Part shown: positions 1-64,000 of the stretch, in pieces
Numbering within the stretch: position 1 is the stretch's first letter
Layout of the letters: every line of letters begins with the position of its first letter
Origin: Halorubrum lacusprofundi ATCC 49239
GTDB lineage: Archaea; Halobacteriota; Halobacteria; Halobacteriales; Haloferacaceae
NCBI RefSeq assembly: GCF_000022205.1
Contig: NC_012029.1
Span: 1,178,001 to 1,242,000, forward strand
Reading direction: 5' to 3'
Length of the DNA: 64,000 nucleotides
The notes under the pieces: model-generated
The model's input: the letters and a program-made list of their open reading frames with translations, nothing else
The model's database searches: none
Told to the model about the DNA's origin: nothing
Made by a program: the position numbers and the translations under genes

Positions 1-1086
1 GAGGCCGCGGAACTGCTCCCGCACCTCGCGCACTCGCTTGCTCCGGTCCGCGTTCGGGGATCGGCGGATCCGACGGCGGACGCCCCGGTCGCACTCGCGA
101 CATCGCCGTGGCTCCCGATTGAAGACGCTGCAGATCCGGAAAACACGGTCCCGAACCCTGACACCGATCCGCTGTCTGCTGGTACAGCGGTGTTGACGCC
201 TGCGAGCTACGAGAATCGTCTCCAACGAACGACGACGGCACGTGGAGACCTCGACGTGGTCGTGCTTGCCGATTCGCCAGACCGAGCGGCAGCCATCCGC
301 CGCGTGTTGTCCAACCCGGCGACACCCGACGGAATAAATACGTGGAAGGTGCTCGACCGACCCGACGCCGAACAAACTGCAGCAGTTCTGTCGAACCCCG
401 ACATCGATATTGTGTACTGCGAACTGCCGACCAAAGGCGATCGAATCGCTGCGGGAAGCGAGATGGTCGAACTCGATGGTCTCGGCGGTGCTCCAGCGCT
501 CACCGTATTCGAGGGGACTGAAGAGACTCGTCTCGGAGTTTCGGTGGTCGAGAACGGCGGACTCTCATCGATCGTTGCCGAGAGCGTGCTCGACCCCCCG
601 AGGATCCGGAGGCTCTTGGGGCTCCTCGCAGTCGGGGTGCCGGTAGCCGCGAGCGTCGGACTTTCGGAAGGTTCGAACGGGGTGTCTACGCGTCTGATAG
701 GCGACCCGTCGATGGAAGTGGCGTCGAGGAAGGTGATCCCCAAACTGCTTGTCTCTGCGGCCCCGGGAGACAGCGACGATCTCCCGATCACGAGGGTATC
801 GCTTCTGTCGATGCCGGTGCAGATCGGAAGTGAGGGGTCTCCAGTGGTAGAGTGTTTCTCGAACAGACTCGAACTCATGGGAACTCAGCAGGTGGAGAAA
901 ACGACGGTGAAACCGGCTGTGCTTATTGAACTGCTCAACGAAGATGACAGTATTCTCCAATTGAACGGAACAGTCATCCTCGAAAGTGACAACCTCACCG
1001 AAGCAGATATTGAAAAGGTGGCCAAGCAAAACTCCGCTGACGACGTTCAGGCGACTGAGATCGCTAACTGGTACAGTCTGGACTGA
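1..1086 (+). CDS. Unrecognised haloarchaeal protein, C-terminal part
   Basis: The frame is open from the first base of the window to the TGA at 1084-1086, so the true start lies upstream and at least 361 residues are visible. An internal GTG at 190 could be mistaken for the start, but upstream codons keep the same acidic, GC-rich codon use. I do not recognise a family. The protein looks soluble with no membrane segment. It has an alternating hydrophobic pattern and a short IGDPS motif about two thirds along, which loosely recalls the GDP turn of caspase-like/CHAT proteins; that is too weak to assign a function. No close neighbour shares its strand and spacing. Confidence 0.6.
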   Translation, partial: EAAELLPHLAHSLAPVRVRGSADPTADAPVALATSPWLPIEDAADPENTVPNPDTDPLSAGTAVLTPASYENRLQRTTTARGDLDVVVLADSPDRAAAIRRVLSNPATPDGINTWKVLDRPDAEQTAAVLSNPDIDIVYCELPTKGDRIAAGSEMVELDGLGGAPALTVFEGTEETRLGVSVVENGGLSSIVAESVLDPPRIRRLLGLLAVGVPVAASVGLSEGSNGVSTRLIGDPSMEVASRKVIPKLLVSAAPGDSDDLPITRVSLLSMPVQIGSEGSPVVECFSNRLELMGTQQVEKTTVKPAVLIELLNEDDSILQLNGTVILESDNLTEADIEKVAKQNSADDVQATEIANWYSLD

Positions 1087-1152
1087 CGTTTAGCTTGCGG
1101 GATCGTATAACGCTGTACCGATCTATTATCCCCGGCTGACTGATTCTCATCT

Positions 1153-1398
1153 ATGCCTCAGATCCATCTCGACGAGGAGCCGATCGGGCGGCTGGATGCG
1201 CTCCGGATCGACGACGAAGAGTACGACGAGATCGTCAGCGGGCTCATCAACGTCTCCGAGGCCGAGGAACTGACGCTGTTCCGTGGTAGCGATCTCGAAT
1301 ACACTGTTCTCGAATATCTCGCCCCTCGAACCCCTCCGTCGCGTGCGCAACTCACGTCGATCGCGTCGATCCAGCCCCGTACGCGCCCTTACTCTTGA
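1153..1398 (+). CDS. Small acidic protein, DUF7557/antitoxin-like
   Basis: An 81-residue protein starting at ATG 1153. Its first 50 residues (MPQIHLDEEP..., then EEYDEIVSGLI and AEELTLF) match my memory of a short haloarchaeal family related to VapB-type antitoxins, usually about 60 residues long. No toxin gene is adjacent, so a toxin-antitoxin role is not supported here. The last 30 residues are unlike the family and Pro/Arg-rich, so a frameshift may have extended the reading frame past the normal end. The end overlaps the convergent DUF5799 gene by 10 bases. Confidence 0.55.
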   Translation: MPQIHLDEEPIGRLDALRIDDEEYDEIVSGLINVSEAEELTLFRGSDLEYTVLEYLAPRTPPSRAQLTSIASIQPRTRPYS

Positions 1399-1850
1399 TA
1401 CGCGACCCGCACCTGCTCCCACTTGCCGACCTCTTCGAGGTGCGCCTGTAGCTCGTCGGCGTACTCTTGGACGAGCCGCTCGGCCGCGTCGAGCTCCTCG
1501 TCGGAGGGGCCGTCGTTGCCACCACTGCCCCCGAGCCCGAGCGCGCCCTTGATCGAGTCGACGAGCCCGCCGCCGGACCCCCCGCTCCCGCCGGCGCCGC
1601 CGGGAGCCCCGCCCATCGCCGCGACCTGCGATCGGACGTTCTCCAGCTCCGGCATGATCGCCGGGAGGCTGGAGGTATCCGCGACGATTCGGGCGTTCTC
1701 GGAATCGTCGGCGTTCTCGATCTCGAACTCGGTCGCGGTCATGATCAGCCCCCACTCCTGACTGGAGAACCGCGAGGCCGCCACTCGGTCCGTGAATTGG
1801 TTGTCGACGGTCATGCGCTCGCCGACGATCGCGTCGGTCCAGTCGCTCAT
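1389..1850 (-). CDS. DUF5799 family protein
   Basis: About 153 residues. The N-terminal 75 residues contain the conserved pattern I associate with DUF5799 (SDWTDAIVG near the start, then SQEWGLIMTATEF and ARIVADT). A glycine-rich hinge at roughly residues 80-115 leads to an acidic helical tail. Function is unknown. Two starts lie two codons apart (1856 and 1850). A TTTTA stretch at about 1876-1880 lies nearer the leaderless distance from 1850, so I chose that one. It is monocistronic and convergent with the small gene to its left. Confidence 0.75.
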   Translation of the reverse strand: MSDWTDAIVGERMTVDNQFTDRVAASRFSSQEWGLIMTATEFEIENADDSENARIVADTSSLPAIMPELENVRSQVAAMGGAPGGAGGSGGSGGGLVDSIKGALGLGGSGGNDGPSDEELDAAERLVQEYADELQAHLEEVGKWEQVRVAYQE

Positions 1851-1980
1851 ACCCATCCCTTCGACGGTGTCGGTAAAAGCCCCTTCCCTCGTCCCGTCCG
1901 TCTACCTATCTGCCCATCCGCCCGCCCACCCATCCGCCGTCTGTGCGTCGATTCTCAGTCCGGCGGAGTTCGCGAGGGCC

Positions 1981-1988
1981 TTTATACT
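1981..1988 (+). promoter_or_regulatory. TATA box of the halocyanin gene
   Basis: TTTATACT lies 28 bases before the ATG at 2009. This is the spacing expected for a leaderless haloarchaeal transcript, and it supports the ATG at 2009 over the longer upstream frame. Confidence 0.6.
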
Positions 1989-2008
1989 GCCCATCACGTC
2001 GATCCGGT

Positions 2009-2419
2009 ATGACCGACCGAACGCGTCGAGAGGCGCTCGCTGGAGCGGGAGCCGTCGCCGTCGCGGCGCTCGCGGGCTGTGCCGACGCCGTCATCCCGGG
2101 TGGCGACGAGGGGAGCGATCCGGAACCGGTCGACCGGACGGACGAGGAGCAGGTGACTGTCGCCGTCGGCGCCGACGCCGGGTTCGCCTTCGCGCCCGCG
2201 AACCTCATCGTCGACACCGGGACGACAGTCGTCTGGGAGTGGACGGGCGCCGGCGGCGCACACAACGTGGTCGACAGGGGCGGGGCCTTCGAGTCCGAAC
2301 TCACCGGCGAGGAGGGGTACACCTTCGAGTACACGTTCACGGATTCCGGCGTCGTTGAATACGTCTGTACGCCGCACCAGACGCGCGGGATGGAGGGGAC
2401 CATCGAAGTCGTGGAGTGA
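2009..2419 (+). CDS. Halocyanin-type blue copper protein (Tat lipoprotein)
   Basis: A 136-residue type 1 copper protein that likely carries electrons at the outer face of the membrane. The N-terminus has a twin-arginine signal (TRREAL) followed by a hydrophobic stretch and an LAGC lipobox near residue 22, so it should be exported folded and lipid-anchored. The C-terminal half is plastocyanin-like. The copper ligands are visible: His in GAHNVV, then Cys, His and Met in the loop VCTPHQTRGMEG. Length and architecture are normal for halocyanins. The longer frame from 1943 is rejected because the Tat signal and TATA box fit 2009. Confidence 0.92.
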   Translation: MTDRTRREALAGAGAVAVAALAGCADAVIPGGDEGSDPEPVDRTDEEQVTVAVGADAGFAFAPANLIVDTGTTVVWEWTGAGGAHNVVDRGGAFESELTGEEGYTFEYTFTDSGVVEYVCTPHQTRGMEGTIEVVE

Positions 2420-2483
2420 GATCGAGTGGGGGCTCTCGGAGCTGACACGCCGCCCGTGGCTTCCTCACCGCCTCGCCGCCGAG

Positions 2484-3593
2484 CTACAGGAGGTCGTCAA
2501 AGGCGTCGCCGGCCAGACCGGGATCGGTCGGCACCGTCACCGCGCCGTCCGAGATCGGGCAAGGATCCGGAGCGAGGTCCGTGTCGAGCAGGGAGCCGGT
2601 GGCGAGCCCGCAGGGGGATACGTCTGGGATAGCGGCGGCGACGTGGACCGCGGCGGTGCGCGCGACGACCGCGTCGATCGTGGTGGTGACGACCGGCTCG
2701 ACGCCGGCCTCCCGCGCCCGTCTCGCCGCCGCCAGCGCTCGGTCCGGCCCTCCGAGCGCCATCGGTTTCAAGACGACGGCGTCGGCGGCGTCGGCATCGA
2801 GGACCGCATCGAGCCCGCGGGTCGCGAGCGACTCGTCGAGGGCGATCGGGACCGGGGGATCGCGGTCGGTGTCGGTATCGACACCGCTCCCGACCGTTCT
2901 GAGGGCGGCCGCCCCGTCGAGGTCGTCGGCCGGCAGCGGCTGTTCGAGGTACGCGAGGTCGAGCGGTGCAAGTCGCTCGACCGCCTCCCGGGCGGTCTCC
3001 CGGTCCCACGCACCGTTGGCGTCGGCTCGGAGGGAGACATCGCCGCCGACTGCCCGTCGAACGGCTCGAAGGCGCTCGATGTCGGCATCGAGGCCGCGCG
3101 CGCCGACCTTCACCTTCAGGCAGTCGAATCCCTTCTCGACCGCGTTCTCGGCCGCGGCGACGGTGTCCTCCGAGTCGACGTCACCGATCGTCGCGTTGAC
3201 CGGGACCGTCTCGGTTGGCGCGGGCAGGTTCTCGTTCTCTGCGAGGCGCTCGGCCAGCGACTGCCCGGCGTCGCGAGCGGTCGCATCCGCGAGCGCGAGC
3301 GCGAGGCCGTGGCGCGCGGCAGGCGTCTCGGTAGGGTCGAGTCGGTCGAGCGCATCCGTCGCGAGCGCCTTCCCATCGTTCTCGTCTTCGGCCCCGCGAA
3401 GCGCCGCCTCGCAGGCCGACCGCGACTCGGTCCAGCCGGGGAGCGGCGTCGCCTCGCCGAGGCCGGGCGCGGGAACCGACTCGCCGTCGGCTCCGGGGTC
3501 GACGGCGACGAGAAATCCCTCGCGCCGATCGATGGAGCCGCGCGCCGTTTCGAGGGGACTCGCCAGCGCGAGCGAGAAGGGGCGGAGCCGCAT
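2484..3593 (-). CDS. menC: o-Succinylbenzoate synthase (MenC), enolase superfamily
   Basis: A 369-residue enzyme that dehydrates SHCHC to o-succinylbenzoate in menaquinone synthesis. It has the muconate-lactonizing subgroup plan: a capping domain (about 1-130) and a barrel (about 130-340). Catalytic residues are visible in order: KVK near 160-162, metal ligands Asp191 (RADANGAW), Glu217 (YLEQP) and Asp253 (ALDES), and Lys276 (VLKPM). It follows menA after 4 bases on the same strand, so the two likely form one transcript, which supports MenC over a dipeptide epimerase or other MLE-type enzyme. The active-site residues are complete. Confidence 0.88.
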   Translation of the reverse strand: MRLRPFSLALASPLETARGSIDRREGFLVAVDPGADGESVPAPGLGEATPLPGWTESRSACEAALRGAEDENDGKALATDALDRLDPTETPAARHGLALALADATARDAGQSLAERLAENENLPAPTETVPVNATIGDVDSEDTVAAAENAVEKGFDCLKVKVGARGLDADIERLRAVRRAVGGDVSLRADANGAWDRETAREAVERLAPLDLAYLEQPLPADDLDGAAALRTVGSGVDTDTDRDPPVPIALDESLATRGLDAVLDADAADAVVLKPMALGGPDRALAAARRAREAGVEPVVTTTIDAVVARTAAVHVAAAIPDVSPCGLATGSLLDTDLAPDPCPISDGAVTVPTDPGLAGDAFDDLL

Positions 3594-3597
3594 CGGA

Positions 3598-4527
3598 TCA
3601 GACCGCGAGCCCGACGGCGAACGCGACCGCGTACGCCGCGAGGAGCTTCCCGGTCGATTCGAGCGCCGGATTGAGCGCGTCCCCGGCGGTCTCTGTCAGC
3701 ACGGTTCGGGCGACGCCGGCCGCGAGCGGGAGGGTCGCGAGCGGGAGGAGCGCGGCGAGCCCGTACCCCTCGGCGAAAAACCACAGCGGGGTGAGGTACG
3801 CGAGCGCGAGCAGCGCGAGGTACTGCCCCCGCGAGAACCGGTAGCCGAACCGGACCGCGAGGGTGCGCTTGCCCGTCTCCGCGTCCTCCTTCAAGTCGCG
3901 GACGTTGTTGACGACGAGGATGTTCGTCGAGAGCGCGGCGACCGGAAGGCTCGCGACGACGGCCGCGAGGGTGACGGTCCCCTCGGGGATCCACAGAGGG
4001 AACGCCCCGCCCGCGAGCGCGGCGGCCTGCACGTAGTACGTGCCCGTGACGGCGATCACGCCGAAGAAGACGAACACGAACAGGTCCCCGAGCCCGTGGT
4101 AGCCGAGCGGGTAGGGACCGCCCGTGTACGCGATTCCCGCGGCAACCGAAGCGAGCCCGATCACGAGGATCGGGACGCCGCCCACGTACACAAGGGAGGT
4201 CCCAACGAGGATCGCGGCGGCGAACGTGAGCCACATTGCCCGTTTTACTTCTCCGGGTTCGATGAGCCCGCTGGCGACGACGCGGGTGAACCCCTCGCGG
4301 TCGTCTGTGTCCGCGCCCTGAATCGCGTCGTAGTAGTCGTTCGCGAAGTTGGTGCCGACCTGAATCAGCGCCGCGCCGACGAACGCCGCAAGCGCGGGCA
4401 GCGGGGCGAACGCCCCATCGTGAACCGCAAGCCCGACGCCCACGATCACCGGCGCCGCCGCCGCAGGGAGCGTCTGCGGTCGCGCGGCGATCACCCACGC
4501 CCGCCGCCGCGAGACTTCGGTACTCAT
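3598..4527 (-). CDS. menA: 1,4-Dihydroxy-2-naphthoate polyprenyltransferase (MenA)
   Basis: An integral membrane UbiA-family prenyltransferase of about 309 residues that attaches the isoprenoid tail to DHNA in menaquinone synthesis. Both Asp-rich prenyl-diphosphate sites are visible: NDYYD at 63-67, and NNVRD plus a following Asp at 207-215. They sit among about nine hydrophobic segments. I chose the ATG at 4527 over the one at 4566 because TTAAG lies about 25 bases before 4527, fitting a leaderless start, and the family normally begins just before the RPQTLPAA motif. It is the first gene of a menA-menC pair. Confidence 0.9.
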   Translation of the reverse strand: MSTEVSRRRAWVIAARPQTLPAAAAPVIVGVGLAVHDGAFAPLPALAAFVGAALIQVGTNFANDYYDAIQGADTDDREGFTRVVASGLIEPGEVKRAMWLTFAAAILVGTSLVYVGGVPILVIGLASVAAGIAYTGGPYPLGYHGLGDLFVFVFFGVIAVTGTYYVQAAALAGGAFPLWIPEGTVTLAAVVASLPVAALSTNILVVNNVRDLKEDAETGKRTLAVRFGYRFSRGQYLALLALAYLTPLWFFAEGYGLAALLPLATLPLAAGVARTVLTETAGDALNPALESTGKLLAAYAVAFAVGLAV

Positions 4528-4658
4528 TGTCGCGGGTAGGGACGTGTCGTCCCTTAAGCTTACCATCCGAGCGGCGACGCGGCGCCGGTATCGGCACCGT
4601 TCGCGGCGAGCGCTACCGAGTTACCCACACCTATCACCGCGGGCGGAGAGACGCAGCC

Positions 4659-5201
4659 ATGGCTCGCGTACCCTACGTCGACGCGTCGGACGTGCCGGAC
4701 GAGTACGAGGACTTACTGGAGTCGTCGCTGCAGGGAAAGCCACTGCACGTCTACCAGTCGATCGGCAACAACCCCGAAGTGCTCGCGGGGCTGCGCTCGT
4801 TCCTCAGTTCGTTGTGGACCGACAGCGGGCTCTCGGACCGCGAGCGGGAGCTGGTGATCCTCGCGACCGCTCGCGCGACGACGAACCGCTACGAGTGGCA
4901 CCAGCACGTCAACATCGCCCGCGGAGTCGGCATCGACGACGCAGTTATCGCCGCGATCGGGGCGGACGACCGGGACCCTCTCGACGACGACGAGACGGCC
5001 CTCGTCGAGTACGCGGTCGCGGTCGTCCGCGGCGAGGTCAACGCGGTCGTCCACGACGAGGTCGCCGCCCGGTACGACGACGAGACGATCGTCGGGATCG
5101 CCGCGGCCGCGAGCGGGTACGAGGCCCTCGGCGGGGTCATCGACGCGTTCGACCTCGAACTGGAGTCGGGGACCGAGTTCCACGGGTGGGACCCGCGATA
5201 G
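4659..5201 (+). CDS. Carboxymuconolactone decarboxylase / AhpD-like protein
   Basis: A 180-residue alpha-helical protein of the CMD/AhpD superfamily. The core carries the signature around residues 60-90 (RERELVILATAR, then YEWHQHVNIA). The AhpD CxxC redox pair is absent, so peroxidase-reductase activity is unlikely and the substrate is unknown. The start at 4659 drops 44 upstream codons that look non-coding. It is divergent from menA, with about 130 bases between the two starts. Confidence 0.85.
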   Translation: MARVPYVDASDVPDEYEDLLESSLQGKPLHVYQSIGNNPEVLAGLRSFLSSLWTDSGLSDRERELVILATARATTNRYEWHQHVNIARGVGIDDAVIAAIGADDRDPLDDDETALVEYAVAVVRGEVNAVVHDEVAARYDDETIVGIAAAASGYEALGGVIDAFDLELESGTEFHGWDPR

Positions 5202-5314
5202 GTCGACGGCGACCCTACCAACCCCAGCAACCCCGCCGACCGATCGGGACCTTACCGACCGACAGCGGCCTCACCGACCGACAGATTCGACAGGGGTCAG
5301 ATCGTATCGTGCGC

Positions 5315-5602
5315 ATGAGCGACACGACGGGAGACGAGCCGGGCGAAGAGGACGGGATCGACGCGCGCTACGAGGAGACCGACGGCGAGCGACGCCTCAC
5401 CTTTTCTGCTAACGGGAGGGAAGCGACCGTCGCCCAGAACGTCGAGGGCTACGCGATGTTGAAGGTCCGACCGGGACCGACCGGTGACGAGTTAGAGCGG
5501 TACTACGGCTTCGACATGGCGCTCGACCACGCCGCCGAGCTGCTCGGCGTCGCGGTCGCCGACCTCCCGGTTCCCGAGGCTGCGGCCGACATGGGGATGT
5601 AA
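5315..5602 (+). CDS. Small haloarchaeal protein, DUF7111-like
   Basis: A 95-residue acidic protein starting at ATG 5315. Its C-terminal half contains LKVRPGPTGDELERYYGFDMA and ends with a Met-rich DMGM. I recognise it as a conserved small haloarchaeal family (DUF7111, from memory) with no assigned function. The reading frame stays open upstream to 4544, but that part is a shadow of the CMD gene in another frame, so it is excluded. The 110 bases between the CMD gene and this start hold short imperfect repeats of CCGACCGACA. Confidence 0.7.
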   Translation: MSDTTGDEPGEEDGIDARYEETDGERRLTFSANGREATVAQNVEGYAMLKVRPGPTGDELERYYGFDMALDHAAELLGVAVADLPVPEAAADMGM

Positions 5603-5617
5603 CCCCGTCTCTCGCCC

Positions 5618-6772
5618 TCAGATCCCGAACGTCGCACGCAGCATATCACGGCTCCCGGGACCGAGTCCGACCGCAAGCACCGTGATGAGCAACAGCAGCG
5701 TGTAGCGCGGCGACTCGTCGAACATCTCGCCGTTGAACACCCAGACGACGAACGTCGCCGCCGCGAGCTTCACCAGCAGGAACGGCCACGCGTCGCCGGT
5801 GACCGAGACGATCGACTGCGGCAGGAGCCGGCCGGTCCAGTCGACGATCAGCGCGTTGACGACGTGCTTCGGGACGAGATTGGCCGTTCCCGTCAGCGCC
5901 GGCATCCAGTTGAGCCCGATGACGTTGGCGACGCCGTCGATCGCGTGCCCCCAGATGATGACGATTCCCGCGACGCCGGTCCCCTGCCGGATATCGGGCA
6001 CGTACGCGGTCGCGAGCTTCCACGTGACCGCGGTCGCAGCAGTCGCAATCCCCAGCGTCAACACGAGGATGATCGGGTAGAACTCGACGTAGTCGGTCGT
6101 CGCCGAGAGGTACGAGAGGTAGCCGAACGTGACCGTGAGCGCGACGGCACCCATCGCGAACAGGGGCCGCGCGTAGTCGTCGACCACGCCCCGGCCCTCG
6201 AGTGAATACGCAGCGAGGACGCACGCGAGCGTGACGCCGAAGACGATGAAGTAGATGAACGGGCTGATCAACAGCGCGCTCGCGGGGAACGGGATCAGCG
6301 GCTCCACACCGGCCCGCATCGCGGCGACTCCCGAGTCCTCGACGGTACGAAGGGCGCCGCCGAGCAGCATGAACGGGAACAGCGCGTAGAAGAAGCGCAG
6401 TTCGGTGCCGATATCCAGCCGGCGGAGGAGAAAGACCACGCCGATCAGCATCGCCAGCAAGATGACGACGTAGCTCACGGTCGAGACCGTGGTGTATCCC
6501 GGGAACGCGACGGCCTCGCCAGCCTCGACGGCCGCCGTACACGCCGAAGAGCTCCCGAGCAGTTCGGTCCCCCCCGCGTCGTGGATGGCGCACTGTGCGC
6601 CCTGTCCGTCGGCCGCGACCGGCCCCCAGAAGTACTGCCAGATGAATCGGTCGTACACGATCCGCGGGAAGACGGCGGACCCGATCGCGAGAAGCGCCGC
6701 GACGGCGCCGACGACCGCCGCCCACGCGCGCTCCGGCGACAGCCCGAACCGCTCCTCGACCCGTGTGCTCAT
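5618..6772 (-). CDS. DUF63 family membrane protein
   Basis: A 384-residue protein with about nine hydrophobic segments, the size and layout of the archaeal DUF63 membrane family. Characteristic parts are the N-terminal [10 protein letters not shown] region, the central [12 protein letters not shown] segment and the C-terminal [11 protein letters not shown] motif. The family is conserved in euryarchaea, but I know of no established function. It is monocistronic, convergent with the small gene at 5315 and followed 16 bases later by that gene's end. Confidence 0.85.
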
Positions 6773-6863
6773 GCTCTCCGTTGGGGGAGTCCCCGAATTG
6801 AGGGTTCCGGTCCCGCCTCGTCGCGTCGTATTTCGATCGAGGCGTTCACACAGCCCGAGGCGC

Positions 6864-7313
6864 TCAGACCGGTGGCCCGTTCGCCTCGTAGTCCGTCCCG
6901 AGGATGATCATCGTCTGCGACCGGGAGAATCCGTCCATCTCCCCAACGCTCTCGAACATCAGCTCGCGGAGGCTGTCCGTGTCCGTAGCGACGACTTTGA
7001 GCATCACGTCCCACTCCCCGGTGGTCAGGTGGATCTCGCGAACGCCGCCGATCTCGCGGAGCCGTTCGAGTGCGTCCTCCTCGCGCCCCTGTTCGACCCG
7101 GAGGCCGACGAAGGCGCTGACGCCGTAGCCGACCGCCTTCGGGTCGACCGCAGCGTGGTATCCCTCGATGACTCCCGCCTCCTCCATGCGATTCACCCGG
7201 TCATGAACGGTCGCACTCGACATGTCGATGCGGCGTGCGACCTCCGAGAACGGCGTCCGGGCGTCCTCCTGTAAGATTCGGAGGATCGCGCGATCCGTCT
7301 CGTCGAGTTCCAT
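6864..7313 (-). CDS. Lrp/AsnC family transcriptional regulator
   Basis: A 149-residue regulator with an N-terminal winged helix-turn-helix (about 1-60; [20 protein letters not shown] is the recognition region) and a C-terminal RAM/ligand-binding domain (about 70-145; [12 protein letters not shown] holds the conserved Gly-Asp turn). Lrp proteins of this type form octamers and sense amino acids. The effector and targets cannot be read from the sequence. It stands alone, 57 bases from the phosphopantoate ligase gene upstream on the same strand, so co-transcription is possible. Confidence 0.9.
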
Positions 7314-7370
7314 GCGTGCTATTCGTTGCCAGCGGACTTTGCAGTTCCGACACGGGCAAGCCCGAATTTG

Positions 7371-8174
7371 TCAGCGAGGGGGCGTGTCTCCCGGGGTCTC
7401 TTCGCCCGGAATCTCGTCATCCGGTGTTGCGAAGGCCCCCTCGCGGATGGTAGCTTCCGCGTCAGCGAGCGCCGCATCGGCGGCGAACGAGTCGATCGCG
7501 TCGCGACGCGCCGCTGAGGACGCGTCGGCAAGATCCCTCGCGTGGGCCGTGACGTTCGGCACCGCTCGGATCAGGTTGTCGATGATCGGGATGTCGGCCG
7601 TTCGCGGCGACCGACTCCCCGGATTCAGGTCGATCACGATCTCCGTTTTTCCCATCGCGTCGAGCGCCTCGGCTCGATCGCCGTCCTCCAGCGGGACGAC
7701 GACCACGTCGGCCGCCTCGATCCCGTCGGCGTCGACGGTGCCGCGGGCGTGGTCCAGCCCCGGAATATCGCCGTCGGCGGCCAGCCCCTTCACGTCGTCG
7801 GCGCCGTGCTCACGGAGGTGGTCGGCGATCCGGCGAACGCGCTCGTCGGTGTGATTGAAGAGGTTCACCTCGATGTCGGCGCCGACCGCCTCGGCGAGTT
7901 CGACCGTCTCCCCGGGCGCGAGCGCCGCGACGTTACCGTTCACCGAGAGCACCGGGTGGTTGGCTCTGAGGAGCGTCGCCGCCGCGGCGCGCTCGGCGGC
8001 GTCCGCGCTCGGAAGCGTCCGCTCGCCGAGGAGGTAGTCGAACGCCTCGCCGCGCCCCTGCGCGATGAGCCCCTGCTTCGAAGTGATCCCCTTCTCGACG
8101 CCCGCCTCGATCCGGTGGCGCGTCAGGAGGGACGCGTAGCGCGGGTGGTCCTCGGGGATCTCCGTCTCCGTCAT
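7371..8174 (-). CDS. 4-Phosphopantoate--beta-alanine ligase (archaeal phosphopantothenate synthetase)
   Basis: A 267-residue cytosolic enzyme that joins 4-phosphopantoate and beta-alanine using ATP. With pantoate kinase it forms the archaeal route to CoA, replacing bacterial PanC. Family landmarks are visible: HPRYASLLTRHRIEAGVEKGI at the start (the first helix of the COG1701 family), GRGEAFDYLLGE, FNHTDERV and IDLNPGSRSPRTA. The ATG at 8174 is chosen because the conserved block begins a few residues later; the 29 codons before it are Arg-rich and non-conserved. The C-terminal 20 residues are an acidic Pro-rich tail. Confidence 0.9.
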   Translation of the reverse strand: MTETEIPEDHPRYASLLTRHRIEAGVEKGITSKQGLIAQGRGEAFDYLLGERTLPSADAAERAAAATLLRANHPVLSVNGNVAALAPGETVELAEAVGADIEVNLFNHTDERVRRIADHLREHGADDVKGLAADGDIPGLDHARGTVDADGIEAADVVVVPLEDGDRAEALDAMGKTEIVIDLNPGSRSPRTADIPIIDNLIRAVPNVTAHARDLADASSAARRDAIDSFAADAALADAEATIREGAFATPDDEIPGEETPGDTPPR

Positions 8175-8296
8175 ACCCCGACGTGTGGGACGCGCCGAGA
8201 AAAGCGGTCCGTTCCGGAGCCGGGGACGCGCCCTCGACGGCCGCGACACTCCTTCGCACAAACGTTAAAACGAGACGACACGTAGTATTGAACGCG

Positions 8297-8533
8297 ATGG
8301 ATCGAACAGGCACGTACACCGTAGTAAAACCGTGTAACGACCACGGAACGACGACGCTGCGCGAACACCCGCGAAACGGGACGGTCCACGTCGTCGAGTA
8401 CGACGACCCGGCGGTCGAGGATGCGCTCTCGAATCTCGACATCGGATCGGTCGTTCGCGTCGAGCTCCGGCGCACCGGCCGCCGGGGGAACGCGTGGCGT
8501 GCCGAGTCCGCACAGCCGGTCGACCCGATCTGA
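8297..8533 (+). CDS. Small conserved haloarchaeal protein (DUF7999-like)
   Basis: A 78-residue protein starting at ATG 8297. It begins MDRTGTYTVVKPCNDHGTTT and contains a VHVVEYDDP segment followed by a beta-rich end. I recall this pattern in a small haloarchaea-wide family (possibly DUF7999) with no known function. TTAAAA at about 8266-8271 lies 26-31 bases upstream, as for a leaderless gene. Thirty-eight further in-frame codons upstream overlap the divergent CoA-synthesis gene's 5' region and are excluded. Confidence 0.7.
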   Translation: MDRTGTYTVVKPCNDHGTTTLREHPRNGTVHVVEYDDPAVEDALSNLDIGSVVRVELRRTGRRGNAWRAESAQPVDPI

Positions 8534-8561
8534 GGCCGGATGGTCTCGCGGATCCCTCTTT

Positions 8562-10262
<1,701 letters not shown>

Positions 10263-10286
10263 ACCAGCAGCTACCCGCCGATTACG

Positions 10287-10292
10287 TATAAA
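10287..10292 (-). promoter_or_regulatory. TATA box of the methylmalonyl-CoA mutase gene
   Basis: On the minus strand this reads TTTATA, 25-30 bases before the ATG at 10262, in an AT-rich patch (10283-10309). The patch is also TATA-like on the plus strand, but no plus-strand gene follows. Confidence 0.6.
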
Positions 10293-10442
10293 TATTCATT
10301 ATATTTAAATGGCGGAGAGCAGACTGCCGGTGAATTTCGCGTCGCTCGATGCGATTGCAACGCGTCTCAGGGGTCTTTGTGGATCTCTCCGGTTCGCTCT
10401 CGATCGCGGTCTGATCGGGCTCCGGGTCCCGCCGATCGACGG

Positions 10443-10883
10443 TCACTCGCCGTCGTCGTCTCGGGGCAGCGCGATCACCGGGACGGTCGCGTTCGTCACG
10501 AGCTTCGCCGACAGATCGCCGGAGAGGAACCGCATGAGGCGGTTCCCGTCCCGCGATCGGTAGGCGATCGCGGTCGCGCCGACCTCGTCGGCGGCGTCGA
10601 GGATCGCGCTGACCACGTCACGATCGTACGCGGTGTGGTCGCCGGCGTCGGGAAACACGGTCCGGACCGCGGCGTACGACTCCGCCGCCAGCTCCTCCGA
10701 CTGCTCGACGGGCGTCTTGTCCGGGACGCCGCCGCCCTTCTCGACAACGTGTAGTGCCGTTACACGTTCCGGGGCGTACGGTTCGAGCGCCCGCGCCGTC
10801 GACAGCGCGTCCTCTTCGTTGGCGATCGGGAGGAGGACGTGACCGAGCAGGTCGGTAGCCTCGCCGTCGTCGAGTGAACTCAT
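10443..10883 (-). CDS. Universal stress protein (UspA family)
   Basis: A 146-residue single USP domain. The beginning (HVLLPIANEEDALSTA) replaces the usual first strand, and the C-terminal part holds SGDLSAKLVTNATVPVIALP. That region corresponds to the ATP-binding G-x-(9)-S/T segment, although the classic GxxGxxxx glycine pattern is weak (SRDGNRLMRFLSGD). It is the last gene of the trkA-trkH-trkH-uspA run, 42 bases after the second trkH. USP domains often accompany haloarchaeal transporters, so a nucleotide-sensing role in potassium uptake is a reasonable inference. Confidence 0.85.
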   Translation of the reverse strand: MSSLDDGEATDLLGHVLLPIANEEDALSTARALEPYAPERVTALHVVEKGGGVPDKTPVEQSEELAAESYAAVRTVFPDAGDHTAYDRDVVSAILDAADEVGATAIAYRSRDGNRLMRFLSGDLSAKLVTNATVPVIALPRDDDGE

Positions 10884-10925
10884 ACGACGACGTTCGGCGT
10901 CGCGGGTTAAGAAGGTGCCCGCCCG

Positions 10926-12464
10926 TCACCGGTCGTCGAATCCGGCGACGAACAGCGCGAGCACCGGAACGATCTCCAACCGACCGATCCACATGAGGCC
11001 GATCATCAGCAGCTTCGTCGTGTTCGGAAGCAACTCGTAGGTTCCGAAGGGACCGAGCGGACCGAACCCCGGTCCGATGTTCCCGATCGTGGCGAGCGAC
11101 GCGGCGAGCGCCTGCGTTCCGGTGAGCGACACTCCCGCGACTCGGCTCGTATCGATCTCGATGAAGACGGCCGAGAGCGCGAACAGGAGGAAATACAGCA
11201 GCGTGAACACGAAGATACCGCGGATCACGTCCTCGTCGACGACCTCTCCTCCGAGCCGGACGGGACGGACGACCTCCGGGTTCGCCGTGGTGTACAGCTC
11301 GCGGTACAGCGCCTTCGCGACGATGAGCCACCGGATCACCTTTATGCCGCCGCCGGTCGATCCCGCCGAGCCGCCGATGAACATCACGAACAGGAGGAAG
11401 AACTTGGTCTGGGTGTCCCACTCCGCGAAGTCGGCGGTCGCGAACCCGGTCGAGTTCATCAGCGACGCGATCTGAAAGGCCCCCTGTCTGAGCGCGTTCT
11501 CCCCGACGCCCTCGGTGGCCCCGCCGATCGCCGTCGCGGGCGCCCCGCCGTAGAACAGGCCGGCCGCGAGAACGGCTGTCAATCCGGTCACCAGCCCGAG
11601 GTACATGCGGAACTCGGTGTTCTTGTACATCCGCATCGGATCGTCGCGGAGCACGAACCAGAACAGCGCGAAGTTCACGCCCGCGATGACCATGAACGGG
11701 ACGAACACCCACTGGACGACGGGGCTGAACGCCGCGATGCTCTCCGCTTGCGGCGAGAACCCGCCAGTCGGCAGCGTCGAGAAGCCGTGCGCGATCGCGT
11801 TGTACAGGTTCATCTCCGGCGCGAGCGGCGTGAGCCCGAGGCCGAACAGGATCGCGATGAGGGCCGCCGTGAATCCGGCGTAGATGATCCAGAGGGCCCG
11901 CGCGGTCTGGGCGATCCGCGGGGTGAGCTTCTGAAGCCCGGGGCCGGGGGCCTCCGACTTCATCAGCTCGGCGCCGTTGACCGCCAACTGCGGGAGGATC
12001 GCGACCATCAGCACGATGATCCCCATCCCGCCGAGCCACTGCGTGAGCTGACGCCACATCAACACCGCGTGCGAGTGCTGCTCGAAGCTGATCTCGGTGG
12101 TCACGGTCGCCCCCGTCGTCGTGAACCCGCTCATCGATTCGAACAGCGCGTTCATCGGGTGACCCAGCGCGGAGGCCGTTCCGTATCCCGCGATGATGTA
12201 CGGGATCGCACCGACGACCGCCGCCGCGAACCACGCGAGCGAGACGACCGCGAGCGCGTCGCGGGGACCGAGGTCTGGGTCGTCGTGAAGCCGTTCCATC
12301 CCGGCGCCGATCGCGACGGCGATGATCATCGAGACGGCGAACGCGAGCGCGTCCTCGCCGTAGATCAGCCCCACGACGAGCGGAACGGCCATCGACGCCG
12401 AGAGGATCTTGACGATGGTTCCGGTGTAGCTGAACACTGCCCGGGGGTCGATCGTCCGCGTCAC
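10926..12464 (-). CDS. trkH: TrkH family potassium uptake protein (second copy)
   Basis: A 512-residue channel-like subunit of the Trk potassium-uptake system. It has four membrane-pore-membrane repeats whose selectivity-filter segments are visible as TTTGATV, LPTGGFS, NSTGFAT and IGNIGPGFG. The intramembrane gating loop has the usual STGGGIK pattern, unlike its neighbour. It lies 105 bases downstream of the first trkH, on the same strand, and is followed by uspA. The cytosolic gate is presumably the TrkA protein encoded first in the operon. The two TrkH proteins are clearly diverged, so this is not a recent duplication. Confidence 0.93.
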   Translation of the reverse strand: MTRTIDPRAVFSYTGTIVKILSASMAVPLVVGLIYGEDALAFAVSMIIAVAIGAGMERLHDDPDLGPRDALAVVSLAWFAAAVVGAIPYIIAGYGTASALGHPMNALFESMSGFTTTGATVTTEISFEQHSHAVLMWRQLTQWLGGMGIIVLMVAILPQLAVNGAELMKSEAPGPGLQKLTPRIAQTARALWIIYAGFTAALIAILFGLGLTPLAPEMNLYNAIAHGFSTLPTGGFSPQAESIAAFSPVVQWVFVPFMVIAGVNFALFWFVLRDDPMRMYKNTEFRMYLGLVTGLTAVLAAGLFYGGAPATAIGGATEGVGENALRQGAFQIASLMNSTGFATADFAEWDTQTKFFLLFVMFIGGSAGSTGGGIKVIRWLIVAKALYRELYTTANPEVVRPVRLGGEVVDEDVIRGIFVFTLLYFLLFALSAVFIEIDTSRVAGVSLTGTQALAASLATIGNIGPGFGPLGPFGTYELLPNTTKLLMIGLMWIGRLEIVPVLALFVAGFDDR

Positions 12465-12569
12465 GGCGCCACCTCGTACATCACGATATCCGTCGTAGCT
12501 TCCCGACGCGGTAAGAAGCCGTCGATAGACGGAATCGCCCGATCGCGTATGGCGGCCTCGGTTCCGACG

Positions 12570-14078
12570 TCACGACGTCCAGAACGCCTTCGTGAACAGC
12601 ACGAGCACCGGGATGATCTCGATCCGGCCGATCCACATTAAGACGATCATCACGGCTCGGGTGCTCATCGGGAAACTCGCGAACGTCCCGTAGGGGCCCG
12701 CGTCGCCGAAGGCGGGACCGATGTTGAGGAACGTCGTCGCCGCCGCCCCGAGCGCTTCGAACTCGTCCACCCGGAGGTTCGCTCGCTCGGCGTCGACGAC
12801 GATGAACACGGCGAGCAGGAAGAAGATGATGAGCGACAGGAGGAGATACGCGTAGATGTCTCGGATCGCGCCCTCGTCGATCGATTTCCCCGAGATCCGG
12901 ACCGGGCGCACCGCTTCCGGATGGATCGCGGTGTAGAGGTTCCGCCGGAACGACTTCAGCGCGACCAGCCACCGGAGCGACTTGATCGAGCAGGTGGTCG
13001 ATCCCACCATCCCGCCGATGAACATCCCCATGAACAGCATGTGCTTCGCCGCGGGCGCCCACAACACGTAGTCGGTGCTTGCGTACCCCGTGGTCGTCAC
13101 GATCGACGTGACGTTGAACACGGCGTGGCGTATCGTCCCCTCGGCGCCGAAGTTGGTACCCGGATCGAGGAAGAGGCCGACGGCGACGATCGTCGCGAGC
13201 GTCCCCATCACGCCGAGGTAGAAGTGGAACTCCTCGTTCCGGAGGAGTCGCATCGGCTCCCCGTTGATGGCGAAGTAGATGAGGACGAAGCTGGTCGAGC
13301 CGATCACCATGAACGGGACGACCGCCCACTGAATGATCGGATGGAACGCGCCGACGCTCAGCGGCTCCGGTGAGAACCCGGCGGTCGCGACCGACGTGAA
13401 CGCGTGTGCCACCGCGTTGTACAGGTCCATCTGCGGGTCGAACGCGAGCCCGAGCAGGAAGTAGACGACGACCGCGAGCCCCGTGAGCCCGAAGTAGATT
13501 CCCCAGATGAGCTGCGCCGTCTGCGAGATCTTCGGCGTGAGCTTGTTGACGTCCTGCGTCTGCGACTCGGTCTCCATGAGCTGTGCCCCACCGACGCCGA
13601 CTTCGGAGAGCACCGCGGTCGCGAGAATGAGAATACCGAGCCCCCCGAGCCACTGGATCACCTGCCGCCACATCATGACGGACCGGGAGTGGATCGAGAA
13701 CTCCTCCAGCACGGTCGCCCCGGTGGTGGTGAGCCCGCTCATCGACTCGAACATGGCATTCACCGGGTGTGCAACCGTCCCGACGCCAGCGACCACGAAC
13801 GGGATCGCACCGATTGCGGCGACGAGGAACCAGATCAGCGCCACCGCGAGGAACGCCTCACGCGGCCCGAGGTCCACCGACGGGTCCTGCACCCGCCGGA
13901 ACGCCGCCCCGAGCGCGAGCGAGACCGCGATCGCCGCGAGGAACGGCAGCGGCGACTCGCCGTAGTAGATCGCGATCAGCAGCGGGAACGCCAGGGGGAC
14001 GGGAAGGGCTGCGAGGACGTCGCCGGTGAGTCCAACGCTCGCCTGCCAGCCGACCCGGATCCTCGTGTTCGTGGGCAT
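12570..14078 (-). CDS. trkH: TrkH family potassium uptake protein (first copy)
   Basis: A 502-residue TrkH with filter segments TTTGATV, SVATAGFS, VTTTGYAS and FLNIGPAFG. The intramembrane loop that blocks the pore in TrkH structures reads STTCSIK here instead of STGGGIK; the glycines that give the loop flexibility are replaced and a cysteine is introduced. I recall this variant in other haloarchaeal TrkH proteins, so it may define a subtype. The start codon follows the trkA stop after a single base, so translation is probably coupled. Confidence 0.93.
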   Translation of the reverse strand: MPTNTRIRVGWQASVGLTGDVLAALPVPLAFPLLIAIYYGESPLPFLAAIAVSLALGAAFRRVQDPSVDLGPREAFLAVALIWFLVAAIGAIPFVVAGVGTVAHPVNAMFESMSGLTTTGATVLEEFSIHSRSVMMWRQVIQWLGGLGILILATAVLSEVGVGGAQLMETESQTQDVNKLTPKISQTAQLIWGIYFGLTGLAVVVYFLLGLAFDPQMDLYNAVAHAFTSVATAGFSPEPLSVGAFHPIIQWAVVPFMVIGSTSFVLIYFAINGEPMRLLRNEEFHFYLGVMGTLATIVAVGLFLDPGTNFGAEGTIRHAVFNVTSIVTTTGYASTDYVLWAPAAKHMLFMGMFIGGMVGSTTCSIKSLRWLVALKSFRRNLYTAIHPEAVRPVRISGKSIDEGAIRDIYAYLLLSLIIFFLLAVFIVVDAERANLRVDEFEALGAAATTFLNIGPAFGDAGPYGTFASFPMSTRAVMIVLMWIGRIEIIPVLVLFTKAFWTS

Positions 14079-14079
14079 C

Positions 14080-15417
14080 TCACGCCATCGACGTGATCGC
14101 GCCCACGGAGTCGGACTCCACGAGCAGGATCACGTGGTCACCGGCTTGGAGCACGGTGTCTCCGCGGGGGGTGACCAGTTTGTGATCGCGGGTGATGGCG
14201 CCGATGACGAACCGCGCGTCGGTATCGGCGACGATCTCCGAGATCGGTCGGCCGGTGAGCCCGCACCCCTCCGTGAGTTCGAGTTCGAGGACCTCGGCCT
14301 GATCGTTTTCGAGCACGGCAATGTTCTCGGCGACGCTCTCGTAGGTGAACCGCGTGATCTCCTCGGCGGTCACGGTGCGGGGGTTGATCGCGATATCGAT
14401 CCCGATCTCCTCGAAGACGGTGACGTAGTCGGGGCTGTCCACGACCGCGATAACGCGGTCGACCCCGAGCCGTTTGGCGAGCACGGAGACGAGCAGGTTC
14501 TTCTCGTCGGACTGGAGCGCGGTGACGAGAATGTCCGCGTCGTCGACATGCTCGCGGGAGAGAAACTCGGTGTCCGTGGCGTCGTGTTCCATCACGACCG
14601 TATTCGGGAGATTCTCCGCGAGCCACCGCGCGCGGTCGGTCTCCCGCTCTATCAGCCGCGGCTTGAAGTCGCGTTCTTCGAGTAGTCGGGCGGTCTGATA
14701 CCCGATCTCGGTCCCACCGACGACGACGATCTCGTCGGCGCGACCGGGGGTCGTATCGGGCGCGACGTCGGTCGCGAACGCTTGGACGCTCTCCGGACTC
14801 CCGATCACCACCGCGCGATCGCCGGCCTCGATACCGGTATCCCCGCGCGGGATCGTCATCTCGCCGTCGCGGAACAGTCCCACGAAGGTGAGCGACTCGA
14901 AGCGATCGGCTTCCAAGACCGTCTGTCCCGCAACCGGACTCTCTTCGTCGATTTCGAACTCGGCCATCTGGACGAGCCCGCTGGCGAAGGGGTCGACGTC
15001 GATCGCGGCCGGCAGACCGATGACCCGAACGATGTTCTCGGCAGTCAACAGATCGGTACACACCATGAAGTCGACACCGAAGGCGCCCTCACTCCCCTCC
15101 CACGTCCGGAGGAAGTCCGTGCTCTTCACGCGGGCGATCGTGAACCCGTCACCGAGCGTTTTCGCGGTCCCGCACGCGACGAGGTTCGTCTGGTCGTTGT
15201 CCGTGCAGGCGATGACCATGTCCGCGCGGCCGACATTGGCAGCGGTCTGGATCTCCGAGGCGGTCCCGTCGCCGGCGATCGTGAGCACGTCGAGCTCGTA
15301 CTTGAGCTGGTCCGCGCGGTCCGGATCGACATCGATGACGACGACCTCGTGGTCCGAGGCGAGGCTCGCAGCGATGCTCGTCCCGACCTCGCCGGCCCCG
15401 ATGATGACCACATGCAT
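14080..15417 (-). CDS. trkA: Trk potassium transporter regulatory subunit TrkA
   Basis: A 445-residue peripheral protein that gates TrkH in response to NAD(H)/nucleotides. It has two tandem RCK units: an N-terminal Rossmann fold beginning IIGAGEVGTSIA with the acidic strand end VVIDVD, an RCK-C segment around 140-215, then a second Rossmann unit (VVVGGTEIGYQTARLL) and a second RCK-C at the end. The ATG at 15417 is chosen because the Rossmann strand begins immediately; the nine codons before it are dispensable. It is the first gene of the four-gene potassium operon. Confidence 0.92.
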   Translation of the reverse strand: MHVVIIGAGEVGTSIAASLASDHEVVVIDVDPDRADQLKYELDVLTIAGDGTASEIQTAANVGRADMVIACTDNDQTNLVACGTAKTLGDGFTIARVKSTDFLRTWEGSEGAFGVDFMVCTDLLTAENIVRVIGLPAAIDVDPFASGLVQMAEFEIDEESPVAGQTVLEADRFESLTFVGLFRDGEMTIPRGDTGIEAGDRAVVIGSPESVQAFATDVAPDTTPGRADEIVVVGGTEIGYQTARLLEERDFKPRLIERETDRARWLAENLPNTVVMEHDATDTEFLSREHVDDADILVTALQSDEKNLLVSVLAKRLGVDRVIAVVDSPDYVTVFEEIGIDIAINPRTVTAEEITRFTYESVAENIAVLENDQAEVLELELTEGCGLTGRPISEIVADTDARFVIGAITRDHKLVTPRGDTVLQAGDHVILLVESDSVGAITSMA

Positions 15418-15486
15418 GGGGACAACGAGATACCCGACCCTCAAGTTCGTTACTATCGATGTTGTCGCGAGTTCAGCGGCGTCGGC

Positions 15487-16404
15487 CTACGAGTCTCCGC
15501 CGACGCCGGCCTCCGCCATCGCACTGAACGACGAGGGCTCAGCCCACTCGTTCCGCCCCGAGACGGTGCGCTGCGGGAACGGGATCGAGATACCTTCCTC
15601 GTCGAACCGCTCCTTAACGGCCTTCACGTAGTCAGCGCGCGCCTTCACGAAGTCGGCCCGTGAGGGGTCGTCGATCCAGATCCGCGACTGGAGCCCGACG
15701 TACGAGTCGGCAAGCTCGGTCAGCCGCACCGAGGGAGCGGGATCGTCCAAGATCGCGTCGCTGCGCTCGGCCTCCTCGACGATGATCTCGGTCGCTTTGT
15801 CCACGTCGTCCTCGTAGTCGATCCCAAAGACGAACTTCAGGCGCAGCGTCTTCTTCGCGACGGGGTTTTTCACCACATCGCTCGTCAGGGTGTGGTTCGG
15901 CACCGTGAGCAGTTCGTTGTCGAACGTGCGCACGCGAGTGACTCGGAAGGAGATGTCCTCCACGACCCCCGAGTTCCCCTGCCACTCGATCCAGTCGCCG
16001 ATGCGGAACGGCCTGTCCGTATAAATAAAGACGCCCGCGACGAAGTTCTTGATCACGTCCTGGAGCGCGAAGCCGATCGCGAGCGTCGCCGCGGCGGCGA
16101 TCGTCGCCAGCGAGCGCAGGAACCCCTGATACCCCGCCGCGCCGAACGCGGCCGTGACGCCCGCGAACAACACGAGGAACGCGACGATCTTCTGGAGCGG
16201 GCGCCGCGCGTGCTCGTCGAGACCCTGCCTGTCGAAGAGTCGTCCGACAAGCGGTGCGATCGCCGCCTTATAAAGCACGTATGTCGCGACGACGACGACG
16301 AGGAAGATCGCGGCGTCGACGACGAGACCGGTCAGCGGGCCGAGGAACGGTTCCAGCGTGCCCGCGACTGCGACGGTTCCGAGCGTCCCTGCGTGGGCTC
16401 CCAT
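15487..16404 (-). CDS. Small-conductance mechanosensitive channel (MscS family)
   Basis: A 305-residue channel that releases solutes upon hypo-osmotic shock. Three hydrophobic segments lie in the first 130 residues; the pore helix is Ala/Gly-rich (LATIAAAATLAIGFALQD). The MscS beta domain follows, with FIYTDRPFRIGDWIE and TVPNHTLTSDVVKNP, then an alpha/beta C-terminal domain. The ATG at 16404 overlaps the yhbY stop as ATGA, so the two are translationally coupled. The in-frame extension to 16719 is a shadow of yhbY and is excluded. It lies 70 bases upstream of trkA, suggesting an osmotic gene group. Confidence 0.92.
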   Translation of the reverse strand: MGAHAGTLGTVAVAGTLEPFLGPLTGLVVDAAIFLVVVVATYVLYKAAIAPLVGRLFDRQGLDEHARRPLQKIVAFLVLFAGVTAAFGAAGYQGFLRSLATIAAAATLAIGFALQDVIKNFVAGVFIYTDRPFRIGDWIEWQGNSGVVEDISFRVTRVRTFDNELLTVPNHTLTSDVVKNPVAKKTLRLKFVFGIDYEDDVDKATEIIVEEAERSDAILDDPAPSVRLTELADSYVGLQSRIWIDDPSRADFVKARADYVKAVKERFDEEGISIPFPQRTVSGRNEWAEPSSFSAMAEAGVGGDS

Positions 16405-16649
16405 CAGTGCAGCACCGCCGTGTTTCCGCGCGTTTCGATCAGGTCGGCATTGACGGCGTCGGCGAGTTCCGCGGCGAGCTCGTCGGTCGTGGTTCCGCCC
16501 CGGGCCGCTCGGAGGAACTTCACCTTCACGAGCTTGGCGTCGGCGAGCTGGTCGGCCGTTTCGTCGATGACCGAGTCGATGCCGTGTTTCCCGACCCAGA
16601 CGGTGACGTCGAGGTCGTGCGCCTCCTTGCGAAGCTGTTGGTCGCTCAT
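16404..16649 (-). CDS. YhbY/CRM-domain RNA-binding protein
   Basis: An 81-residue single CRM domain, the YhbY-like fold associated with ribosome assembly. Visible marks are the start (LRKEAHDLDVTVWVGKHGI), a lysine-rich strand (AKLVKVKFLR), and the end NADLIETRGNTAVLH, which carries the family's R-G-x-x-hydrophobic finish. The GxxG loop of typical CRM domains is represented by GKHG. It overlaps the mscS start by one ATGA, so both form one operon. Confidence 0.88.
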   Translation of the reverse strand: MSDQQLRKEAHDLDVTVWVGKHGIDSVIDETADQLADAKLVKVKFLRAARGGTTTDELAAELADAVNADLIETRGNTAVLH

Positions 16650-17190
16650 ACACGGTGGAGTCGGCCGCGCGCATTGAAGCTTGAGGTTCGCGGGTCGGCT
16701 GAGAGGGGTTGCGGCCCACGAAAGGGAGCAGGGGTGATCCGGGTCGCTCTGTCTCGGGTCAGCGCTCGCGCTCGATGTCGCGCTCCGAGTCCGGTCTGTG
16801 CCGGCGGCTCCGTTCGACGAACTCCGCCGCGTCTTCCGGCGTCTCCGTCTCTAACAGCCGATCGAGCTTCTGCTCGAACTGCGTATCGGTGAGCTCGCCG
16901 TTCGCGTACCGAGTTCGGAGTCGATCGAGCGCGTCCTGCACCTGCTCAGGCCCTTCCTCGACCTCGGTCTGGCCGGGCGATTCGCGCTTGACCTTCTCGA
17001 CCCGCTCCTCGTCCTCGTCGAACAGCATCGCGACTACCGGCACGATCACGATGTAGCCGAACAGCATGAACGGCAGCCACCAGCCGAAGTCGAGCAGCAG
17101 CGCCGCAAGCCACGTCCCCGTCACCACCGTCGCGGCGATGCCGCTTGCGTTCTGTCTGAACTGCTGTGTTGAATAGGTGCTGAGTCACGG

Positions 17191-18015
17191 TTACAGCGGT
17201 TCACACAGTGGTTCTATGTTGGTGATGGCGAACATCAAGACGATTTCACGGAACTGTCGATACCAGCCCAGCGCTCGCACGGCGTCGCCGAGCGAGCGCT
17301 TCGTTGTCGAATACGATGTTTCGGCCATCCACCGCTGAGAGTAACCTTTTGCCCGGTTGAGAGCGTTTTTCGCGGCTGCGTTCGCTGACGAGCCGCGATA
17401 ATGAACGAGGTAATCGATGTCGTGTGCGGCGATCTCGTACTCGGTGTGCCAGTCTTGGAAGCCGTTGTCGGCGGCAACCGACTGCAGGTCGTCCGCGTTT
17501 CGGCGGACGACCTGCGGTCCCGTCTTCGTGTCGTGCTTCCACCGAGCTGCAATGTGCACGTCAAGAACAGCCAGCGATTCCACATCAGTCAATGTCGTCA
17601 CTTTTAGCGTCTGTATCGTTCGTCCTGCCCGCTGACGAAAGTACGATGACGCACGTCGCCGGTCGAAGAACGTGCTGTCGAGCGCAGCGTGTTCGGACTG
17701 CGGGTGCTGCTGCGCGGAAACGCGCAGCAGCGCCCGCCATACCCACATTTTCAGCCGATCAAACGACTTGTAGATCGTGCTGTAGTCTGGGAGATCGTCT
17801 GGATCTAAGCCGAGTGCGTCACGAATCTCGGCCATATACTTCAGCCGATTCGGCGTTTCTCGGTAGCTGTGGCCGTCTTCGAGCCGAAGACAGTGTAGCA
17901 CAACGTGTTTCCAGCGGGCGAACCCGCCGCTGGCGGGCTCGCCCGCGTGCTTTCCCAACGCTTGTTTGACTAGGCGACGACACTGCTCAACGAAGTCGAG
18001 GAGATCGACTTCCAT
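17191..18015 (-). CDS. IS5-family-like DDE transposase
   Basis: A 274-residue transposase that fills the IS. The N-terminal third is helical and basic (DNA-binding). The catalytic acids appear as Asp in ALDSTFF (about residue 113), Asp in AADNGFQDW (about 187) and a Glu in MAETSYSTTKRSLG (about 233), with the spaced Tyr/Arg/Lys after the Glu typical of IS4/IS5 enzymes. The gene contains three long inverted repeats in its coding sequence, listed separately. No frameshift is seen, so the enzyme is probably functional. Confidence 0.9.
   Translation of the reverse strand: MEVDLLDFVEQCRRLVKQALGKHAGEPASGGFARWKHVVLHCLRLEDGHSYRETPNRLKYMAEIRDALGLDPDDLPDYSTIYKSFDRLKMWVWRALLRVSAQQHPQSEHAALDSTFFDRRRASSYFRQRAGRTIQTLKVTTLTDVESLAVLDVHIAARWKHDTKTGPQVVRRNADDLQSVAADNGFQDWHTEYEIAAHDIDYLVHYRGSSANAAAKNALNRAKGYSQRWMAETSYSTTKRSLGDAVRALGWYRQFREIVLMFAITNIEPLCEPL
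17484..17515. repeat. Perfect 13-bp inverted repeat inside IS transposase gene
   Basis: GCAGGTCGTCCGC (17484-17496) and its exact complement (17503-17515) with a 6-base loop. On the transposase mRNA it spans the codons for QVVRRNADDL. Confidence 0.85.
17706..17731. repeat. Perfect 11-bp inverted repeat inside IS transposase gene
   Basis: GCTGCTGCGCG and its exact complement separated by GAAA. It can extend past one mismatch to a further GGG/CCC (17702-17735). Encodes LLRVSAQQ. Confidence 0.85.
17914..17946. repeat. 15-bp inverted repeat (one mismatch) near the 5' end of the IS transposase gene
   Basis: GCGGGCGAACCCGCC (17914-17928), loop GCT, then its complement with a single mismatch (17932-17946). 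It lies about 70-100 bases after the transposase start and encodes AGEPASGGFAR. Confidence 0.85.
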
Positions 18016-18234
18016 GGACAGAATCGATTTCCTCGGCTTCGTCCTTCTGCCCCGTGATAACAGCTGATTAGATCGCTATTCAACACAGCAGTCTGAACCG
18101 CTCTCGCGTGGAGGTGTCCGCCATCGATGTATCAGTCCGCGCGGGGTCACAAAGTCGTGTCGGCGCGTCGAGTCGCTGCGTCGAATCGACGCGCTGGGTC
18201 GGTTAGCTCCCTCCCCGCCGAAGCGATCGCATTG

Positions 18235-18252
18235 GATTAGACAAGTCTAATC
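18235..18252. promoter_or_regulatory. 18-bp palindrome upstream of znuACB, candidate operator
   Basis: GATTAGACAAGTCTAATC is an uninterrupted perfect 18-bp palindrome. It ends 20 bases before the TATA box of the znu operon, a position where a bound dimer could affect assembly of the transcription factors. A DtxR/SirR-type metal-dependent repressor is the natural candidate for such an A/T-ended palindrome, but no repressor gene lies nearby. Confidence 0.6.
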
Positions 18253-18272
18253 TTTTTCTTCGACCAAAAGGG

Positions 18273-18281
18273 TATTATATA
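18273..18281 (+). promoter_or_regulatory. TATA box of the znu operon
   Basis: TATTATATA sits 21-29 bases before the ATG at 18302, as expected for a leaderless transcript. Confidence 0.6.
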
Positions 18282-18301
18282 CTGACACACTAAACACCGC
18301 C

Positions 18302-19354
18302 ATGCACACGGACGCGAACGGCTTGTCACGGGTCTCACGTCGCCGGTTCGCTGCGCTCGGCGCCGGCGCTCTCGCGGGAGGGCTCGCGGGTTGCACCGGG
18401 AACGCGACCAACGCGGGCTCGACCGGAGATGGGGACGGCAACGGCGACGGCTACACCGTCGTCGCCTCGTTTTTCACGTTCTACGACTTCGCCGACTCGC
18501 TCGCCGAGGGAACGGACGTTACGGTCGAGAACTTGGTCCCGACCGGGCTCCACGGGCACGGCTGGGAGCCGGACCCCTCGATCCAGCGCCGAATCACCGA
18601 CGCCGACGCCCTCGTCCACGTCGGCCCCGATTTCCAGCCGTGGGTCGACCGCGCGATCGACGCGCTCGCGGCCGAGTCGACCGAGACGGCGCTTATCAAC
18701 GCCCGAGCGGGCGTCGACCTCATCGATCTCGCCGACTCGCTGACGGAAGACGAGGCGGTCGAGGGGGCGAAGGACCCGCACTTCTGGCTCGACCCGCAGC
18801 GCGCGAAGATTGCGGTCGAGAACATCGCCGACGGGCTGGCCGCCGTCGATCCCGATCACGAGGCGACGATCCGGGAGAACGCGACCGCGCTCAAGGCCGA
18901 ACTCGACGCCCTCGACGACGAGTGGCAGGCGGTCTTCGACGCGGCCGAGCGCGACGTGGCGTTCCTCGCCGCACACAACGCCTTCGCGTACGTCTCTCAC
19001 CGATACGACGCGACGATCGAGCCGCTCGTGGTGAACCTCGCGGCCAGCAACGACGTCCGACCGGCCGACATGCAGCGAGCGCAGGAGACGATCGCCGACC
19101 ACGGCATCGAACACATCGGCGCCGCCGTCTTCGAGCCGATTCGGCCGGCACAACAGCTGCTGGCGCAGACCGATGTCGAGGCGTACTACCCCGTGACGCC
19201 ATACGCGGGCACCGCCGAGTCATGGGTCGAGCGCGGGTGGGGGTACTTCGAGATCGCCCGCGAGGTGAACCTCCCGACGTTCCGGATCCTTCTCGGCGTC
19301 GACGACCCCGAGGACGTAACGTTCGCCGACTACGGTCGGAACTTCCAGCCATGA
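18302..19354 (+). CDS. znuA: Zinc/manganese-type ABC transporter substrate-binding lipoprotein (ZnuA-like)
   Basis: A 350-residue cluster A-I metal-binding protein. It has a Tat lipoprotein signal (SRRRFAAL, then LAGC near residue 31) and an acidic Gly/Asp linker in place of the His-rich loop. Candidate metal ligands are His in GLHGHGWEP, His in DPHFWLDP, His in AAHNAFAY and an acidic residue late in the domain. This ligand pattern fits zinc or manganese; the choice cannot be made from sequence. The stop overlaps the start of the ATPase gene (ATGA), so the three genes form one operon behind a palindromic candidate operator. Confidence 0.9.
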   Translation: MHTDANGLSRVSRRRFAALGAGALAGGLAGCTGNATNAGSTGDGDGNGDGYTVVASFFTFYDFADSLAEGTDVTVENLVPTGLHGHGWEPDPSIQRRITDADALVHVGPDFQPWVDRAIDALAAESTETALINARAGVDLIDLADSLTEDEAVEGAKDPHFWLDPQRAKIAVENIADGLAAVDPDHEATIRENATALKAELDALDDEWQAVFDAAERDVAFLAAHNAFAYVSHRYDATIEPLVVNLAASNDVRPADMQRAQETIADHGIEHIGAAVFEPIRPAQQLLAQTDVEAYYPVTPYAGTAESWVERGWGYFEIAREVNLPTFRILLGVDDPEDVTFADYGRNFQP

Positions 19355-20130
19355 GCGGGGAACCCGAACCGACCGACACCGACCGATCCCCCCTCGTCGA
19401 GGCCCGAGATCTGACGTTCGGGTACGCCGCGGTGCCGGTCGTCGAGGACGTGAATCTCCGGGTCGAGCGCGGCGAATACGTCGGAATTGTGGGGCCGAAC
19501 GGCTCGGGGAAGAGCACGCTGCTCCGGCTCCTCTTGGGGCTCCATGAGCCTGATTCGGGGACTGCGGAGCTGCTCGGACATCCAGCTCGGGCGTTCGCGG
19601 AGCGCGAGCGCGTCGGCTACGTCGCACAGGACGTGACGGAAGACGAGAAACGGATGCCGATCACGGTGAGCGAGGTCGTCTTAATGGGCCGGTTCCCGCA
19701 CGCCGGGTTCGGTCGCGTGACCGAGGACGACCGCAAGCGCACGCGCGAGGCGCTTCGGACCGTCGGGATCGAGCACCTCGCCGACCGCAAGATCACCGCG
19801 CTCTCCGGCGGCCAGCGCCAGCGGACCTACATCGCCCGGGCGCTCGCCGGCGAGGCGGAGCTACTCGTCTTGGACGAGCCGACGGTTGGCGTGGACGCCG
19901 AGTCCGTCGACGCCTTCTTCGAGCTCCTCGACGGACTCGTCGCGGACGGGATGACCGTCCTGCTGGTCGAACACGACATCGGCGCCGTCATCGAACACGC
20001 CTCGCGGGTGATCTGTCTCAACCGCGAGGTGTACTTCGATGGCGACCCGGTGGCGTTCGCCGAGAGCGACGCGTTGGACCGCGCCTACGGGACGAACGTC
20101 CGCCGCGAGGAGGGAGGGATCGTCACGTGA
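19351..20130 (+). CDS. znuC: Metal ABC transporter ATP-binding protein (ZnuC-like)
   Basis: A 259-residue ATPase powering metal import. Walker A is GPNGSGKST (about residues 50-58), the Q-loop is YVAQDV, the signature LSGGQRQRTYIARAL, Walker B LLVLDEPTVGVD and the switch His is in VEHDIG. The start at 19351 overlaps the znuA stop and the stop overlaps the permease GTG, so all three are coupled. The much longer frame from 18391 runs through znuA in the wrong frame and is rejected. Confidence 0.93.
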   Translation: MSGEPEPTDTDRSPLVEARDLTFGYAAVPVVEDVNLRVERGEYVGIVGPNGSGKSTLLRLLLGLHEPDSGTAELLGHPARAFAERERVGYVAQDVTEDEKRMPITVSEVVLMGRFPHAGFGRVTEDDRKRTREALRTVGIEHLADRKITALSGGQRQRTYIARALAGEAELLVLDEPTVGVDAESVDAFFELLDGLVADGMTVLLVEHDIGAVIEHASRVICLNREVYFDGDPVAFAESDALDRAYGTNVRREEGGIVT

Positions 20131-21107
20131 CGCTCCTGCTGTCTCTGTTGACCGCGTCGATTCTCCTCCTCTCCGCCCCCTACGATCTCCTCGCCCGCCT
20201 CGTCGGGCTGTGGAGCGACGGGCTCGGCTGGGTCGGCGAGCAGCTTGGGATCGCGATGCTCGACTACGTGTTCATGCACCACGCGTTTCTCGTGGGCGCG
20301 CTCATCGCGGTGATGGCGCCGCTTATCGGCACGTTCCTCGTTCACCGCCAGCTCGCGCTGATCGGTGATGCACTCGCGCACACCGCGTTCGCGGGCGTCG
20401 CCGTCGGGCTGTTCGTCAACTCGCTTCTTGGGACCGGGATCTCCCCGTACGTCACGGCGATCGTCGTCGCCGTGATCGCCGCGCTGGCGATCGAGCTGAT
20501 CTCCGAGACCACCGACGCGTACAACGACGTGTCGATGGCGATCGTGCTCTCGACCGGGTTCGCGCTCGGCGCGGTCCTCATCAGCCTGAACACCGGTGGG
20601 CTCGCGGTCGGCATCAACCAGTACCTGTTCGGCAATCTCTCGACGGTCTCGCGGGAGAACGCCGTCCTGTTGGTCGTCCTCTTCGCGGTCGTCGCGCTGG
20701 TCGTCACGGTCACGTACAAACAGCTGCTGTACGTGACCTTCGACGAGACCGCGGCCCGCGTCGCCGGCGTCAACGTCCCGTGGTACAACCGCCTGATGAC
20801 GACGCTGACGGCCCTCGTCGTCGTCGGCGCGATGCAGATCATGGGCGTCATTCTGGTCGCGGCGATGCTCGTCGTCCCCGTCGCGGCCGCCGCTCAGCTT
20901 GCGCGCGGGTTCCGCGAGGCGCTGCTCGCCTCCGTCGTGCTCGCGCAGATCGCCGTGCTCGCGGGAATCACGCTGTCGTTCCACTACAACACGACCGCGG
21001 GCGGCACCATCGTACTCGTGGCCGTCGCGGTCTACATCGCGGCGGTGCTCGCCGGGAAGGCGCAGTCGCGGCGGGGCGAGGACGGAGCGCCCGCCACGAC
21101 AGAATAA
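20127..21107 (+). CDS. znuB: Metal ABC transporter permease (ZnuB-like)
   Basis: A 326-residue permease with about eight or nine hydrophobic segments. It contains the ABC-3 family pattern: GTFLVHRQLALIGDALAHTA near residue 70 and PVAAAAQLARGFREALL near 255, the latter facing the ATPase. It starts with GTG overlapping the znuC stop (GTGA). The last 15 residues are a charged tail. It is the final gene of the operon and is convergent with the RND exporter, 4 bases apart. Confidence 0.92.
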   Translation: MTLLLSLLTASILLLSAPYDLLARLVGLWSDGLGWVGEQLGIAMLDYVFMHHAFLVGALIAVMAPLIGTFLVHRQLALIGDALAHTAFAGVAVGLFVNSLLGTGISPYVTAIVVAVIAALAIELISETTDAYNDVSMAIVLSTGFALGAVLISLNTGGLAVGINQYLFGNLSTVSRENAVLLVVLFAVVALVVTVTYKQLLYVTFDETAARVAGVNVPWYNRLMTTLTALVVVGAMQIMGVILVAAMLVVPVAAAAQLARGFREALLASVVLAQIAVLAGITLSFHYNTTAGGTIVLVAVAVYIAAVLAGKAQSRRGEDGAPATTE

Positions 21108-21111
21108 GTCG

Positions 21112-23610
21112 CTACTCCGCCCGCCTGCTCGTCGACCCGCGGAGGTTCCCGTCGAGCCCGAGTCCGACTCGGTCCCCGTACCGGTCCCAGACGACGACGA
21201 GCGAGGGGACGAGCAGGATCGAACAGAGGTACGCGTACAGCACGCCCAGCGCGAGCAACACGCCGAAATCTCGCAAAAGCGGGATCACGGCGAGCCACAG
21301 GACGCCGAGCCCGCAGACGGTCGTGAGCATGCTCCCGGTGAGCGCGCCCCCGGTGCCGGCGATGGTGATGTCCAGCGCCTCGTCGATCGCGTGTCCCGTC
21401 TTGAACTCGTCGACGAACCGGTGGACGAAATGGACGGTGTAGTCCACCCCGAGCCCGATCGACACCGAGAGGATCGGGGCGTTGATCGGCGTCAGCGGGA
21501 TGTCGAACAGCCGCATCGACCCCACGAGCAGCCCGACCGTGACGAGCACGGGCACGAGGTTGAGGAGCCCGTACACGGCTTTCCCCTCCAGATAGGCGTA
21601 CGATAGCGCGAGGAAGACCGCCGTAAGCCCGAACGCGGCGAAGAGGCTCCGGATCGCGGACTCCGTGAGGAGGTCGATCACGGCCTCGTTGACGACGAGA
21701 CTCCCGGTCGGTACCGCTTCGAGCGGTGTGCGCTCGGCCAGTTCGCGCACGTCGGCGACCGCCTCCGAGTTGTCGACGTCCGGCCGGATCGTGTAGTCGA
21801 TCCGCGCGCTCCCGCGGTCGGCGGCGAGGTAGCCGCGAGCCTGCCCCTCGGCCGGGGAGTCGAGCAGGGCGTCGTACACCTCGTCGACGTTGCGGTCGGG
21901 CACCCCAGTGCCGAGTCGGTCGTTACGGTTGACGACGGCAGCGAACTCGGGATCCCGCGCCGCCTGATCTTCGATGACGGTGACGACGCTCGTCGAGGCC
22001 GCCCGCCGCTCGTCGGTCGTCTCGAAGGTGTCGGGCGGGTTGCGCGTGGTCCGGTCGATCAGCTCCAAGGAATCGTCGTCTCTGACCGACTGATCGACGT
22101 ACAGCGTCACGCTCCCGACGAAGCTTTGCTCGAACTCCTCCTCGAACAGCGTGAGCACCCGCAGGAACGTGTAGTCGGTCGGCGCGAACGGCTCCGGGAG
22201 GTTCGAGTACGTCTCCAGCCGGTCCTCGTCGGGGAAGAACGCCTCCTCGGAGAACTCCGTGTTCACGCCGGTACCGTACGCGCCCCCGACCGCGCCACCG
22301 ACGAGGAGCACGACGACGACCGCGACGGGCGCGACCTTGGAGAGGTCGACGCCGACGCGTAGCACGCGGCCGAGCCGCGAGCCGCCAGTCCCGAGCGCGG
22401 TCGTTCCGAATGCGGGGATCGGGAGCCGCTCACGCCAGCGGTCCGCGAGCACCTTTGCAGCGGGGAGGAACGCTCCAAAGACCACGAGCGTGAACACGAT
22501 CCCGGCGGCGGCAACGATCCCGAAGTCCCGGTTGGGATCGAAGGGGCTCACCACGTTCGAGACGAGTCCGAAGACGGTGGTGATCGTCACGAGCAGGAAG
22601 GCGATGAGCAGCTGGTCAGTCGTCGTCCGCATCGCGTCCCCGATCCCCAGTCCTTCGCCCCGCTCTTCGCGATACCGGTTGACGATGTGAATCCCGAAGT
22701 CGATCCCGACCGCGAGCAACAGCGGGAAGACAGTGATGAGGGAGTCGGAGAAGGGGATTCCCGCGTATCCCATGAACCCGAAGGTCCACAGCAGCGCCAT
22801 CAGGAGCGACACGAGCCCGATCGTCATGTCGATCGGGTCGCGGTACGCAAACACGAGGAAGCCGAGGATGAGCAGTAGCGCCGCGGGGAACACGATGATC
22901 GCGGTGTCGCCGAGCAGCGCGGTGATCTCCGACTGGAGCACGCCGTCACCGAAGAGGATCGCGTTGTCGCCGGCCTCGTTGCCCGGCACCGAGTCGACGA
23001 CATCGACGCTGCGCGTCTGCAGCTCCGTCACCCGGGCGCTCGTCGCCGCGTCGGGAACGTCGTAGGTGATCCCGACGATGGCGGCGCCGGCGCGCTGGGC
23101 GGTCGGGTTGTAGTCGACCGACACCTGCGCCTCGATCGCTCCCGTCGCGTCCGCATCAGCGATGGCCGCTTGCAGCTCTCGCGGCGTCGACTCGGCGACT
23201 GCGTCGCGGCGTTGGGCGGCCGTCTCCGCTGTCGGGTCGAGCTGGCGGGCGATCGCGTCGGCGTGGCTCGACGTCGATCCCACCCGAAGCGTCGACCGCG
23301 ACTCCAGCCGGTCTTGGGTCTCCAAGATTCGGATCAGCGTCGACCGGGAGAGCACGTTGTCGTCGGTGACGATCACCTGTGCGGCGGTGGGCGACCCGCC
23401 GATCGACGTCTCGAACTCCTCGTCGATGTCATCTAACGCCTGCTGAGCCGGGATGTCCTGCGTGAACTGGTCGGCGCCCGCGCTCGTCTCGATCCCCCCG
23501 ATCCCTCCGACGGCGACGACGCTCACGAGGAGGAAGACGACGATCACCGCGACCGGGCGCTCGGTGACGAACTCGTCGACGCGCTCAACGAACCGATCGG
23601 CGGCCGTCAC
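21112..23610 (-). CDS. RND superfamily (MMPL/HAE3-type) exporter
   Basis: An 832-residue transporter with the duplicated RND plan: one membrane segment, a large extracellular loop, five or six membrane segments, then the same again. The sterol-sensing/MMPL blocks are visible in each half as GIDFGIHIVNRYREER and GLGVDYTVHFVHRFVDE, holding the charged residues used in proton coupling. It lies 111 bases downstream of a COG1361 surface protein on the same strand and both face a divergent tetR gene. This arrangement suggests a drug- or lipid-export module repressed by TetR (inference). Confidence 0.9.
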   Translation of the reverse strand: MTAADRFVERVDEFVTERPVAVIVVFLLVSVVAVGGIGGIETSAGADQFTQDIPAQQALDDIDEEFETSIGGSPTAAQVIVTDDNVLSRSTLIRILETQDRLESRSTLRVGSTSSHADAIARQLDPTAETAAQRRDAVAESTPRELQAAIADADATGAIEAQVSVDYNPTAQRAGAAIVGITYDVPDAATSARVTELQTRSVDVVDSVPGNEAGDNAILFGDGVLQSEITALLGDTAIIVFPAALLLILGFLVFAYRDPIDMTIGLVSLLMALLWTFGFMGYAGIPFSDSLITVFPLLLAVGIDFGIHIVNRYREERGEGLGIGDAMRTTTDQLLIAFLLVTITTVFGLVSNVVSPFDPNRDFGIVAAAGIVFTLVVFGAFLPAAKVLADRWRERLPIPAFGTTALGTGGSRLGRVLRVGVDLSKVAPVAVVVVLLVGGAVGGAYGTGVNTEFSEEAFFPDEDRLETYSNLPEPFAPTDYTFLRVLTLFEEEFEQSFVGSVTLYVDQSVRDDDSLELIDRTTRNPPDTFETTDERRAASTSVVTVIEDQAARDPEFAAVVNRNDRLGTGVPDRNVDEVYDALLDSPAEGQARGYLAADRGSARIDYTIRPDVDNSEAVADVRELAERTPLEAVPTGSLVVNEAVIDLLTESAIRSLFAAFGLTAVFLALSYAYLEGKAVYGLLNLVPVLVTVGLLVGSMRLFDIPLTPINAPILSVSIGLGVDYTVHFVHRFVDEFKTGHAIDEALDITIAGTGGALTGSMLTTVCGLGVLWLAVIPLLRDFGVLLALGVLYAYLCSILLVPSLVVVWDRYGDRVGLGLDGNLRGSTSRRAE

Positions 23611-23721
23611 GGTCGCCTCCGGTGGTCGAACCGTGGTCGCCTCCGGCGGTCCAGGCGGGGACCGTCGGCGATCGGCGGGCTCGGCTTGCGCGGTCGTTCG
23701 GACGTATGGTCCGTCATCCGG

Positions 23722-25431
23722 TTACCGCCGCCGGTACCAGACCACTGTGCCCGCGACGCCGACCACGACGAGCAGGCCGACGACGAGCGCGGTGATGGGG
23801 AGCCCGCCGTCGTCGGTGGACTCGGTCACGTCGATCGGGAACTGCGTCACGTCCGAAATCCGGTCGTTGCCCCGCTCGTCGTTGTACCGGAAGTCTAACT
23901 CGACCGGGTGGGTCTCGACGCTGGCGCCGGGCGCGGCCGACACCTCGAACCATATCTCCGTCGACTCGCCCGGTTCGAGCTCGTCGACGAACGCCTCGTC
24001 GTTGGGAGCGGACAGCGGACTGTCGGCGTACAGCCCGGCGTTGATCGACGAGAGCGTCTCCGGTCGCTGGTTCGTGATCTCGAAGGAGACCCGGCGCGTC
24101 TCGCCGGCCGGCACCGTCGTGTTGTCGGCGACGAGGTCGAACTCGGGCTGGCGCGGCGCCACCTCGATCCGGCGCGTCTCGTCGACCGCGATCGTCGAGT
24201 CGCCGCTCGTGTATTCGGTCGTGAACCGGAACTGCCGCGGTCCGGGGTCGGCGTTGCCGTTCACGTCCGCGTCGAAGGAGAACTCGACCGACTCGCCGGC
24301 CGGGATGTCCGGGAGCGCGTACCGGCTCTCCCCGAGGCTCACCCGCTGGCTCTGCGGGTCCGCGACCAGCACCGCGTCGTCGACATCGAGCGGGCCCTCG
24401 TTCGTGAGCGTCCCGGAGACGGTCCCCGAATAACCGACTTCGAGGGTTCCCTCGACGTTCTCGACCGAGAACGACTGCTCGGGTGCCGGGACGACGCCCG
24501 CCCGCGAGGACGGCGCGGTCTCCTCGATCCCGTCGCGGTCGCGGTAGTCGACCGTCGAGACGAACGCGTACGCCCCCCCGCCGAAGTCGGGCGAGATCGT
24601 GGAGTCGAACGTCACGGTCCGGTTCTCACCGGGCTCCCAGTTTCCGACGAACGTCTCACCGCTGCCGTCGCTGCCGATTACGGCCCCGCTCCCGGTCGTG
24701 GTCCCCGTGACGATCGCGTCGCGGGCGACCTCGTCGCCGACGTTTCGGAGGGTCGCAGTTACGTCACCGCTCCCGCCGACCTGCGCGTCCGTCTCGGTGT
24801 CGAGGATCGCGAACCGGGCGCCGTCGTCGACGACGATCGTGACGTCGAAGCGGTCGATTCCGCGGTAGTCCTTGTGGTTGTTGAACTCGGGGATCACCTC
24901 GTAGGTGTACCGGTAGCGGGCGGTCACCTCGACCTCGTACTGCCCATCTGGCACGTCGTCGGGGACCGTGACATCGAGCGGGACCTGAACGGGACTCGCG
25001 TCGGTTCGAACGTCGCCGACCACCGTCGTGCCGTCGCCCACCTCGATGGGCACGTCGCCGTCGTCGACCTCCAGCGTGAGTCCGCGGGCGGTCGTCACGC
25101 GGTCGTCGAGGTCGTTGCCCATGTCCATCTCACCCGTGTTGAGGATGTCGACCATCACCTGCGACTCGGTGCCGCTCGAGACGGTTCGCTGCGAGAGGAA
25201 GAGATCGAGAACGGGCGAGCCGCGGACCTGTCCATCGGTCGTCTGAGCGGCCACGTCGACCCCGACCGCATCGCCGCCGATCGCGTTGCTCCCGACCAGC
25301 GCCGCCTGCCCCCGATCGAGCGCGTCGCCGGATCCGGGCGCGGCGGCCCCGGAGAGCGCGACGCCGGCGACGAGCGCCCCGGCCGCGACGAACGCGAGAA
25401 CCAGCGTGCCAATCTTCGCGGCCCGGCTCAT
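23722..25431 (-). CDS. COG1361-type S-layer-like surface protein
   Basis: About 569 residues. It begins with a hydrophobic signal/anchor segment (about 5-30) and ends with one membrane helix (ITALVVGLLVVVGVAGTVVWY) followed by RRR, so most of the protein faces outward. The body is a series of beta-sandwich CARDB-like repeats, recognisable by recurring phrases such as LTLEVDDG, VTATLRNVGDEVARDA and SGTLTNEGPLDVDD. ATG 25431 is chosen because the signal follows at once. It is first in a pair with the RND exporter and may be its external partner. Function beyond that is unknown. Confidence 0.85.
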   Translation of the reverse strand: MSRAAKIGTLVLAFVAAGALVAGVALSGAAAPGSGDALDRGQAALVGSNAIGGDAVGVDVAAQTTDGQVRGSPVLDLFLSQRTVSSGTESQVMVDILNTGEMDMGNDLDDRVTTARGLTLEVDDGDVPIEVGDGTTVVGDVRTDASPVQVPLDVTVPDDVPDGQYEVEVTARYRYTYEVIPEFNNHKDYRGIDRFDVTIVVDDGARFAILDTETDAQVGGSGDVTATLRNVGDEVARDAIVTGTTTGSGAVIGSDGSGETFVGNWEPGENRTVTFDSTISPDFGGGAYAFVSTVDYRDRDGIEETAPSSRAGVVPAPEQSFSVENVEGTLEVGYSGTVSGTLTNEGPLDVDDAVLVADPQSQRVSLGESRYALPDIPAGESVEFSFDADVNGNADPGPRQFRFTTEYTSGDSTIAVDETRRIEVAPRQPEFDLVADNTTVPAGETRRVSFEITNQRPETLSSINAGLYADSPLSAPNDEAFVDELEPGESTEIWFEVSAAPGASVETHPVELDFRYNDERGNDRISDVTQFPIDVTESTDDGGLPITALVVGLLVVVGVAGTVVWYRRR

Positions 25432-25546
25432 CTCCGTCCCCCGACACCGGGTCCACTGACCGCGGCGCCGTAGCAACCACCGGATCGTCCACCGACCGCG
25501 TCGAGTCGAGTCATACGTTCGTGTCGGATGCTCTCAACATAAGCGT

Positions 25547-25564
25547 ATTGAATGAACGTTCAAT
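25547..25564. promoter_or_regulatory. Palindromic operator between the exporter operon and tetR
   Basis: ATTGAA-N6-TTCAAT with an inner perfect palindrome TGAACGTTCA. It lies 10 bases upstream of the tetR TATA (TATATA at 25574-25579) and about 115 bases from the divergent start of the surface-protein/exporter operon. It is well placed for TetR autoregulation and may also control the divergent operon. Confidence 0.65.
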
Positions 25565-25600
25565 CAGGAGCGCTATATACGCGGCTCCGGTATGTGGCGC

Positions 25601-26278
25601 ATGAAGGACCCGTTCGCGGAGCCGGCCGACACGCGTCAGGCCATCCTCGGAGCGGCGTTCCGCGCGCTCTGTGAGCACGGGTACGCAGATCTCACGATCA
25701 AACGGATCGGCGAGGAGTTCGACAAGAGTCCCTCGCTCGTCTATCACCACTATGACGGAAAAGACGAGCTGTTGGTCGACTTACTCGAGTTCCTGCTCGA
25801 CGGTTTTGAGGAGTCCGTCTCCTCGGACGCGTTCGACTTGACACCCGAAGAGCGGCTCGACGCTTACGTCGCGGCGACGATCGACCCCGACTCGATCGCC
25901 GGCGAACACGGCCCCGACGGCCGGTTCATGACCGTTATCGTCGAGCTCCGCGCGCAGGCAGCGACCGACGACGCGTACCGCGACCACTTCGACCGCAGCG
26001 ACCGGGTGTTCGGCTCGTTTCTCGAACGCGCGGTCCGTGAAGCGGCGGCCGAGGTTCGGGAGGGGGCGCAGTCCGAAGCGCCGGCCGGGGCCGAAGCGCC
26101 GTCACCCGGTGACGATCCGATTCCTCCCGCCGAGGTGGCGTCGACACTCCAGACGCTCGCGACCGGCGGGATGTTGCGGTGGGCGACGACGACCGACCGC
26201 GAGTGGATCGACGGTACCCGGAAGGGGATCCGCCGATACCTAGAGTCGGTACTGCCGAAGGTCGATCCCGACGGCTGA
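25601..26278 (+). CDS. TetR/AcrR family transcriptional regulator
   Basis: A regulator of about 225 residues. The N-terminal helix-turn-helix domain spans about 5-55 with ILGAAFRALCEHGYADLTIKRI and the recognition helix SPSLVYHHYDGKDEL. The C-terminal half is a helical ligand-binding domain with a disordered, acidic Pro/Glu stretch near 150-170. I chose the ATG at 25601 rather than 25592 because TATATA at 25574 is 27 bases upstream, the leaderless spacing. Divergence from the RND/COG1361 operon with a palindrome between them suggests it represses that exporter. Confidence 0.9.
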   Translation: MKDPFAEPADTRQAILGAAFRALCEHGYADLTIKRIGEEFDKSPSLVYHHYDGKDELLVDLLEFLLDGFEESVSSDAFDLTPEERLDAYVAATIDPDSIAGEHGPDGRFMTVIVELRAQAATDDAYRDHFDRSDRVFGSFLERAVREAAAEVREGAQSEAPAGAEAPSPGDDPIPPAEVASTLQTLATGGMLRWATTTDREWIDGTRKGIRRYLESVLPKVDPDG

Positions 26279-26311
26279 GCGGGGACGCTCGGATCGACGG
26301 GATCGGCGGAA

Positions 26312-27004
26312 TCAGCGATCGGTGACGCCGTCGGCGTCCATTCGCGACACTTCCTCTTCGAGCCACTCCCGGAGCCACTTCACGCGCTTGATGCGCTGGT
26401 GAGCGATGCCCTCGGCGGTGTCGGAGACGACACGTTCGGTGTGGTCGTTGGCACGCTGGAGCACCCGATCGACCATCTTCGCGGAGTCCATGTGGGTCCG
26501 TGACTCGTAGCCCATCCGGAGTAACATTAACACCGCGCCGTTCGCACCGACCTTGTCGAGCAGGTCGGCTTCCATCAGACACCGGCTCTCCAGGGGCACG
26601 TCCGTGAGATCGCCGGTGTAGGAGTGGTCGACGACCGCGCCGCACACCTCTTCGATGAACGATTCCGGGTAGTTGCCTCGGCTCTGTAAGTACTCGCGGG
26701 CGACACGCGCGCCGGCCTCGGCGTGCACGTCCTGTTCGGCCTCCAGTTTCGCCACGTCGTGGAACACTGCAGCCACCCGGACCACGTCCACGTCGGCGCC
26801 CTCCGCCTCGGCGATGTCGGTCGCCAGATCGACGACGTTGAGGATGTGGTTGAACCGGTAGTCCGACGAGTGCCACGGGTACCAGCGCATCCGACCGCCG
26901 TCCTCCTCGCTCTCGACGCTGGCTGCGAGGTAATCTCTCACAAACCCTTTCATCTCTTCGAAGTCCTCGTCGCTCACCTCCGTTTCCTTAATCTCGACGC
27001 CCAC
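26312..27004 (-). CDS. HD-domain metal-dependent hydrolase
   Basis: About 230 residues. HD-superfamily metal ligands are visible in order: His in FNHILNV, HD in VFHDVAKLE, and a later His and Asp in VDHSYTG and MEADLLDKVG. These enzymes are usually phosphohydrolases; the substrate is unknown. The GTG at 27004 (MGVEIKETEV) is preferred over the TTG at 27022 because I recall haloarchaeal relatives beginning with this phrase. It is monocistronic, convergent with tetR. Confidence 0.82.
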   Translation of the reverse strand: MGVEIKETEVSDEDFEEMKGFVRDYLAASVESEEDGGRMRWYPWHSSDYRFNHILNVVDLATDIAEAEGADVDVVRVAAVFHDVAKLEAEQDVHAEAGARVAREYLQSRGNYPESFIEEVCGAVVDHSYTGDLTDVPLESRCLMEADLLDKVGANGAVLMLLRMGYESRTHMDSAKMVDRVLQRANDHTERVVSDTAEGIAHQRIKRVKWLREWLEEEVSRMDADGVTDR

Positions 27005-27155
27005 GGGAACCACCTCGGGCAAAAAACTCGTCGTTCATTAGCGTAACCGAGGAGCGTTTCGTTCTTAGTCGTTACGACGGGGCTACCGACCGTCGATCGC
27101 TCGGATCGGTCGCCGATTCCGGTAGTCTCACGAGTCCAACGAACCGACGTCGGTC

Positions 27156-28604
27156 TCACCGATCGAAATCAACCTCGACCACGTTCTCGCTCACGTGGAG
27201 GTAGGTGATGGGATTTTGCCCCGATCCGCCGGTGATCCGGATCTCCAGACCCCTGAGGCTCTCGTCGTACTGGACCTTCGCGTTCCCGCCGGTCGAGAGC
27301 GACTTCGTGACGAATGCGCCTCTGAGCGTCGGGTTTCCGTTGGTCACGACGTTCGCGTTCGGGGCGTAGACGATCGCCTCGATGGTCGGGTTTCCGTCCC
27401 CCGCGCTTCCGTCGAGGAACCCCCCGTTGACGTAGAACACGTTCCGGCTCGCGGAGTCGACACTGACGGTCGGGCTCCCCTGCAGATCGAGCGAGCCGTT
27501 GATGTAGTAGGTGACGTTGTTGCGTCCGTCTTCAACGGTGATGTCGTTGTCTCCGATATCGAAATCGCCGTCGACAGCGACGACGATGTCGCCATCGGTA
27601 GTGTTGAACGTGAGGTCGCCGATGACCTCGGCGTCGCCGCCGAAGTAATACACCCCGGACCCGACCGTCCCGGATCCGACCGTCCCACACCCGTTGAATC
27701 CGCTCGCGGTTACACAGGTCTCCGTGCCGTTGTCGTTGTCGTCGGCGGCTGCGGCGATCTGATCGGCGATCAGCGATCCCGGGGACGGGAAGCTCTCTCC
27801 CTCGACGTAGTCGCCCTCACTCAGTTCGTTATTTTTGTTCCCGGAGTGGGAGTAGCCGTCAGCCTCGCTGACGGCCAGCGTCCTGTCGAAGCTCACCTCC
27901 TCCGGGACCACCAGTCGGGCGGTCGTCGTCTGGTTCGCGTCGTCCTTCGTTACGGTGCCGTCGGCGCGCCGGGTGAAAAAGTCGTACCACCCCTCGTAGT
28001 ACTCGCTTTCGACCTCGACGACGACGGTCCCGTTCCGGAGCGGGTTCGCGGTTTCGGTGACTGCACCGGGATCGTTTGCAGTCCGGCGGACGATGCCGGT
28101 TCCGCTCGTGGGCGACGACTCGTCCCCGATCAGCCGAACGATCGGGAAGGTGAGTGTCTCACCGCGGTAGTGGTACTCCGGCGGTGAGATCATCCGCCCG
28201 CGGCCGCCTTCCATCGCCCAGACGCCGCCACCCTGCATCGCGACGTTGCGCCGGTCGCCGACGTACTCCAGCGTTCCGATCGAGCCGTTGTACGTGGTGA
28301 TGGTGTCGGTCCCGTTCTCGATGCGCACCTCGACGCGCCCCGCCTCCTCGTCGAGGCGGAGCTGTCCGCCGTCGACGGACCCGAGGTCGAACCGGCGCGC
28401 GTCCGTCCCGCCGAGCGCGACGAGACTCGACTGAGAGCTGAGCTGTGACATCCCATTTTCCACGCTCGCCGAGCGGGCCTCGTCGGTGACCAACCCGAGC
28501 GCCGCGCTTCCGGTCGCCACCGTCACCGTCACGGCGGCGATCGTTATCCCCAACAGGAGCACGACCCCGATCACCTCGCTTTGGCCGCGCTCGCTGCGTT
28601 TCAT
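27156..28604 (-). CDS. Pilin-like surface protein (DUF7289-type)
   Basis: A 482-residue exported protein. The N-terminus is a haloarchaeal class III signal: RGQSEVIGVVLLLGIT followed by a hydrophobic helix, as in archaeal type IV pilins cleaved by PibD. The central part is rich in Asn/Gly/Thr. The last 200 residues carry beta-helix-like repeats (ITVEDGRNNVTYYINGSL, GNPTIEAIVYAPNA) and a Cys pair (ETCVTASGFNGCG). It is probably a minor pilin or pilus-linked adhesin. No pilus assembly gene is nearby. Confidence 0.78.
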   Translation of the reverse strand: MKRSERGQSEVIGVVLLLGITIAAVTVTVATGSAALGLVTDEARSASVENGMSQLSSQSSLVALGGTDARRFDLGSVDGGQLRLDEEAGRVEVRIENGTDTITTYNGSIGTLEYVGDRRNVAMQGGGVWAMEGGRGRMISPPEYHYRGETLTFPIVRLIGDESSPTSGTGIVRRTANDPGAVTETANPLRNGTVVVEVESEYYEGWYDFFTRRADGTVTKDDANQTTTARLVVPEEVSFDRTLAVSEADGYSHSGNKNNELSEGDYVEGESFPSPGSLIADQIAAAADDNDNGTETCVTASGFNGCGTVGSGTVGSGVYYFGGDAEVIGDLTFNTTDGDIVVAVDGDFDIGDNDITVEDGRNNVTYYINGSLDLQGSPTVSVDSASRNVFYVNGGFLDGSAGDGNPTIEAIVYAPNANVVTNGNPTLRGAFVTKSLSTGGNAKVQYDESLRGLEIRITGGSGQNPITYLHVSENVVEVDFDR

Positions 28605-28742
28605 ACCGAAACGTTCGTCGCCGAGGTATTTAAGCGTCGACCGCTAACAATCAGTTCTGATACCCGACGAGACGGCGTCGATCCGGCTCATTGTGAGCCG
28701 GACGACGAGGTCCTTAAGGTCGGGCGGTGACCACCGACACGT

Positions 28743-29690
28743 ATGTGGCGCCCCTGGGGGAGCGACGAGAAAGCGCGGTTCCAGCGCACCGCGGGGGTGA
28801 ACGTCATCGGTAACGCGGTGAAGATCATCGTCGAAGGGTCGGTGGGCGTCTACTTCGGGAGCGTCGCGCTGGTGGCCGACGCTGCCCACTCTGTCGCCGA
28901 TCTGGTCGCCAGCGCAGTCGTCTTTGTCTGGGGCGGGTCGCGGTACGACGCCGCCGACGAGACCCATCCGCACGGCCACCAGCGGATCGAGCCGCTGACC
29001 GCGTTACTCGTCGGTGCGACTATCGCCGTTCTCGGGCTCGTATTGCTACGCGAGTCGATCCGCGGACTGATCGGCGCCCACAGCCCCCCACGTCAGAGTC
29101 TCCTCCTTATCGGCGCGCTGCTGTTCGCGATGGCCGACATGTACCTGCTGTACTGGTACACGGAGCGGGTGAACGCCGACCTCGGATCGACCGCGCTCGA
29201 TGCGCTTGCCGTAGACTGTCTCAACGACATCTACACCACGATTGCCGCGCTCGTCGGCGTGTTCGGCGTGTTCTTAGATGTCCCGATACTCGATCCGATC
29301 GCCGGCGCGCTCGTGAGCGTTTTCGTCGTCTATCAGGGGATCGATATCGGCCGCGAGAACGTCACGTACCTCGTGGGCGCGGCGCCCCCGGTCGGCGACC
29401 GCGAACGTATCACCGCCGCGCTCCGCGAGAACCCCGCCGTGGAGGGCGTTCACGACCTAACCGTGTACTACGACGGAACCGACCTCGAGGTCGAGGTCCA
29501 CGTCGAGGTCGACGGCCAGATGACGCTCCGGGAGGCCCACGATATCGAGACGGAACTGGTCACGGGGCTCCGGAACCTAGAGGATGTCGGCGACGTTCAC
29601 GTCCACCTCGACCCGTCGGGGCTCGGCGAGTGGAAAGAGGCCGCGGACGGCGGCGACAGGGGCGATAAGGACGGCGACGACGAGGCCTAA
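28743..29690 (+). CDS. Cation diffusion facilitator (CDF) family transporter
   Basis: A 315-residue metal/proton antiporter. Six membrane segments are followed by a cytosolic ferredoxin-like domain (about 205-295; VHVEVDGQMTLREAHDIETE) and a charged tail. Site A in TM2 reads DAAHSVAD; HPHGHQR follows. The TM5 site reads AVDCLND, where the first ligand (usually His or Asp) is Asp. Substrate could be zinc, iron or manganese. TTAAGG about 30 bases before the ATG looks like its TATA element. Confidence 0.92.
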   Translation: MWRPWGSDEKARFQRTAGVNVIGNAVKIIVEGSVGVYFGSVALVADAAHSVADLVASAVVFVWGGSRYDAADETHPHGHQRIEPLTALLVGATIAVLGLVLLRESIRGLIGAHSPPRQSLLLIGALLFAMADMYLLYWYTERVNADLGSTALDALAVDCLNDIYTTIAALVGVFGVFLDVPILDPIAGALVSVFVVYQGIDIGRENVTYLVGAAPPVGDRERITAALRENPAVEGVHDLTVYYDGTDLEVEVHVEVDGQMTLREAHDIETELVTGLRNLEDVGDVHVHLDPSGLGEWKEAADGGDRGDKDGDDEA

Positions 29691-29775
29691 CACCCTGTCC
29701 GATCCCGGCCCCGTCCCGCCCGATCTCGTCCCGTTCCGGCGTGCGGATTAACCCACTAGCGTCCCTACCGGTTGT

Positions 29776-30489
29776 ATGCTCGAACGGCGCGTACTGGAGA
29801 TGACGTGGCGCGACGGGCTGTTCTGCCACTGGCCGGTCGATCCCGCCGTCGTGTCTGGGACGCTTCCCGACAGACTCTCGGTCGCCACCCATGGGGGCGA
29901 CGCGTACCTGAGCGTCGTCGCCTTCGTGATGGACGATATCCGCCCGCGTGGGGCGCCTGTCGGGCTCTCGTTCCCGGAGCTCAACCTCCGGACGTACGTC
30001 GAGGGGCCCGACGGTCCGGGCGTGTACTTCTACAACCTCGACGCGGACGACCGGATCGGCGTCGAACTCGCGCGGCGGCTGTTCGCGCTCCCGTACTACC
30101 GCGCGGAGATGGACGTGTCGCACCCCGCGACCGCCAAGCGCTCCGAAAGCGCGGGTGGCCCCGTTCGGTTCACCAGCCGCCGGGCTCACCCCGGCGTTCC
30201 TCACGCACGGTTCGACGCGACCTACGAGCCGACGGGCGAGGCGCTCGCCGCTGAGCCGGGATCGCTCGACGCGTTCCTCGTCGAGAACTACCGGTTCTAT
30301 GCCGAGGGGAACCGGCTGTACCGCGGTGAGATCACGCACGAGCCGTGGACGCTTCGGGCGGCGACCGTCGATCTCCGGGCGAACACGCTGTTCGAGGCGA
30401 ACGGGTTCGATCGACCCGACGGCGACCCGATCGTCCGCTACGCGGAGCCGATCGACGTGAGCGCGGATCGGATTCGATCGGTCTGTTGA
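29776..30489 (+). CDS. DUF2071 (YqjF-like) protein
   Basis: A 237-residue soluble protein of the acetoacetate-decarboxylase-like fold. Family marks are the N-terminal MTWRDGLFCHWPVDPAVV, the DAYLSVVAFVMDD strand, and FPELNLRTYV followed by GPGVYFYNLDAD. The catalytic lysine of true acetoacetate decarboxylase is not evident, and the family has no established reaction. It stands alone; a TTAA element about 30 bases upstream is its likely promoter. Confidence 0.85.
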   Translation: MLERRVLEMTWRDGLFCHWPVDPAVVSGTLPDRLSVATHGGDAYLSVVAFVMDDIRPRGAPVGLSFPELNLRTYVEGPDGPGVYFYNLDADDRIGVELARRLFALPYYRAEMDVSHPATAKRSESAGGPVRFTSRRAHPGVPHARFDATYEPTGEALAAEPGSLDAFLVENYRFYAEGNRLYRGEITHEPWTLRAATVDLRANTLFEANGFDRPDGDPIVRYAEPIDVSADRIRSVC

Positions 30490-31079
30490 GATCGCATTCA
30501 GCGGACGTATTCTCGTCCGAAACAACCGGCTTCTGAAGGCTGCCTCTCGATCGACAGCGGGAGTGGGTATTGCAGTTTGTTGGCAACGATACGATATTTA
30601 AACATCTGTGAGCGACGACGACGATTGCTTATAAATAAACGAGGCGGTGGGCGCGTGCCTCCGAGCGCCCACGGGGCGCGAGTAGTGAGGGACCGAAGGT
30701 CCCTCTGACAGCCGGCGGCGAAGCCGCCGGCGAGAGCACCGCGCGAGGGAGTCGTGAACAGAGAGGGACCAGAGGTCCCTCATGCAGCCGGCGCGCAGCG
30801 CCGGCGACGAAGTGAGCGACGAGGCTGGGGAGGCGTGAGGCTGTGCTGTGCGGGCGGGTGGGACTCAAAGGGGCAGTCGGCGGCGGAGCCGCCGGCGACA
30901 CCGCAGCGAGCAGCGCGAGCGAGGAGCGCACCGAGCCGCACGAGTCCTCGCGACTGGGGCTTTGGAGGCGTTCACCATGCTGTCTGAGACTTATAAACAG
31001 CCGACAGCAACGCCACTCGATCACTTATAAATGGTCGATCAGTCAACCTACTTCACCCACTCCCGCTATTATTCGTCGC
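30490..31079. other. Gene-free interval holding a hairpin array
   Basis: 590 bases between the DUF2071 gene and the end of glutamate dehydrogenase. The frames across it have low-complexity Arg/Ser/Pro content and no homology I can recognise. The centre (30647-30896) is the GC-rich hairpin array. The array is flanked by AT-rich TATA-like patches: CTTATAAATA near 30629, CTTATAAAC near 30990 and CTTATAAATG near 31024. Confidence 0.7.
30647..30896. repeat. Array of six GC-rich hairpins, four with C(GNA)G triloops
   Basis: Arms and loops: 30647-30672 (8 bp, 10-base loop); 30687-30705 (8 bp, GAA); 30711-30731 (9 bp, GAA); 30763-30781 (8 bp, AGA); 30787-30805 (8 bp, GCA); 30876-30896 (9 bp with one G-T, GGA). 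A GAGGGACC-type hairpin followed after 5 bases by a GCCGGC-type hairpin occurs twice, 31 bases apart. It could be a dispersed intergenic repeat or a structured RNA. Confidence 0.8.
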
Positions 31080-32387
31080 TCAGGGGAACAGCCCGCGGTA
31101 TTCGTGGGCGCTCGCGGTGCGTTCGAGCGCGAGCGTGTACGCCGCGGTCCGGAGGTCCGGCAGGTCCTTCTGGTCGTACTGGTCGATCGTCTGGTCGAAC
31201 GCCGTGCCGATGCGGCGCTCCAATTCGGCGTTGACGGTCTCCAGCGGCCACGAAAACTCCTGCGCGTTCTGGACCCACTCGAGGTACGAGACGATGACCC
31301 CGCCGGCGTTCGCGAGGATATCGGGGACGACCTGGATGTCCCGCTCCGTGAGCACCTCGTCGGCGGCGACCGTCGTCGGCCCGTTGGCCGCCTCGACGAT
31401 CGCGGAGGCTCGCAGGTCGCTGACGTTGTCCGCGGTGATCACGCCCTCGACGGCGGCGGGGATCAGCACGTCGACGTCGAGCGTCAATAGCTCCGCGTTC
31501 GAGATTGCGTCCGGGTCATCCCAGCGGGATCCGTCGTCGACACGCCGCTCGTCCGGAGTCGCTCGGATCTCACCGCCGACGTACTCATCGATCAGGCCGC
31601 CGGCGTCGACGTGGGCGGCCAGTGTTGCCACGTCGAGCCCGTCGGGATCGTAGGCTGCACCGGTCACGTCGGAGGTGGCGACGACCCGCGCGCCCGCCTC
31701 GTCGAGGAGCTTTGCCGCGTTCGACCCGACGTTCCCGAATCCCTGAATCGCGACAGTCGCATTCGAGAGGTCGCGATCGAGGTATTCGAAGAGACGCTCG
31801 GTGACGATGGAGACGCCGCGGCCGGTGGCTTCCACCCGCCCCGGCGTCCCACCGATCTCCAGCGGCTTCCCGGTGACGACCTGCGGGACGGAGTGCCCCT
31901 CGTACATCGAGTAGGTGTCCATCATCCACGCCATCGTCTGCGGGTTCGTGTTCATGTCCGGCGCGGGCACGTCGGTCTCGGGTCCGATCATCCGGCGGAT
32001 CCCCTCTGTGTACCGCCGGGTGAGGCTTTCCAAGTCGTTCTGAGTGAGGTCCTTCGGCTCACAGATGACGCCTCCCTTCGCGCCGCCGTACGGGAGATCG
32101 ACCAGCGCGGTCTTCCACGTCATCCACCCGGCGAGCGCCTCGACTTCGCGCTGTGTGACCGACGGGTGGAATCTGACGCCGCCTTTAAAAGGTCCGCGAG
32201 CGCTGTCGAACTGGCAGCGATACCCCTCGAACACCTCGACCTCGCCGGAGTCCAGCTCGACCGGGAGCGTGACCTTCAGCGTACGTTCCGGGTGTTTGAG
32301 CCGCTCGAAGATGCCGTGATCCACGTCGGCGTACTCCTCCGCGCGGTCCATCTGTGCGAGCATGTTCTCGAACGGGTCGTCTGCCAT
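31080..32387 (-). CDS. gdhB: Glu/Leu/Phe/Val-type glutamate dehydrogenase
   Basis: A 435-residue hexameric-type dehydrogenase interconverting glutamate and 2-oxoglutarate plus ammonia. Substrate-binding and catalytic marks are GPFKGGVRFHP, then PYGGAKGGV with the catalytic Lys, and PAPDMNTN. The Rossmann domain begins GFGNVGSNAAKLL near residue 230. The ATG at 32387 (MADDPFENML) is the family start; 61 upstream in-frame codons are non-conserved. NAD versus NADP preference is not safely read. It is monocistronic. Confidence 0.93.
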   Translation of the reverse strand: MADDPFENMLAQMDRAEEYADVDHGIFERLKHPERTLKVTLPVELDSGEVEVFEGYRCQFDSARGPFKGGVRFHPSVTQREVEALAGWMTWKTALVDLPYGGAKGGVICEPKDLTQNDLESLTRRYTEGIRRMIGPETDVPAPDMNTNPQTMAWMMDTYSMYEGHSVPQVVTGKPLEIGGTPGRVEATGRGVSIVTERLFEYLDRDLSNATVAIQGFGNVGSNAAKLLDEAGARVVATSDVTGAAYDPDGLDVATLAAHVDAGGLIDEYVGGEIRATPDERRVDDGSRWDDPDAISNAELLTLDVDVLIPAAVEGVITADNVSDLRASAIVEAANGPTTVAADEVLTERDIQVVPDILANAGGVIVSYLEWVQNAQEFSWPLETVNAELERRIGTAFDQTIDQYDQKDLPDLRTAAYTLALERTASAHEYRGLFP

Positions 32388-32599
32388 GATCGGCTCGACT
32401 CGACCCCACGTGATATCGGTTTCGGCAATTATGTCCTCTGGTAGTAAATGACACGCATACAGGGGTGACGTGGCGACTGCGCGGCGACGGTTGTCGAGCT
32501 CTCGTCGGTGAGCCCGTTCACGGCCGAACTCGAGCGGCGATCGAGACGGCCCGTGACGAACCCTCGACACATTTTTCGTCTCACTGACGACAATACGGG

Positions 32600-33028
32600 A
32601 TGGAGATCATGTTGGGGCTGGAGTCAATCACACCACGCGCGTTCCTGTACCCACTGGGCGTCTGGGCGGTGATGGCGGTCGTCGCGGTCATTAACGGCGG
32701 CCTTCGAGAAACCGTCCTCATTCCCCGTGTCGGCGAACACACCGGACACGTAGTGAGCACGGCGCTACTGGTCGCTGCGATACTCCTCGTTTCGTTCGCC
32801 TACTTCTCGTGGACGCCCATCGACTACGCGCAGGCCGAACTCGTCCTCATCGGAGTTCTCTGGACGGTACTCACCGTCGGCTTCGAGTTCGTCGTCGGGT
32901 ACGTCGAAGGAACCCCGGTTTCGGTCACACTCGGGCAGTACAACGTGCTCGCGGGAGAGGTGTGGATCGCAGTCCCGTTTGCGCTGCTGGTCTCCCCGCT
33001 GCTGTTCGGCTGGTATCTCTCCACCTGA
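32600..33028 (+). CDS. Four-helix membrane protein of unknown function
   Basis: 142 residues with four predicted membrane helices. Polar residues conserved in look-alike bacterial proteins as I recall them are visible: NGGLRE after helix 1, PRVGEHTGHVVST before helix 2 and the ending GQYNVLAGEVWIAVPF. No function is known to me. ATTTTT about 30 bases before the ATG is the likely TATA element. It is separated by 160 bases from the PH-domain pair on the same strand. Confidence 0.7.
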   Translation: MEIMLGLESITPRAFLYPLGVWAVMAVVAVINGGLRETVLIPRVGEHTGHVVSTALLVAAILLVSFAYFSWTPIDYAQAELVLIGVLWTVLTVGFEFVVGYVEGTPVSVTLGQYNVLAGEVWIAVPFALLVSPLLFGWYLST

Positions 33029-33190
33029 CTCAGTGTTGGCACCGCCGCTAGACTGGCCAATCCGAGTGTCTAGAGAGGGATCTAATGAGCGAGGGCTCTC
33101 GCTGCGGACCTCCTCCATTTCGCCCGGACTTATACGTCGGCGCCGACAACGACGGCGCATGACACTCGGATGCACGCCGGGGGTGCGCCG

Positions 33191-33655
33191 ATGACGATGC
33201 AGACGCTTCACCCCCGCGTTCAGGTCGTGTGGGTCCTCCGTGCGGTTCTCATCGCCGCGGTGTTGACGGTGCCGTTCGCCGGCGGGGTATACCTCAATCG
33301 GCTCCCGGAGTGGGCACCGGTTGTCGCCGGCGCGGTCTTCCTCGTGCTTGGCGTAGGGCACGCGCTCCTCCGATACCGTCGCTGGAGCTACGAGATCCGC
33401 GAGGACGCGCTGTACCTCGACCGCGGCGTGATCACGCAGGTCCGGACGACGGTACCACTGGTCCGGATTCAGCACGTCGACTCCCGTCGCGGTCCCGTCG
33501 AGCGCGGCGTCGGGCTCGCCTCCTGCGTGGTGTACACGGCTGGCTCCCGCGGCGCAGACGTCCGAATCCCGGGACTCACGCCCGACGGGGCGAGCGACCT
33601 CCGCGAAGAGCTGAAGCGACTGGCCATCCGCGCGGACGGGGAGGACGCGGTGTGA
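33191..33655 (+). CDS. Membrane protein with bacterial-type PH domain (YdbS-like)
   Basis: About 154 residues: two hydrophobic helices (about 10-55) followed by a DUF304/bPH2 domain with the motif YLDRGVITQVRTTVPLVRIQ and the tail RIPGLTPDGASDLREELKRL. Such proteins pair with a larger multi-PH partner at the membrane; the function is unknown. The frame extends upstream to ATG 33170, but the ATG at 33191 lies just before the helix. The stop overlaps the GTG of the next gene. Confidence 0.85.
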   Translation: MTMQTLHPRVQVVWVLRAVLIAAVLTVPFAGGVYLNRLPEWAPVVAGAVFLVLGVGHALLRYRRWSYEIREDALYLDRGVITQVRTTVPLVRIQHVDSRRGPVERGVGLASCVVYTAGSRGADVRIPGLTPDGASDLREELKRLAIRADGEDAV

Positions 33656-35550
33656 AGCTCGCGCCCCAATCGGTCCCGTACCGTGCGCTCCAGAAAGTGT
33701 CCGGGATCGTCGTCCTCCTCTTTTTCATCGTGAACAACAACCCCGACTGGGGGTTTGCGGTCGCGGCCGCCATCGTCGGCGCTGTCGTCCTCGCCGCGAT
33801 CGCGTACGAGGTCGCGTACTACCGGCGGTTCGACTACGAGCTGACCGAGGATACCCTCGATATCTCTTCCGGCGTGATCTCGCGGCGCGAGCGGGAGATC
33901 CCCTACCGCCGGATCCAGAACGTCGACGTGAGCCGGAGCGTGATCCAGCGGGCGCTCGGCGTCGCTGCGGTGGATCTGGAGACCGCCGGCGGCTCAAGCA
34001 CCGAGGGGTCGATCCGCTTCGTCACCCCCGACGAGGCGACCCGGCTCCAGCGCGAGGTCCAGCGCCGCAAGTCGGCCGGATCGACCGGGCCGAACGGCGA
34101 GACCGGAGCGGGAGCCGAGACCGGAACCGGCGACGAGACCGGGAGAAGAACCGGCAGTGAGGCGGGCGCCGGGCCGGGCAGGGTCGGTCCCGCAGAGGAG
34201 GAGCTGTTCGCGATCTCGCCGGGCGAACTCGCCTTAGTGGGGGCGCTGTCGTTCGACGGCCGCCTCATCGGATTGCTGGCGTTTTTGGGCTCCGGGTCGG
34301 TCCCGGTGCTTTCCAGCTTCGTCCCGGACGCGTCGGCGATCGCGCTCACCGCGACCGCGATTGTCGGCGTCGGCGCGCTGTTCCTCGTGTCGTGGGTGCT
34401 CGGCGCGGGGGTCGCCTTCTCGAACTACTACGGGTTCCGGCTCTCCCGCGCCGGCGACGAGCTTCGGTACGAGCGCGGGCTGTTTCGCCGGTACAGCGGT
34501 TCGATTCCGACGGAGAAAGTGCAGGCGCTCCGGATCGCTGATAATCCGGCGAAGCGGGCGCTCGGCTACGCGAGCCTCTCGATCGAGACCGCCGGCTACG
34601 CCCCCGGACAGGGTGGCGAACAGGGAAGTCAGGCAGCCGTCCCGATAGCGACGACGGACCGGGTGTACCGGCTGGCGCGCGAGGTCGAGTCGTTCGGCGA
34701 CCCGCGCTTTACCCGCCCGCCCAAGCGGATCCGATGGCGGTACGCGTTCCGGTACGCGCTCGTCATCGGCGTCGTCGTCGCGGTCGCGTTCGGGATCGAC
34801 TGGTTCCTCGGCACCGGCGCCCCCTGGTACGCTCCGGCCGCACTCCTGCTCGCCGTGCCGCCGGCGGCCCACCTGAAGTGGAAGCACCGCGGCTACTGGC
34901 TCGGAGAGGACCACCTCCTCACCCGAAACGGGTTCTGGAGCCGCACGGTGACCGTCGTCCCGTACTACCGGATCCAGAACGTCATCGATGCCCGGACCAT
35001 CTTCCAGCGTCGCTGGGACGTGGCGACGATCATCGCCGACACCGCCGGAAGCAGCTCTATCGCCGGCAACGACGCCGCCGCCGTCGACTTCGCGACCGAC
35101 GAGGCGGTCGACCTCCGCGAGACCCTCCGAGAGCGGCTCCGCGTCGCCGTTGCGAAGCACCGCGATCGACGGGACCGGTTCGAGTGGTTCGACGGCGACG
35201 CGGAAGGATCCGGTGAGATCGACGATTCGACTCCCGGTGTTGACGAGCCGACAGCCGACGACGAGACGACCTCCGACGAGGACGACGAAAGCCGGTCGGA
35301 TGTTCCGGACGACGGCGTGATCCGCCCCAATTTCTCGGGGAGCGACCGCGACTACTCCGAGCCGGCCGAGCGGATCGACACCGGCGAGTACGCGGTGGAC
35401 CGCAGCCCGTCGGACATGGACGGAGAGAGCGGAAGCGGAACTGAAGAGGCAGGTAGCGGCAACGATGAGAGAGACGAAAAAGACGACATTGACGATGCCG
35501 AGGACGGTGCGGACAGCGCTGACAACGACGCGAACGACGCCGAGAAATAG
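33652..35550 (+). CDS. Multi-PH-domain membrane protein (YdbT-like)
   Basis: 632 residues starting at GTG 33652, overlapping the previous stop (GTGA). Three helix-pair plus bPH2 units are visible: ISSGVISRREREIPYRRIQN near residue 75, YERGLFRRYSGSIPTEKVQA near 280 and LTRNGFWSRTVTVVPYYRIQN near 430. Each contains the shared pattern R-x-x-x-x-P-x-x-(R/K)-(I/V)-Q. A Gly/Glu/Thr-rich linker lies near 145-180 and the last 120 residues are a disordered, very acidic tail. With its YdbS-like neighbour it forms the conserved YdbS-YdbT pair. Confidence 0.88.
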   Translation: MKLAPQSVPYRALQKVSGIVVLLFFIVNNNPDWGFAVAAAIVGAVVLAAIAYEVAYYRRFDYELTEDTLDISSGVISRREREIPYRRIQNVDVSRSVIQRALGVAAVDLETAGGSSTEGSIRFVTPDEATRLQREVQRRKSAGSTGPNGETGAGAETGTGDETGRRTGSEAGAGPGRVGPAEEELFAISPGELALVGALSFDGRLIGLLAFLGSGSVPVLSSFVPDASAIALTATAIVGVGALFLVSWVLGAGVAFSNYYGFRLSRAGDELRYERGLFRRYSGSIPTEKVQALRIADNPAKRALGYASLSIETAGYAPGQGGEQGSQAAVPIATTDRVYRLAREVESFGDPRFTRPPKRIRWRYAFRYALVIGVVVAVAFGIDWFLGTGAPWYAPAALLLAVPPAAHLKWKHRGYWLGEDHLLTRNGFWSRTVTVVPYYRIQNVIDARTIFQRRWDVATIIADTAGSSSIAGNDAAAVDFATDEAVDLRETLRERLRVAVAKHRDRRDRFEWFDGDAEGSGEIDDSTPGVDEPTADDETTSDEDDESRSDVPDDGVIRPNFSGSDRDYSEPAERIDTGEYAVDRSPSDMDGESGSGTEEAGSGNDERDEKDDIDDAEDGADSADNDANDAEK

Positions 35551-35585
35551 GCGTCGCTTGCGGCGGTCGCGCCGTTCGCGTCGCC

Positions 35586-36731
35586 CTATTCGTCGAGGAG
35601 CTTTTGAGCGATCGTGTTCCGCAGGACTTCACTGGTCCCCTCGTAGATCTCGTTCAGCTTCGCGTCGCGGTAGAACCGCTCCGCGGGGAAGTCCTTCGTG
35701 TAGCCGTAGCCGCCGTGGATCTGGATCCCCTCGTTAGCGACCTCACGGGAGATCTCGGAAGCGTACAGCTTCGCCTGCGCGGCCTCCTTGATGTAGTCCT
35801 CATCGCGTATCTTCAGGTCGGCCGCCTCGTGCATCAACAGCTCCGCGGCCCGGGCCTTCGTGTCCATGTCGGCGAGCTTGTGCTGGATCGCCTGGAAGTC
35901 GGCGATCGGGCTGTCGAACTGCTCTCGCTCCTGCGCGTACGACTTTGCCTCGTCGAGCGCGGCCCGCGCGATCCCGACCGAGCGCGCCGCGATGGTGATT
36001 CGGCCGCCGTTCAGCGTCTTCAGCGCCTGCACGAACCCCTCGCCCTCCTCACCGAGCCGGCGCTCCTCGGGGATCCACAGGTCGTCAAACCGGAGCTCGG
36101 CGGTCGGGCACCCCTTGTCGCCGAGCTTGTCCTCCGTACCCTCCACGATGAATCCGTCGTCCTCCTCGGGCCGGACGACGAACGAGGAGATTCCCTTTCG
36201 GCCCGCGTCGGGGTCGGTCTTCGCGAACAGCGTGACCGTGTCGGCGACGGAGCCGTTCGAGATCCACAGCTTGCCGCCGTTTACGAGGTAGCCGTCGCCG
36301 TCGCGCTCCGCGGCGGTACTCATCGCCGGCACGTCAGATCCAGCCTCAGCCTCAGAGAGCGCGAAGGCGCCGATGTCCTCGCCGGTGTTGAGCGCGGTGA
36401 GATACGTCTCCTTCTGGCGCTCATCGCCGAACTCGTACAGCATGTTGCCCGCGAGCGACGTGTGGGCGGCGACGATCGTTCCGAGCCCGCCGGAGCCGCG
36501 CGCGATCTCCGCGAGTCCGATCGCGTAACTGTGGTAGTCGAGCCCGGCGCCCTCGTACTCGACCGGGAACGGCATCCCCATCAGTCCCAACTCGGCCATC
36601 TCGTCGATCAGGTCGGCCGGGAACTCGTCGGTCTCGTCGATTTCGGCGGCCCGAGGAACGACCTCCTCGTCGACGAACTCCGCGACTGTGTCCCGGATCT
36701 GACGCTGCTCTCCGGAGAGAGTGAAGTCCAT
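35586..36731 (-). CDS. Acyl-CoA dehydrogenase
   Basis: A 381-residue FAD-dependent dehydrogenase for fatty acyl- or branched-chain acyl-CoA. The N-terminal helical domain starts with GEQRQIRDTVAEFVDEEV. FAD-binding segments are ALSEAEAGSD and KLWISNGSVAD; the catalytic base is the Glu in IYEGTSEVLRN near the C-terminus. That position marks the short/medium-chain class rather than isovaleryl-type enzymes. Length is standard. It is monocistronic and divergent from squalene synthase. Confidence 0.92.
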   Translation of the reverse strand: MDFTLSGEQRQIRDTVAEFVDEEVVPRAAEIDETDEFPADLIDEMAELGLMGMPFPVEYEGAGLDYHSYAIGLAEIARGSGGLGTIVAAHTSLAGNMLYEFGDERQKETYLTALNTGEDIGAFALSEAEAGSDVPAMSTAAERDGDGYLVNGGKLWISNGSVADTVTLFAKTDPDAGRKGISSFVVRPEEDDGFIVEGTEDKLGDKGCPTAELRFDDLWIPEERRLGEEGEGFVQALKTLNGGRITIAARSVGIARAALDEAKSYAQEREQFDSPIADFQAIQHKLADMDTKARAAELLMHEAADLKIRDEDYIKEAAQAKLYASEISREVANEGIQIHGGYGYTKDFPAERFYRDAKLNEIYEGTSEVLRNTIAQKLLDE

Positions 36732-36818
36732 GATCGTGAGTGTTCGTACGGAAACTTAGCCGTTTCCACACGATTGTACACGGGTCCGGTGTTGGGCGGA
36801 GCACGGAATGGGTGAACC

Positions 36819-36841
36819 GCCTCGGGGTCAAGCCCCGAGGC
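36819..36841. repeat. Perfect 9-bp GC hairpin in an intergenic region
   Basis: GCCTCGGGG-TCAAG-CCCCGAGGC. It lies between the divergent acyl-CoA dehydrogenase and squalene synthase genes. It recalls the terminal hairpin of IS200/IS605-type elements, but no transposase gene or second end is seen. Confidence 0.6.
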
Positions 36842-36921
36842 ACTCGGCCTGCTCAGCCTGTAGAAACGCACACCGCGAAGCCACGATCGGCTCCGTGAGC
36901 ACTCCCGTCGTTCCACGAGGC

Positions 36922-36929
36922 TTTTTATG
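36922..36929 (+). promoter_or_regulatory. TATA box of the squalene synthase gene
   Basis: TTTTTATG centred about 31 bases before the ATG at 36957. Confidence 0.5.
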
Positions 36930-36956
36930 CGTTGTGCCGTAAGTGTTGGTAACTGA

Positions 36957-38024
36957 ATGAGCGGACGAGCACACGGTCCCGCTGAGCCCGACCTCTCGTG
37001 GTGTCACGAGGCGGTTCAGGGCGTTTCTCGGACCTTCGCGCTGACGGTCGACGTGTTGGAGGAGCCGATGGCCTCGCATATCTGCGTGGGATACCTCCTC
37101 TGTCGGGTCGCCGATACCGTCGAGGACGCCGGACACATCCCTCCTGAAGCTCAAAGCGACGTGTTGCGGACGTACCGGCGCGCGATCGACCCCGACGACG
37201 ACACCGACATTGTGGCGTTCCGCGACGCGGTCGACGAGTGGCTCCCGGCGCCCGCCGACCGCAACGACGACTGGGAAGTCGTCGCCGAGGTACCGACGAT
37301 CGTGGCGACGTTCGCGGAGTTCGAGCCCGAGGCCCGCGACGCGATCGTCCCACCCGTCTTGGAAATGGTTGACGGGATGGCGATGTTCGTCGATCGGCAC
37401 GCCACCGAGGGCGGGCTCCGTATCGACGACCGCGACGAACTAGAGCAGTACTGCTACTACGCTGCCGGCACGGTCGGGAACCTCATCACGAACCTGCTCA
37501 CCCGTGGCGACGTCACCGAGGACCGCGCGCGGCAACTACGAGACACAGCCGAGGAGTTCGGACTCCTCCTCCAACTCGTGAACGTCTCGAAAGACGTGTA
37601 CGACGACTACACCGAGGAGAACAACGTCTACCTTCCCGCCGAGTGGCTCGCCGACGAGGGGGTCGACCAAGAGCGCGTCGTCCACCCGGAGAATCGGGAG
37701 TCGTCCGCCCGCGTCGTCAGCCGGACCGCCGAGTACGCCCGGTCGTTCCTCGACGACGCGCAGGCGTACTTAGAGACGATGCCGCTCTCGAACGGAAACA
37801 CGATGGAGGCGTGGACCGTCCCGTACCTGCTCGCGGTCGGTACCCTCCGCGAACTCAGTTCCCGTCCCGAGGACGCGCTCACCGAAACCGGCGTGAAAAT
37901 CTCCCGCCAGGAGGTGTTCGCGGTGATGGCCGTCGCCGGCGACGCCGGCCGCGACTCCCTCGCAGATCTCCGGCAGACGATCGCGCGGACTCCCTTCCAC
38001 CGGGCCGTCGAGCCTGCGGACTGA
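36957..38024 (+). CDS. Squalene synthase (phytoene/squalene synthase family)
   Basis: A 355-residue isoprenoid head-to-head condensing enzyme. Both Asp-rich diphosphate-binding motifs are present: DTVED near residue 48 and DVYDDY near 206. The segment CYYAAGTVGNLITNL near 163 resembles the squalene synthase hallmark YCHYVAGLVG more than the phytoene synthase equivalent, so squalene from farnesyl diphosphate is the likelier product. Squalene and related lipids are abundant in haloarchaeal membranes. It has its own leaderless promoter. Confidence 0.87.
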   Translation: MSGRAHGPAEPDLSWCHEAVQGVSRTFALTVDVLEEPMASHICVGYLLCRVADTVEDAGHIPPEAQSDVLRTYRRAIDPDDDTDIVAFRDAVDEWLPAPADRNDDWEVVAEVPTIVATFAEFEPEARDAIVPPVLEMVDGMAMFVDRHATEGGLRIDDRDELEQYCYYAAGTVGNLITNLLTRGDVTEDRARQLRDTAEEFGLLLQLVNVSKDVYDDYTEENNVYLPAEWLADEGVDQERVVHPENRESSARVVSRTAEYARSFLDDAQAYLETMPLSNGNTMEAWTVPYLLAVGTLRELSSRPEDALTETGVKISRQEVFAVMAVAGDAGRDSLADLRQTIARTPFHRAVEPAD

Positions 38025-38076
38025 CCGGCACGCTCACTGCGTCCCACTCTCTCCGTCTCTCTCGCTCTCTCGCCCG

Positions 38077-40065
38077 TCACAGTCGCGAGCGCGCCCTCGT
38101 GATCGCCGGTACGCGCACGCCGATCGTCTCGGCGAGCGCCTCGGCCGCGCTCAACAGCCACTCGGCGCGCTCAACGCGGGAGTCGAGGTCGCCCGGGCCG
38201 ATCCGATACGACTCCACCAGTTCCTCGACGGTCGCACCGCCGATCCACTCGTCGAGGATCCGCGCCGTCTTCACCGACTCCAGCCACTCCTCGAAATTAT
38301 CTGTCTCGTCCATCGCCGTCGTCAGCGTCCCCGCGTTCGCCCGCGCGAATCGATAGATTTCAGCACGCTCTGCGTTGCCGAGGTAGGTGTCCTGCATGTC
38401 GGGCGTGTCGCAGATCACCTCGAAAACGGTGAGCGTCGTCGCGTTCGACATTCCCGCCGCAGTCCGGAGCCCGGAGACGATCCGTTCGGCGGTCTCCGGC
38501 CTAACGTACTGCTTCGAGGCCGTCTCCCCGACCGGCGTGGCGACAAGCCGGTACGCCTCGACCCCGCCCGTCTCCCGGCGGACCAGCTCGGCCGCCGCGA
38601 GGTCGTCGACCGCGACGCCGACGGCGTCGGCCAGCCCACCGGCGCCGGCCTCCCGGGCGTAAAACGTCCCCTCGAACACATCGAGGATCTCGGCCTCCGT
38701 CTCCGCGAACCCGGTCGCGACCGCCGAGAGGACGTGGGTCCGCAGCGACGCCGGGTCGGCGAGTTTCGACTCGACCGCCTCCGGTTCCCCGTCGAGGTAC
38801 CGTTCGACGAGGTCGCCCTCGGTGTCCCGGTTCCCAACGAGCACGGCCTCCCCGTACGGATCCAACCCCGGACGCCCGGCGCGCCCGCACATCTGGTGGA
38901 CCTCCAGCGTAGGGAGCCACTCCATCCCCGACCCCGCGTACCGCTTCTGGTCGCGGACCACGACCCGCCGCGCGGGGACATTGATGCCGGCGGCCAGCGT
39001 CGGTGTCGCGCAGATACAGGCGACCTCACGGTCGCGGAACGCTTCCTCGACGACCGTCCGGTGGCCGGCCCGGAGTCCGGCGTGGTGGAACGCGACGCCG
39101 GACCGCAGGCAGTCGGCTAGCTGGCGGCCGGTGGCGGTGCCGTCCACGTCGGCGGCCTCGTCGCCCGCGGCCGCGGCGGCCGACTCCACCCCCAGCCGCT
39201 CGGCGAGCCCGTCGGCCGCGAGCCGCTCGGCCAGCCCGACCGCCTCAGTCCGCGACCGAACGAATGCGAGACACTGTCCGCCCTGATCGACGGCGTCGGC
39301 GACGAGGGCGGCGGTGATCTCGGTGTCGTCGGGGGGATCGTCTGCGTCACCGCTGTCGCCGTCGTCCCCGTCGCCGCTCCCGTCCACAGCGACGCTCCCG
39401 ACATCGACCGTCATCGTCGTTCCGTCGTCGAACGTCACGTCCCCATCGACGGCGACTCCGGTGCGAAGGTCGACGGGGCGCCACTCGGATTTCACGAGAG
39501 TCGCGTTCAGCCACTCCGCGATCGCCTCCGGGTTATCGACGGTCGCCGACAGCGCGACGACCTGTAGCTCGGGGTTCCGTCGGCGGAGCGTCGCGAGAGT
39601 CACTTCGAGGGTCGGGCCGCGCCGCTCAGCGCCGAGGAGGTGGACCTCGTCGACGGCGACGCAGGCGAGGTCGTCGACCCACGACGCGCCGTTGCGGATC
39701 GCGGAATCGACCTTCTCGCTCGTGGCGACCACCACGTCGTTGCCCGCGAGCGCCTCGCCCGACGCGTCGAAGTCGCCGGTCGAGATAGCGGCGTCGACGC
39801 CCGGCAACGCCGCGAACGCCTCGTACTTCTCGCGGGCGAGCGCGCGGAGTGGACAGACGTACAGCCCGGGTCCGTCGGCGGTCAGCAGCGCTAGCTCGGC
39901 AATAAACGTCTTTCCGGAGGCGGTCGGCACCGCCGCGACGACGTTCTCGCTCTCGCAGACGCCGGCGTCGACCGCGGCCGCCTGCGGCGGGTACAGTTCG
40001 CGGATCCCCTGTTCGGCGAAGTGATCGACGAACTGCTCCGAGAGCGGGAGATCGCGAACGCGCAT
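38077..40065 (-). CDS. Hel308/Ski2-like superfamily 2 DNA helicase
   Basis: A 662-residue helicase. Motif I is PTASGKT near residue 47, motif II DEVHLL near 139, motif III SATVDN, motif IV FVRSRTEA, motif V TPTLAAGINVPAR and motif VI QMCGRAGRPG, followed by a winged helix and ratchet domain. It is somewhat shorter than typical Hel308 (about 700-800), mainly in the C-terminal part. An acidic Gly/Asp insertion near 230-245 is haloarchaeal. A role in replication-fork repair is known for Hel308; for this paralogue it is inferred. Confidence 0.88.
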   Translation of the reverse strand: MRVRDLPLSEQFVDHFAEQGIRELYPPQAAAVDAGVCESENVVAAVPTASGKTFIAELALLTADGPGLYVCPLRALAREKYEAFAALPGVDAAISTGDFDASGEALAGNDVVVATSEKVDSAIRNGASWVDDLACVAVDEVHLLGAERRGPTLEVTLATLRRRNPELQVVALSATVDNPEAIAEWLNATLVKSEWRPVDLRTGVAVDGDVTFDDGTTMTVDVGSVAVDGSGDGDDGDSGDADDPPDDTEITAALVADAVDQGGQCLAFVRSRTEAVGLAERLAADGLAERLGVESAAAAAGDEAADVDGTATGRQLADCLRSGVAFHHAGLRAGHRTVVEEAFRDREVACICATPTLAAGINVPARRVVVRDQKRYAGSGMEWLPTLEVHQMCGRAGRPGLDPYGEAVLVGNRDTEGDLVERYLDGEPEAVESKLADPASLRTHVLSAVATGFAETEAEILDVFEGTFYAREAGAGGLADAVGVAVDDLAAAELVRRETGGVEAYRLVATPVGETASKQYVRPETAERIVSGLRTAAGMSNATTLTVFEVICDTPDMQDTYLGNAERAEIYRFARANAGTLTTAMDETDNFEEWLESVKTARILDEWIGGATVEELVESYRIGPGDLDSRVERAEWLLSAAEALAETIGVRVPAITRARSRL

Positions 40066-40154
40066 TTGATTTGCGGGTTCGACGGGATCACACTTAAAAA
40101 GTCGCGCGGAACGTCGTTATCCGCCGGCGTCGGTGTTGGCGTCACTCGTCGGCG

Positions 40155-40760
40155 TCACTCGTCGGTGTCGACATCGGCATCGGTGTCGAACTCCTGAAAC
40201 AGCTTCTCAAAGTCGTCGTCGTCTTCGGTCACCGCCTCCAGCGACTGGTCGGCCTCCGACCGGAGTTCCTCGATCCGGTCGGTGAGGCGCTGGTACTCCT
40301 CGTTGTCTGCGAGCTCGGTGGCGCTCTTTTCGGTCTCCAGCATCGCCTTCTTCGAGGTCAGCGAGAACAGCTCCTGCATCTCGGTGTCGTACTCGCCGCG
40401 CCGGAGGAGCCCCTCGACCGTCTCGCGGAGGGTGTCGCTGGTGACCGGTTTCACGAGGTAGTCGTCGAAACCCATCTTCAGGATGTCGAAGTCGGGCTTA
40501 ACCGCGGTCACCATCGCGACGCGACAGTCGATGCCGCGCTCGCGGACCGCGGCGAGAACCTCGTCCCCGGAAAGCCCCGGCATCCGCCGGTCCAACAGGA
40601 TCGCGTCGACCTCGTCGTCGGCCTCGTCGAGTTCGTCTAACGCCTCCTGGCCGCCGTACGCGGTCCGGACGCGATACTCGTCGCCGAGCCACGCGGCGTA
40701 CAGGTCGGCCAGGTCGGGTTCGTCCTCCACCACGAGGACCAGCGGCGGTTGCTCACTCAT
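40155..40760 (-). CDS. Response regulator with HalX domain
   Basis: 201 residues. The receiver domain (about 1-120) has the acidic pair in VVEDEPDL, the phosphoacceptor Asp in ILLDRRMPG (about residue 57), the Thr of MVTA and the Lys of YLVKPV. The HalX domain, a helical haloarchaeal output module, follows (about 125-175; TSKKAMLETEKSATELADNE) with an acidic tail. No DNA-binding domain is present, so it probably acts by protein contact. No kinase gene is adjacent. Confidence 0.9.
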   Translation of the reverse strand: MSEQPPLVLVVEDEPDLADLYAAWLGDEYRVRTAYGGQEALDELDEADDEVDAILLDRRMPGLSGDEVLAAVRERGIDCRVAMVTAVKPDFDILKMGFDDYLVKPVTSDTLRETVEGLLRRGEYDTEMQELFSLTSKKAMLETEKSATELADNEEYQRLTDRIEELRSEADQSLEAVTEDDDDFEKLFQEFDTDADVDTDE

Positions 40761-40914
40761 GGATTCTCGGAGCGACGACGTGTTCGCTCACACGTTTCGT
40801 CTCTGCGCGGACTATATTAAAATACCTCTTCGGGTTCACGTCACCGGTTTCGGATCGGGTTAGACTCGACGCGGGATCGGCGCGGATTCGTGATCCGGCC
40901 CCGCTACCGCGGCG

Positions 40915-42402
40915 TCACTCGTTCGGGCTGTAGTTCGGCGCCTCGTCGGTGATCATCACGTCGTGGGGGTGTCCCTCAGTCTGTCCGGCGCTGGAGACGC
41001 GGATGAACTCGGCGCGATCGTGGAGCTCCGGGATCGTCTCGGCGCCGACGTACCCCATCCCGGAGCACATGCCGCCCGTGAGCTGGTGGAGTTCGGAGGC
41101 GAGGCTCCCCTTGTAGGGGGTCGCGGCCTCGACGCCCTCCGGGACGAACTCCTCGTCTTCGTCCTCCTCTTTGAGGTAGCGGTCGCCGCCGCCGGACTTC
41201 ATCGCGCCGACCGAGCCCATCCCGCGGTACTGCTTGTACTTCTTCCCCTGCATCGTGATGACGCGGCCCGGTGCCTCGTCGGTGCCAGCGAAGTAGGAGC
41301 CGAGCATGACCGCGCTTGCGCCCGCGGCGAGCGCCTTGATGGCGTCGCCGGAGTAGCGAATCCCGCCGTCGGCGATCACCGGGACGCCGTGTTCGGCGGC
41401 CACATCGGCCACCTGCGAGACCGCGGTCATCTGGGGCATCCCCGCGCCGCTCACCACGCGGGTGGTGCAGATCGACCCCGGCCCGATACCGACCTTCAGC
41501 CCGTCTGCGAAGTCGACGGCGGCCTCGGCCGCCTCTCGCGTCCCGACGTTGCCGACGACCACGTCGGCCTCGACGGTCTCTTTGATCGCCCGCGCCGAGT
41601 CGAGTACGTTGAGGTTGTGGGCGTGCGCGCAGTCGATGAAGATCACGTCGACGTCGGCTCCGTCGGCCGCGACGGCACGCTCCTCCTCGAACGGACCGAC
41701 CGCGACGCCGGCGAGCAGGCGTCCGTCCTCGTCGCGGGCGGCCTCCTCGTGCTCGCGGCGCTGGAGGATTCCCTGCATCGTGACGAGACCGACGAGTCCG
41801 TCGTCCCCGTCCACGATCGGGACGCGCTCGATCTTGTGGTCGTACATCAGCTCTAACGCCTCGCGCGCCTCGACGTTCTCCGGCGCGGTGATGACCTCGT
41901 CGGTCATGGCCTCGCTGACGGCGTCGTCCTCGCCGACTTCCAGGTACGGACGGATGTCAGTGCCCGAGATGATCCCCAAAACTGCGTCGTCCTCGTCGAC
42001 GACCGGGGCGCCGGAGACGCCCTGACGCTCCATCACGGCGTCGGCCTCGCGGACCGTGTCGTCGGGCGAGACGGTCACGACGTCCTCCCGGCGAATGACG
42101 AGCTCGTGTGCGCGCTTGATGCGCTCGACCTCTTCAGCTGTCTCTTCGACGGTCATGTTACGGTGAAGGACGCCGAGCCCGCCCTCGCGGGCCATCGCAA
42201 TCGCGAGGTCGCTCTCGGTGACGGTGTCCATCGCTGCAGAGAGGACCGGGACGGTCAGTTCGACGTTCTTCGAGACGCGCGCGGAGAGGTCCGCGTCGTC
42301 GGGCTCGACACGGCTCTCTTTGGGCTTTAAGAGTACGTCGTCGAACGTTAACGCTTCCGGGACGTCGAGTTTCGCTGAGAATCGACCGGAGTCTGTCGCC
42401 AT
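40915..42402 (-). CDS. guaB: Inosine-5'-monophosphate dehydrogenase
   Basis: A 495-residue enzyme oxidising IMP to XMP with NAD, the committed step of GTP synthesis. The barrel starts TFDDVLLKPKESRV, is interrupted by two CBS domains (about 95-210), and resumes with the catalytic Cys in GPGSICTTRVVSG. The flap RGMGSVGAM follows. The ATG at 42402 is chosen over the one at 42468: CTTTTTATC at 42424-42432 lies 22-30 bases upstream, fitting a leaderless start, and the family begins here. All active-site parts are present. Confidence 0.95.
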   Translation of the reverse strand: MATDSGRFSAKLDVPEALTFDDVLLKPKESRVEPDDADLSARVSKNVELTVPVLSAAMDTVTESDLAIAMAREGGLGVLHRNMTVEETAEEVERIKRAHELVIRREDVVTVSPDDTVREADAVMERQGVSGAPVVDEDDAVLGIISGTDIRPYLEVGEDDAVSEAMTDEVITAPENVEAREALELMYDHKIERVPIVDGDDGLVGLVTMQGILQRREHEEAARDEDGRLLAGVAVGPFEEERAVAADGADVDVIFIDCAHAHNLNVLDSARAIKETVEADVVVGNVGTREAAEAAVDFADGLKVGIGPGSICTTRVVSGAGMPQMTAVSQVADVAAEHGVPVIADGGIRYSGDAIKALAAGASAVMLGSYFAGTDEAPGRVITMQGKKYKQYRGMGSVGAMKSGGGDRYLKEEDEDEEFVPEGVEAATPYKGSLASELHQLTGGMCSGMGYVGAETIPELHDRAEFIRVSSAGQTEGHPHDVMITDEAPNYSPNE

Positions 42403-42423
42403 ATAAACCGTCATGAGTGGCCG

Positions 42424-42432
42424 ATAAAAAGC
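42424..42432 (-). promoter_or_regulatory. TATA box of guaB
   Basis: On the minus strand CTTTTTATC, 22-30 bases before the ATG at 42402. It decides the choice of start. Confidence 0.55.
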
Positions 42433-42468
42433 GTTGCGAGTCAGCACAGACGTGTACGTCGTTGTCAT

Positions 42469-43065
42469 CCAGATTCACGCAATATGCAGCTTTGTGGATC
42501 AATAACGGATCGGCGTCGGTTTGTGTGTCAAGGTCTCGGCGTCCGGAGTCACTGTTTGTTCGACACGCCACCAGCGACATCGACGAGCAGTGTCTGGACA
42601 AGGGTAGAACCGATCGCTCGTTCGCATAACTGCCGAATTCACGCGATACGATCGCCGTTCGTGGTTCGCTTGCTCGCTCTCGAAACGATCGTACACGAAT
42701 TAGCTATTGCGACCGAGGTATCTCCGACAAATTGTCACCAGTTCCGTCGTTCATCCGGCACATCTACGATGGGTATATAAATGTTGTCTGCTGATCTTTC
42801 GTTCCGTGCGGACACACCTCACACAACCTTTAACGCAACCGAAACGCATATATGAGGTATGGACTCCGACAGTCCCGTGAACACGCGCATCGCCGGTCAG
42901 CCGATTCTCAACCTCGGCACCCGCTTTACAGCCGGCAGTCCGCGTAAACCCTTTACATGGACTCGTCGGGCCGCTCGCGGATTCGACTCCGTACGCCGGA
43001 CCCTCGGCTATCACGGGTCGCCCGCTTCCTACCGTGTACCCGTTGGTCAGGGTTATCGCCCCTGA
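42469..43065. other. Gene-poor interval with unassigned TATA-like sites
   Basis: About 600 bases between guaB and the DUF5794 gene. GGTATATAAATG at 42774-42785 is a strong TATA-like site readable in both directions, and GCATATATGAGG at 42845-42856 is a second. A 68-codon frame (42859-43065) ends one base before the next ATG but has atypical Arg/Pro/Ser content and looks non-coding. A small RNA or long leader for the next gene is possible. Confidence 0.5.
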
Positions 43066-44097
43066 ATGAGCGTCTCTCGTCATCCAGTCGCTCTCCGACT
43101 GGAGCAGCGGGTGGGCAGCGCGACGAAGCTGCTCGCGACCGTGATGGTGCTGCCGCTCGTCGACGGAATCTTTCCCGCCTTAGTCGTCGCCGGCGTCCTG
43201 ACGACCGCGACGGGCGTGATCGAGACGGGCATCCTCATCTTCGGTGGCTCCGCGACCGCCGCAGTGATCCTCGCGGAGATGGACGGCAGCCGCCGGCAGA
43301 TGGCCGGATCCGTGCTGCTGATCGGCGCGATCATCATCCCGCTCGCCGCACTGGAGGCCGCATTCGCCCCCACGTTCAGGGAATTCCTGAACCTCCTCGT
43401 CTTCGAGCGCTTCGCCGGACTGGTGATCCTCACGATCGCCGCCAAAACCGCGAGCTCGGAGATCGGCGAGTACCTGCCCAGCCCCGGTGTCATCATCTCG
43501 CTCGGACTTGTCGCCAGCTTCGAGCCGTCGGGGTTCGCCCTTCGAACCTCCCCGGAGTACGTGCTCAACGGCGCCGCCGCGGCCGGTGTCGGTGTCGCGT
43601 TCGCGTTGGCGATCGCGCTGCTGTCGCCGCATCTCCGCGGGCGCGTGGACATCGATCGGTTCCGGTTCGGCTCGGCCGTCGCGCTGGGCGTACTCGCACT
43701 GCCGATCCTGCTCGGTCCCTTCGATATCATGCAGACCGAAGCGCCCATCGCGCTGGCGGTACTCGGCGTGACGACCCTGTTCGCCTACGATCCGAACGCC
43801 GGGCCGGCCGGCGATTCCGCGGATGACGGGGCCGGCGACGACCCCGACGGCGATGACGCCCCAGACATCGACGACGCGGACGAGATCGACGACGGGATCG
43901 TGACTGACGACGACGCAGAACGCGACGGGGACACGGAGCCGACCGAGCCGCCGCTCGACGCGCCGACCGCGCCCGCCCCCATCGTCGACGACGACGTGGC
44001 GGTGATCGCCAACGGCGGCGATCCCTCTGGAAGGAGCGACGACGCGGACGACACTGACCCCTTTGCGGATGACGACTCCCGGGCGCCCTGGCTGTAG
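43066..44097 (+). CDS. DUF5794 family membrane protein
   Basis: 343 residues. The first 240 form about seven membrane helices and open with SRHPVALRLEQRVGSATKLLATVM, the pattern I know as DUF5794. The last 100 residues are a disordered, very acidic tail (Asp/Glu/Pro/Ala). The family is haloarchaeal with no established function. The ATG at 43066 directly abuts the stop of a short doubtful upstream frame. It is followed 95 bases later by a DUF5795 gene on the same strand. Confidence 0.82.
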   Translation: MSVSRHPVALRLEQRVGSATKLLATVMVLPLVDGIFPALVVAGVLTTATGVIETGILIFGGSATAAVILAEMDGSRRQMAGSVLLIGAIIIPLAALEAAFAPTFREFLNLLVFERFAGLVILTIAAKTASSEIGEYLPSPGVIISLGLVASFEPSGFALRTSPEYVLNGAAAAGVGVAFALAIALLSPHLRGRVDIDRFRFGSAVALGVLALPILLGPFDIMQTEAPIALAVLGVTTLFAYDPNAGPAGDSADDGAGDDPDGDDAPDIDDADEIDDGIVTDDDAERDGDTEPTEPPLDAPTAPAPIVDDDVAVIANGGDPSGRSDDADDTDPFADDDSRAPWL

Positions 44098-44191
44098 CAG
44101 CGGAGGCGGACCCGGGATCTGAGAAAGGGAAGTGGCTGTCTCTGTCTCCACGTGTCGCCGGGGTTTAGGTACTCGGCGGTAAACGGCGGGT

Positions 44192-44419
44192 ATGTCCAAT
44201 CGCGTCGTGCAGGGGCGGATGGTAACTCCCGAGAAGCTCGCGGAGCTGATCGAGGGCGATTCAATCCTCGAAGCCGAATCGATCACGAATGCCGACCGCG
44301 ACTGCCCGGAGTGCGGCGGCGACGTCATCTCCGTCGGGTATATGCCGAGCGTGACCGAGTTTATCACCGGCTACAAATGCCAGGAGTGCGACTGGAGCGC
44401 CGACGATCGGGAGGAGTGA
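44192..44419 (+). CDS. DUF5795 small zinc-ribbon-like protein
   Basis: A 75-residue protein with two CxxC knuckles (CPECGG near residue 38 and CQECDW near 64), 22-26 residues apart, forming a likely zinc ribbon. The N-terminus begins MSNRVVQGRMVTPEKLAELIEG. It is a conserved haloarchaeal family of unknown role. It has its own TATA-like GTTTAGGT about 30 bases upstream and ends about 110 bases before tRNA-Trp. Confidence 0.82.
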   Translation: MSNRVVQGRMVTPEKLAELIEGDSILEAESITNADRDCPECGGDVISVGYMPSVTEFITGYKCQECDWSADDREE

Positions 44420-44532
44420 CCTCGCGACGTCGCTGTCTCCTCCCCATCCCGATCCACCGCCCCGTCGCCCGATCGTTCGCGATCGAAACCCCTTTATCCG
44501 CGTTTCGGCAAGCACCTGATGCGAGATCACGC

Positions 44533-44707
44533 GGGGCTGTGGCCAAGCCAGGCATGGCGACTGACTCCAGAGGCTTGCGCCCGGGACGACACTCCAGACT
44601 GATATACCGAGCGGCCGACTGATCATCGGTCGTGTTGACGACCCTCTGGAGTTCCGAGGCGCGCCGGAGATATCAGTCGATCGGGGGTTCAAATCCCTCC
44701 GGCCCCA
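44533..44707 (+). tRNA. tRNA-Trp (CCA) with 101-nt intron
   Basis: Acceptor arms GGGGCTG (44533-44539) and CGGCCCC (44700-44706) pair, with discriminator A at 44707; CCA is not encoded. Exon 1 is 44533-44570 and exon 2 is 44672-44707, giving a 74-nt mature tRNA whose anticodon arm is ACTGA-CTCCAGA-TCAGT. Splice sites were placed from the bulge-helix-bulge: central CTCC/GGAG pairs with three-base bulges AGA and ATA. The T arm GGGGGTTCAAATCCCTC is canonical. CTTTATCC about 40 bases upstream is a plausible TATA element. Confidence 0.95.
44571..44671 (+). ncRNA. tRNA-Trp intron acting as box C/D guide RNA
   Basis: The intron carries two stretches complementary to its own exons. GACTGATAT (44597-44605) precedes CCGA (44607-44610) and pairs with exon 2 at 44670-44678. 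CTCTGGAGT (44644-44652) precedes CCGA (44654-44657) and pairs with exon 1 at 44564-44572. These are the expected places for D'- and D-box guides directing 2'-O-methylation at positions 39 and 34, as established for the Haloferax tRNA-Trp intron. The D boxes read CCGA instead of CUGA and the C boxes are degenerate. Confidence 0.85.
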
Positions 44708-44943
44708 CTACCTTGTTCCTCAACCGCTGAGCGTGCCGAACAGAAGGGTCTTAGCGGGTGACTTATAAAGAAGTTTCGGGATATCAAGAATTGACTTGTA
44801 CCCCTCATCGATTGCACCCCGACGCCGTGTTGCGGTGAACCGGGTTCCACTTTTGGCAATTATTGCTTGTAGTTAGTGCGGGTGCTGTTGACGGACGATT
44901 CGCGCTCGGAACGTTCGGAAAGCAGACAATATTGACCGTCCAT
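44708..44943. other. Interval after tRNA-Trp without recognised gene
   Basis: 236 AT-richer bases. ACTTATAAAG at 44761-44770 looks like a TATA box but no gene follows before the IS. No second copy of the tRNA 3' end was found to its right, so attachment-site use is not shown. Confidence 0.5.
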
Positions 44944-44964
44944 GAGGGTGTCATAGAATAGTTC

Positions 44965-45963
44965 TCATAGCGTGATGACGGTGCTTCCTGGATTGTCTCC
45001 GCGTTCGTCGTTGGTGATCGCAATAACGAGACGAAGGCACAGCGCGAGGAACACTTGTGCTCGTGCGTGGACGCGGCCTCGGGCGCGAACGTGCCCGAGG
45101 CCGCAGTCCTTGACGGCGTCGTTGGTTCGTTCGACTCCACTCCGGCGGTTGTACGTCTCGTCTAGCGTCGATTGCTTCAGCTGAACGTCCTCGCTGTGTT
45201 CGTCGATGCGGGCTTCGACCCTGTACTCGATGTCTTTCGGATCGTCGGTGTTTCGTGCGTTGTACGGAGCGACTGGCACGACCCCTGCGGCCAGCAGGTG
45301 GTCGTGCCAGCCGAGCGTGTCGTAGGCGCTGTCTCCAAGCATCCAGATCGGTTTCTCGACGGCGAGCGCGTCACACGTGACGCGCATCGCCGTCTCCTCT
45401 GGCGCTTGCTTGCTCTCGGTGAACTCCGCGGCAATCGGGATCTTTTGCCCGGTCGAGACGATCGTACAGCCGTAGCCGTGGTAGTACTCTTCGGCGGTTG
45501 GATCGTAGCCTTTCGACGCGTCTTGGTCGGCGGGCATCGTCCTCACGTCGGTGGAATCGATGGAGTAGGTCAAGTCGAGCAGGCCGCGGCAGGCGGCCTG
45601 CTCGACGAGGCGGTCGAAGACCTCGTCGACGACGTGTTCGAGGTCGGTGAGGAAGCGATCGACCGCGTCTCTCGACGGCGGTCGATCGAAGCCACAGCTG
45701 AGCCAGACGACCGTGTTCTGGAGTTCTCGCGTGACTGGACGGATGCCGTAGACGTTCTTGTAGTAGCAGTGCAGGAACGCTCGGAAGAGTGCTGGTGGGT
45801 GATGATCTCGTGTTCGCCCCCGGCGAGCGGGGGCGAACACATCGAATTCTTCGAGAAAGTCGAACTCAAGATGCTCGAACAACGCGAGCGTCTCGGTCGC
45901 CATTACATTGAAGAACTCGTCGATAGAAGTCTCCTCTTGCAGGATGCTGGCGCTCGTAGACAC
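44965..45963 (-). CDS. DDE transposase of the 1069-bp IS
   Basis: 332 residues; a second possible start (MATETLALF) lies 20 codons in. The N-terminal half is helical, and the catalytic acids are Asp in YSIDSTDVRT (about 139), Asp in MLGDSAYDT (about 213) and Glu in SGVERTNDAVK (about 280), followed by the Arg/Lys spacing of IS4/IS5-type enzymes. No frameshift is seen. Three long perfect inverted repeats lie in the coding sequence, listed separately. Confidence 0.9.
   Translation of the reverse strand: MSTSASILQEETSIDEFFNVMATETLALFEHLEFDFLEEFDVFAPARRGRTRDHHPPALFRAFLHCYYKNVYGIRPVTRELQNTVVWLSCGFDRPPSRDAVDRFLTDLEHVVDEVFDRLVEQAACRGLLDLTYSIDSTDVRTMPADQDASKGYDPTAEEYYHGYGCTIVSTGQKIPIAAEFTESKQAPEETAMRVTCDALAVEKPIWMLGDSAYDTLGWHDHLLAAGVVPVAPYNARNTDDPKDIEYRVEARIDEHSEDVQLKQSTLDETYNRRSGVERTNDAVKDCGLGHVRARGRVHARAQVFLALCLRLVIAITNDERGDNPGSTVITL
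45073..45104. repeat. Perfect 12-bp inverted repeat inside IS transposase gene
   Basis: GCGGCCTCGGGC (45073-45084), 8-base loop, exact complement (45093-45104). Encodes the CGLGHVRARGR segment after the catalytic Glu. Confidence 0.85.
45574..45606. repeat. Perfect 14-bp inverted repeat inside IS transposase gene
   Basis: GTCGAGCAGGCCGC (45574-45587), 5-base loop, exact complement (45593-45606). Encodes VEQAACRGLLD, just before the first catalytic Asp. Confidence 0.85.
45810..45840. repeat. Perfect 13-bp inverted repeat inside IS transposase gene
   Basis: GTGTTCGCCCCCG (45810-45822), loop GCGAG, exact complement (45828-45840). It lies in the 5' part of the gene and encodes VFAPARRGRT. Confidence 0.85.
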
Positions 45964-46012
45964 AGTTCCAACATCCTGCGTCTTCGTGTGTGACGCTTTC
46001 TATGACACCCTC

Positions 46013-46396
46013 CGTCCATACCAAACAAGAAGCGCAGCTCGGAGAGATATATTTCGGCAAAACAGTTTGAGGTTCGAATTAGAAGGCGTTTTTTGTCGTT
46101 CGGTCCTGTTGTCGGGAGCCCTAAGATGAGGAACTCCGCCTCTCCTGACCGGAATCTCGTAGAGTGCGAGGCTATCTCTTGGAACGCCTCGTGCAAGTGT
46201 CCCGGCCCGGTCAGCCCGCTCGCCCTGAGTCTGGGCTACGTCACGGCGGCACGGAACGCGGGACAGCCCAAGGACGTGACCGGGGAGCGAGTCAATATGA
46301 GTGAGAAGGCTCTTGTCAAAGGTTATCGCGTGGAGTCAAGCGCACAAAATGCCGATAATATCAAGATTGTATTATGCCTACCAATGGTGGAAGCAT
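46013..46396. other. Interval without a recognised gene, right of the IS
   Basis: A plus-strand frame (46093-46446, 117 codons) and a minus-strand frame through the target site are open, but neither resembles a family I know. If the IS is removed, the minus frame continues in phase (…LFGMD joined to GQYCLLSERSERE) for about 86 residues to a stop. It might therefore have been a small gene broken by the IS, but the evidence is thin. Confidence 0.4.
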
Positions 46397-46645
46397 CTAT
46401 AGACTGTCTAACAATTTTTGTCTCTTTTCCTCAAACTCAGCATTAGTTATCAGTCCTTCGTCATTAAGTTGCTTGAGCTTCCGGATGAGTTCAATGGGGT
46501 CGCTTTCATCACTTTCCCCATTTGACGAGTTGGTGTCATTACCCACCCGTAATACAATCCGTTGTTTATTGCGCTTCTTGGACAACTTTCCGTAGGCAAC
46601 GTTCCCCAAGCCAGCGGTCCATATTGTGAGGGCCCCGGTTAATGC
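46397..46645 (-). pseudogene. Truncated SHOCT-domain protein
   Basis: The C-terminal 35 residues (DPIELIRKLKQLNDEGLITN, then AEFEEKRQKLLDSL) are a clear SHOCT domain. A short hydrophobic segment (ALTIWTAGLGNVAYG) and a basic/Asn-Ser linker precede it. Further upstream the frame runs into the antisense of the PAS fragment, so the natural N-terminus is missing. The DNA here is much AT-richer than its surroundings, a sign of separate origin. It is head-to-head with the PAS remnant, with the junction near 46625-46645. Confidence 0.65.
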
Positions 46646-47156
46646 GTACTGGAGCGGGGAAACCGTCCGCGTCACGAAGCAGGGAGACCGGCGTATCACG
46701 GATCACCGGCTAGCGGCAACCGAGAGCGGAAGCATCGTCTGTACAGCCCAAGATATTACCGGAGAGCGGACGACTGCGTCGACACAACACGGAGAGTTTT
46801 ACTTCCTCTTCGAGGGGGAAGACGAGAGCGCGTTCTATACCCTCGACCACGAGGGCTACGTGACCCGCTGGAACGACCGGGTTGAAGACGTGCTGGGGTA
46901 TTCGATCGAAGCCAGTCTCGGGACACATCTCGGGGCACACCTTTCCGGAGACCCAGCCGGCAAACAGCGTGCAGAAGAGCTCACCGAGGCTGCCGAAGCC
47001 GAGACGGAAGTCACGGCAAATCTGAAGTTCCAGCGAGACGACGGGAGTACGTTCACAGCCACAACGACCGTCGTCGCCAGTTACACGTCGGCAGGGACTC
47101 TTCGCGGGTTCGGTGTCGTGCTCGCATCGGCCGACGCACCAACGACACCCGCGTAG
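46626..47156 (+). pseudogene. PAS-domain fragment of a sensor protein
   Basis: 176 codons. Residues 1-47 look like the end of one PAS domain and its linker (RITDHRLAATESGSIVCTAQ, DITGER), and residues 55-170 form a second PAS domain (FYTLDHEGYVTRWNDRVEDVLGYS, then FQRDDGSTFTATTTVV). Neither a histidine-kinase core nor a DNA-binding domain follows; the protein stops right after the second PAS. Both ends appear lost, so it is probably a remnant of a multi-PAS kinase or bacterio-opsin activator-like regulator. It could still be translated from the GTG or ATG codons near its start. Confidence 0.65.
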
Positions 47157-47265
47157 CGGTCAGTCAGCGAGTTTGACGCCGCGTGACGACGACCCGGACT
47201 TCCTTATAAGGGCGGAGCCGCACATGCCACCGTCGCTGTCCGTCGAATCCGGCAGTGTTTCCGTC

Positions 47266-48369
47266 TCAATCCGCGGCGTCCGGCGCGCTGGTCGACCCCT
47301 CGAATCCGTCCTTGAGTGTCGGCGGTAGCTCGCCGTCGTATCCGTCGGGCACGTACGGGCAGAGCGGATCGCTCTCCAGCGGGTCCCCCGTCGTCGCGAA
47401 CGCTCGCGATCGGCTCCCGCCGCATACTTGGCGGAACTCGCAGGCACCGCACTTCCCCTTCAGCCGGTCCGGCTCGCGGAGCGACTCGAACAGGTCCCCG
47501 TTCCGGTAGATATCGACGATCGACCGATCGTGGACGTTACCGGCGGACTCCGGGAGGAATCCGGACGGGTACGCCTCTCCGGTGTGGCTCACGAACGCGA
47601 ACCCGCGGCCGGCGGTGATCCCGCCGCGCCGCCGGGTCGCCTCCTCGTCGCCGTCAGACTGAAGCCCGACCCGGCGGTAGAACGGCGCCTCAGTCGTCTT
47701 GACGCCGAACGGCTCTGACTCGGCGACACCGTGGAGCCACTCCATCACATCTTCAGCACGCTCCGGTGCGATCGGCTCCAGGATCCGCCCTCGGCCGACG
47801 GCGACGAGGAAGAACACGCTCCAGAGGACAGCGCCGAGGTCCCGCACGCGGTCACGGATTGCAGGGAGTTCGTCGACCGTCTCCGCGCAGACGGTTGTGT
47901 TGATCTGCAGCGGCAGCCCCGCCTCGGAGGCGGCCTCAGCCGCTTCCAGCGTGCTCTCGAAGCTCTCTTCGCCCCGGAACCGGTCGTGGCTCTCGCGCGT
48001 CGCGCCGTCGAGGCTGAGCGCCATCCGCCGGATCCCGGCGTCAGCGAGATCCTCGATCCGGTCGGCCGTCAGCGACTGCGTCCCGCTGGGGGTAATCGTC
48101 ATGCGGAGTCCCTGATCGTCGCCGTACGAAACCAGCTCTAGCAGGTCGTCTCTGGCGAGCGGATCGCCGCCAGAGAGCACGACGAGCTGGCCGTCCCCGA
48201 ACGTCGCCGCATCGTTGAGGAGCCGCTTCCCCTCCTCGGTCGACAGTTCGTCGGGGTGACGCGCCGGCTTCGCGTCGGCGCGACAGTGGCGGCAGGCGAG
48301 TCCGCACGCCTGCGTCACCTCCCAGATGAGAACCAGCGGCCGCCGGTCCGTGTCGAGGTTGTCGAACAT
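47266..48369 (-). CDS. Radical SAM/SPASM protein (TIGR04053/heme-pathway-like)
   Basis: A 367-residue iron-sulfur enzyme. The radical SAM cluster motif CGLACRHC (CX3CX2C) is near residue 22, the GGDP SAM-contact motif near 68 and a SPASM-type Cys-rich C-terminus (CGACEFRQVCGG) binds an extra cluster. Architecture and WEVTQACGLACRHCRA recall AhbC/AhbD/NirJ-like heme enzymes and TIGR04053. No heme gene is adjacent, so the substrate is not settled. The ATG at 48369 is chosen because the family begins a few residues before the Cys motif; 58 upstream codons are excluded. Confidence 0.85.
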   Translation of the reverse strand: MFDNLDTDRRPLVLIWEVTQACGLACRHCRADAKPARHPDELSTEEGKRLLNDAATFGDGQLVVLSGGDPLARDDLLELVSYGDDQGLRMTITPSGTQSLTADRIEDLADAGIRRMALSLDGATRESHDRFRGEESFESTLEAAEAASEAGLPLQINTTVCAETVDELPAIRDRVRDLGAVLWSVFFLVAVGRGRILEPIAPERAEDVMEWLHGVAESEPFGVKTTEAPFYRRVGLQSDGDEEATRRRGGITAGRGFAFVSHTGEAYPSGFLPESAGNVHDRSIVDIYRNGDLFESLREPDRLKGKCGACEFRQVCGGSRSRAFATTGDPLESDPLCPYVPDGYDGELPPTLKDGFEGSTSAPDAAD

Positions 48370-48736
48370 CGGCTCACTCAGTCCTCCCCGTCCTACCCGC
48401 TTGGGTCCTCTCCCGAACGTGTTCACGCACGCGGTAGAGCGGTGAATGTCGCCACCGCGTCGCTGAAGCCGTCCTCTGGGAGACCACGATCCCGACGACG
48501 CTGGTGAAGTGAACAAATCAGATCGACGCCTGCGCGACGACACCGACGTAGAGCCATCGTCGTCACCACAACCGTCGGTACTGAGGGCGCCCCTCCACCC
48601 GATTGGGAGAACCGGTCGATCGCGAGAAGGGGAGTTATTGATATAGCGGCATGGGGTTTATTTGGCTACTATCGAACACGGAATCCGTCGTACTATCGAC
48701 GACGAAACTGTACTAGAGCCGACTCGCGCCCAATCG
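48370..48736. other. Interval without a recognised gene
   Basis: 367 bases between the radical SAM start and the recombinase stop. An AT-richer patch around 48635-48700 (GTTATTGATATAG, GGTTTATTTGG) has TATA-like words but faces no gene start at the right distance. Confidence 0.45.
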
Positions 48737-49771
48737 CTACCTCAACAGCTGGTACACGTTCGCTTCGTACGTCTCGCGGACCTGATCACCCCAGTTGTGG
48801 GTGTACGTGTCGATTACGTCGTCGGCGACATCACCGCGTAGGTACTTGACGACGCCGCGATCGCCCGTCCGGTCCCGGAGATGCGTCGTGAAGAAGTGCC
48901 GGAAGTAGTGGGGCGTGACGTTCTCGGCGGCACCGCCACCCGTACGGTACCACCCCGCCTCGCGGGCGTATCGTTCGACAACGTGTCTGACCGCTTGCGG
49001 GTCAAGCCGCTCGCCCCATCCCTCCGCGGTGCCGACGAACAGTGGATCCGCCGAGGAGGGACCGTCCGGGCGCACCGCAAGCCACCGTTTCAGCGTCCCC
49101 ATCAACTCGTCGTCGATAGGGATCACGGTGGCGCGCTTGCGCTTGTTCGACGCGGTACGGGCCTCCCCGTTCAGCTCCTCGCCCACCGTCGCGTCCGGTG
49201 TGACGTACAGCGAGTTCGGCCGGTCCGCGAGGGCCGGTCGCGTTCCCAGTGCGAACGTCTCCCTGACCTCCTCGTCGTCGATCGCGAGATCGCGGAGATC
49301 GAGGTTACAGAGCTCACCCACCCGCATTCCGGTCTTCAACAGCGCGACGACGAGCGCGCGGTGGAGCGGATGCCGAATACCGGCGACAAATTCGCGCATC
49401 GCGGGGATCGAAACATCTCGCCGCGCCGGGTCCTTATCGACCGTCTCGTCCATCTCTTCCATCACGAGCGTCATCGGGTTCCCCTCAAAGACACCGACTT
49501 CAGTCATATACCCGTAGAACCGGTGGAGATACGCCGCGTACGTCGCCACCGTGCTATCGGCCGCGTCGCCGCGAAGCGAGTGGACGAACGCCATGCAGTC
49601 GCGGTGGGTAGCCGACGCCGGCGTCATGTCGTGATCGAGAAACGACTCGAACCGGCGGAGCACACGCTCGTAGGAGTCGCGAGTTCGTTCGGTCTTCCCG
49701 TGGTAGGTGAGGTCCTCGATGAAGTATCCGATCGGGTCGTCGACCTCGTCGGGGGCTCGCGTGCTACTCAT
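48737..49771 (-). CDS. Tyrosine recombinase/integrase (XerC/D-like)
   Basis: 344 residues. The N-terminal SAM-like DNA-binding domain (about 10-110) precedes the catalytic domain. Catalytic residues are visible: Arg in TGMRVGEL (about 150), Lys in the beta hairpin KRKRATVIPI, HxxR in HYFRHFFTTH (about 296), and the Tyr nucleophile in DTYTHNWG (about 325). It is translationally coupled to a ribbon-helix-helix protein upstream (8-base overlap). There are no phage genes around, so a chromosomal Xer-like or domesticated recombinase is more likely than an active provirus. Confidence 0.9.
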   Translation of the reverse strand: MSSTRAPDEVDDPIGYFIEDLTYHGKTERTRDSYERVLRRFESFLDHDMTPASATHRDCMAFVHSLRGDAADSTVATYAAYLHRFYGYMTEVGVFEGNPMTLVMEEMDETVDKDPARRDVSIPAMREFVAGIRHPLHRALVVALLKTGMRVGELCNLDLRDLAIDDEEVRETFALGTRPALADRPNSLYVTPDATVGEELNGEARTASNKRKRATVIPIDDELMGTLKRWLAVRPDGPSSADPLFVGTAEGWGERLDPQAVRHVVERYAREAGWYRTGGGAAENVTPHYFRHFFTTHLRDRTGDRGVVKYLRGDVADDVIDTYTHNWGDQVRETYEANVYQLLR

Positions 49772-50144
49772 CGATCAGCGTGTACCCTCCCTCCCGTCCG
49801 TTGTACCGGACGCGGTTGCGATCCTGGAGCGAATCGAGCGCGCCCTCCAGTCGTCCCTCGAAGTCGTCGAACACGGCGTCGACGAGTTCCTCCCACGAAA
49901 GCACTCCGTCGGAGAGCGCTGCTTCCACCCGCCTTTCGAGGTCGCTACCCCCGGGGTCAGACCCCGACGGATCGGGTTCGACAGGGTTATCGGCTCCGTC
50001 GATCGAAAAACCGCGTCTCCCGGCCTGTACCATCGTTCTAACGAACTCGCTTTGCGACATCCCCAGATCGTCGGCGTGATCCTGCCAGATCGCCTTCTGG
50101 TCTTCGGGGACATACGTCTTCACCGAGCGGCGGTCGTCGCTCAT
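49764..50144 (-). CDS. DUF5805 ribbon-helix-helix protein
   Basis: 126 residues. The first 45 form a ribbon-helix-helix DNA-binding fold (SVKTYVPEDQKAIWQDHADD, then MSQSEFVRTMVQAG). The C-terminal part is a winged-helix-like segment (LSWEELVDAVFDDFEGRLEGAL, then YNGREGGYTLI). I recall DUF5805 sitting directly upstream of an integrase in many haloarchaea. The overlap with the recombinase indicates one operon. As a small dimeric DNA binder it may autoregulate through the palindromes upstream or help position the recombinase (inference). Confidence 0.82.
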   Translation of the reverse strand: MSDDRRSVKTYVPEDQKAIWQDHADDLGMSQSEFVRTMVQAGRRGFSIDGADNPVEPDPSGSDPGGSDLERRVEAALSDGVLSWEELVDAVFDDFEGRLEGALDSLQDRNRVRYNGREGGYTLIDE

Positions 50145-50694
50145 CTCTCGTCCGAGGCTTCTCGGGCCGCCATCTTCAATCTATCCCACAATTCGGGATA
50201 AGGTCACTTATACAGTACTATAGTACTATCAAAGCCGGGGAAGACGTAGAATATATGGTTTTCTGGTACCAAATATATCTGAGTGTAGTACTAGAAAAGC
50301 AGATATAAATACTACCGGTCGATTCGATCGATCCGGTTCTCCCCCTTCGTCGGCGGGTGGTGTACCGGGCGGTATCACGTCGATCGAGATGGTGGCAGCG
50401 AGGGGTCGGGGTGGTTTTCCCGGACCACTGGCGATCGATGTTCGTCTCATCCGGTACCGTCATCGATCGAATCCGATCGACAGCCACCGCCTCGCGTGTA
50501 CAGTGACCGACACCCACTTTCTGTGGTCCGGTTGCCACGGCTCCGTCGAGGCGGATCGAGACATCGGGATCGACGGTGCGGTATCTACTGCAGAACAGTC
50601 AGAACAACGCGTCTCATCTCACATCTCTTCGGGGCGTTGAGGGCGATCGATCGCAAACGCGTATATCTCATACCGCTATAGAAAGCGCCGAGAG
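50145..50694. other. AT-rich regulatory interval upstream of the DUF5805-recombinase operon
   Basis: 550 bases with no gene. The part next to DUF5805 (50182-50294) holds a 6-bp hairpin TATCCC-N7-GGGATA (50182-50200), a TATA-like GTATAAGTG on the minus strand (50205-50213), a perfect 14-bp palindrome AGTACTATAGTACT (50214-50227), an imperfect AT-rich inverted repeat (50251-50278) and TAGTACTA (50286-50293), repeating the same half-site. The remainder shows no structure I can name. Confidence 0.6.
50214..50227. promoter_or_regulatory. 14-bp palindrome, candidate operator
   Basis: AGTACTATAGTACT, adjacent to the minus-strand TATA-like element of the DUF5805-recombinase operon. The half-site AGTACTA recurs at 50287-50293. 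Confidence 0.5.
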
Positions 50695-51600
50695 TCAGAC
50701 TCGGATCTCGGAGGACGATTTCTCGACCGCAATCGCATCGAGCGCGCGCCCGACGGCTGGGTCGTGTTCGGCGGCGTTCCGCATCAGCACGGTTTCGCTC
50801 GGGAACAGGTGCTCGCCGACGTCGAGCCCGTGTTCGCGGGCCGTCGACCCGGTGACCGTGAGGTAGACGCCGAGTCCAGTCCGGGCGATGGCGGCCTCCT
50901 CTTCCTCGTTCGCGTTCGGATAGACGAACTCGACGCCCTCCAGCGCGTCTGTTCCCAGCACCGCGGTAACGAGCCGTTCGTATCGCGGCGAAATACACAG
51001 CGACCCCTCGTACTTCGCGACGAAATCCCGATCGAAGTCAGTCCCCGGCTCGATTCCCTCCGGTCGCCCCATCAACGTGTGATAGACGGTGTCTCCGAGC
51101 CCGTTGACCACGCGCACGTCGGTGTCGACGGGGTCGATCCGCTCGTTGATGTCGGCGATCTGTCCGAGGCCGCCCGGTCGGATTCCGACGACCTCCTCCA
51201 AGACGAGGTCGGCGGAGTCGAACCCGACCGCGAACTCGTGGGTTCGGAGCGCTCGGAACGGCTCCTCACGGCCGACGAGCTTCAGCGTTACCTCGCCAAG
51301 GTCGACGGTGGCCGCGTCGAAGACGATCCGTCGGGGTTTGCCGTCGCGGTCGTCGCGCAGCAGCGTGAACTCGGGCTGGCGCGGGTTGTCGGGATCCGAG
51401 TACTCGATCAGCCGCTCGTACGGGCCGTCTTCGGCGTCGACGCGCCCCTTCGTGACGGCCTTCTCGTACCGGAGCGTGTTGCTCACGCGGTCCGCAAGCC
51501 CGTCAAGCCGGTCGTCGGGGCCGACGGCCGCGATCCGTTCGAGGACTGCTTCGAGCGGTCGGCCTTTCCGCGGCACGGCGACCGGTACCGGTTCGCTCAT
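50695..51600 (-). CDS. Unrecognised conserved-looking protein with HisG-like N-terminus
   Basis: 301 residues, soluble. It begins VPVAVPRKGRPLEAVLERI, which resembles the opening of ATP phosphoribosyltransferase (HisG), and a later segment (FDSADLVLEEVVGIRPGG) has the feel of the periplasmic-binding-protein-like fold of that enzyme. The phosphoribosyl diphosphate loop of HisG is not evident, so I do not call it HisG. The end contains FPSETVLMRNA. It is 82 bases downstream of the coiled-coil protein on the same strand, possibly one transcript. Confidence 0.7.
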   Translation of the reverse strand: MSEPVPVAVPRKGRPLEAVLERIAAVGPDDRLDGLADRVSNTLRYEKAVTKGRVDAEDGPYERLIEYSDPDNPRQPEFTLLRDDRDGKPRRIVFDAATVDLGEVTLKLVGREEPFRALRTHEFAVGFDSADLVLEEVVGIRPGGLGQIADINERIDPVDTDVRVVNGLGDTVYHTLMGRPEGIEPGTDFDRDFVAKYEGSLCISPRYERLVTAVLGTDALEGVEFVYPNANEEEEAAIARTGLGVYLTVTGSTAREHGLDVGEHLFPSETVLMRNAAEHDPAVGRALDAIAVEKSSSEIRV

Positions 51601-51681
51601 TGTCGGATCTGGGTCACCGCGGGTAAAACGGGTTGCGCTTTTCTCTCGGGGGGATTTCGATGCTGTCGTCGCGGTCCGCCG

Positions 51682-53385
51682 TTATGGACCGAAAGCCTCG
51701 TTGAGCCGCTTTCTGAAGGCTTCGAGCTCTTCGAGGTGATCGTTGATCGCGTCGAGTTCCGCCTCCACGTCGTCGAGGTCCTCGCCGAGGCGGTCCTCGA
51801 TGTCGGTCAGGCGGGTGTCGACCTCCGCAAGGTCGTCCCAGAGGTCGTCGAATTCCTCGTCGAACCGTCCGATCCGGGCCTCCACGTCGTCCACCCGATC
51901 CTCGGTTGCCTCCAGCCCCGCGGCGGCGTCGTCGACCTCCTCGTACAGCGTCTCGACGTCGTCGCCCAGGTCGTCGACCGCCTCGTCGAGGCCGGTCGTC
52001 TCGTCGTCGAGTCGAGACACATCGTCGGTGACCCCGTCGACGGTTTCCTCGACGCTAACGACCGTATCCCCGAGGTCTGCGACAGTTCCGTCGAGATTCG
52101 TGACCGACTCCTCGACGTTCGAAACGTCCGTCTCCACGCCTTCGACCCGGTCGTCGACGCCCTCGATCTGGCTGTCGACGCCATCGACGCGCTCGCTGAC
52201 AGCATCAATCTCGTCGGTCGCGGCCGACACCGACTCGTCGACGCGCGAGACCTCCTCGCGCAGGTCGTTCCGGTCCGCGTCGGCGGAGATGACCCGGTCG
52301 TCGATTGCAGCCATCTCGGACTCGACGGCATCGACCTTCTCATCGAGGTCGTCGAGGATCTCGCGGGCGGTCCCCTCGCCGTCGATGAACTCCGCGAGCG
52401 CGTCGGCGTACGCCTCGATATCGGCGACGCTCGACTGGAGGCGGGCGATCCGCACGTCGACGCTTCGGGGAACGCCCACGTCGAGTTCGGAGCGGAGGGT
52501 TTCGAGGTCGGCGTCGTCTACTCCGCCTGCGCGGATCTCCGCGGCGAGCGCCGCGGCGAGACCTTCGTCCGGGGCCGTGGCGGGCGCTGCGTCCATCGGT
52601 TCGCGGCTCTCCCCGGTGGCGTCGGGATCGACCTCCTCCGGTTCGGCGGACTCATCCGACTCGCCTTCTTCGTCGGCCTCGATCGTCGCATCTTTCGGCT
52701 CGTCGACGGCTGGCTCGCCCGCATCCGGTTCGTCCGCGTCCGGCCCCTCGGTGTGTGAGGTGACCGCTGCGGTTCCCGCAACGACCTCTCGCGGTTCGGG
52801 AGACTCCGTGTCCTCGGATTCTTCGTCGGCTTCGGCGGCTTCCGGGGGGTCGTCGATCACTTCCGGTTCGGCAGTCGGTTCGTCGTCGACCGCCGCGGGC
52901 TCCGAGTTCTCGCCCTCGGCCGTGAGCGGCTGCTCCATTCCGGGGAGCGTCGCGCGGTCGCCCGAGAGCACCTCCCTGACGGCGTCGGTGTCGCCGGCGC
53001 CAAGGACGTCTTCGATCTCCTCGCCGACCGGGACGTGCTCGATGACCGGCGTTCCGAGGAAGCCCTCGAGGTCGGGGTCGTCGTCGCGGATGCCGAACAC
53101 GGTCTCGATCTCGTCGCCGGGGTCGACGACGCGCTCGAACTCGACGCGGTGGTCCTTGTAGGCGGTCCAGTTCTCGCTCTCGTACTCCGGGTGGAACCCG
53201 ATCCGGTCCATCGGGAACGACTCGGGGATTCGGTCGACGATGCGCACGCGCACGGGGTCCTCGCGGGTCGAGGAGAGCTCGTACATCACCGCGGGTACGG
53301 GGAACGCGTCGTCCGTGAAGGACTTCTCGACGCGAATACCGTCCTCGTCGACGGTCGTCGTCGCTTCTGCCGTCCGTTCGCTCAT
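51682..53385 (-). CDS. Long acidic coiled-coil protein
   Basis: 567 residues. An N-terminal beta-rich domain (about 1-120; VEKSFTDDAFPVPAVMYELSS, then RVRIVDRIPESF) is followed by a disordered Glu/Pro/Asp linker (about 165-275). A coiled coil of about 240 residues runs to the end, made of irregular heptads such as VDGVDSQIEGVDDRVEGVE. The ATG at 53385 is chosen from the conserved-looking start. It resembles structural or segregation-type scaffolds more than an enzyme. Function is unknown. Confidence 0.8.
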   Translation of the reverse strand: MSERTAEATTTVDEDGIRVEKSFTDDAFPVPAVMYELSSTREDPVRVRIVDRIPESFPMDRIGFHPEYESENWTAYKDHRVEFERVVDPGDEIETVFGIRDDDPDLEGFLGTPVIEHVPVGEEIEDVLGAGDTDAVREVLSGDRATLPGMEQPLTAEGENSEPAAVDDEPTAEPEVIDDPPEAAEADEESEDTESPEPREVVAGTAAVTSHTEGPDADEPDAGEPAVDEPKDATIEADEEGESDESAEPEEVDPDATGESREPMDAAPATAPDEGLAAALAAEIRAGGVDDADLETLRSELDVGVPRSVDVRIARLQSSVADIEAYADALAEFIDGEGTAREILDDLDEKVDAVESEMAAIDDRVISADADRNDLREEVSRVDESVSAATDEIDAVSERVDGVDSQIEGVDDRVEGVETDVSNVEESVTNLDGTVADLGDTVVSVEETVDGVTDDVSRLDDETTGLDEAVDDLGDDVETLYEEVDDAAAGLEATEDRVDDVEARIGRFDEEFDDLWDDLAEVDTRLTDIEDRLGEDLDDVEAELDAINDHLEELEAFRKRLNEAFGP

Positions 53386-53492
53386 ACGGAGACCCTCCCG
53401 GAGCAGGGGCTTAAATTCCACGGGCCGGGTTTCGGTGTTGATAACCACCTGCCGGCGAAAAAACGCGGATCGGCTCTACTGAGGCCGAAATT

Positions 53493-54326
53493 CTACAGAT
53501 CGATCCGGTCGCCGATCTCGACTATCTCCAGTTGGTTCGGGTGCGAGCGGCTCCGAACGTGCTCGTGGAGCGCGGTCGGGTCCGCGGTCAGCCCCTTCCA
53601 CATGTCCCAGTGAGTCGGGATGAGTCGGTCGAGCGCGAGGTCCTCGGCGGCCGCCGCGATCTCGTTTTCGTCGCTGTACCACTTCGTTTCGACCGGTTCG
53701 CCCGTCTCCTTGTCCGGGACCCTGCCGACGGACCCGAACGCTAAGATTCCGAGGTCGATGTCGAACTCGTCGGCCAGCGCCGGGAACGACGCCGAGGGCT
53801 TGCTGTCACCGGCGTGGAACAGGGTACCCGAATCGTGTTCGATCACGTATCCGACCGGGTGCGTCGCGTCCGCGTCCTCCGTTTCAACGACGTGTACGGT
53901 GAACTCGCCGATCTTCAGCTCGTCGCCCTCGGTCACTTCGAGGAACGCCTCCTCGTCGACCTCCCACTCCTCCGTCCACCGCTCCTCCTCGCGGGCGACC
54001 GCGAGCGAGTCGTCGGGCGCGACGAAGTCGGCGTCGGTGTTTGCGAGGATCGGCGCCTGTGAGGGACCGTGGACGTGATCCGTATGCTCGTGGGTCGCCA
54101 GCACCGCGTCCGCCTCGTCGATGTCGTCGGGGTCGAACGGGACCGGGATCATCCGGACCGTGCGCGGCGGGTCGCCGGTCCCGACGTACGGGTCGATCCA
54201 GAGAACAGTGCCCTCGCTCCCCTTGATCGCGAAGCCGTTGCAGCCGAGGTACCACAGCGCCACCGTGTCGGGGTCGGCGTCCGCCACTGCGCGCGGCAGC
54301 CAGTCGCTCCAGTCGGAGTCGGTCAT
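53493..54326 (-). CDS. MBL-fold metal-dependent hydrolase (UlaG-like)
   Basis: About 277 residues of the metallo-beta-lactamase fold. The metal-binding motif is THEHTDHVHG (about residue 78), with further ligands His in EHDSGTLFHAGDSKP and a terminal His in PTHWDMWKG. The family includes UlaG (L-ascorbate-6-phosphate lactonase), but no sugar genes are nearby and the substrate is unknown. Two starts are possible, 54347 and 54326; I prefer the second because the conserved region begins soon after. Its 5' region faces arsC divergently. Confidence 0.87.
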   Translation of the reverse strand: MTDSDWSDWLPRAVADADPDTVALWYLGCNGFAIKGSEGTVLWIDPYVGTGDPPRTVRMIPVPFDPDDIDEADAVLATHEHTDHVHGPSQAPILANTDADFVAPDDSLAVAREEERWTEEWEVDEEAFLEVTEGDELKIGEFTVHVVETEDADATHPVGYVIEHDSGTLFHAGDSKPSASFPALADEFDIDLGILAFGSVGRVPDKETGEPVETKWYSDENEIAAAAEDLALDRLIPTHWDMWKGLTADPTALHEHVRSRSHPNQLEIVEIGDRIDL

Positions 54327-54539
54327 GTCCGACTCTTGCGAGTGCATATGGGGTAATCGTTCCGGAGTTGGTGAGAATTAGGTCGTATTTGAGACAACAC
54401 AAGAGTACTCGAAATCGGACGTATAAACCGCATATCGCAATACAGAATTTCCACTCGGCAGACCCTCACAATACCGCACTACAGCACTCAATACCGCTTT
54501 GAAGCAACGACTATAGCCGTACCTCCCGCACAACGGGTT

Positions 54540-54995
54540 GTGACCCGACACAGCGAGCAGACAGACCACCGGATCGCGTTCGTCTGCGTTCAGAACGCGG
54601 GACGGAGCCAGATGGCAGCCGCGTTCGCCGAGCGCGAGCGCGACCGTCGCGACGTGGGCGATCGGATCGAGATTGTCACTGGTGGGACGCGGCCGGCCGA
54701 TCACGTCCACAACGTCGTGGTCGAGGCGATGGGAGAGCTGGACATCGACCTCAGCGACCGAACGCCACGAGAGGTGACGCCCGACGAGCTACAGGCGGTC
54801 GATCTCGTCGTCACGATGGGTTGTTCGGCGTCGGACGTGTGCCCGGCGACGTGGAACGGGGAGAATCGCGATTGGGGGCTCGACGACCCTCACGGCCGTC
54901 CGATCGAAGAGGTTCGTGCGATCCGTGACGAGATCGAAGGGCGAGTCGTCGCACTGTTCGACGAACTCCTGTCGGAGACGCCGTCCGCGGAGTGA
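54540..54995 (+). CDS. arsC: Arsenate reductase (thioredoxin-type, LMW-PTPase fold)
   Basis: 151 residues. The phosphatase-loop CVQNAGRSQ (CX5R) near residue 16 holds the nucleophilic Cys, and a downstream Cys pair in MGCSASDVCP (about 99 and 105) corresponds to the redox relay of thioredoxin-coupled ArsC. The C-terminal acid in WGLDDPHG matches the general-acid Asp. It reduces arsenate to arsenite. The start is GTG at 54540 with ACTATAGC about 30 bases upstream. It is convergent with the arsA-hcsL-hcsS operon, which supports the arsenic assignment. Confidence 0.9.
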   Translation: MTRHSEQTDHRIAFVCVQNAGRSQMAAAFAERERDRRDVGDRIEIVTGGTRPADHVHNVVVEAMGELDIDLSDRTPREVTPDELQAVDLVVTMGCSASDVCPATWNGENRDWGLDDPHGRPIEEVRAIRDEIEGRVVALFDELLSETPSAE

Positions 54996-55040
54996 CGCGA
55001 TTGGGAGGGTAGTCAGCCGGCACAGCCCTACCGAACGCCG

Positions 55041-55265
55041 CTAACAGCAGCCGTTGTCGTCGGCGCCACAGACGCTGCCGTAGTCGATTCCGGTTTCGTC
55101 GCTGATCGCGTCGTTACACTGCATTACCATCGTCGTGAACGCGAACTCCGACGACGACTCCTTCGCCGCCGCGAGTTCCTCGCTGAGCGCCTCGGCGACC
55201 GCGACGATCTCGTCGTCTGTGACCTCGCTCTCGACGGCGTCCTGATCGGAGGCGCTCAACAGCAA
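55041..55265 (-). CDS. hcsS: Small protein ending in Cys-Cys (halo-CC-star HcsS-like)
   Basis: A 74-residue acidic helical protein whose last residues are CGADDNGCC followed directly by the stop codon. A further Cys lies in VMQCND. It matches my memory of a small haloarchaeal family called halo-CC-star protein HcsS, which pairs with HcsL. Function is not established. Vicinal cysteines at a free C-terminus could bind arsenite, another soft metal, or form a redox pair; the arsC/arsA neighbours make arsenite attractive but unproven. It overlaps hcsL by 10 bases. Confidence 0.75.
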   Translation of the reverse strand: MLLSASDQDAVESEVTDDEIVAVAEALSEELAAAKESSSEFAFTTMVMQCNDAISDETGIDYGSVCGADDNGCC

Positions 55266-55672
55266 CCACCCCCGGTTGATCGCGCGAACTCCTCGTCGAT
55301 CTCGTCGCTGACCGCGTCGTTCGTCCGCTGGAGGACCTCGACCAGTTCTGTCTGTGCGGCCTGCTGACGCTGGATCGTCTCGTTGCTGGACAGCTCCGTC
55401 TGGAGCTGTTTCAGCTCCGCCATCACCGACTCGTCGAAGCCGCCGCGTTGCATCTGCTGTTGCTTCCGCTGGTACTCGCGGAGTAGCGCCATCGCGTCGC
55501 TGTCGTCCTGTAACGCCTCATCGGCCTCGACGAACCGCCGGTACGTCTCCGACTCGCCGAGGGCGTCGAGGAACTCGCGGAGCGCCGTCTCGACGTTCGC
55601 TTCCACGTCCTCCTCGACAGATGCGCTGGTGTTACCCTCGGCCATATCGTCCGCGTCCTGTGCGTCGCTCAT
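55256..55672 (-). CDS. hcsL: YlbF-like protein ending in Gly-Gly-Cys-Cys (halo-CC-star HcsL-like)
   Basis: 138 residues. After an acidic N-terminal 30, residues 30-120 form a YlbF/YmcA-like helical domain (ALREFLDALGESETYRRF, then MALLREYQRKQQQMQ). The C-terminus is STGGGCC and then stop, mirroring the CC end of the next gene. YlbF-family proteins in bacteria form complexes that can hold an Fe-S cluster through C-terminal cysteines, which is a useful parallel (established for YlbF/YmcA/YaaT). The start overlaps the arsA stop (ATGA), so arsA, hcsL and hcsS form one tightly coupled operon. Confidence 0.82.
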   Translation of the reverse strand: MSDAQDADDMAEGNTSASVEEDVEANVETALREFLDALGESETYRRFVEADEALQDDSDAMALLREYQRKQQQMQRGGFDESVMAELKQLQTELSSNETIQRQQAAQTELVEVLQRTNDAVSDEIDEEFARSTGGGCC

Positions 55673-56625
55673 GAGGGAGTCACCTCCGGCGCATCCGCCT
55701 CAGCGATGTCCGCCAGCCCAGTGATCTCCTCGCCGAATGCGCTCTGCTCGTCGAGTCCGATCGGCTCGTCTTGCCGGAGTGGCGCCAACATGAGCGGCGC
55801 GTCGAACCGATCGCGGATCTCGTCGAGGTACTTCGCCTGCTGAGCGCGCCGATTCGCGAAGAAGGCGTTGTTGCCGTACTCCTCGGGAAGGAGATAGTTG
55901 GCGACGACCAACGAAGTCTCGATGCCGACTTGGTCTTCGAGGTCGGCGGCGGCCCGGTACGCCTCCATCATGGGGGTGTACTCGGGGTACATCACGAACG
56001 CGAAGGTACTTTGGTTGGGATCTTTCATCGTCTCGATGACCTCGTCATACTGGTCGCCCTTCGCGGGCGCGGCACCCTTCGTCAGCGAGCCGAGGTCCAT
56101 GAACCCCTTCCAGTCGGACGGGAGTTCGAGCAGCCGAAGGGTGTGCCCCGTCGGGGCCGTGTCGAAGACGACCACGTCGTAGCCGTCCTCGTCGAAGTAG
56201 CTCACGAACTTCTCGAGGGCGGCCATCTCCTCGGCACAGGGAGACTCCAGTTCCTCTTCAACGTTCGCGATCGCAGCGTCGACGTCGATCTGCGTGTTCT
56301 CCTTCTCCTCGTACATCTCCGTGACGTGGTCGAGGACCTGCTCACGGTACTCGGCGAGCGCCTTCTCCTGGTCGATCCGGGCCGCGTCGAGGTTGTCCTG
56401 CCCGACCGAAGTCGGCTCGTGGCCCACGGGCTCGCCGAAGATGTCCTCCAAGTGTGCGGCCGGATCGGTCGTAACGACGAGCGTTTCGTGGCCCGCTTCG
56501 GCGAGCTTCGTCGCCGCCGTTGAGGCGACCGTGCTCTTCCCGACACCGCCTTTCCCGGTGAAGAAAAGGTACTGCGTCTCCTCGCCCGGCGTCAGTTGGT
56601 CGACGACCGCGTCGGCGTCCGCCAC
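55669..56625 (-). CDS. arsA: Arsenical pump-type ATPase, C-terminal half only (ArsA2-like)
   Basis: 318 residues from a possible GTG at 56625. The P-loop TGKGGVGKST, the DTAPTGHTLRLLELP motif and the Cys in ESPCAEEM are intact. The sequence looks like the second ATPase half of the duplicated haloarchaeal ArsA (about 600 or more residues). The acidic Asp/Ala linker before it (DADGATDFDAVADADA) normally joins the two halves, but the first half is absent: upstream the frame runs antisense through arsR. It may be expressed as a single-domain ATPase or be a remnant. Confidence 0.8.
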   Translation of the reverse strand: MADADAVVDQLTPGEETQYLFFTGKGGVGKSTVASTAATKLAEAGHETLVVTTDPAAHLEDIFGEPVGHEPTSVGQDNLDAARIDQEKALAEYREQVLDHVTEMYEEKENTQIDVDAAIANVEEELESPCAEEMAALEKFVSYFDEDGYDVVVFDTAPTGHTLRLLELPSDWKGFMDLGSLTKGAAPAKGDQYDEVIETMKDPNQSTFAFVMYPEYTPMMEAYRAAADLEDQVGIETSLVVANYLLPEEYGNNAFFANRRAQQAKYLDEIRDRFDAPLMLAPLRQDEPIGLDEQSAFGEEITGLADIAEADAPEVTPS

Positions 56626-57075
56626 CGCGTCGAAGTCGGTCGCACCGTCGGCGTCAGCGTGGCCCGCGCCATCAACGTCGGTCGCCGTCCCGACGTCGAG
56701 TTGCTGTCGGCGCTCGGGAACGAGACGCGGTACAAGATCGTTCGGATGCTTCATGCGGCCGACGGCGACGAATTGTGCGTCTGCGAGCTCTCGCCGCTTC
56801 TGGACGTGAGCGACAGTGCGATCAGCCACGCCCTCTCGAAGCTCACCGACGCCGGTCTCGTTACGCGCCGGAAGGAGGGGAAGTGGCGGATGTACCGAGC
56901 CACGCCGCGCGCGAACGCCGTCCTCGTCGCGCTCGACGGCTCGCGGTCGCTGTAGAAGAGCGAGGAGCCAGCGCAGGCGTTCCGCGAACTCGCCGATCGG
57001 ACGATGGATCAGGTCGGTCGAGAGCGGCGACGCTCGCACGCCGACGGTGCCGCCGAACTCGAACCGGAGCCGTAG
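56596..57075 (+). pseudogene. arsR: ArsR-family repressor, N-terminally truncated and with in-frame stop
   Basis: Clear ArsR winged-helix sequence begins near 56686 (RPDVELLSALGNETRYKIVR) and includes the metal-site motif ELCVCEL and recognition helix SDSAISHALSKLTDAGL. Before it the frame reads antisense of the arsA linker, so the family's own N-terminus is missing. After VALDGSRSL a TAG at 56953-56955 interrupts the frame, which continues in protein-like fashion (KSEEPAQAFRELADRTMDQ) to a TAG at 57073-57075. A 119-residue product from ATG 56596 is possible, but two defects make this a likely pseudogene. Confidence 0.78.
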
Positions 57076-57173
57076 TCACACGGGACAGTCTCAGGACTTC
57101 GATCGGCGGTCGATGGCCGTCCGACTCGTTGCCGTAATCGGACTCGATAGCACGTGACGTGGATTTTGTTGAT

Positions 57174-57197
57174 GATGTAAGTCTAAAGCATTACATC
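57174..57197. promoter_or_regulatory. 7-bp inverted repeat upstream of wtpABC
   Basis: GATGTAA-N10-TTACATC. It ends 24 bases before the TATA element of the operon, so it is a candidate site for an oxyanion-responsive regulator. Confidence 0.5.
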
Positions 57198-57221
57198 TCA
57201 GAAGATAGTAACGAGAGTAGG

Positions 57222-57227
57222 TTATAT
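57222..57227 (+). promoter_or_regulatory. TATA box of wtpABC
   Basis: TTATAT, 26-31 bases before the ATG at 57253, the leaderless spacing. Confidence 0.55.
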
Positions 57228-57252
57228 CCCGCTGGTAGCTGAAGCATTCTAC

Positions 57253-58173
57253 ATGCAATCGCGTTCCCGACGGTCGGTCCTCGCGGCGCTCTCTGCCGGG
57301 AGTGGACTCGGGATCGCCGGCTGTCTCGGCGACGACGAATCCGTCTCGGTCCTCGCCGCCGGGAGCCTCGCGGTCGTCCTCGACGATCACGTCGGGGGGC
57401 AGTTCGAAGCCGAGACGGGGATCGCCTGCCACGCGGAATACTACGGCACAAACGCGGTGATGCGGATGGTAAGCGACGGCCGGAAGTACCCCGATGTTGT
57501 CGTGAGCGCGGACGCCGGCCTCTTGCGCGACCGGCTCTACGACACGCATACCACGTGGGATGTCTCGATCGCGTCCAACGCCGTTGGGATCGCCTACGCC
57601 TCCGACACGCGGTTCGGGGAACGCCTCGAGGCGGGCGATCCGTGGTACGAAGTCGCCCGTGATGCCGACCCCGGTGCCCTCGCGATAAGCGACCCCGACC
57701 TCGACCCCCTCGGATACCGTGCCATCCACGCGTTTCGACTGGCAGAGCGGGAACACGGACTCGACGGCTTCGCCGAGGCCGTCACCGACGCCGCCTATCG
57801 GGAACCGCAGGAGCCGCAGTTGCTCGCCGGCGTCGAAACGGGAAACCGCGCCGCCGCGGTCGTCTACCGGAACATGGCCGCGGACCACGGGCTTCCGTTT
57901 CACCCGTTCCCGGAGGCGTACGATTTCTCGAACCCGGAGTACGCCGATCGCTACGCCGAGGCCTCGTACACGACGGACGGGGGGTACACGGCGACCGGTG
58001 CGCCGATCGTGTACAACGCGACGGCCCTCGAGAGCGCAGATTCACCGGACGCCGGACGCAAGTTCGTCCGGTTCCTCGCGAACGCCAGCGATCTCCTCCG
58101 CGAGAACGGGTTCGAGACGGCGGGATTCCCGAGGACTCACGGCGACGTTCCCGCCGAGGTGACGGACGGATGA
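57253..58173 (+). CDS. wtpA: Tungstate/molybdate ABC transporter substrate-binding protein
   Basis: A 306-residue exported binding protein. The N-terminus has a twin-arginine-like SRRSVLAA and a lipobox ending IAGC near residue 24. The mature part starts VLAAGSLAVVLDDH and contains EYYGTNAVMRMV, DVVVSADAGLL, ASNAVGIAY and ISDPDLDPLGYRA. Those phrases match the WtpA/ModA oxyanion-binding pattern; WtpA usually has DPCGYR where this has DPLGYR. Tungstate, molybdate, or both may be carried. It overlaps the permease gene by ATGA and heads the operon. Confidence 0.87.
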   Translation: MQSRSRRSVLAALSAGSGLGIAGCLGDDESVSVLAAGSLAVVLDDHVGGQFEAETGIACHAEYYGTNAVMRMVSDGRKYPDVVVSADAGLLRDRLYDTHTTWDVSIASNAVGIAYASDTRFGERLEAGDPWYEVARDADPGALAISDPDLDPLGYRAIHAFRLAEREHGLDGFAEAVTDAAYREPQEPQLLAGVETGNRAAAVVYRNMAADHGLPFHPFPEAYDFSNPEYADRYAEASYTTDGGYTATGAPIVYNATALESADSPDAGRKFVRFLANASDLLRENGFETAGFPRTHGDVPAEVTDG

Positions 58174-58991
58174 GTCTCGTCGATGCGACCCGCTCGGCCA
58201 CGAGATCTCGGCGACTGTCGCCGCTGTTGGTCTTCGGCGTCCTCGGGGGAATCCTGCTCGTCTACTTCGCGCTCCCCTTCGTGGTGTTTCTCGGCAGAAC
58301 CGGATCGGTTCCCGTCGCCGAGACCCTCTCCCAGACAGCGAGCCGGACGGCGGTCCGGAACTCGCTTCTCACCGCGCCGGTCGCCACCGCGATCGCGACC
58401 GTCCTCGGCGTTCCACTCGCGTACGTCCTCGCTCGCGAGACGTTCCCGGGGAAGCGGCTCATCGAGGCGCTCGTCGTGCTCCCGCTCGTCGTCCCACCGG
58501 TCGTCGGCGGGGCGATGCTGCTCAGCGTGGTGGGCCGGTTCACGCCGATCGGGGCCGCCGCGACGCGCGTCGGAGTACCGCTGACGGACAGTCTCCTCGG
58601 CGTCGTCCTTGCACAGACGTTCGTCGCCGCGCCGTTCGTGGTGATCACCGCTCGCGCCGGGTTCGGCGCCGTCGACGAGCGCCTCGAACAGGCGTCCCGA
58701 TCGCTCGGATACGGGCCGTTAGCCACCTTCAGACGCGTGTCGCTTCCCCTCGCGAGCCGAGCGATCGTCGCCGGCGTCGTACTCACGTTCGCGCGAGCCA
58801 TCGGCGAGTTCGGCGCCACGATGATGGTCGCGTACAACCCTCGGACGATGCCGACGCGCATCTGGGTCGACTTCATCGCCGGCGGTATCGACGCGATCGT
58901 CCCGCTCGCGCTCGCCCTGCTGGCGATCACGCTCGTCGTGGTCGTCACGGTACAACGGTTCGCCGGGGTTCCGACCGTGGTGGAGCGATGA
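58170..58991 (+). CDS. wtpB: Tungstate/molybdate ABC transporter permease
   Basis: 273 residues with six membrane helices. The ABC permease coupling loop is EQASRSLGYGPLATFRRVSL (about residue 170), and the AIGEFGATMMVAYNPRTMP segment is typical of molybdate/tungstate permeases. The ATG overlaps the wtpA stop and its own stop overlaps the ATPase start, so all three genes are coupled. Confidence 0.9.
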   Translation: MSLVDATRSATRSRRLSPLLVFGVLGGILLVYFALPFVVFLGRTGSVPVAETLSQTASRTAVRNSLLTAPVATAIATVLGVPLAYVLARETFPGKRLIEALVVLPLVVPPVVGGAMLLSVVGRFTPIGAAATRVGVPLTDSLLGVVLAQTFVAAPFVVITARAGFGAVDERLEQASRSLGYGPLATFRRVSLPLASRAIVAGVVLTFARAIGEFGATMMVAYNPRTMPTRIWVDFIAGGIDAIVPLALALLAITLVVVVTVQRFAGVPTVVER

Positions 58992-60127
58992 CCCTCGAAC
59001 TCGACGGACTGAGTCATCGGTACAGGAGCGAGCGTGCCCTCGACGACGTGTCGCTCGCCCTCAACGATGGAGAGCTCGTCGCGCTGCTCGGGCCGAGCGG
59101 CTGCGGGAAGACGACCGTCGTCCAAGCGATCGCCGGGCACCTCGACCCGACGGCCGGTCAAGTATCACTCCGCGGGGCCGATGTCACCGGTGTCCCGCCG
59201 GAGGACCGGAACGTCGGGATCGTCTTTCAGCGATCGACGCTGTACCCGCACATGACCGTCGGCGAGAACGTCGCGTACGGACTGCAAAGCGGAGATCTCA
59301 CGGCAGACCGAGTGAGCCAGCGTGTCGACCGGTACCTCGAACTGGTCGAACTCGCCGACCGACGTGATGCGTCTCCGGAGTCACTGAGCGGGGGCGAGGC
59401 CCGCCGCGTCGAACTCGCCCGCGCCCTCGCTCCCGAACCGGACGTCCTCCTGCTCGACGAGCCGTTGTCGGCGCTCGACAAGGGGCTCAGAGCGCGACTC
59501 CGCGAGGAGATCGTCCGCATCCAGCGGCAGACCGGCGTGACGACGCTGTTCGTCACCCACGATCAGGAGGACGCGATGTCGGTCGCGGACCGGCTCGTCG
59601 TCCTCCGCGATGGGGCGATCGTCGCGGCTGGAGCACCTCGGCAACTCTACGAATCGCCGCCGGCCCGCTTCGTCGCGTCGTTTCTCGGGCGCTCGAACGA
59701 GCTCTCGGCGACTGTCGACGGCGACGGGTCGACGGCGATGAGGATCGGCGGGACCGAAGTCGATCTCGACGCCGTACCGGGCGAGGTTGCCGACGCGCCT
59801 CGAGCCATCGTGCACATCCGACCGGGCGACCTGACGGTCAACCCCGCGACGCTGTCCAATAGGAGGTCGAACGACGCCGGTACCGCGCCAGATCGATCGG
59901 ACGCGTCGGCTGATGGGGAGCGGTCCGACAACCGAACGAAAACGATCGAGATGCGAGGGACGGTAACACACGTTCGTGACGTGGGACGCCGCTACGACGT
60001 CCGCGTCGAGGTCGACTCCGGCGAGGAGGTGACCGTCGAGCGGCATCGCGACGGGCTCGGTGAGGCCGATCGCGTGACCGTTGCCGCCGCGGCGAGCGAC
60101 CTCACGGTGTTTCCCGTCTCGAAGTGA
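58988..60127 (+). CDS. wtpC: Tungstate/molybdate ABC transporter ATP-binding protein
   Basis: 379 residues. Walker A is GPSGCGKTT (about 34-42), signature LSGGEARRVELARAL, Walker B VLLLDEPLSALD and the switch His is in VTHDQEDAM. The C-terminal 150 residues form a TOBE-type regulatory domain split by a disordered Asp/Ser/Arg stretch near 290-320 (ending MRGTVTHVRDVGRRYDV). TOBE domains of this class can sense the oxyanion and inhibit transport, so self-regulation is plausible. Confidence 0.92.
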   Translation: MTLELDGLSHRYRSERALDDVSLALNDGELVALLGPSGCGKTTVVQAIAGHLDPTAGQVSLRGADVTGVPPEDRNVGIVFQRSTLYPHMTVGENVAYGLQSGDLTADRVSQRVDRYLELVELADRRDASPESLSGGEARRVELARALAPEPDVLLLDEPLSALDKGLRARLREEIVRIQRQTGVTTLFVTHDQEDAMSVADRLVVLRDGAIVAAGAPRQLYESPPARFVASFLGRSNELSATVDGDGSTAMRIGGTEVDLDAVPGEVADAPRAIVHIRPGDLTVNPATLSNRRSNDAGTAPDRSDASADGERSDNRTKTIEMRGTVTHVRDVGRRYDVRVEVDSGEEVTVERHRDGLGEADRVTVAAAASDLTVFPVSK

Positions 60128-60221
60128 GTTGTCGAAGTAAGTCGTCGAAGTGAGAGCCAGACTGCGTCCCGAGCGGGCGCGTGCCGGTCGCGGTCGACAA
60201 TCAGGAGCTACCGACGACGGC

Positions 60222-61214
60222 TCACACCGACTCGTACAGCGACCGGTACCGCTCGGCGATCGCGTCGAGGGAGAACGACTCGCTGCGCGCGGCCGCGTTC
60301 GACCCGAGTCGCTCTCGGAGCGTGGGATCCGTCAGGCGACGTATCGCGTCGGCGAACGCCTCGGTCTCGTCGTCCGCGGCGGCGGGATCGACTTTTAAGC
60401 AGTCCTCGTCGTGGTCGAGCCACGAGAACGTCTCGATGTCGCGGACGACGACCGCCTTGCCGGCGGTCATCGCCTCCAGTAGCGCGATCCCCTCGTTCTC
60501 CTCGTGGGTCGGGAACAGGAACACGTCGCCGGCGGCGAACGCGCCCCGAATGTCGTCGACGAACCCGGTGAACGTGCAGTTCTCTGGCGACTCCTCGATG
60601 AGCCGGGTGGTCTCGCGGCCTTTTAAGGAGAGGTCGAGCGGCCCGAACCACGCGAAGTCGATGTCGGGTAGTTCGCGGGCGAGGTCGACGAACGTCTCCA
60701 ACCCCTTCCGCTTGATCACGTGCCCGACGAGGAAGACGGTCGGCGGGGACAGATCGTAGCGCTCGCGGTACTCGTCCTCCAGCGACTCGAAGCCGGCGAG
60801 CTTCTCGCGGTCGACGCCGTTCGAGATGACGGTCGTCGGAGTGTCGGTGTACTCCTCGATCACGCCGCGGTTGTACTCGGAGGGACAGACCAGCGCGTCG
60901 GCGAGTCGATACGCCCGGCTCAAGTAGGGCTTGAGCGGCTTCGCGAGCGCGTTGGTAAAGCGGAAGCTGTCGCCGAAGTCCTCCGCGGTGACGTGGGTGT
61001 GCGCGACCACGGGAATCCCGCGGTCGCTCGCGCGCTTCGCGTACCAAACGGAGCGCGGCCCCATCAGGTTGCAGTGGAGCACGTCGGCGTCGAGTGTCGC
61101 CTCGGTCGTGTACTCGATCCCCTCGCGGTCGAGCATCTTCCGCTGGTGGACGACCGACTCGTGGATGCCGCCGGTGACGTGATCCTCGAACTCGAAGTAG
61201 TGGCTGACCTTCAT
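60222..61214 (-). CDS. GT4-type glycosyltransferase
   Basis: 330 residues of the GT-B fold. The N-terminal domain starts MKVSHYFEFEDHVTGGIHES with the Gly-Gly acceptor loop; the C-terminal domain holds LVGHVIKRKGLETFVDLAREL and the donor-binding FPTHEENEGIALLEAMTAGKAVV with the E-x7-E pattern. It probably transfers a sugar during S-layer N-glycan or exopolysaccharide synthesis. It lies 40 bases downstream of a sulfatase-like gene on the same strand. Confidence 0.9.
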   Translation of the reverse strand: MKVSHYFEFEDHVTGGIHESVVHQRKMLDREGIEYTTEATLDADVLHCNLMGPRSVWYAKRASDRGIPVVAHTHVTAEDFGDSFRFTNALAKPLKPYLSRAYRLADALVCPSEYNRGVIEEYTDTPTTVISNGVDREKLAGFESLEDEYRERYDLSPPTVFLVGHVIKRKGLETFVDLARELPDIDFAWFGPLDLSLKGRETTRLIEESPENCTFTGFVDDIRGAFAAGDVFLFPTHEENEGIALLEAMTAGKAVVVRDIETFSWLDHDEDCLKVDPAAADDETEAFADAIRRLTDPTLRERLGSNAAARSESFSLDAIAERYRSLYESV

Positions 61215-61254
61215 CGCGGGGTCGTCGCGGAGTCGCGATTGGGGGCGGCGACGA

Positions 61255-62121
61255 TCACTCCACTTCCAGCCACGGGACCTCCATCAGCGGCGGGATGTGC
61301 GTCTCGATGTGGTGTTCCCACACGCCCTCCTCGCCGAACGCCTCGCCGTGGTCGGCGGTGACGACCACCGTCCCGTCGAGCTCGTCGGCGAGCTCGGCGA
61401 CGGACTCCAAGGCGATCCGGAGGTTCTCCTCGTAGAGCTTGAGCGCGGTCACGCGAGTGCCGTCTTTCACGAGGTCCTTGGGATCGAGTTCGAGCCACAG
61501 CCCCGCCTTCTGGGCGAACTCGCTGTCGTCGAGCCGGCTCTCGATCTTCGGCCGGACCGAGTCGCTAAGCGACGAGAGGAGGCCGCCGCCGTCGTCGTTG
61601 TCGCCGTTCTCGGCCTCCTCCTCCTGCCGTTTGATCCCCTTCTGGATCTGCTTGAGCTTCTGGCCCTTCCCGCGCGAGAGGTACGGCGCGTGCGGCTGCA
61701 TGTAGTGCAGCACGGTCCGGTCGGCGCGCTCGACGGCGTCGAGGTTGTTCCGATACGCCTCCGCGAGGCTCTCCGGCGGGACGGTACCCAGATCGTCGTC
61801 CCAGCCGGTCTTCCAGACGTCGTGGATGTCGCTGATGTGGTCGGAGGCGGTCCACTCGTAGTCGCAGCTCGCGCCCCACTTCAGCTCGTTCAGCGGGATC
61901 CCCAGATCGTTGATAAAGGGGTTCCCCGAGAAGTAGGCGATGTCGTGGTCGCCGGTGAACGTCCGGTAGGCCCACTCCGGCGTCGACGACCCGACGCTCC
62001 GGCGCTTTTCGAGGTTGCCGTCGAGGTACTCGTCGTACACGTCCTCGAACACGTCGTAGCGGCACGCGTCCAACACCAGACAGTAGTCCCACTCCGATTC
62101 GAGGAACCGCTGATCGTCCAT
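61255..62121 (-). CDS. Alkaline-phosphatase/sulfatase superfamily protein
   Basis: About 288 residues. The N-terminal metal site starts with VLDACRYDVFEDVYD (Asp and Cys/Arg in the position of the nucleophile loop) and the C-terminal site is VVTADHGEAFGEEG followed by HHIETHIPPLMEVPW. These halves are typical of the sulfatase/phosphoethanolamine-transferase-like superfamily. A charged insertion near 175-205 is non-conserved. No signal peptide or membrane anchor is seen. The ATG at 62121 is chosen over 62190; the extra 23 residues are non-conserved. It probably modifies surface glycans with the GT next to it. Confidence 0.83.
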   Translation of the reverse strand: MDDQRFLESEWDYCLVLDACRYDVFEDVYDEYLDGNLEKRRSVGSSTPEWAYRTFTGDHDIAYFSGNPFINDLGIPLNELKWGASCDYEWTASDHISDIHDVWKTGWDDDLGTVPPESLAEAYRNNLDAVERADRTVLHYMQPHAPYLSRGKGQKLKQIQKGIKRQEEEAENGDNDDGGGLLSSLSDSVRPKIESRLDDSEFAQKAGLWLELDPKDLVKDGTRVTALKLYEENLRIALESVAELADELDGTVVVTADHGEAFGEEGVWEHHIETHIPPLMEVPWLEVE

Positions 62122-62310
62122 AAGTACGCCACCGTTCCCAGCCGACGGTTGTATTCTTGTTGATGCCGTCTCAAGAGACGAATCCGGCATATATCCGGTT
62201 TAAATGCCGGATTTGCGGCTATCTCATCTTCTGTTTCCCGGTCGAATCTGTGCTCGTCCGGGGGTGAGAACGATCAGACATTTAAAGTCCGCCAGCGCGT
62301 CATCTTCCCT
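62122..62310. promoter_or_regulatory. Divergent promoter region with two abutting palindromes
   Basis: CGTCTC-AA-GAGACG (62167-62180) directly abuts a perfect 10-bp inverted repeat, AATCCGGCAT-N13-ATGCCGGATT (62181-62213). TATA-like words lie inside the second repeat (ATATATCC, TTTAAAT). TTTAAAG at 62282-62288 is about 25 bases before the rightward ATG at 62311 and is its probable TATA box. Confidence 0.6.
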
Positions 62311-63324
62311 ATGGACGGGCGCCAGCGGCGGGGGCTGATCATCGGCGGGATCGCGGCGATAGTGATCCTCGCCGTCCTCTTCGTCGTCGTCGGAGCGGAC
62401 CGCGTGATCGAGACGCTGCTGGCGGCGGATCCCGCACTCGTCGCGGCAACGTTCGGGCTCGCGCTCTGCTGGCTGATCGCGTGGAGCCTCATGCTCCGGA
62501 CCGTACTCGGGTCGCTCGATGTCGATCTTTCGGTCACCACGTCCTTTCTCGTGTACTCTGGGGCCGTCTTCGCCAACAACGTCACCCCGTTCGGGCAGGC
62601 GGGCGGCGAGCCGGTGGCGGCGGCGCTTATCTCTCAGGCCTCCGGGTCGCGCTACGAGACGGGTCTCGTCGGGATCGCCAGCGTCGACGTGCTCAACGTC
62701 GTCCCATCCATCTCGATCGTGTTCCTAGGCGTCGGCTACTACGCGACCACCGCCGCGATCGGCGAGCGCCTTGAAGTCGCCGTCACGGTCGCCGTCGCGC
62801 TGATTGCGGCGATCGTCACGGCGATCGGCCTCGGCTGGCGGTACCGGCGGGTCGTCGTCGACCGCCTCCCGAGCGCGGTCGGCGGGCTGGCCGGGCGGCT
62901 GGACCGGTTCGACGCGGCGACGGTCGAGGCCGGGATCGCCGATAGACTGCAGAACTTCTTCGAAGACATCGAGCGCGTCGGAACGAGCCCCGGGCGGCTG
63001 GCCGCCGCGGTCGGCCTCTCGCTTTCCGGCTGGCTGTTCCAGGCGGCCGCACTCACGGTCGCGTTCGCCGCCGTCGGTCACGAGGTGGCACCGGTGGTCC
63101 CGCTTTTCGCCGTCCCGCTGGCGTACGTCGCGGGCGCGACCCCCCTCCCCGGCGGGCTCGGCGGAATCGAGGCGGCGTTCGTGGCGCTGCTCGTCCCGAC
63201 GACCGGTGTTCCGGCATCGGCGGTCACCGCTGCCGTGCTCGTGTTCCGCGGCGGCGTCTACTGGATGCCGATGGCGATCGGCGGCGTGTCGGCGTCGGTG
63301 CTCGGCGTCCGGACGGTCCGGTAG
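62311..63324 (+). CDS. AglD/LPG-synthase-type membrane protein (UPF0104)
   Basis: 337 residues with about eight membrane helices, the lysylphosphatidylglycerol synthase transmembrane-region family. Family phrases are NNVTPFGQAGGEPVAAALIS near residue 90 and ATPLPGGLGGIEAAFVALL near 275. In haloarchaea such proteins occur alone or fused to glycosyltransferases (as in AglD) and are thought to help flip or modify dolichol-linked sugars. The divergent glycosyltransferase and sulfatase-like genes support a glycan role here. Confidence 0.88.
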   Translation: MDGRQRRGLIIGGIAAIVILAVLFVVVGADRVIETLLAADPALVAATFGLALCWLIAWSLMLRTVLGSLDVDLSVTTSFLVYSGAVFANNVTPFGQAGGEPVAAALISQASGSRYETGLVGIASVDVLNVVPSISIVFLGVGYYATTAAIGERLEVAVTVAVALIAAIVTAIGLGWRYRRVVVDRLPSAVGGLAGRLDRFDAATVEAGIADRLQNFFEDIERVGTSPGRLAAAVGLSLSGWLFQAAALTVAFAAVGHEVAPVVPLFAVPLAYVAGATPLPGGLGGIEAAFVALLVPTTGVPASAVTAAVLVFRGGVYWMPMAIGGVSASVLGVRTVR

Positions 63325-63384
63325 CGGCGACCGATCGCAACAGCGCCACTTTTATCTGGGGAGCCGCTACCTCAGACGTTATAC

Positions 63385-64000
63385 ATGGGTGACGACGCTC
63401 TCAGCGCGATGGAAGCCAGAGAGCGGCTCTACGAGGTGATGGACCGAGATGTCCCTTTTGAGGAGAAGGCGACGCTGGCGCTCTCCATCGGGGAGGCGTA
63501 CCTGGGCGTGGAGAACGGACATCTGACGCGGATCGACGTCGAGAGCGACTACTGGAAGGCGATCGCCAGTACGGACTCGGTGGACGGACGGTTCCCGGTC
63601 GGGCTCCAGTTAGACCTCCAGAACACGTACTGCCGGCGAACGATCGACGGCGAGAGCCCGGTTCGACTGTACGACGCACCGAACCAGGGGTGGGACGACG
63701 ACCCCGCGTTCGAGCGGCACGGACTCCACTGTTACCACGGCAGTACGATCACCATCGACGACGGGGTCTGCGGAACGCTGTGTTTCGTCTCCACGGAGCC
63801 GCGTCCAGAGCCGTTCGCCGACGAGGAGACGCTGTTCGCTGAGCTTATCGCGCGGCTGTTGGAAACGGAGCTCCAAGCGGAACGGACGGAGGCAAAGATC
63901 GACCGGCTCGATCAGTTCGCCAGCGTCGTCTCCCACGACCTCAGAAGCCCGTTGAACGTCGCACAGGGCCGCGTCGATCTCGAACGATCGACCCGCGACA
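63385..64000 (+). CDS. GAF-type sensor histidine kinase, N-terminal part (runs off window)
   Basis: The frame opens at ATG 63385 (MGDDALSAMEARERLYEVMD) and is still open at the window end, 205 codons later. Residues about 25-165 form a GAF sensor domain (ATLALSIGEAYLGVENG, then HCYHGSTITIDDGVCGTLCF). A helical linker and the start of a HisKA dimerisation domain follow, with the phosphoacceptor His in FASVVSHDLRSPLN at about 187. The ATPase domain lies beyond the window. TTTTATC about 30 bases upstream is the likely promoter. Confidence 0.85.
   Translation, partial: MGDDALSAMEARERLYEVMDRDVPFEEKATLALSIGEAYLGVENGHLTRIDVESDYWKAIASTDSVDGRFPVGLQLDLQNTYCRRTIDGESPVRLYDAPNQGWDDDPAFERHGLHCYHGSTITIDDGVCGTLCFVSTEPRPEPFADEETLFAELIARLLETELQAERTEAKIDRLDQFASVVSHDLRSPLNVAQGRVDLERSTRD

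Follow-up and report, generated by a model that had tools for sequence, protein, structure and literature searches.

HcsL and HcsS, two small cysteine-tailed proteins of haloarchaeal arsenite operons, beside a deletion remnant of ArsA in Halorubrum lacusprofundi

Halorubrum lacusprofundi ATCC 49239 encodes half of an ArsA-type ATPase together with two small proteins, HcsL and HcsS, that both end in Cys-Cys. What do these proteins do beside ArsA, and is half an ATPase the form with which they work? The locus lies in the window, the whole 64,000-nucleotide stretch of DNA that was analysed. A first-pass annotation, made from the letters alone, proposed a complex in which the small proteins could hand arsenite or a cluster to the ATPase.

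The window locus and its half-size ArsA

The locus contains the following features:

54540..54995, plus strand: convergent gene for an arsC-like low-molecular-weight phosphatase (PF01451, 92.6 bits), within the same collinear block as hcsS, hcsL, and the ArsA half
55041..55265, minus strand: hcsS, 74 aa, C-terminal CC (NF041415, 85 bits)
55256..55672, minus strand: hcsL, 138 aa, predicted YlbF/RicA/RicF-type five-helix protein, C-terminus GGGCC (NF041416, 165.7 bits)
55669..56625, minus strand: C-terminal half of ArsA (A2 of the two-domain haloarchaeal ArsA; NF041417, 557 bits)
56691..56698, no strand: deletion junction, the overlap of two blocks collinear with locus L119 by blastn
56691..56955, plus strand: divergent arsR remnant lacking its N-terminal part (NF033788, 84 bits); the collinear arsR block begins at 56691

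On the minus strand, the coordinates confirm the reported overlaps of 4 nt between arsA and hcsL and 10 nt between hcsL and hcsS. HcsL ends in STGGGCC and HcsS in ADDNGCC, and they are the only proteins with CC C-termini among the window's 355 mechanical ORFs with a length of 60 residues or more. Because Cys has a frequency of only 0.8% in gene-like ORFs of the window, two neighbouring CC ends lie far above chance. The family names given in the first-pass annotation are right: HcsL matches NF041416 over positions 1-113 of 113 and passes its cut-off of 140 bits, HcsS passes the cut-off of 55 bits for NF041415, and the YlbF-like domain of HcsL matches Pfam Com_YlbF (PF06133) at 60.3 bits against a gathering threshold of 23.9. 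The best NCBIfam match of the arsC-like gene is PRK13530 at 80 bits, under its cut-off of 215. The mechanical ORF of the arsR remnant starts at 56596, where the sequence is antisense to arsA, and the arsA-like start codon at 56625 is that of the first-pass annotation, with the frame open upstream to 57039. Immediately beside the arsR remnant is an ABC transporter operon of the tungstate/molybdate type (57253-60127), which encodes a substrate-binding protein, a permease, and an ATPase.

The ATPase had been described as an ArsA half-protein. Only half is indeed present, but it is not a native half-size enzyme. The window protein matches positions 317-616 of the 617 in the ArsA_halo model NF041417 and does not reach the cut-off of 800 bits. 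In a blastn comparison with L119, a locus of the same genus, window positions 54476-56698 (87.3% identity) and 56691-56953 (90.5%) are collinear with blocks that are 1,716 bp apart in L119; in the window they overlap by 8 bases at the junction. About 1.7 kb was lost: arsD, the N-terminal half of ArsA, the region of the divergent promoter, and the beginning of arsR. When a 210-base query across the junction was compared with 52 genomes of the genus, an unbroken match came from the window's own genome alone, and in the other 51 the two sides match separately. The window half-ArsA is what a private deletion left of a haloarchaeal two-domain ArsA, namely its C-terminal half, and the junction rules out half-size ArsA as the native form.

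The deletion also removed residues associated with arsenite. Five ArsA cysteines are invariant in all 65 full-length relatives (residues 36, 123, 176, 247, and 455 in L041), and the window half keeps only Cys 455. Judged by motif, residues 123, 176, and 455 probably correspond to C113, C172, and C422 of E. coli ArsA. By this pairing, all 65 relatives have the three arsenite cysteines of cluster 1, and the window half retains the C422 equivalent alone. Three cysteines are important in E. coli ArsA and are conserved, with one exception, in the two-domain proteins of cluster 1, some from Halorubrum and Halobacterium among them; without either one of its domains, ArsA is no longer catalytic (PMC2963123, excerpts). 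Since the N-terminal half and two of the three arsenite cysteines are gone, the window copy is predicted not to act as an arsenite-stimulated ATPase.

All three window frames (the arsA half, hcsL, and hcsS) are open. The arsA half has a median dN/dS of 0.048; between relatives the value is 0.057. By this measure there is no sign that selection on the window copy has relaxed, a point against regarding it as dead. However, unrelaxed selection is no proof of function, because the deletion may be recent; open, constrained frames fit either a young deletion or a function that persists in part. The 200 nt upstream of the window copy have no match to a simple TATA-like pattern, which also finds none in the intact L119 gap. 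Three other decayed ars loci, L072, L091, and L161 (genomes G192, G316, and G282, respectively), likewise retain the C-terminal part of ArsA beside hcsL/hcsS. These ArsA remnants have a stop or no P-loop, and in G282 the stop in arsA is accompanied by an incomplete hcsL.

The same genome carries an intact operon on another replicon, contig C3, with acr3, arsR, arsD, a 640-aa ArsA (1145.8 bits on the ArsA_halo model), hcsL, and hcsS (L041 5233-9840). Its arsR and arsD share 92% and 94% identity, respectively, with the genes of L141, a locus in a genome that belongs to a different family, whereas arsR genes of the same genus are only about 50-54% identical, which suggests that this second operon was probably acquired separately. 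The intact operon is expected to do the arsenite work, with the window copy damaged. Downstream of the intact hcsS, an Rdx (SelW/T/H-like) protein (L041 11207-11578) also ends in CC (DCSPGCC), and an Rdx gene follows hcsS in L051 as well.

HcsL and HcsS in arsenite operons

The association of HcsL and HcsS with ArsA extends well beyond this genome. The first-pass annotation had asked whether homologues routinely occur without ArsA, and they do not: across 391 Halobacteria genomes, HcsL is over its cut-off in 65, full ArsA_halo in 66, and both in 62 (Fisher p 3e-63). HcsL occurs without full ArsA in G015, where contig ends truncate ArsA, and also in G192 and G316, which have ArsA fragments. ArsA occurs without HcsL over the cut-off in G049, which has a complete HcsL at 134 bits; in G246, where hcsL is split by about 1.1 kb; in G313, whose HcsL is missing its last residues; and in G128, which has no HcsL and where no adjacent arsD is seen. 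The ArsA_halo gene of G128 (L162 1659-6644) adjoins the gene of a large protein that, read by eye from its sequence, resembles a molybdopterin oxidoreductase, perhaps of arsenic respiration or oxidation. HcsS is over its cut-off in 71 of the 391 genomes, six of which are without HcsL over its cut-off (G049, G060, G067, G246, G248, and G313). No HcsL was found in viral contigs.

There are 71 loci over the HcsL cut-off; arsD is present in 65 and full-length ArsA in 65. The remaining six comprise the window, three loci cut by contig ends (L056, L121, and L123), and two decayed loci (L072 and L091). The proposed tie to ArsA therefore stands, but the usual partner is a full two-domain ArsA with arsD adjacent and not the half-ArsA of the window. 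The order arsD-arsA-hcsL-hcsS recurs on ten annotated plasmids, including pNRC100 of Halobacterium NRC-1, a near-copy of which is left out of this count. The arsADRC system of NRC-1 is among the closest known, with arsR divergent from arsD-arsA and hcsL and hcsS following; unlike it, the window copy lacks arsD and the N-terminal half of ArsA. The published name arsADRC omits hcsL and hcsS, and neither protein is the "arsD" of NRC-1, which is a separate gene there. The NRC-1 operon is induced by arsenite and antimonite, according to a review (PMC3600143, excerpts). Literature searches on the protein names, on YlbF with ArsA, and on Com_YlbF with archaea or arsenic found no paper on the HcsL/HcsS proteins. 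Together, co-occurrence and conserved tails bear out the placement of HcsL and HcsS with ArsA, and the case that they are fixed parts of the haloarchaeal arsenite operon is strong.

The trio is not strictly haloarchaeal. In a search of 294 genomes from the phylum, HcsL-like proteins (103 and 100 bits, with matches that reach the tail) were also found in two genomes that lie outside Halobacteria, G461 and G581, in loci with arsA-hcsL-hcsS. The order in these loci, L175 and L176, is arsD, an AhpD-like gene (PF02627), arsA, hcsL (GGCC), hcsS (ending CDCGGKC), and acr3, which places the trio directly against a pump gene. In L175, HcsS (61 bits) and ArsA (1075.8 bits) pass their cut-offs, whereas HcsL fails (103 against 140 bits).

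Within Halobacteria, the pump itself is often not apparent. Arsenite resistance in NRC-1 is conferred through the ars operon without a role for arsB, and an unknown transporter has been proposed (PMC3600143, excerpts); the absence of arsB from such operons is also remarked on elsewhere (PMC8563766, excerpts). Neither acr3 nor arsP lies in the fetched stretch of 53 of the 71 loci, or of 47 of the 65 with arsD. Acr3 is over its cut-off in 18 of the 66 operon genomes, ArsB (PF02040) in four with low scores, and ArsP_1 in 50. None of the three is over its curated cut-off in 14 of the 66, and none has a match at E 0.001 in nine, some of these genomes being drafts. A conserved novel membrane protein beside the operon was sought by clustering the ORFs of the 71 loci, and none was found; of the 28 largest clusters, only the ArsP-like (9 loci) and Acr3-like (6 loci) have many predicted membrane spans.

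Folds and cysteine tails

The AlphaFold model of HcsL has five helices (mean pLDDT 82.7) and a disordered tail. Its best structural match is RicF (6prk_A; Z 11.3, rmsd 2.0 over 108 residues), and RicF, RicA, and YmcA (6prk_A, 6prh, and 2pih) are the top matches at Z 11.0-11.3, against 7.7 for the first match that is not a YlbF-family protein. The Foldseek E-values of the first six rows, 0.005-0.02, are weak, and chance more readily produces Z values of this size with helical bundles, yet every top match comes from the YlbF family, to which HcsL is also matched by sequence. HcsL, as modelled, has the RicA/RicF (YlbF) fold.

HcsS is modelled as two main helices with moderate confidence (pLDDT 72); it has no Pfam match and does not reach the gathering threshold of Com_YlbF PF06133. 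In a profile comparison, its C-terminal 55 columns align with the end of HcsL, tail included (90.7% probability, score 36.9). With both tails removed the score is 33.5, whereas the highest score among 100 column shuffles is 16.7; this control is lenient because shuffling loses helical periodicity. The match is repeated at 91.8% with the named loci, and the HcsL model matches an HcsS gene in G034 (E 3e-4). On profile-profile comparison and this single G034 match, HcsS is probably a shortened HcsL (YlbF) paralogue, which makes it probable that HcsL and HcsS form a RicA/RicF-like heterodimer.

The CC tails are conserved among relatives, as the first-pass annotation would have it: HcsL ends in CC in 71 of 71 loci, a set favoured for CC since the HcsL model score includes the tail, and HcsS in 62 of 70, a count that leaves out L078 although an HcsS match is present there. 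The other eight HcsS end in SC, GC, DC, or CG and keep one Cys in the last two residues. Among the named loci (47, minus the partial L227 and L229), CC ends are found in 45 of 45 HcsL and 41 of 45 HcsS; these loci come partly from the same genomes as the main set and are not independent of it, and the HcsS search rule required a Cys near the end, which biases the count towards CC. The 10-nt overlap sets the CC codons of HcsL over the start of hcsS and could alone keep CC; the residues are retained also in three loci with a 4-nt overlap and in a YlbF paralogue with no hcsS after it.

This chromosomal paralogue (own copy L042 5360-5758, G000:C2:809368-809712; tail AGGCC) resembles HcsL in a profile match over the whole length at 99% probability. 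An HcsL match of any score occurs in 291 genomes, and most of the matches under the cut-off are this paralogue. Unlike HcsL, it is encoded outside the ars operon in all 26 loci sampled, with two or three residues after its GGCC tail. It is near dph2, which encodes an Fe-S enzyme of diphthamide synthesis, in 22 of the 26 and before a MinD/ParA-like ATPase in nine. Since the paralogue shares the GGCC ending in the absence of ars genes, the origin of the tail is not specific to arsenic, and in HcsL too it need not be arsenic-specific, which counts against such a reading.

What the pair may do beside ArsA

The reading that best fits these findings, for which the balance is about even, is that HcsL and HcsS are accessory subunits of an arsD-arsA-hcsL-hcsS system: a Ric-like pair whose Cys tails bind arsenite beside ArsA, with the window copy damaged. 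HcsL and HcsS would probably pair as a RicA/RicF-like heterodimer, and the disordered tails of both subunits would meet and bind As(III) through three thiolates. The As(III) would be taken from, or beside, the ArsD-ArsA pair, and ATP hydrolysis might thereby be linked to what follows, whether a pump of the Acr3 type or a permease not yet known. In the window copy, the private deletion took arsD, the A1 half of ArsA with two of the three arsenite cysteines, and the native promoter. The eight HcsS that have lost one of their last two cysteines, and the G128 ArsA without Hcs or adjacent arsD, count against this reading. Arsenite hand-over to ArsA is the published role of ArsD (PMC2963123, excerpts), and because ArsD is already there, a second chaperone is not obviously needed. 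ArsD resembles HcsL/HcsS as a small Cys-pair protein encoded beside ArsA; however, it belongs to a different family and is itself present, with its CCx4C motif, in 65 of the 71 loci.

A related proposal gives the pair a more specific task and is unlikely. HcsL-HcsS would be a missing coupling unit whose tails hold As(III) at the interface that binds [4Fe-4S] in Ric proteins, with ArsA replacing RicT and arsenite passed on in cells without a recognisable ArsB, Acr3, or ArsP.

There is likewise only a minor chance that HcsL-HcsS carry an iron-sulfur cluster like RicA-RicF-RicT and sense or repair arsenite damage, with no part in arsenite movement. The fold and Cys position of HcsL are the same as in the Ric proteins, and in B. 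subtilis RicAFT, cysteines on the disordered C-terminal tails of RicF (C134 and C146) and RicA (C141) ligate a shared [4Fe-4S] cluster together with RicT C167 (PMC6751060, excerpts). However, RicT (PSP1, PF04468) is found in 0 of 66 operon genomes, with the B. subtilis control detected. According to the same excerpts, RicA-RicF alone takes up no cluster, and the discussion treats adjacent Cys residues ligating one cluster as undocumented, with one possible exception. HcsL-HcsS also differ from RicAFT in their vicinal CC ends, the roughly half size of HcsS, and their ars operon context.

It is rather improbable that the tails are a redox dithiol, engaged in thiol-disulfide exchange with ArsC, ArsA, or ArsD and forming no metal site. 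Vicinal cysteines at a flexible C-terminus, the AhpD-like protein within the L175/L176 operon, and the CC-ended Rdx-family protein downstream in the intact locus are consistent with such chemistry. However, arsC was found in the sequence fetched for no more than 49 of the 71 loci, so ArsC is not a constant partner, and no redox-fold domain of NCBIfam or Pfam is matched in HcsL or HcsS.

The window half-ArsA is very unlikely to be a working homodimeric ATPase in which the Hcs tails replace the missing A1 cysteines. The three open frames without visible relaxation of selection would suit such an enzyme, and single-domain ArsA/Get3 relatives exist (PMC2963123, excerpts). Against it stand the privacy of the deletion among 52 genus genomes, the loss of the native promoter, arsD, the arsR start, and two of three arsenite cysteines, and the stop or lacking P-loop in the comparable remnants of G282, G192, and G316; the upstream TATA-like search adds a point that is tempered by its failure in the intact L119 gap. 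Finally, the fold family recalls the YlbF-family proteins that act with RNase Y in Firmicutes, but a post-transcriptional regulator of the ars operon is highly improbable, given that HcsL-HcsS are confined to ars operons and the RicT partner is found in 0 of 66 genomes.

As accessory subunits that may bind arsenite beside ArsA, the small conserved proteins HcsL and HcsS, with their fixed place after arsA, are candidates for the missing link in haloarchaeal arsenite export. Because Halobacterium is genetically tractable, the question is directly testable.
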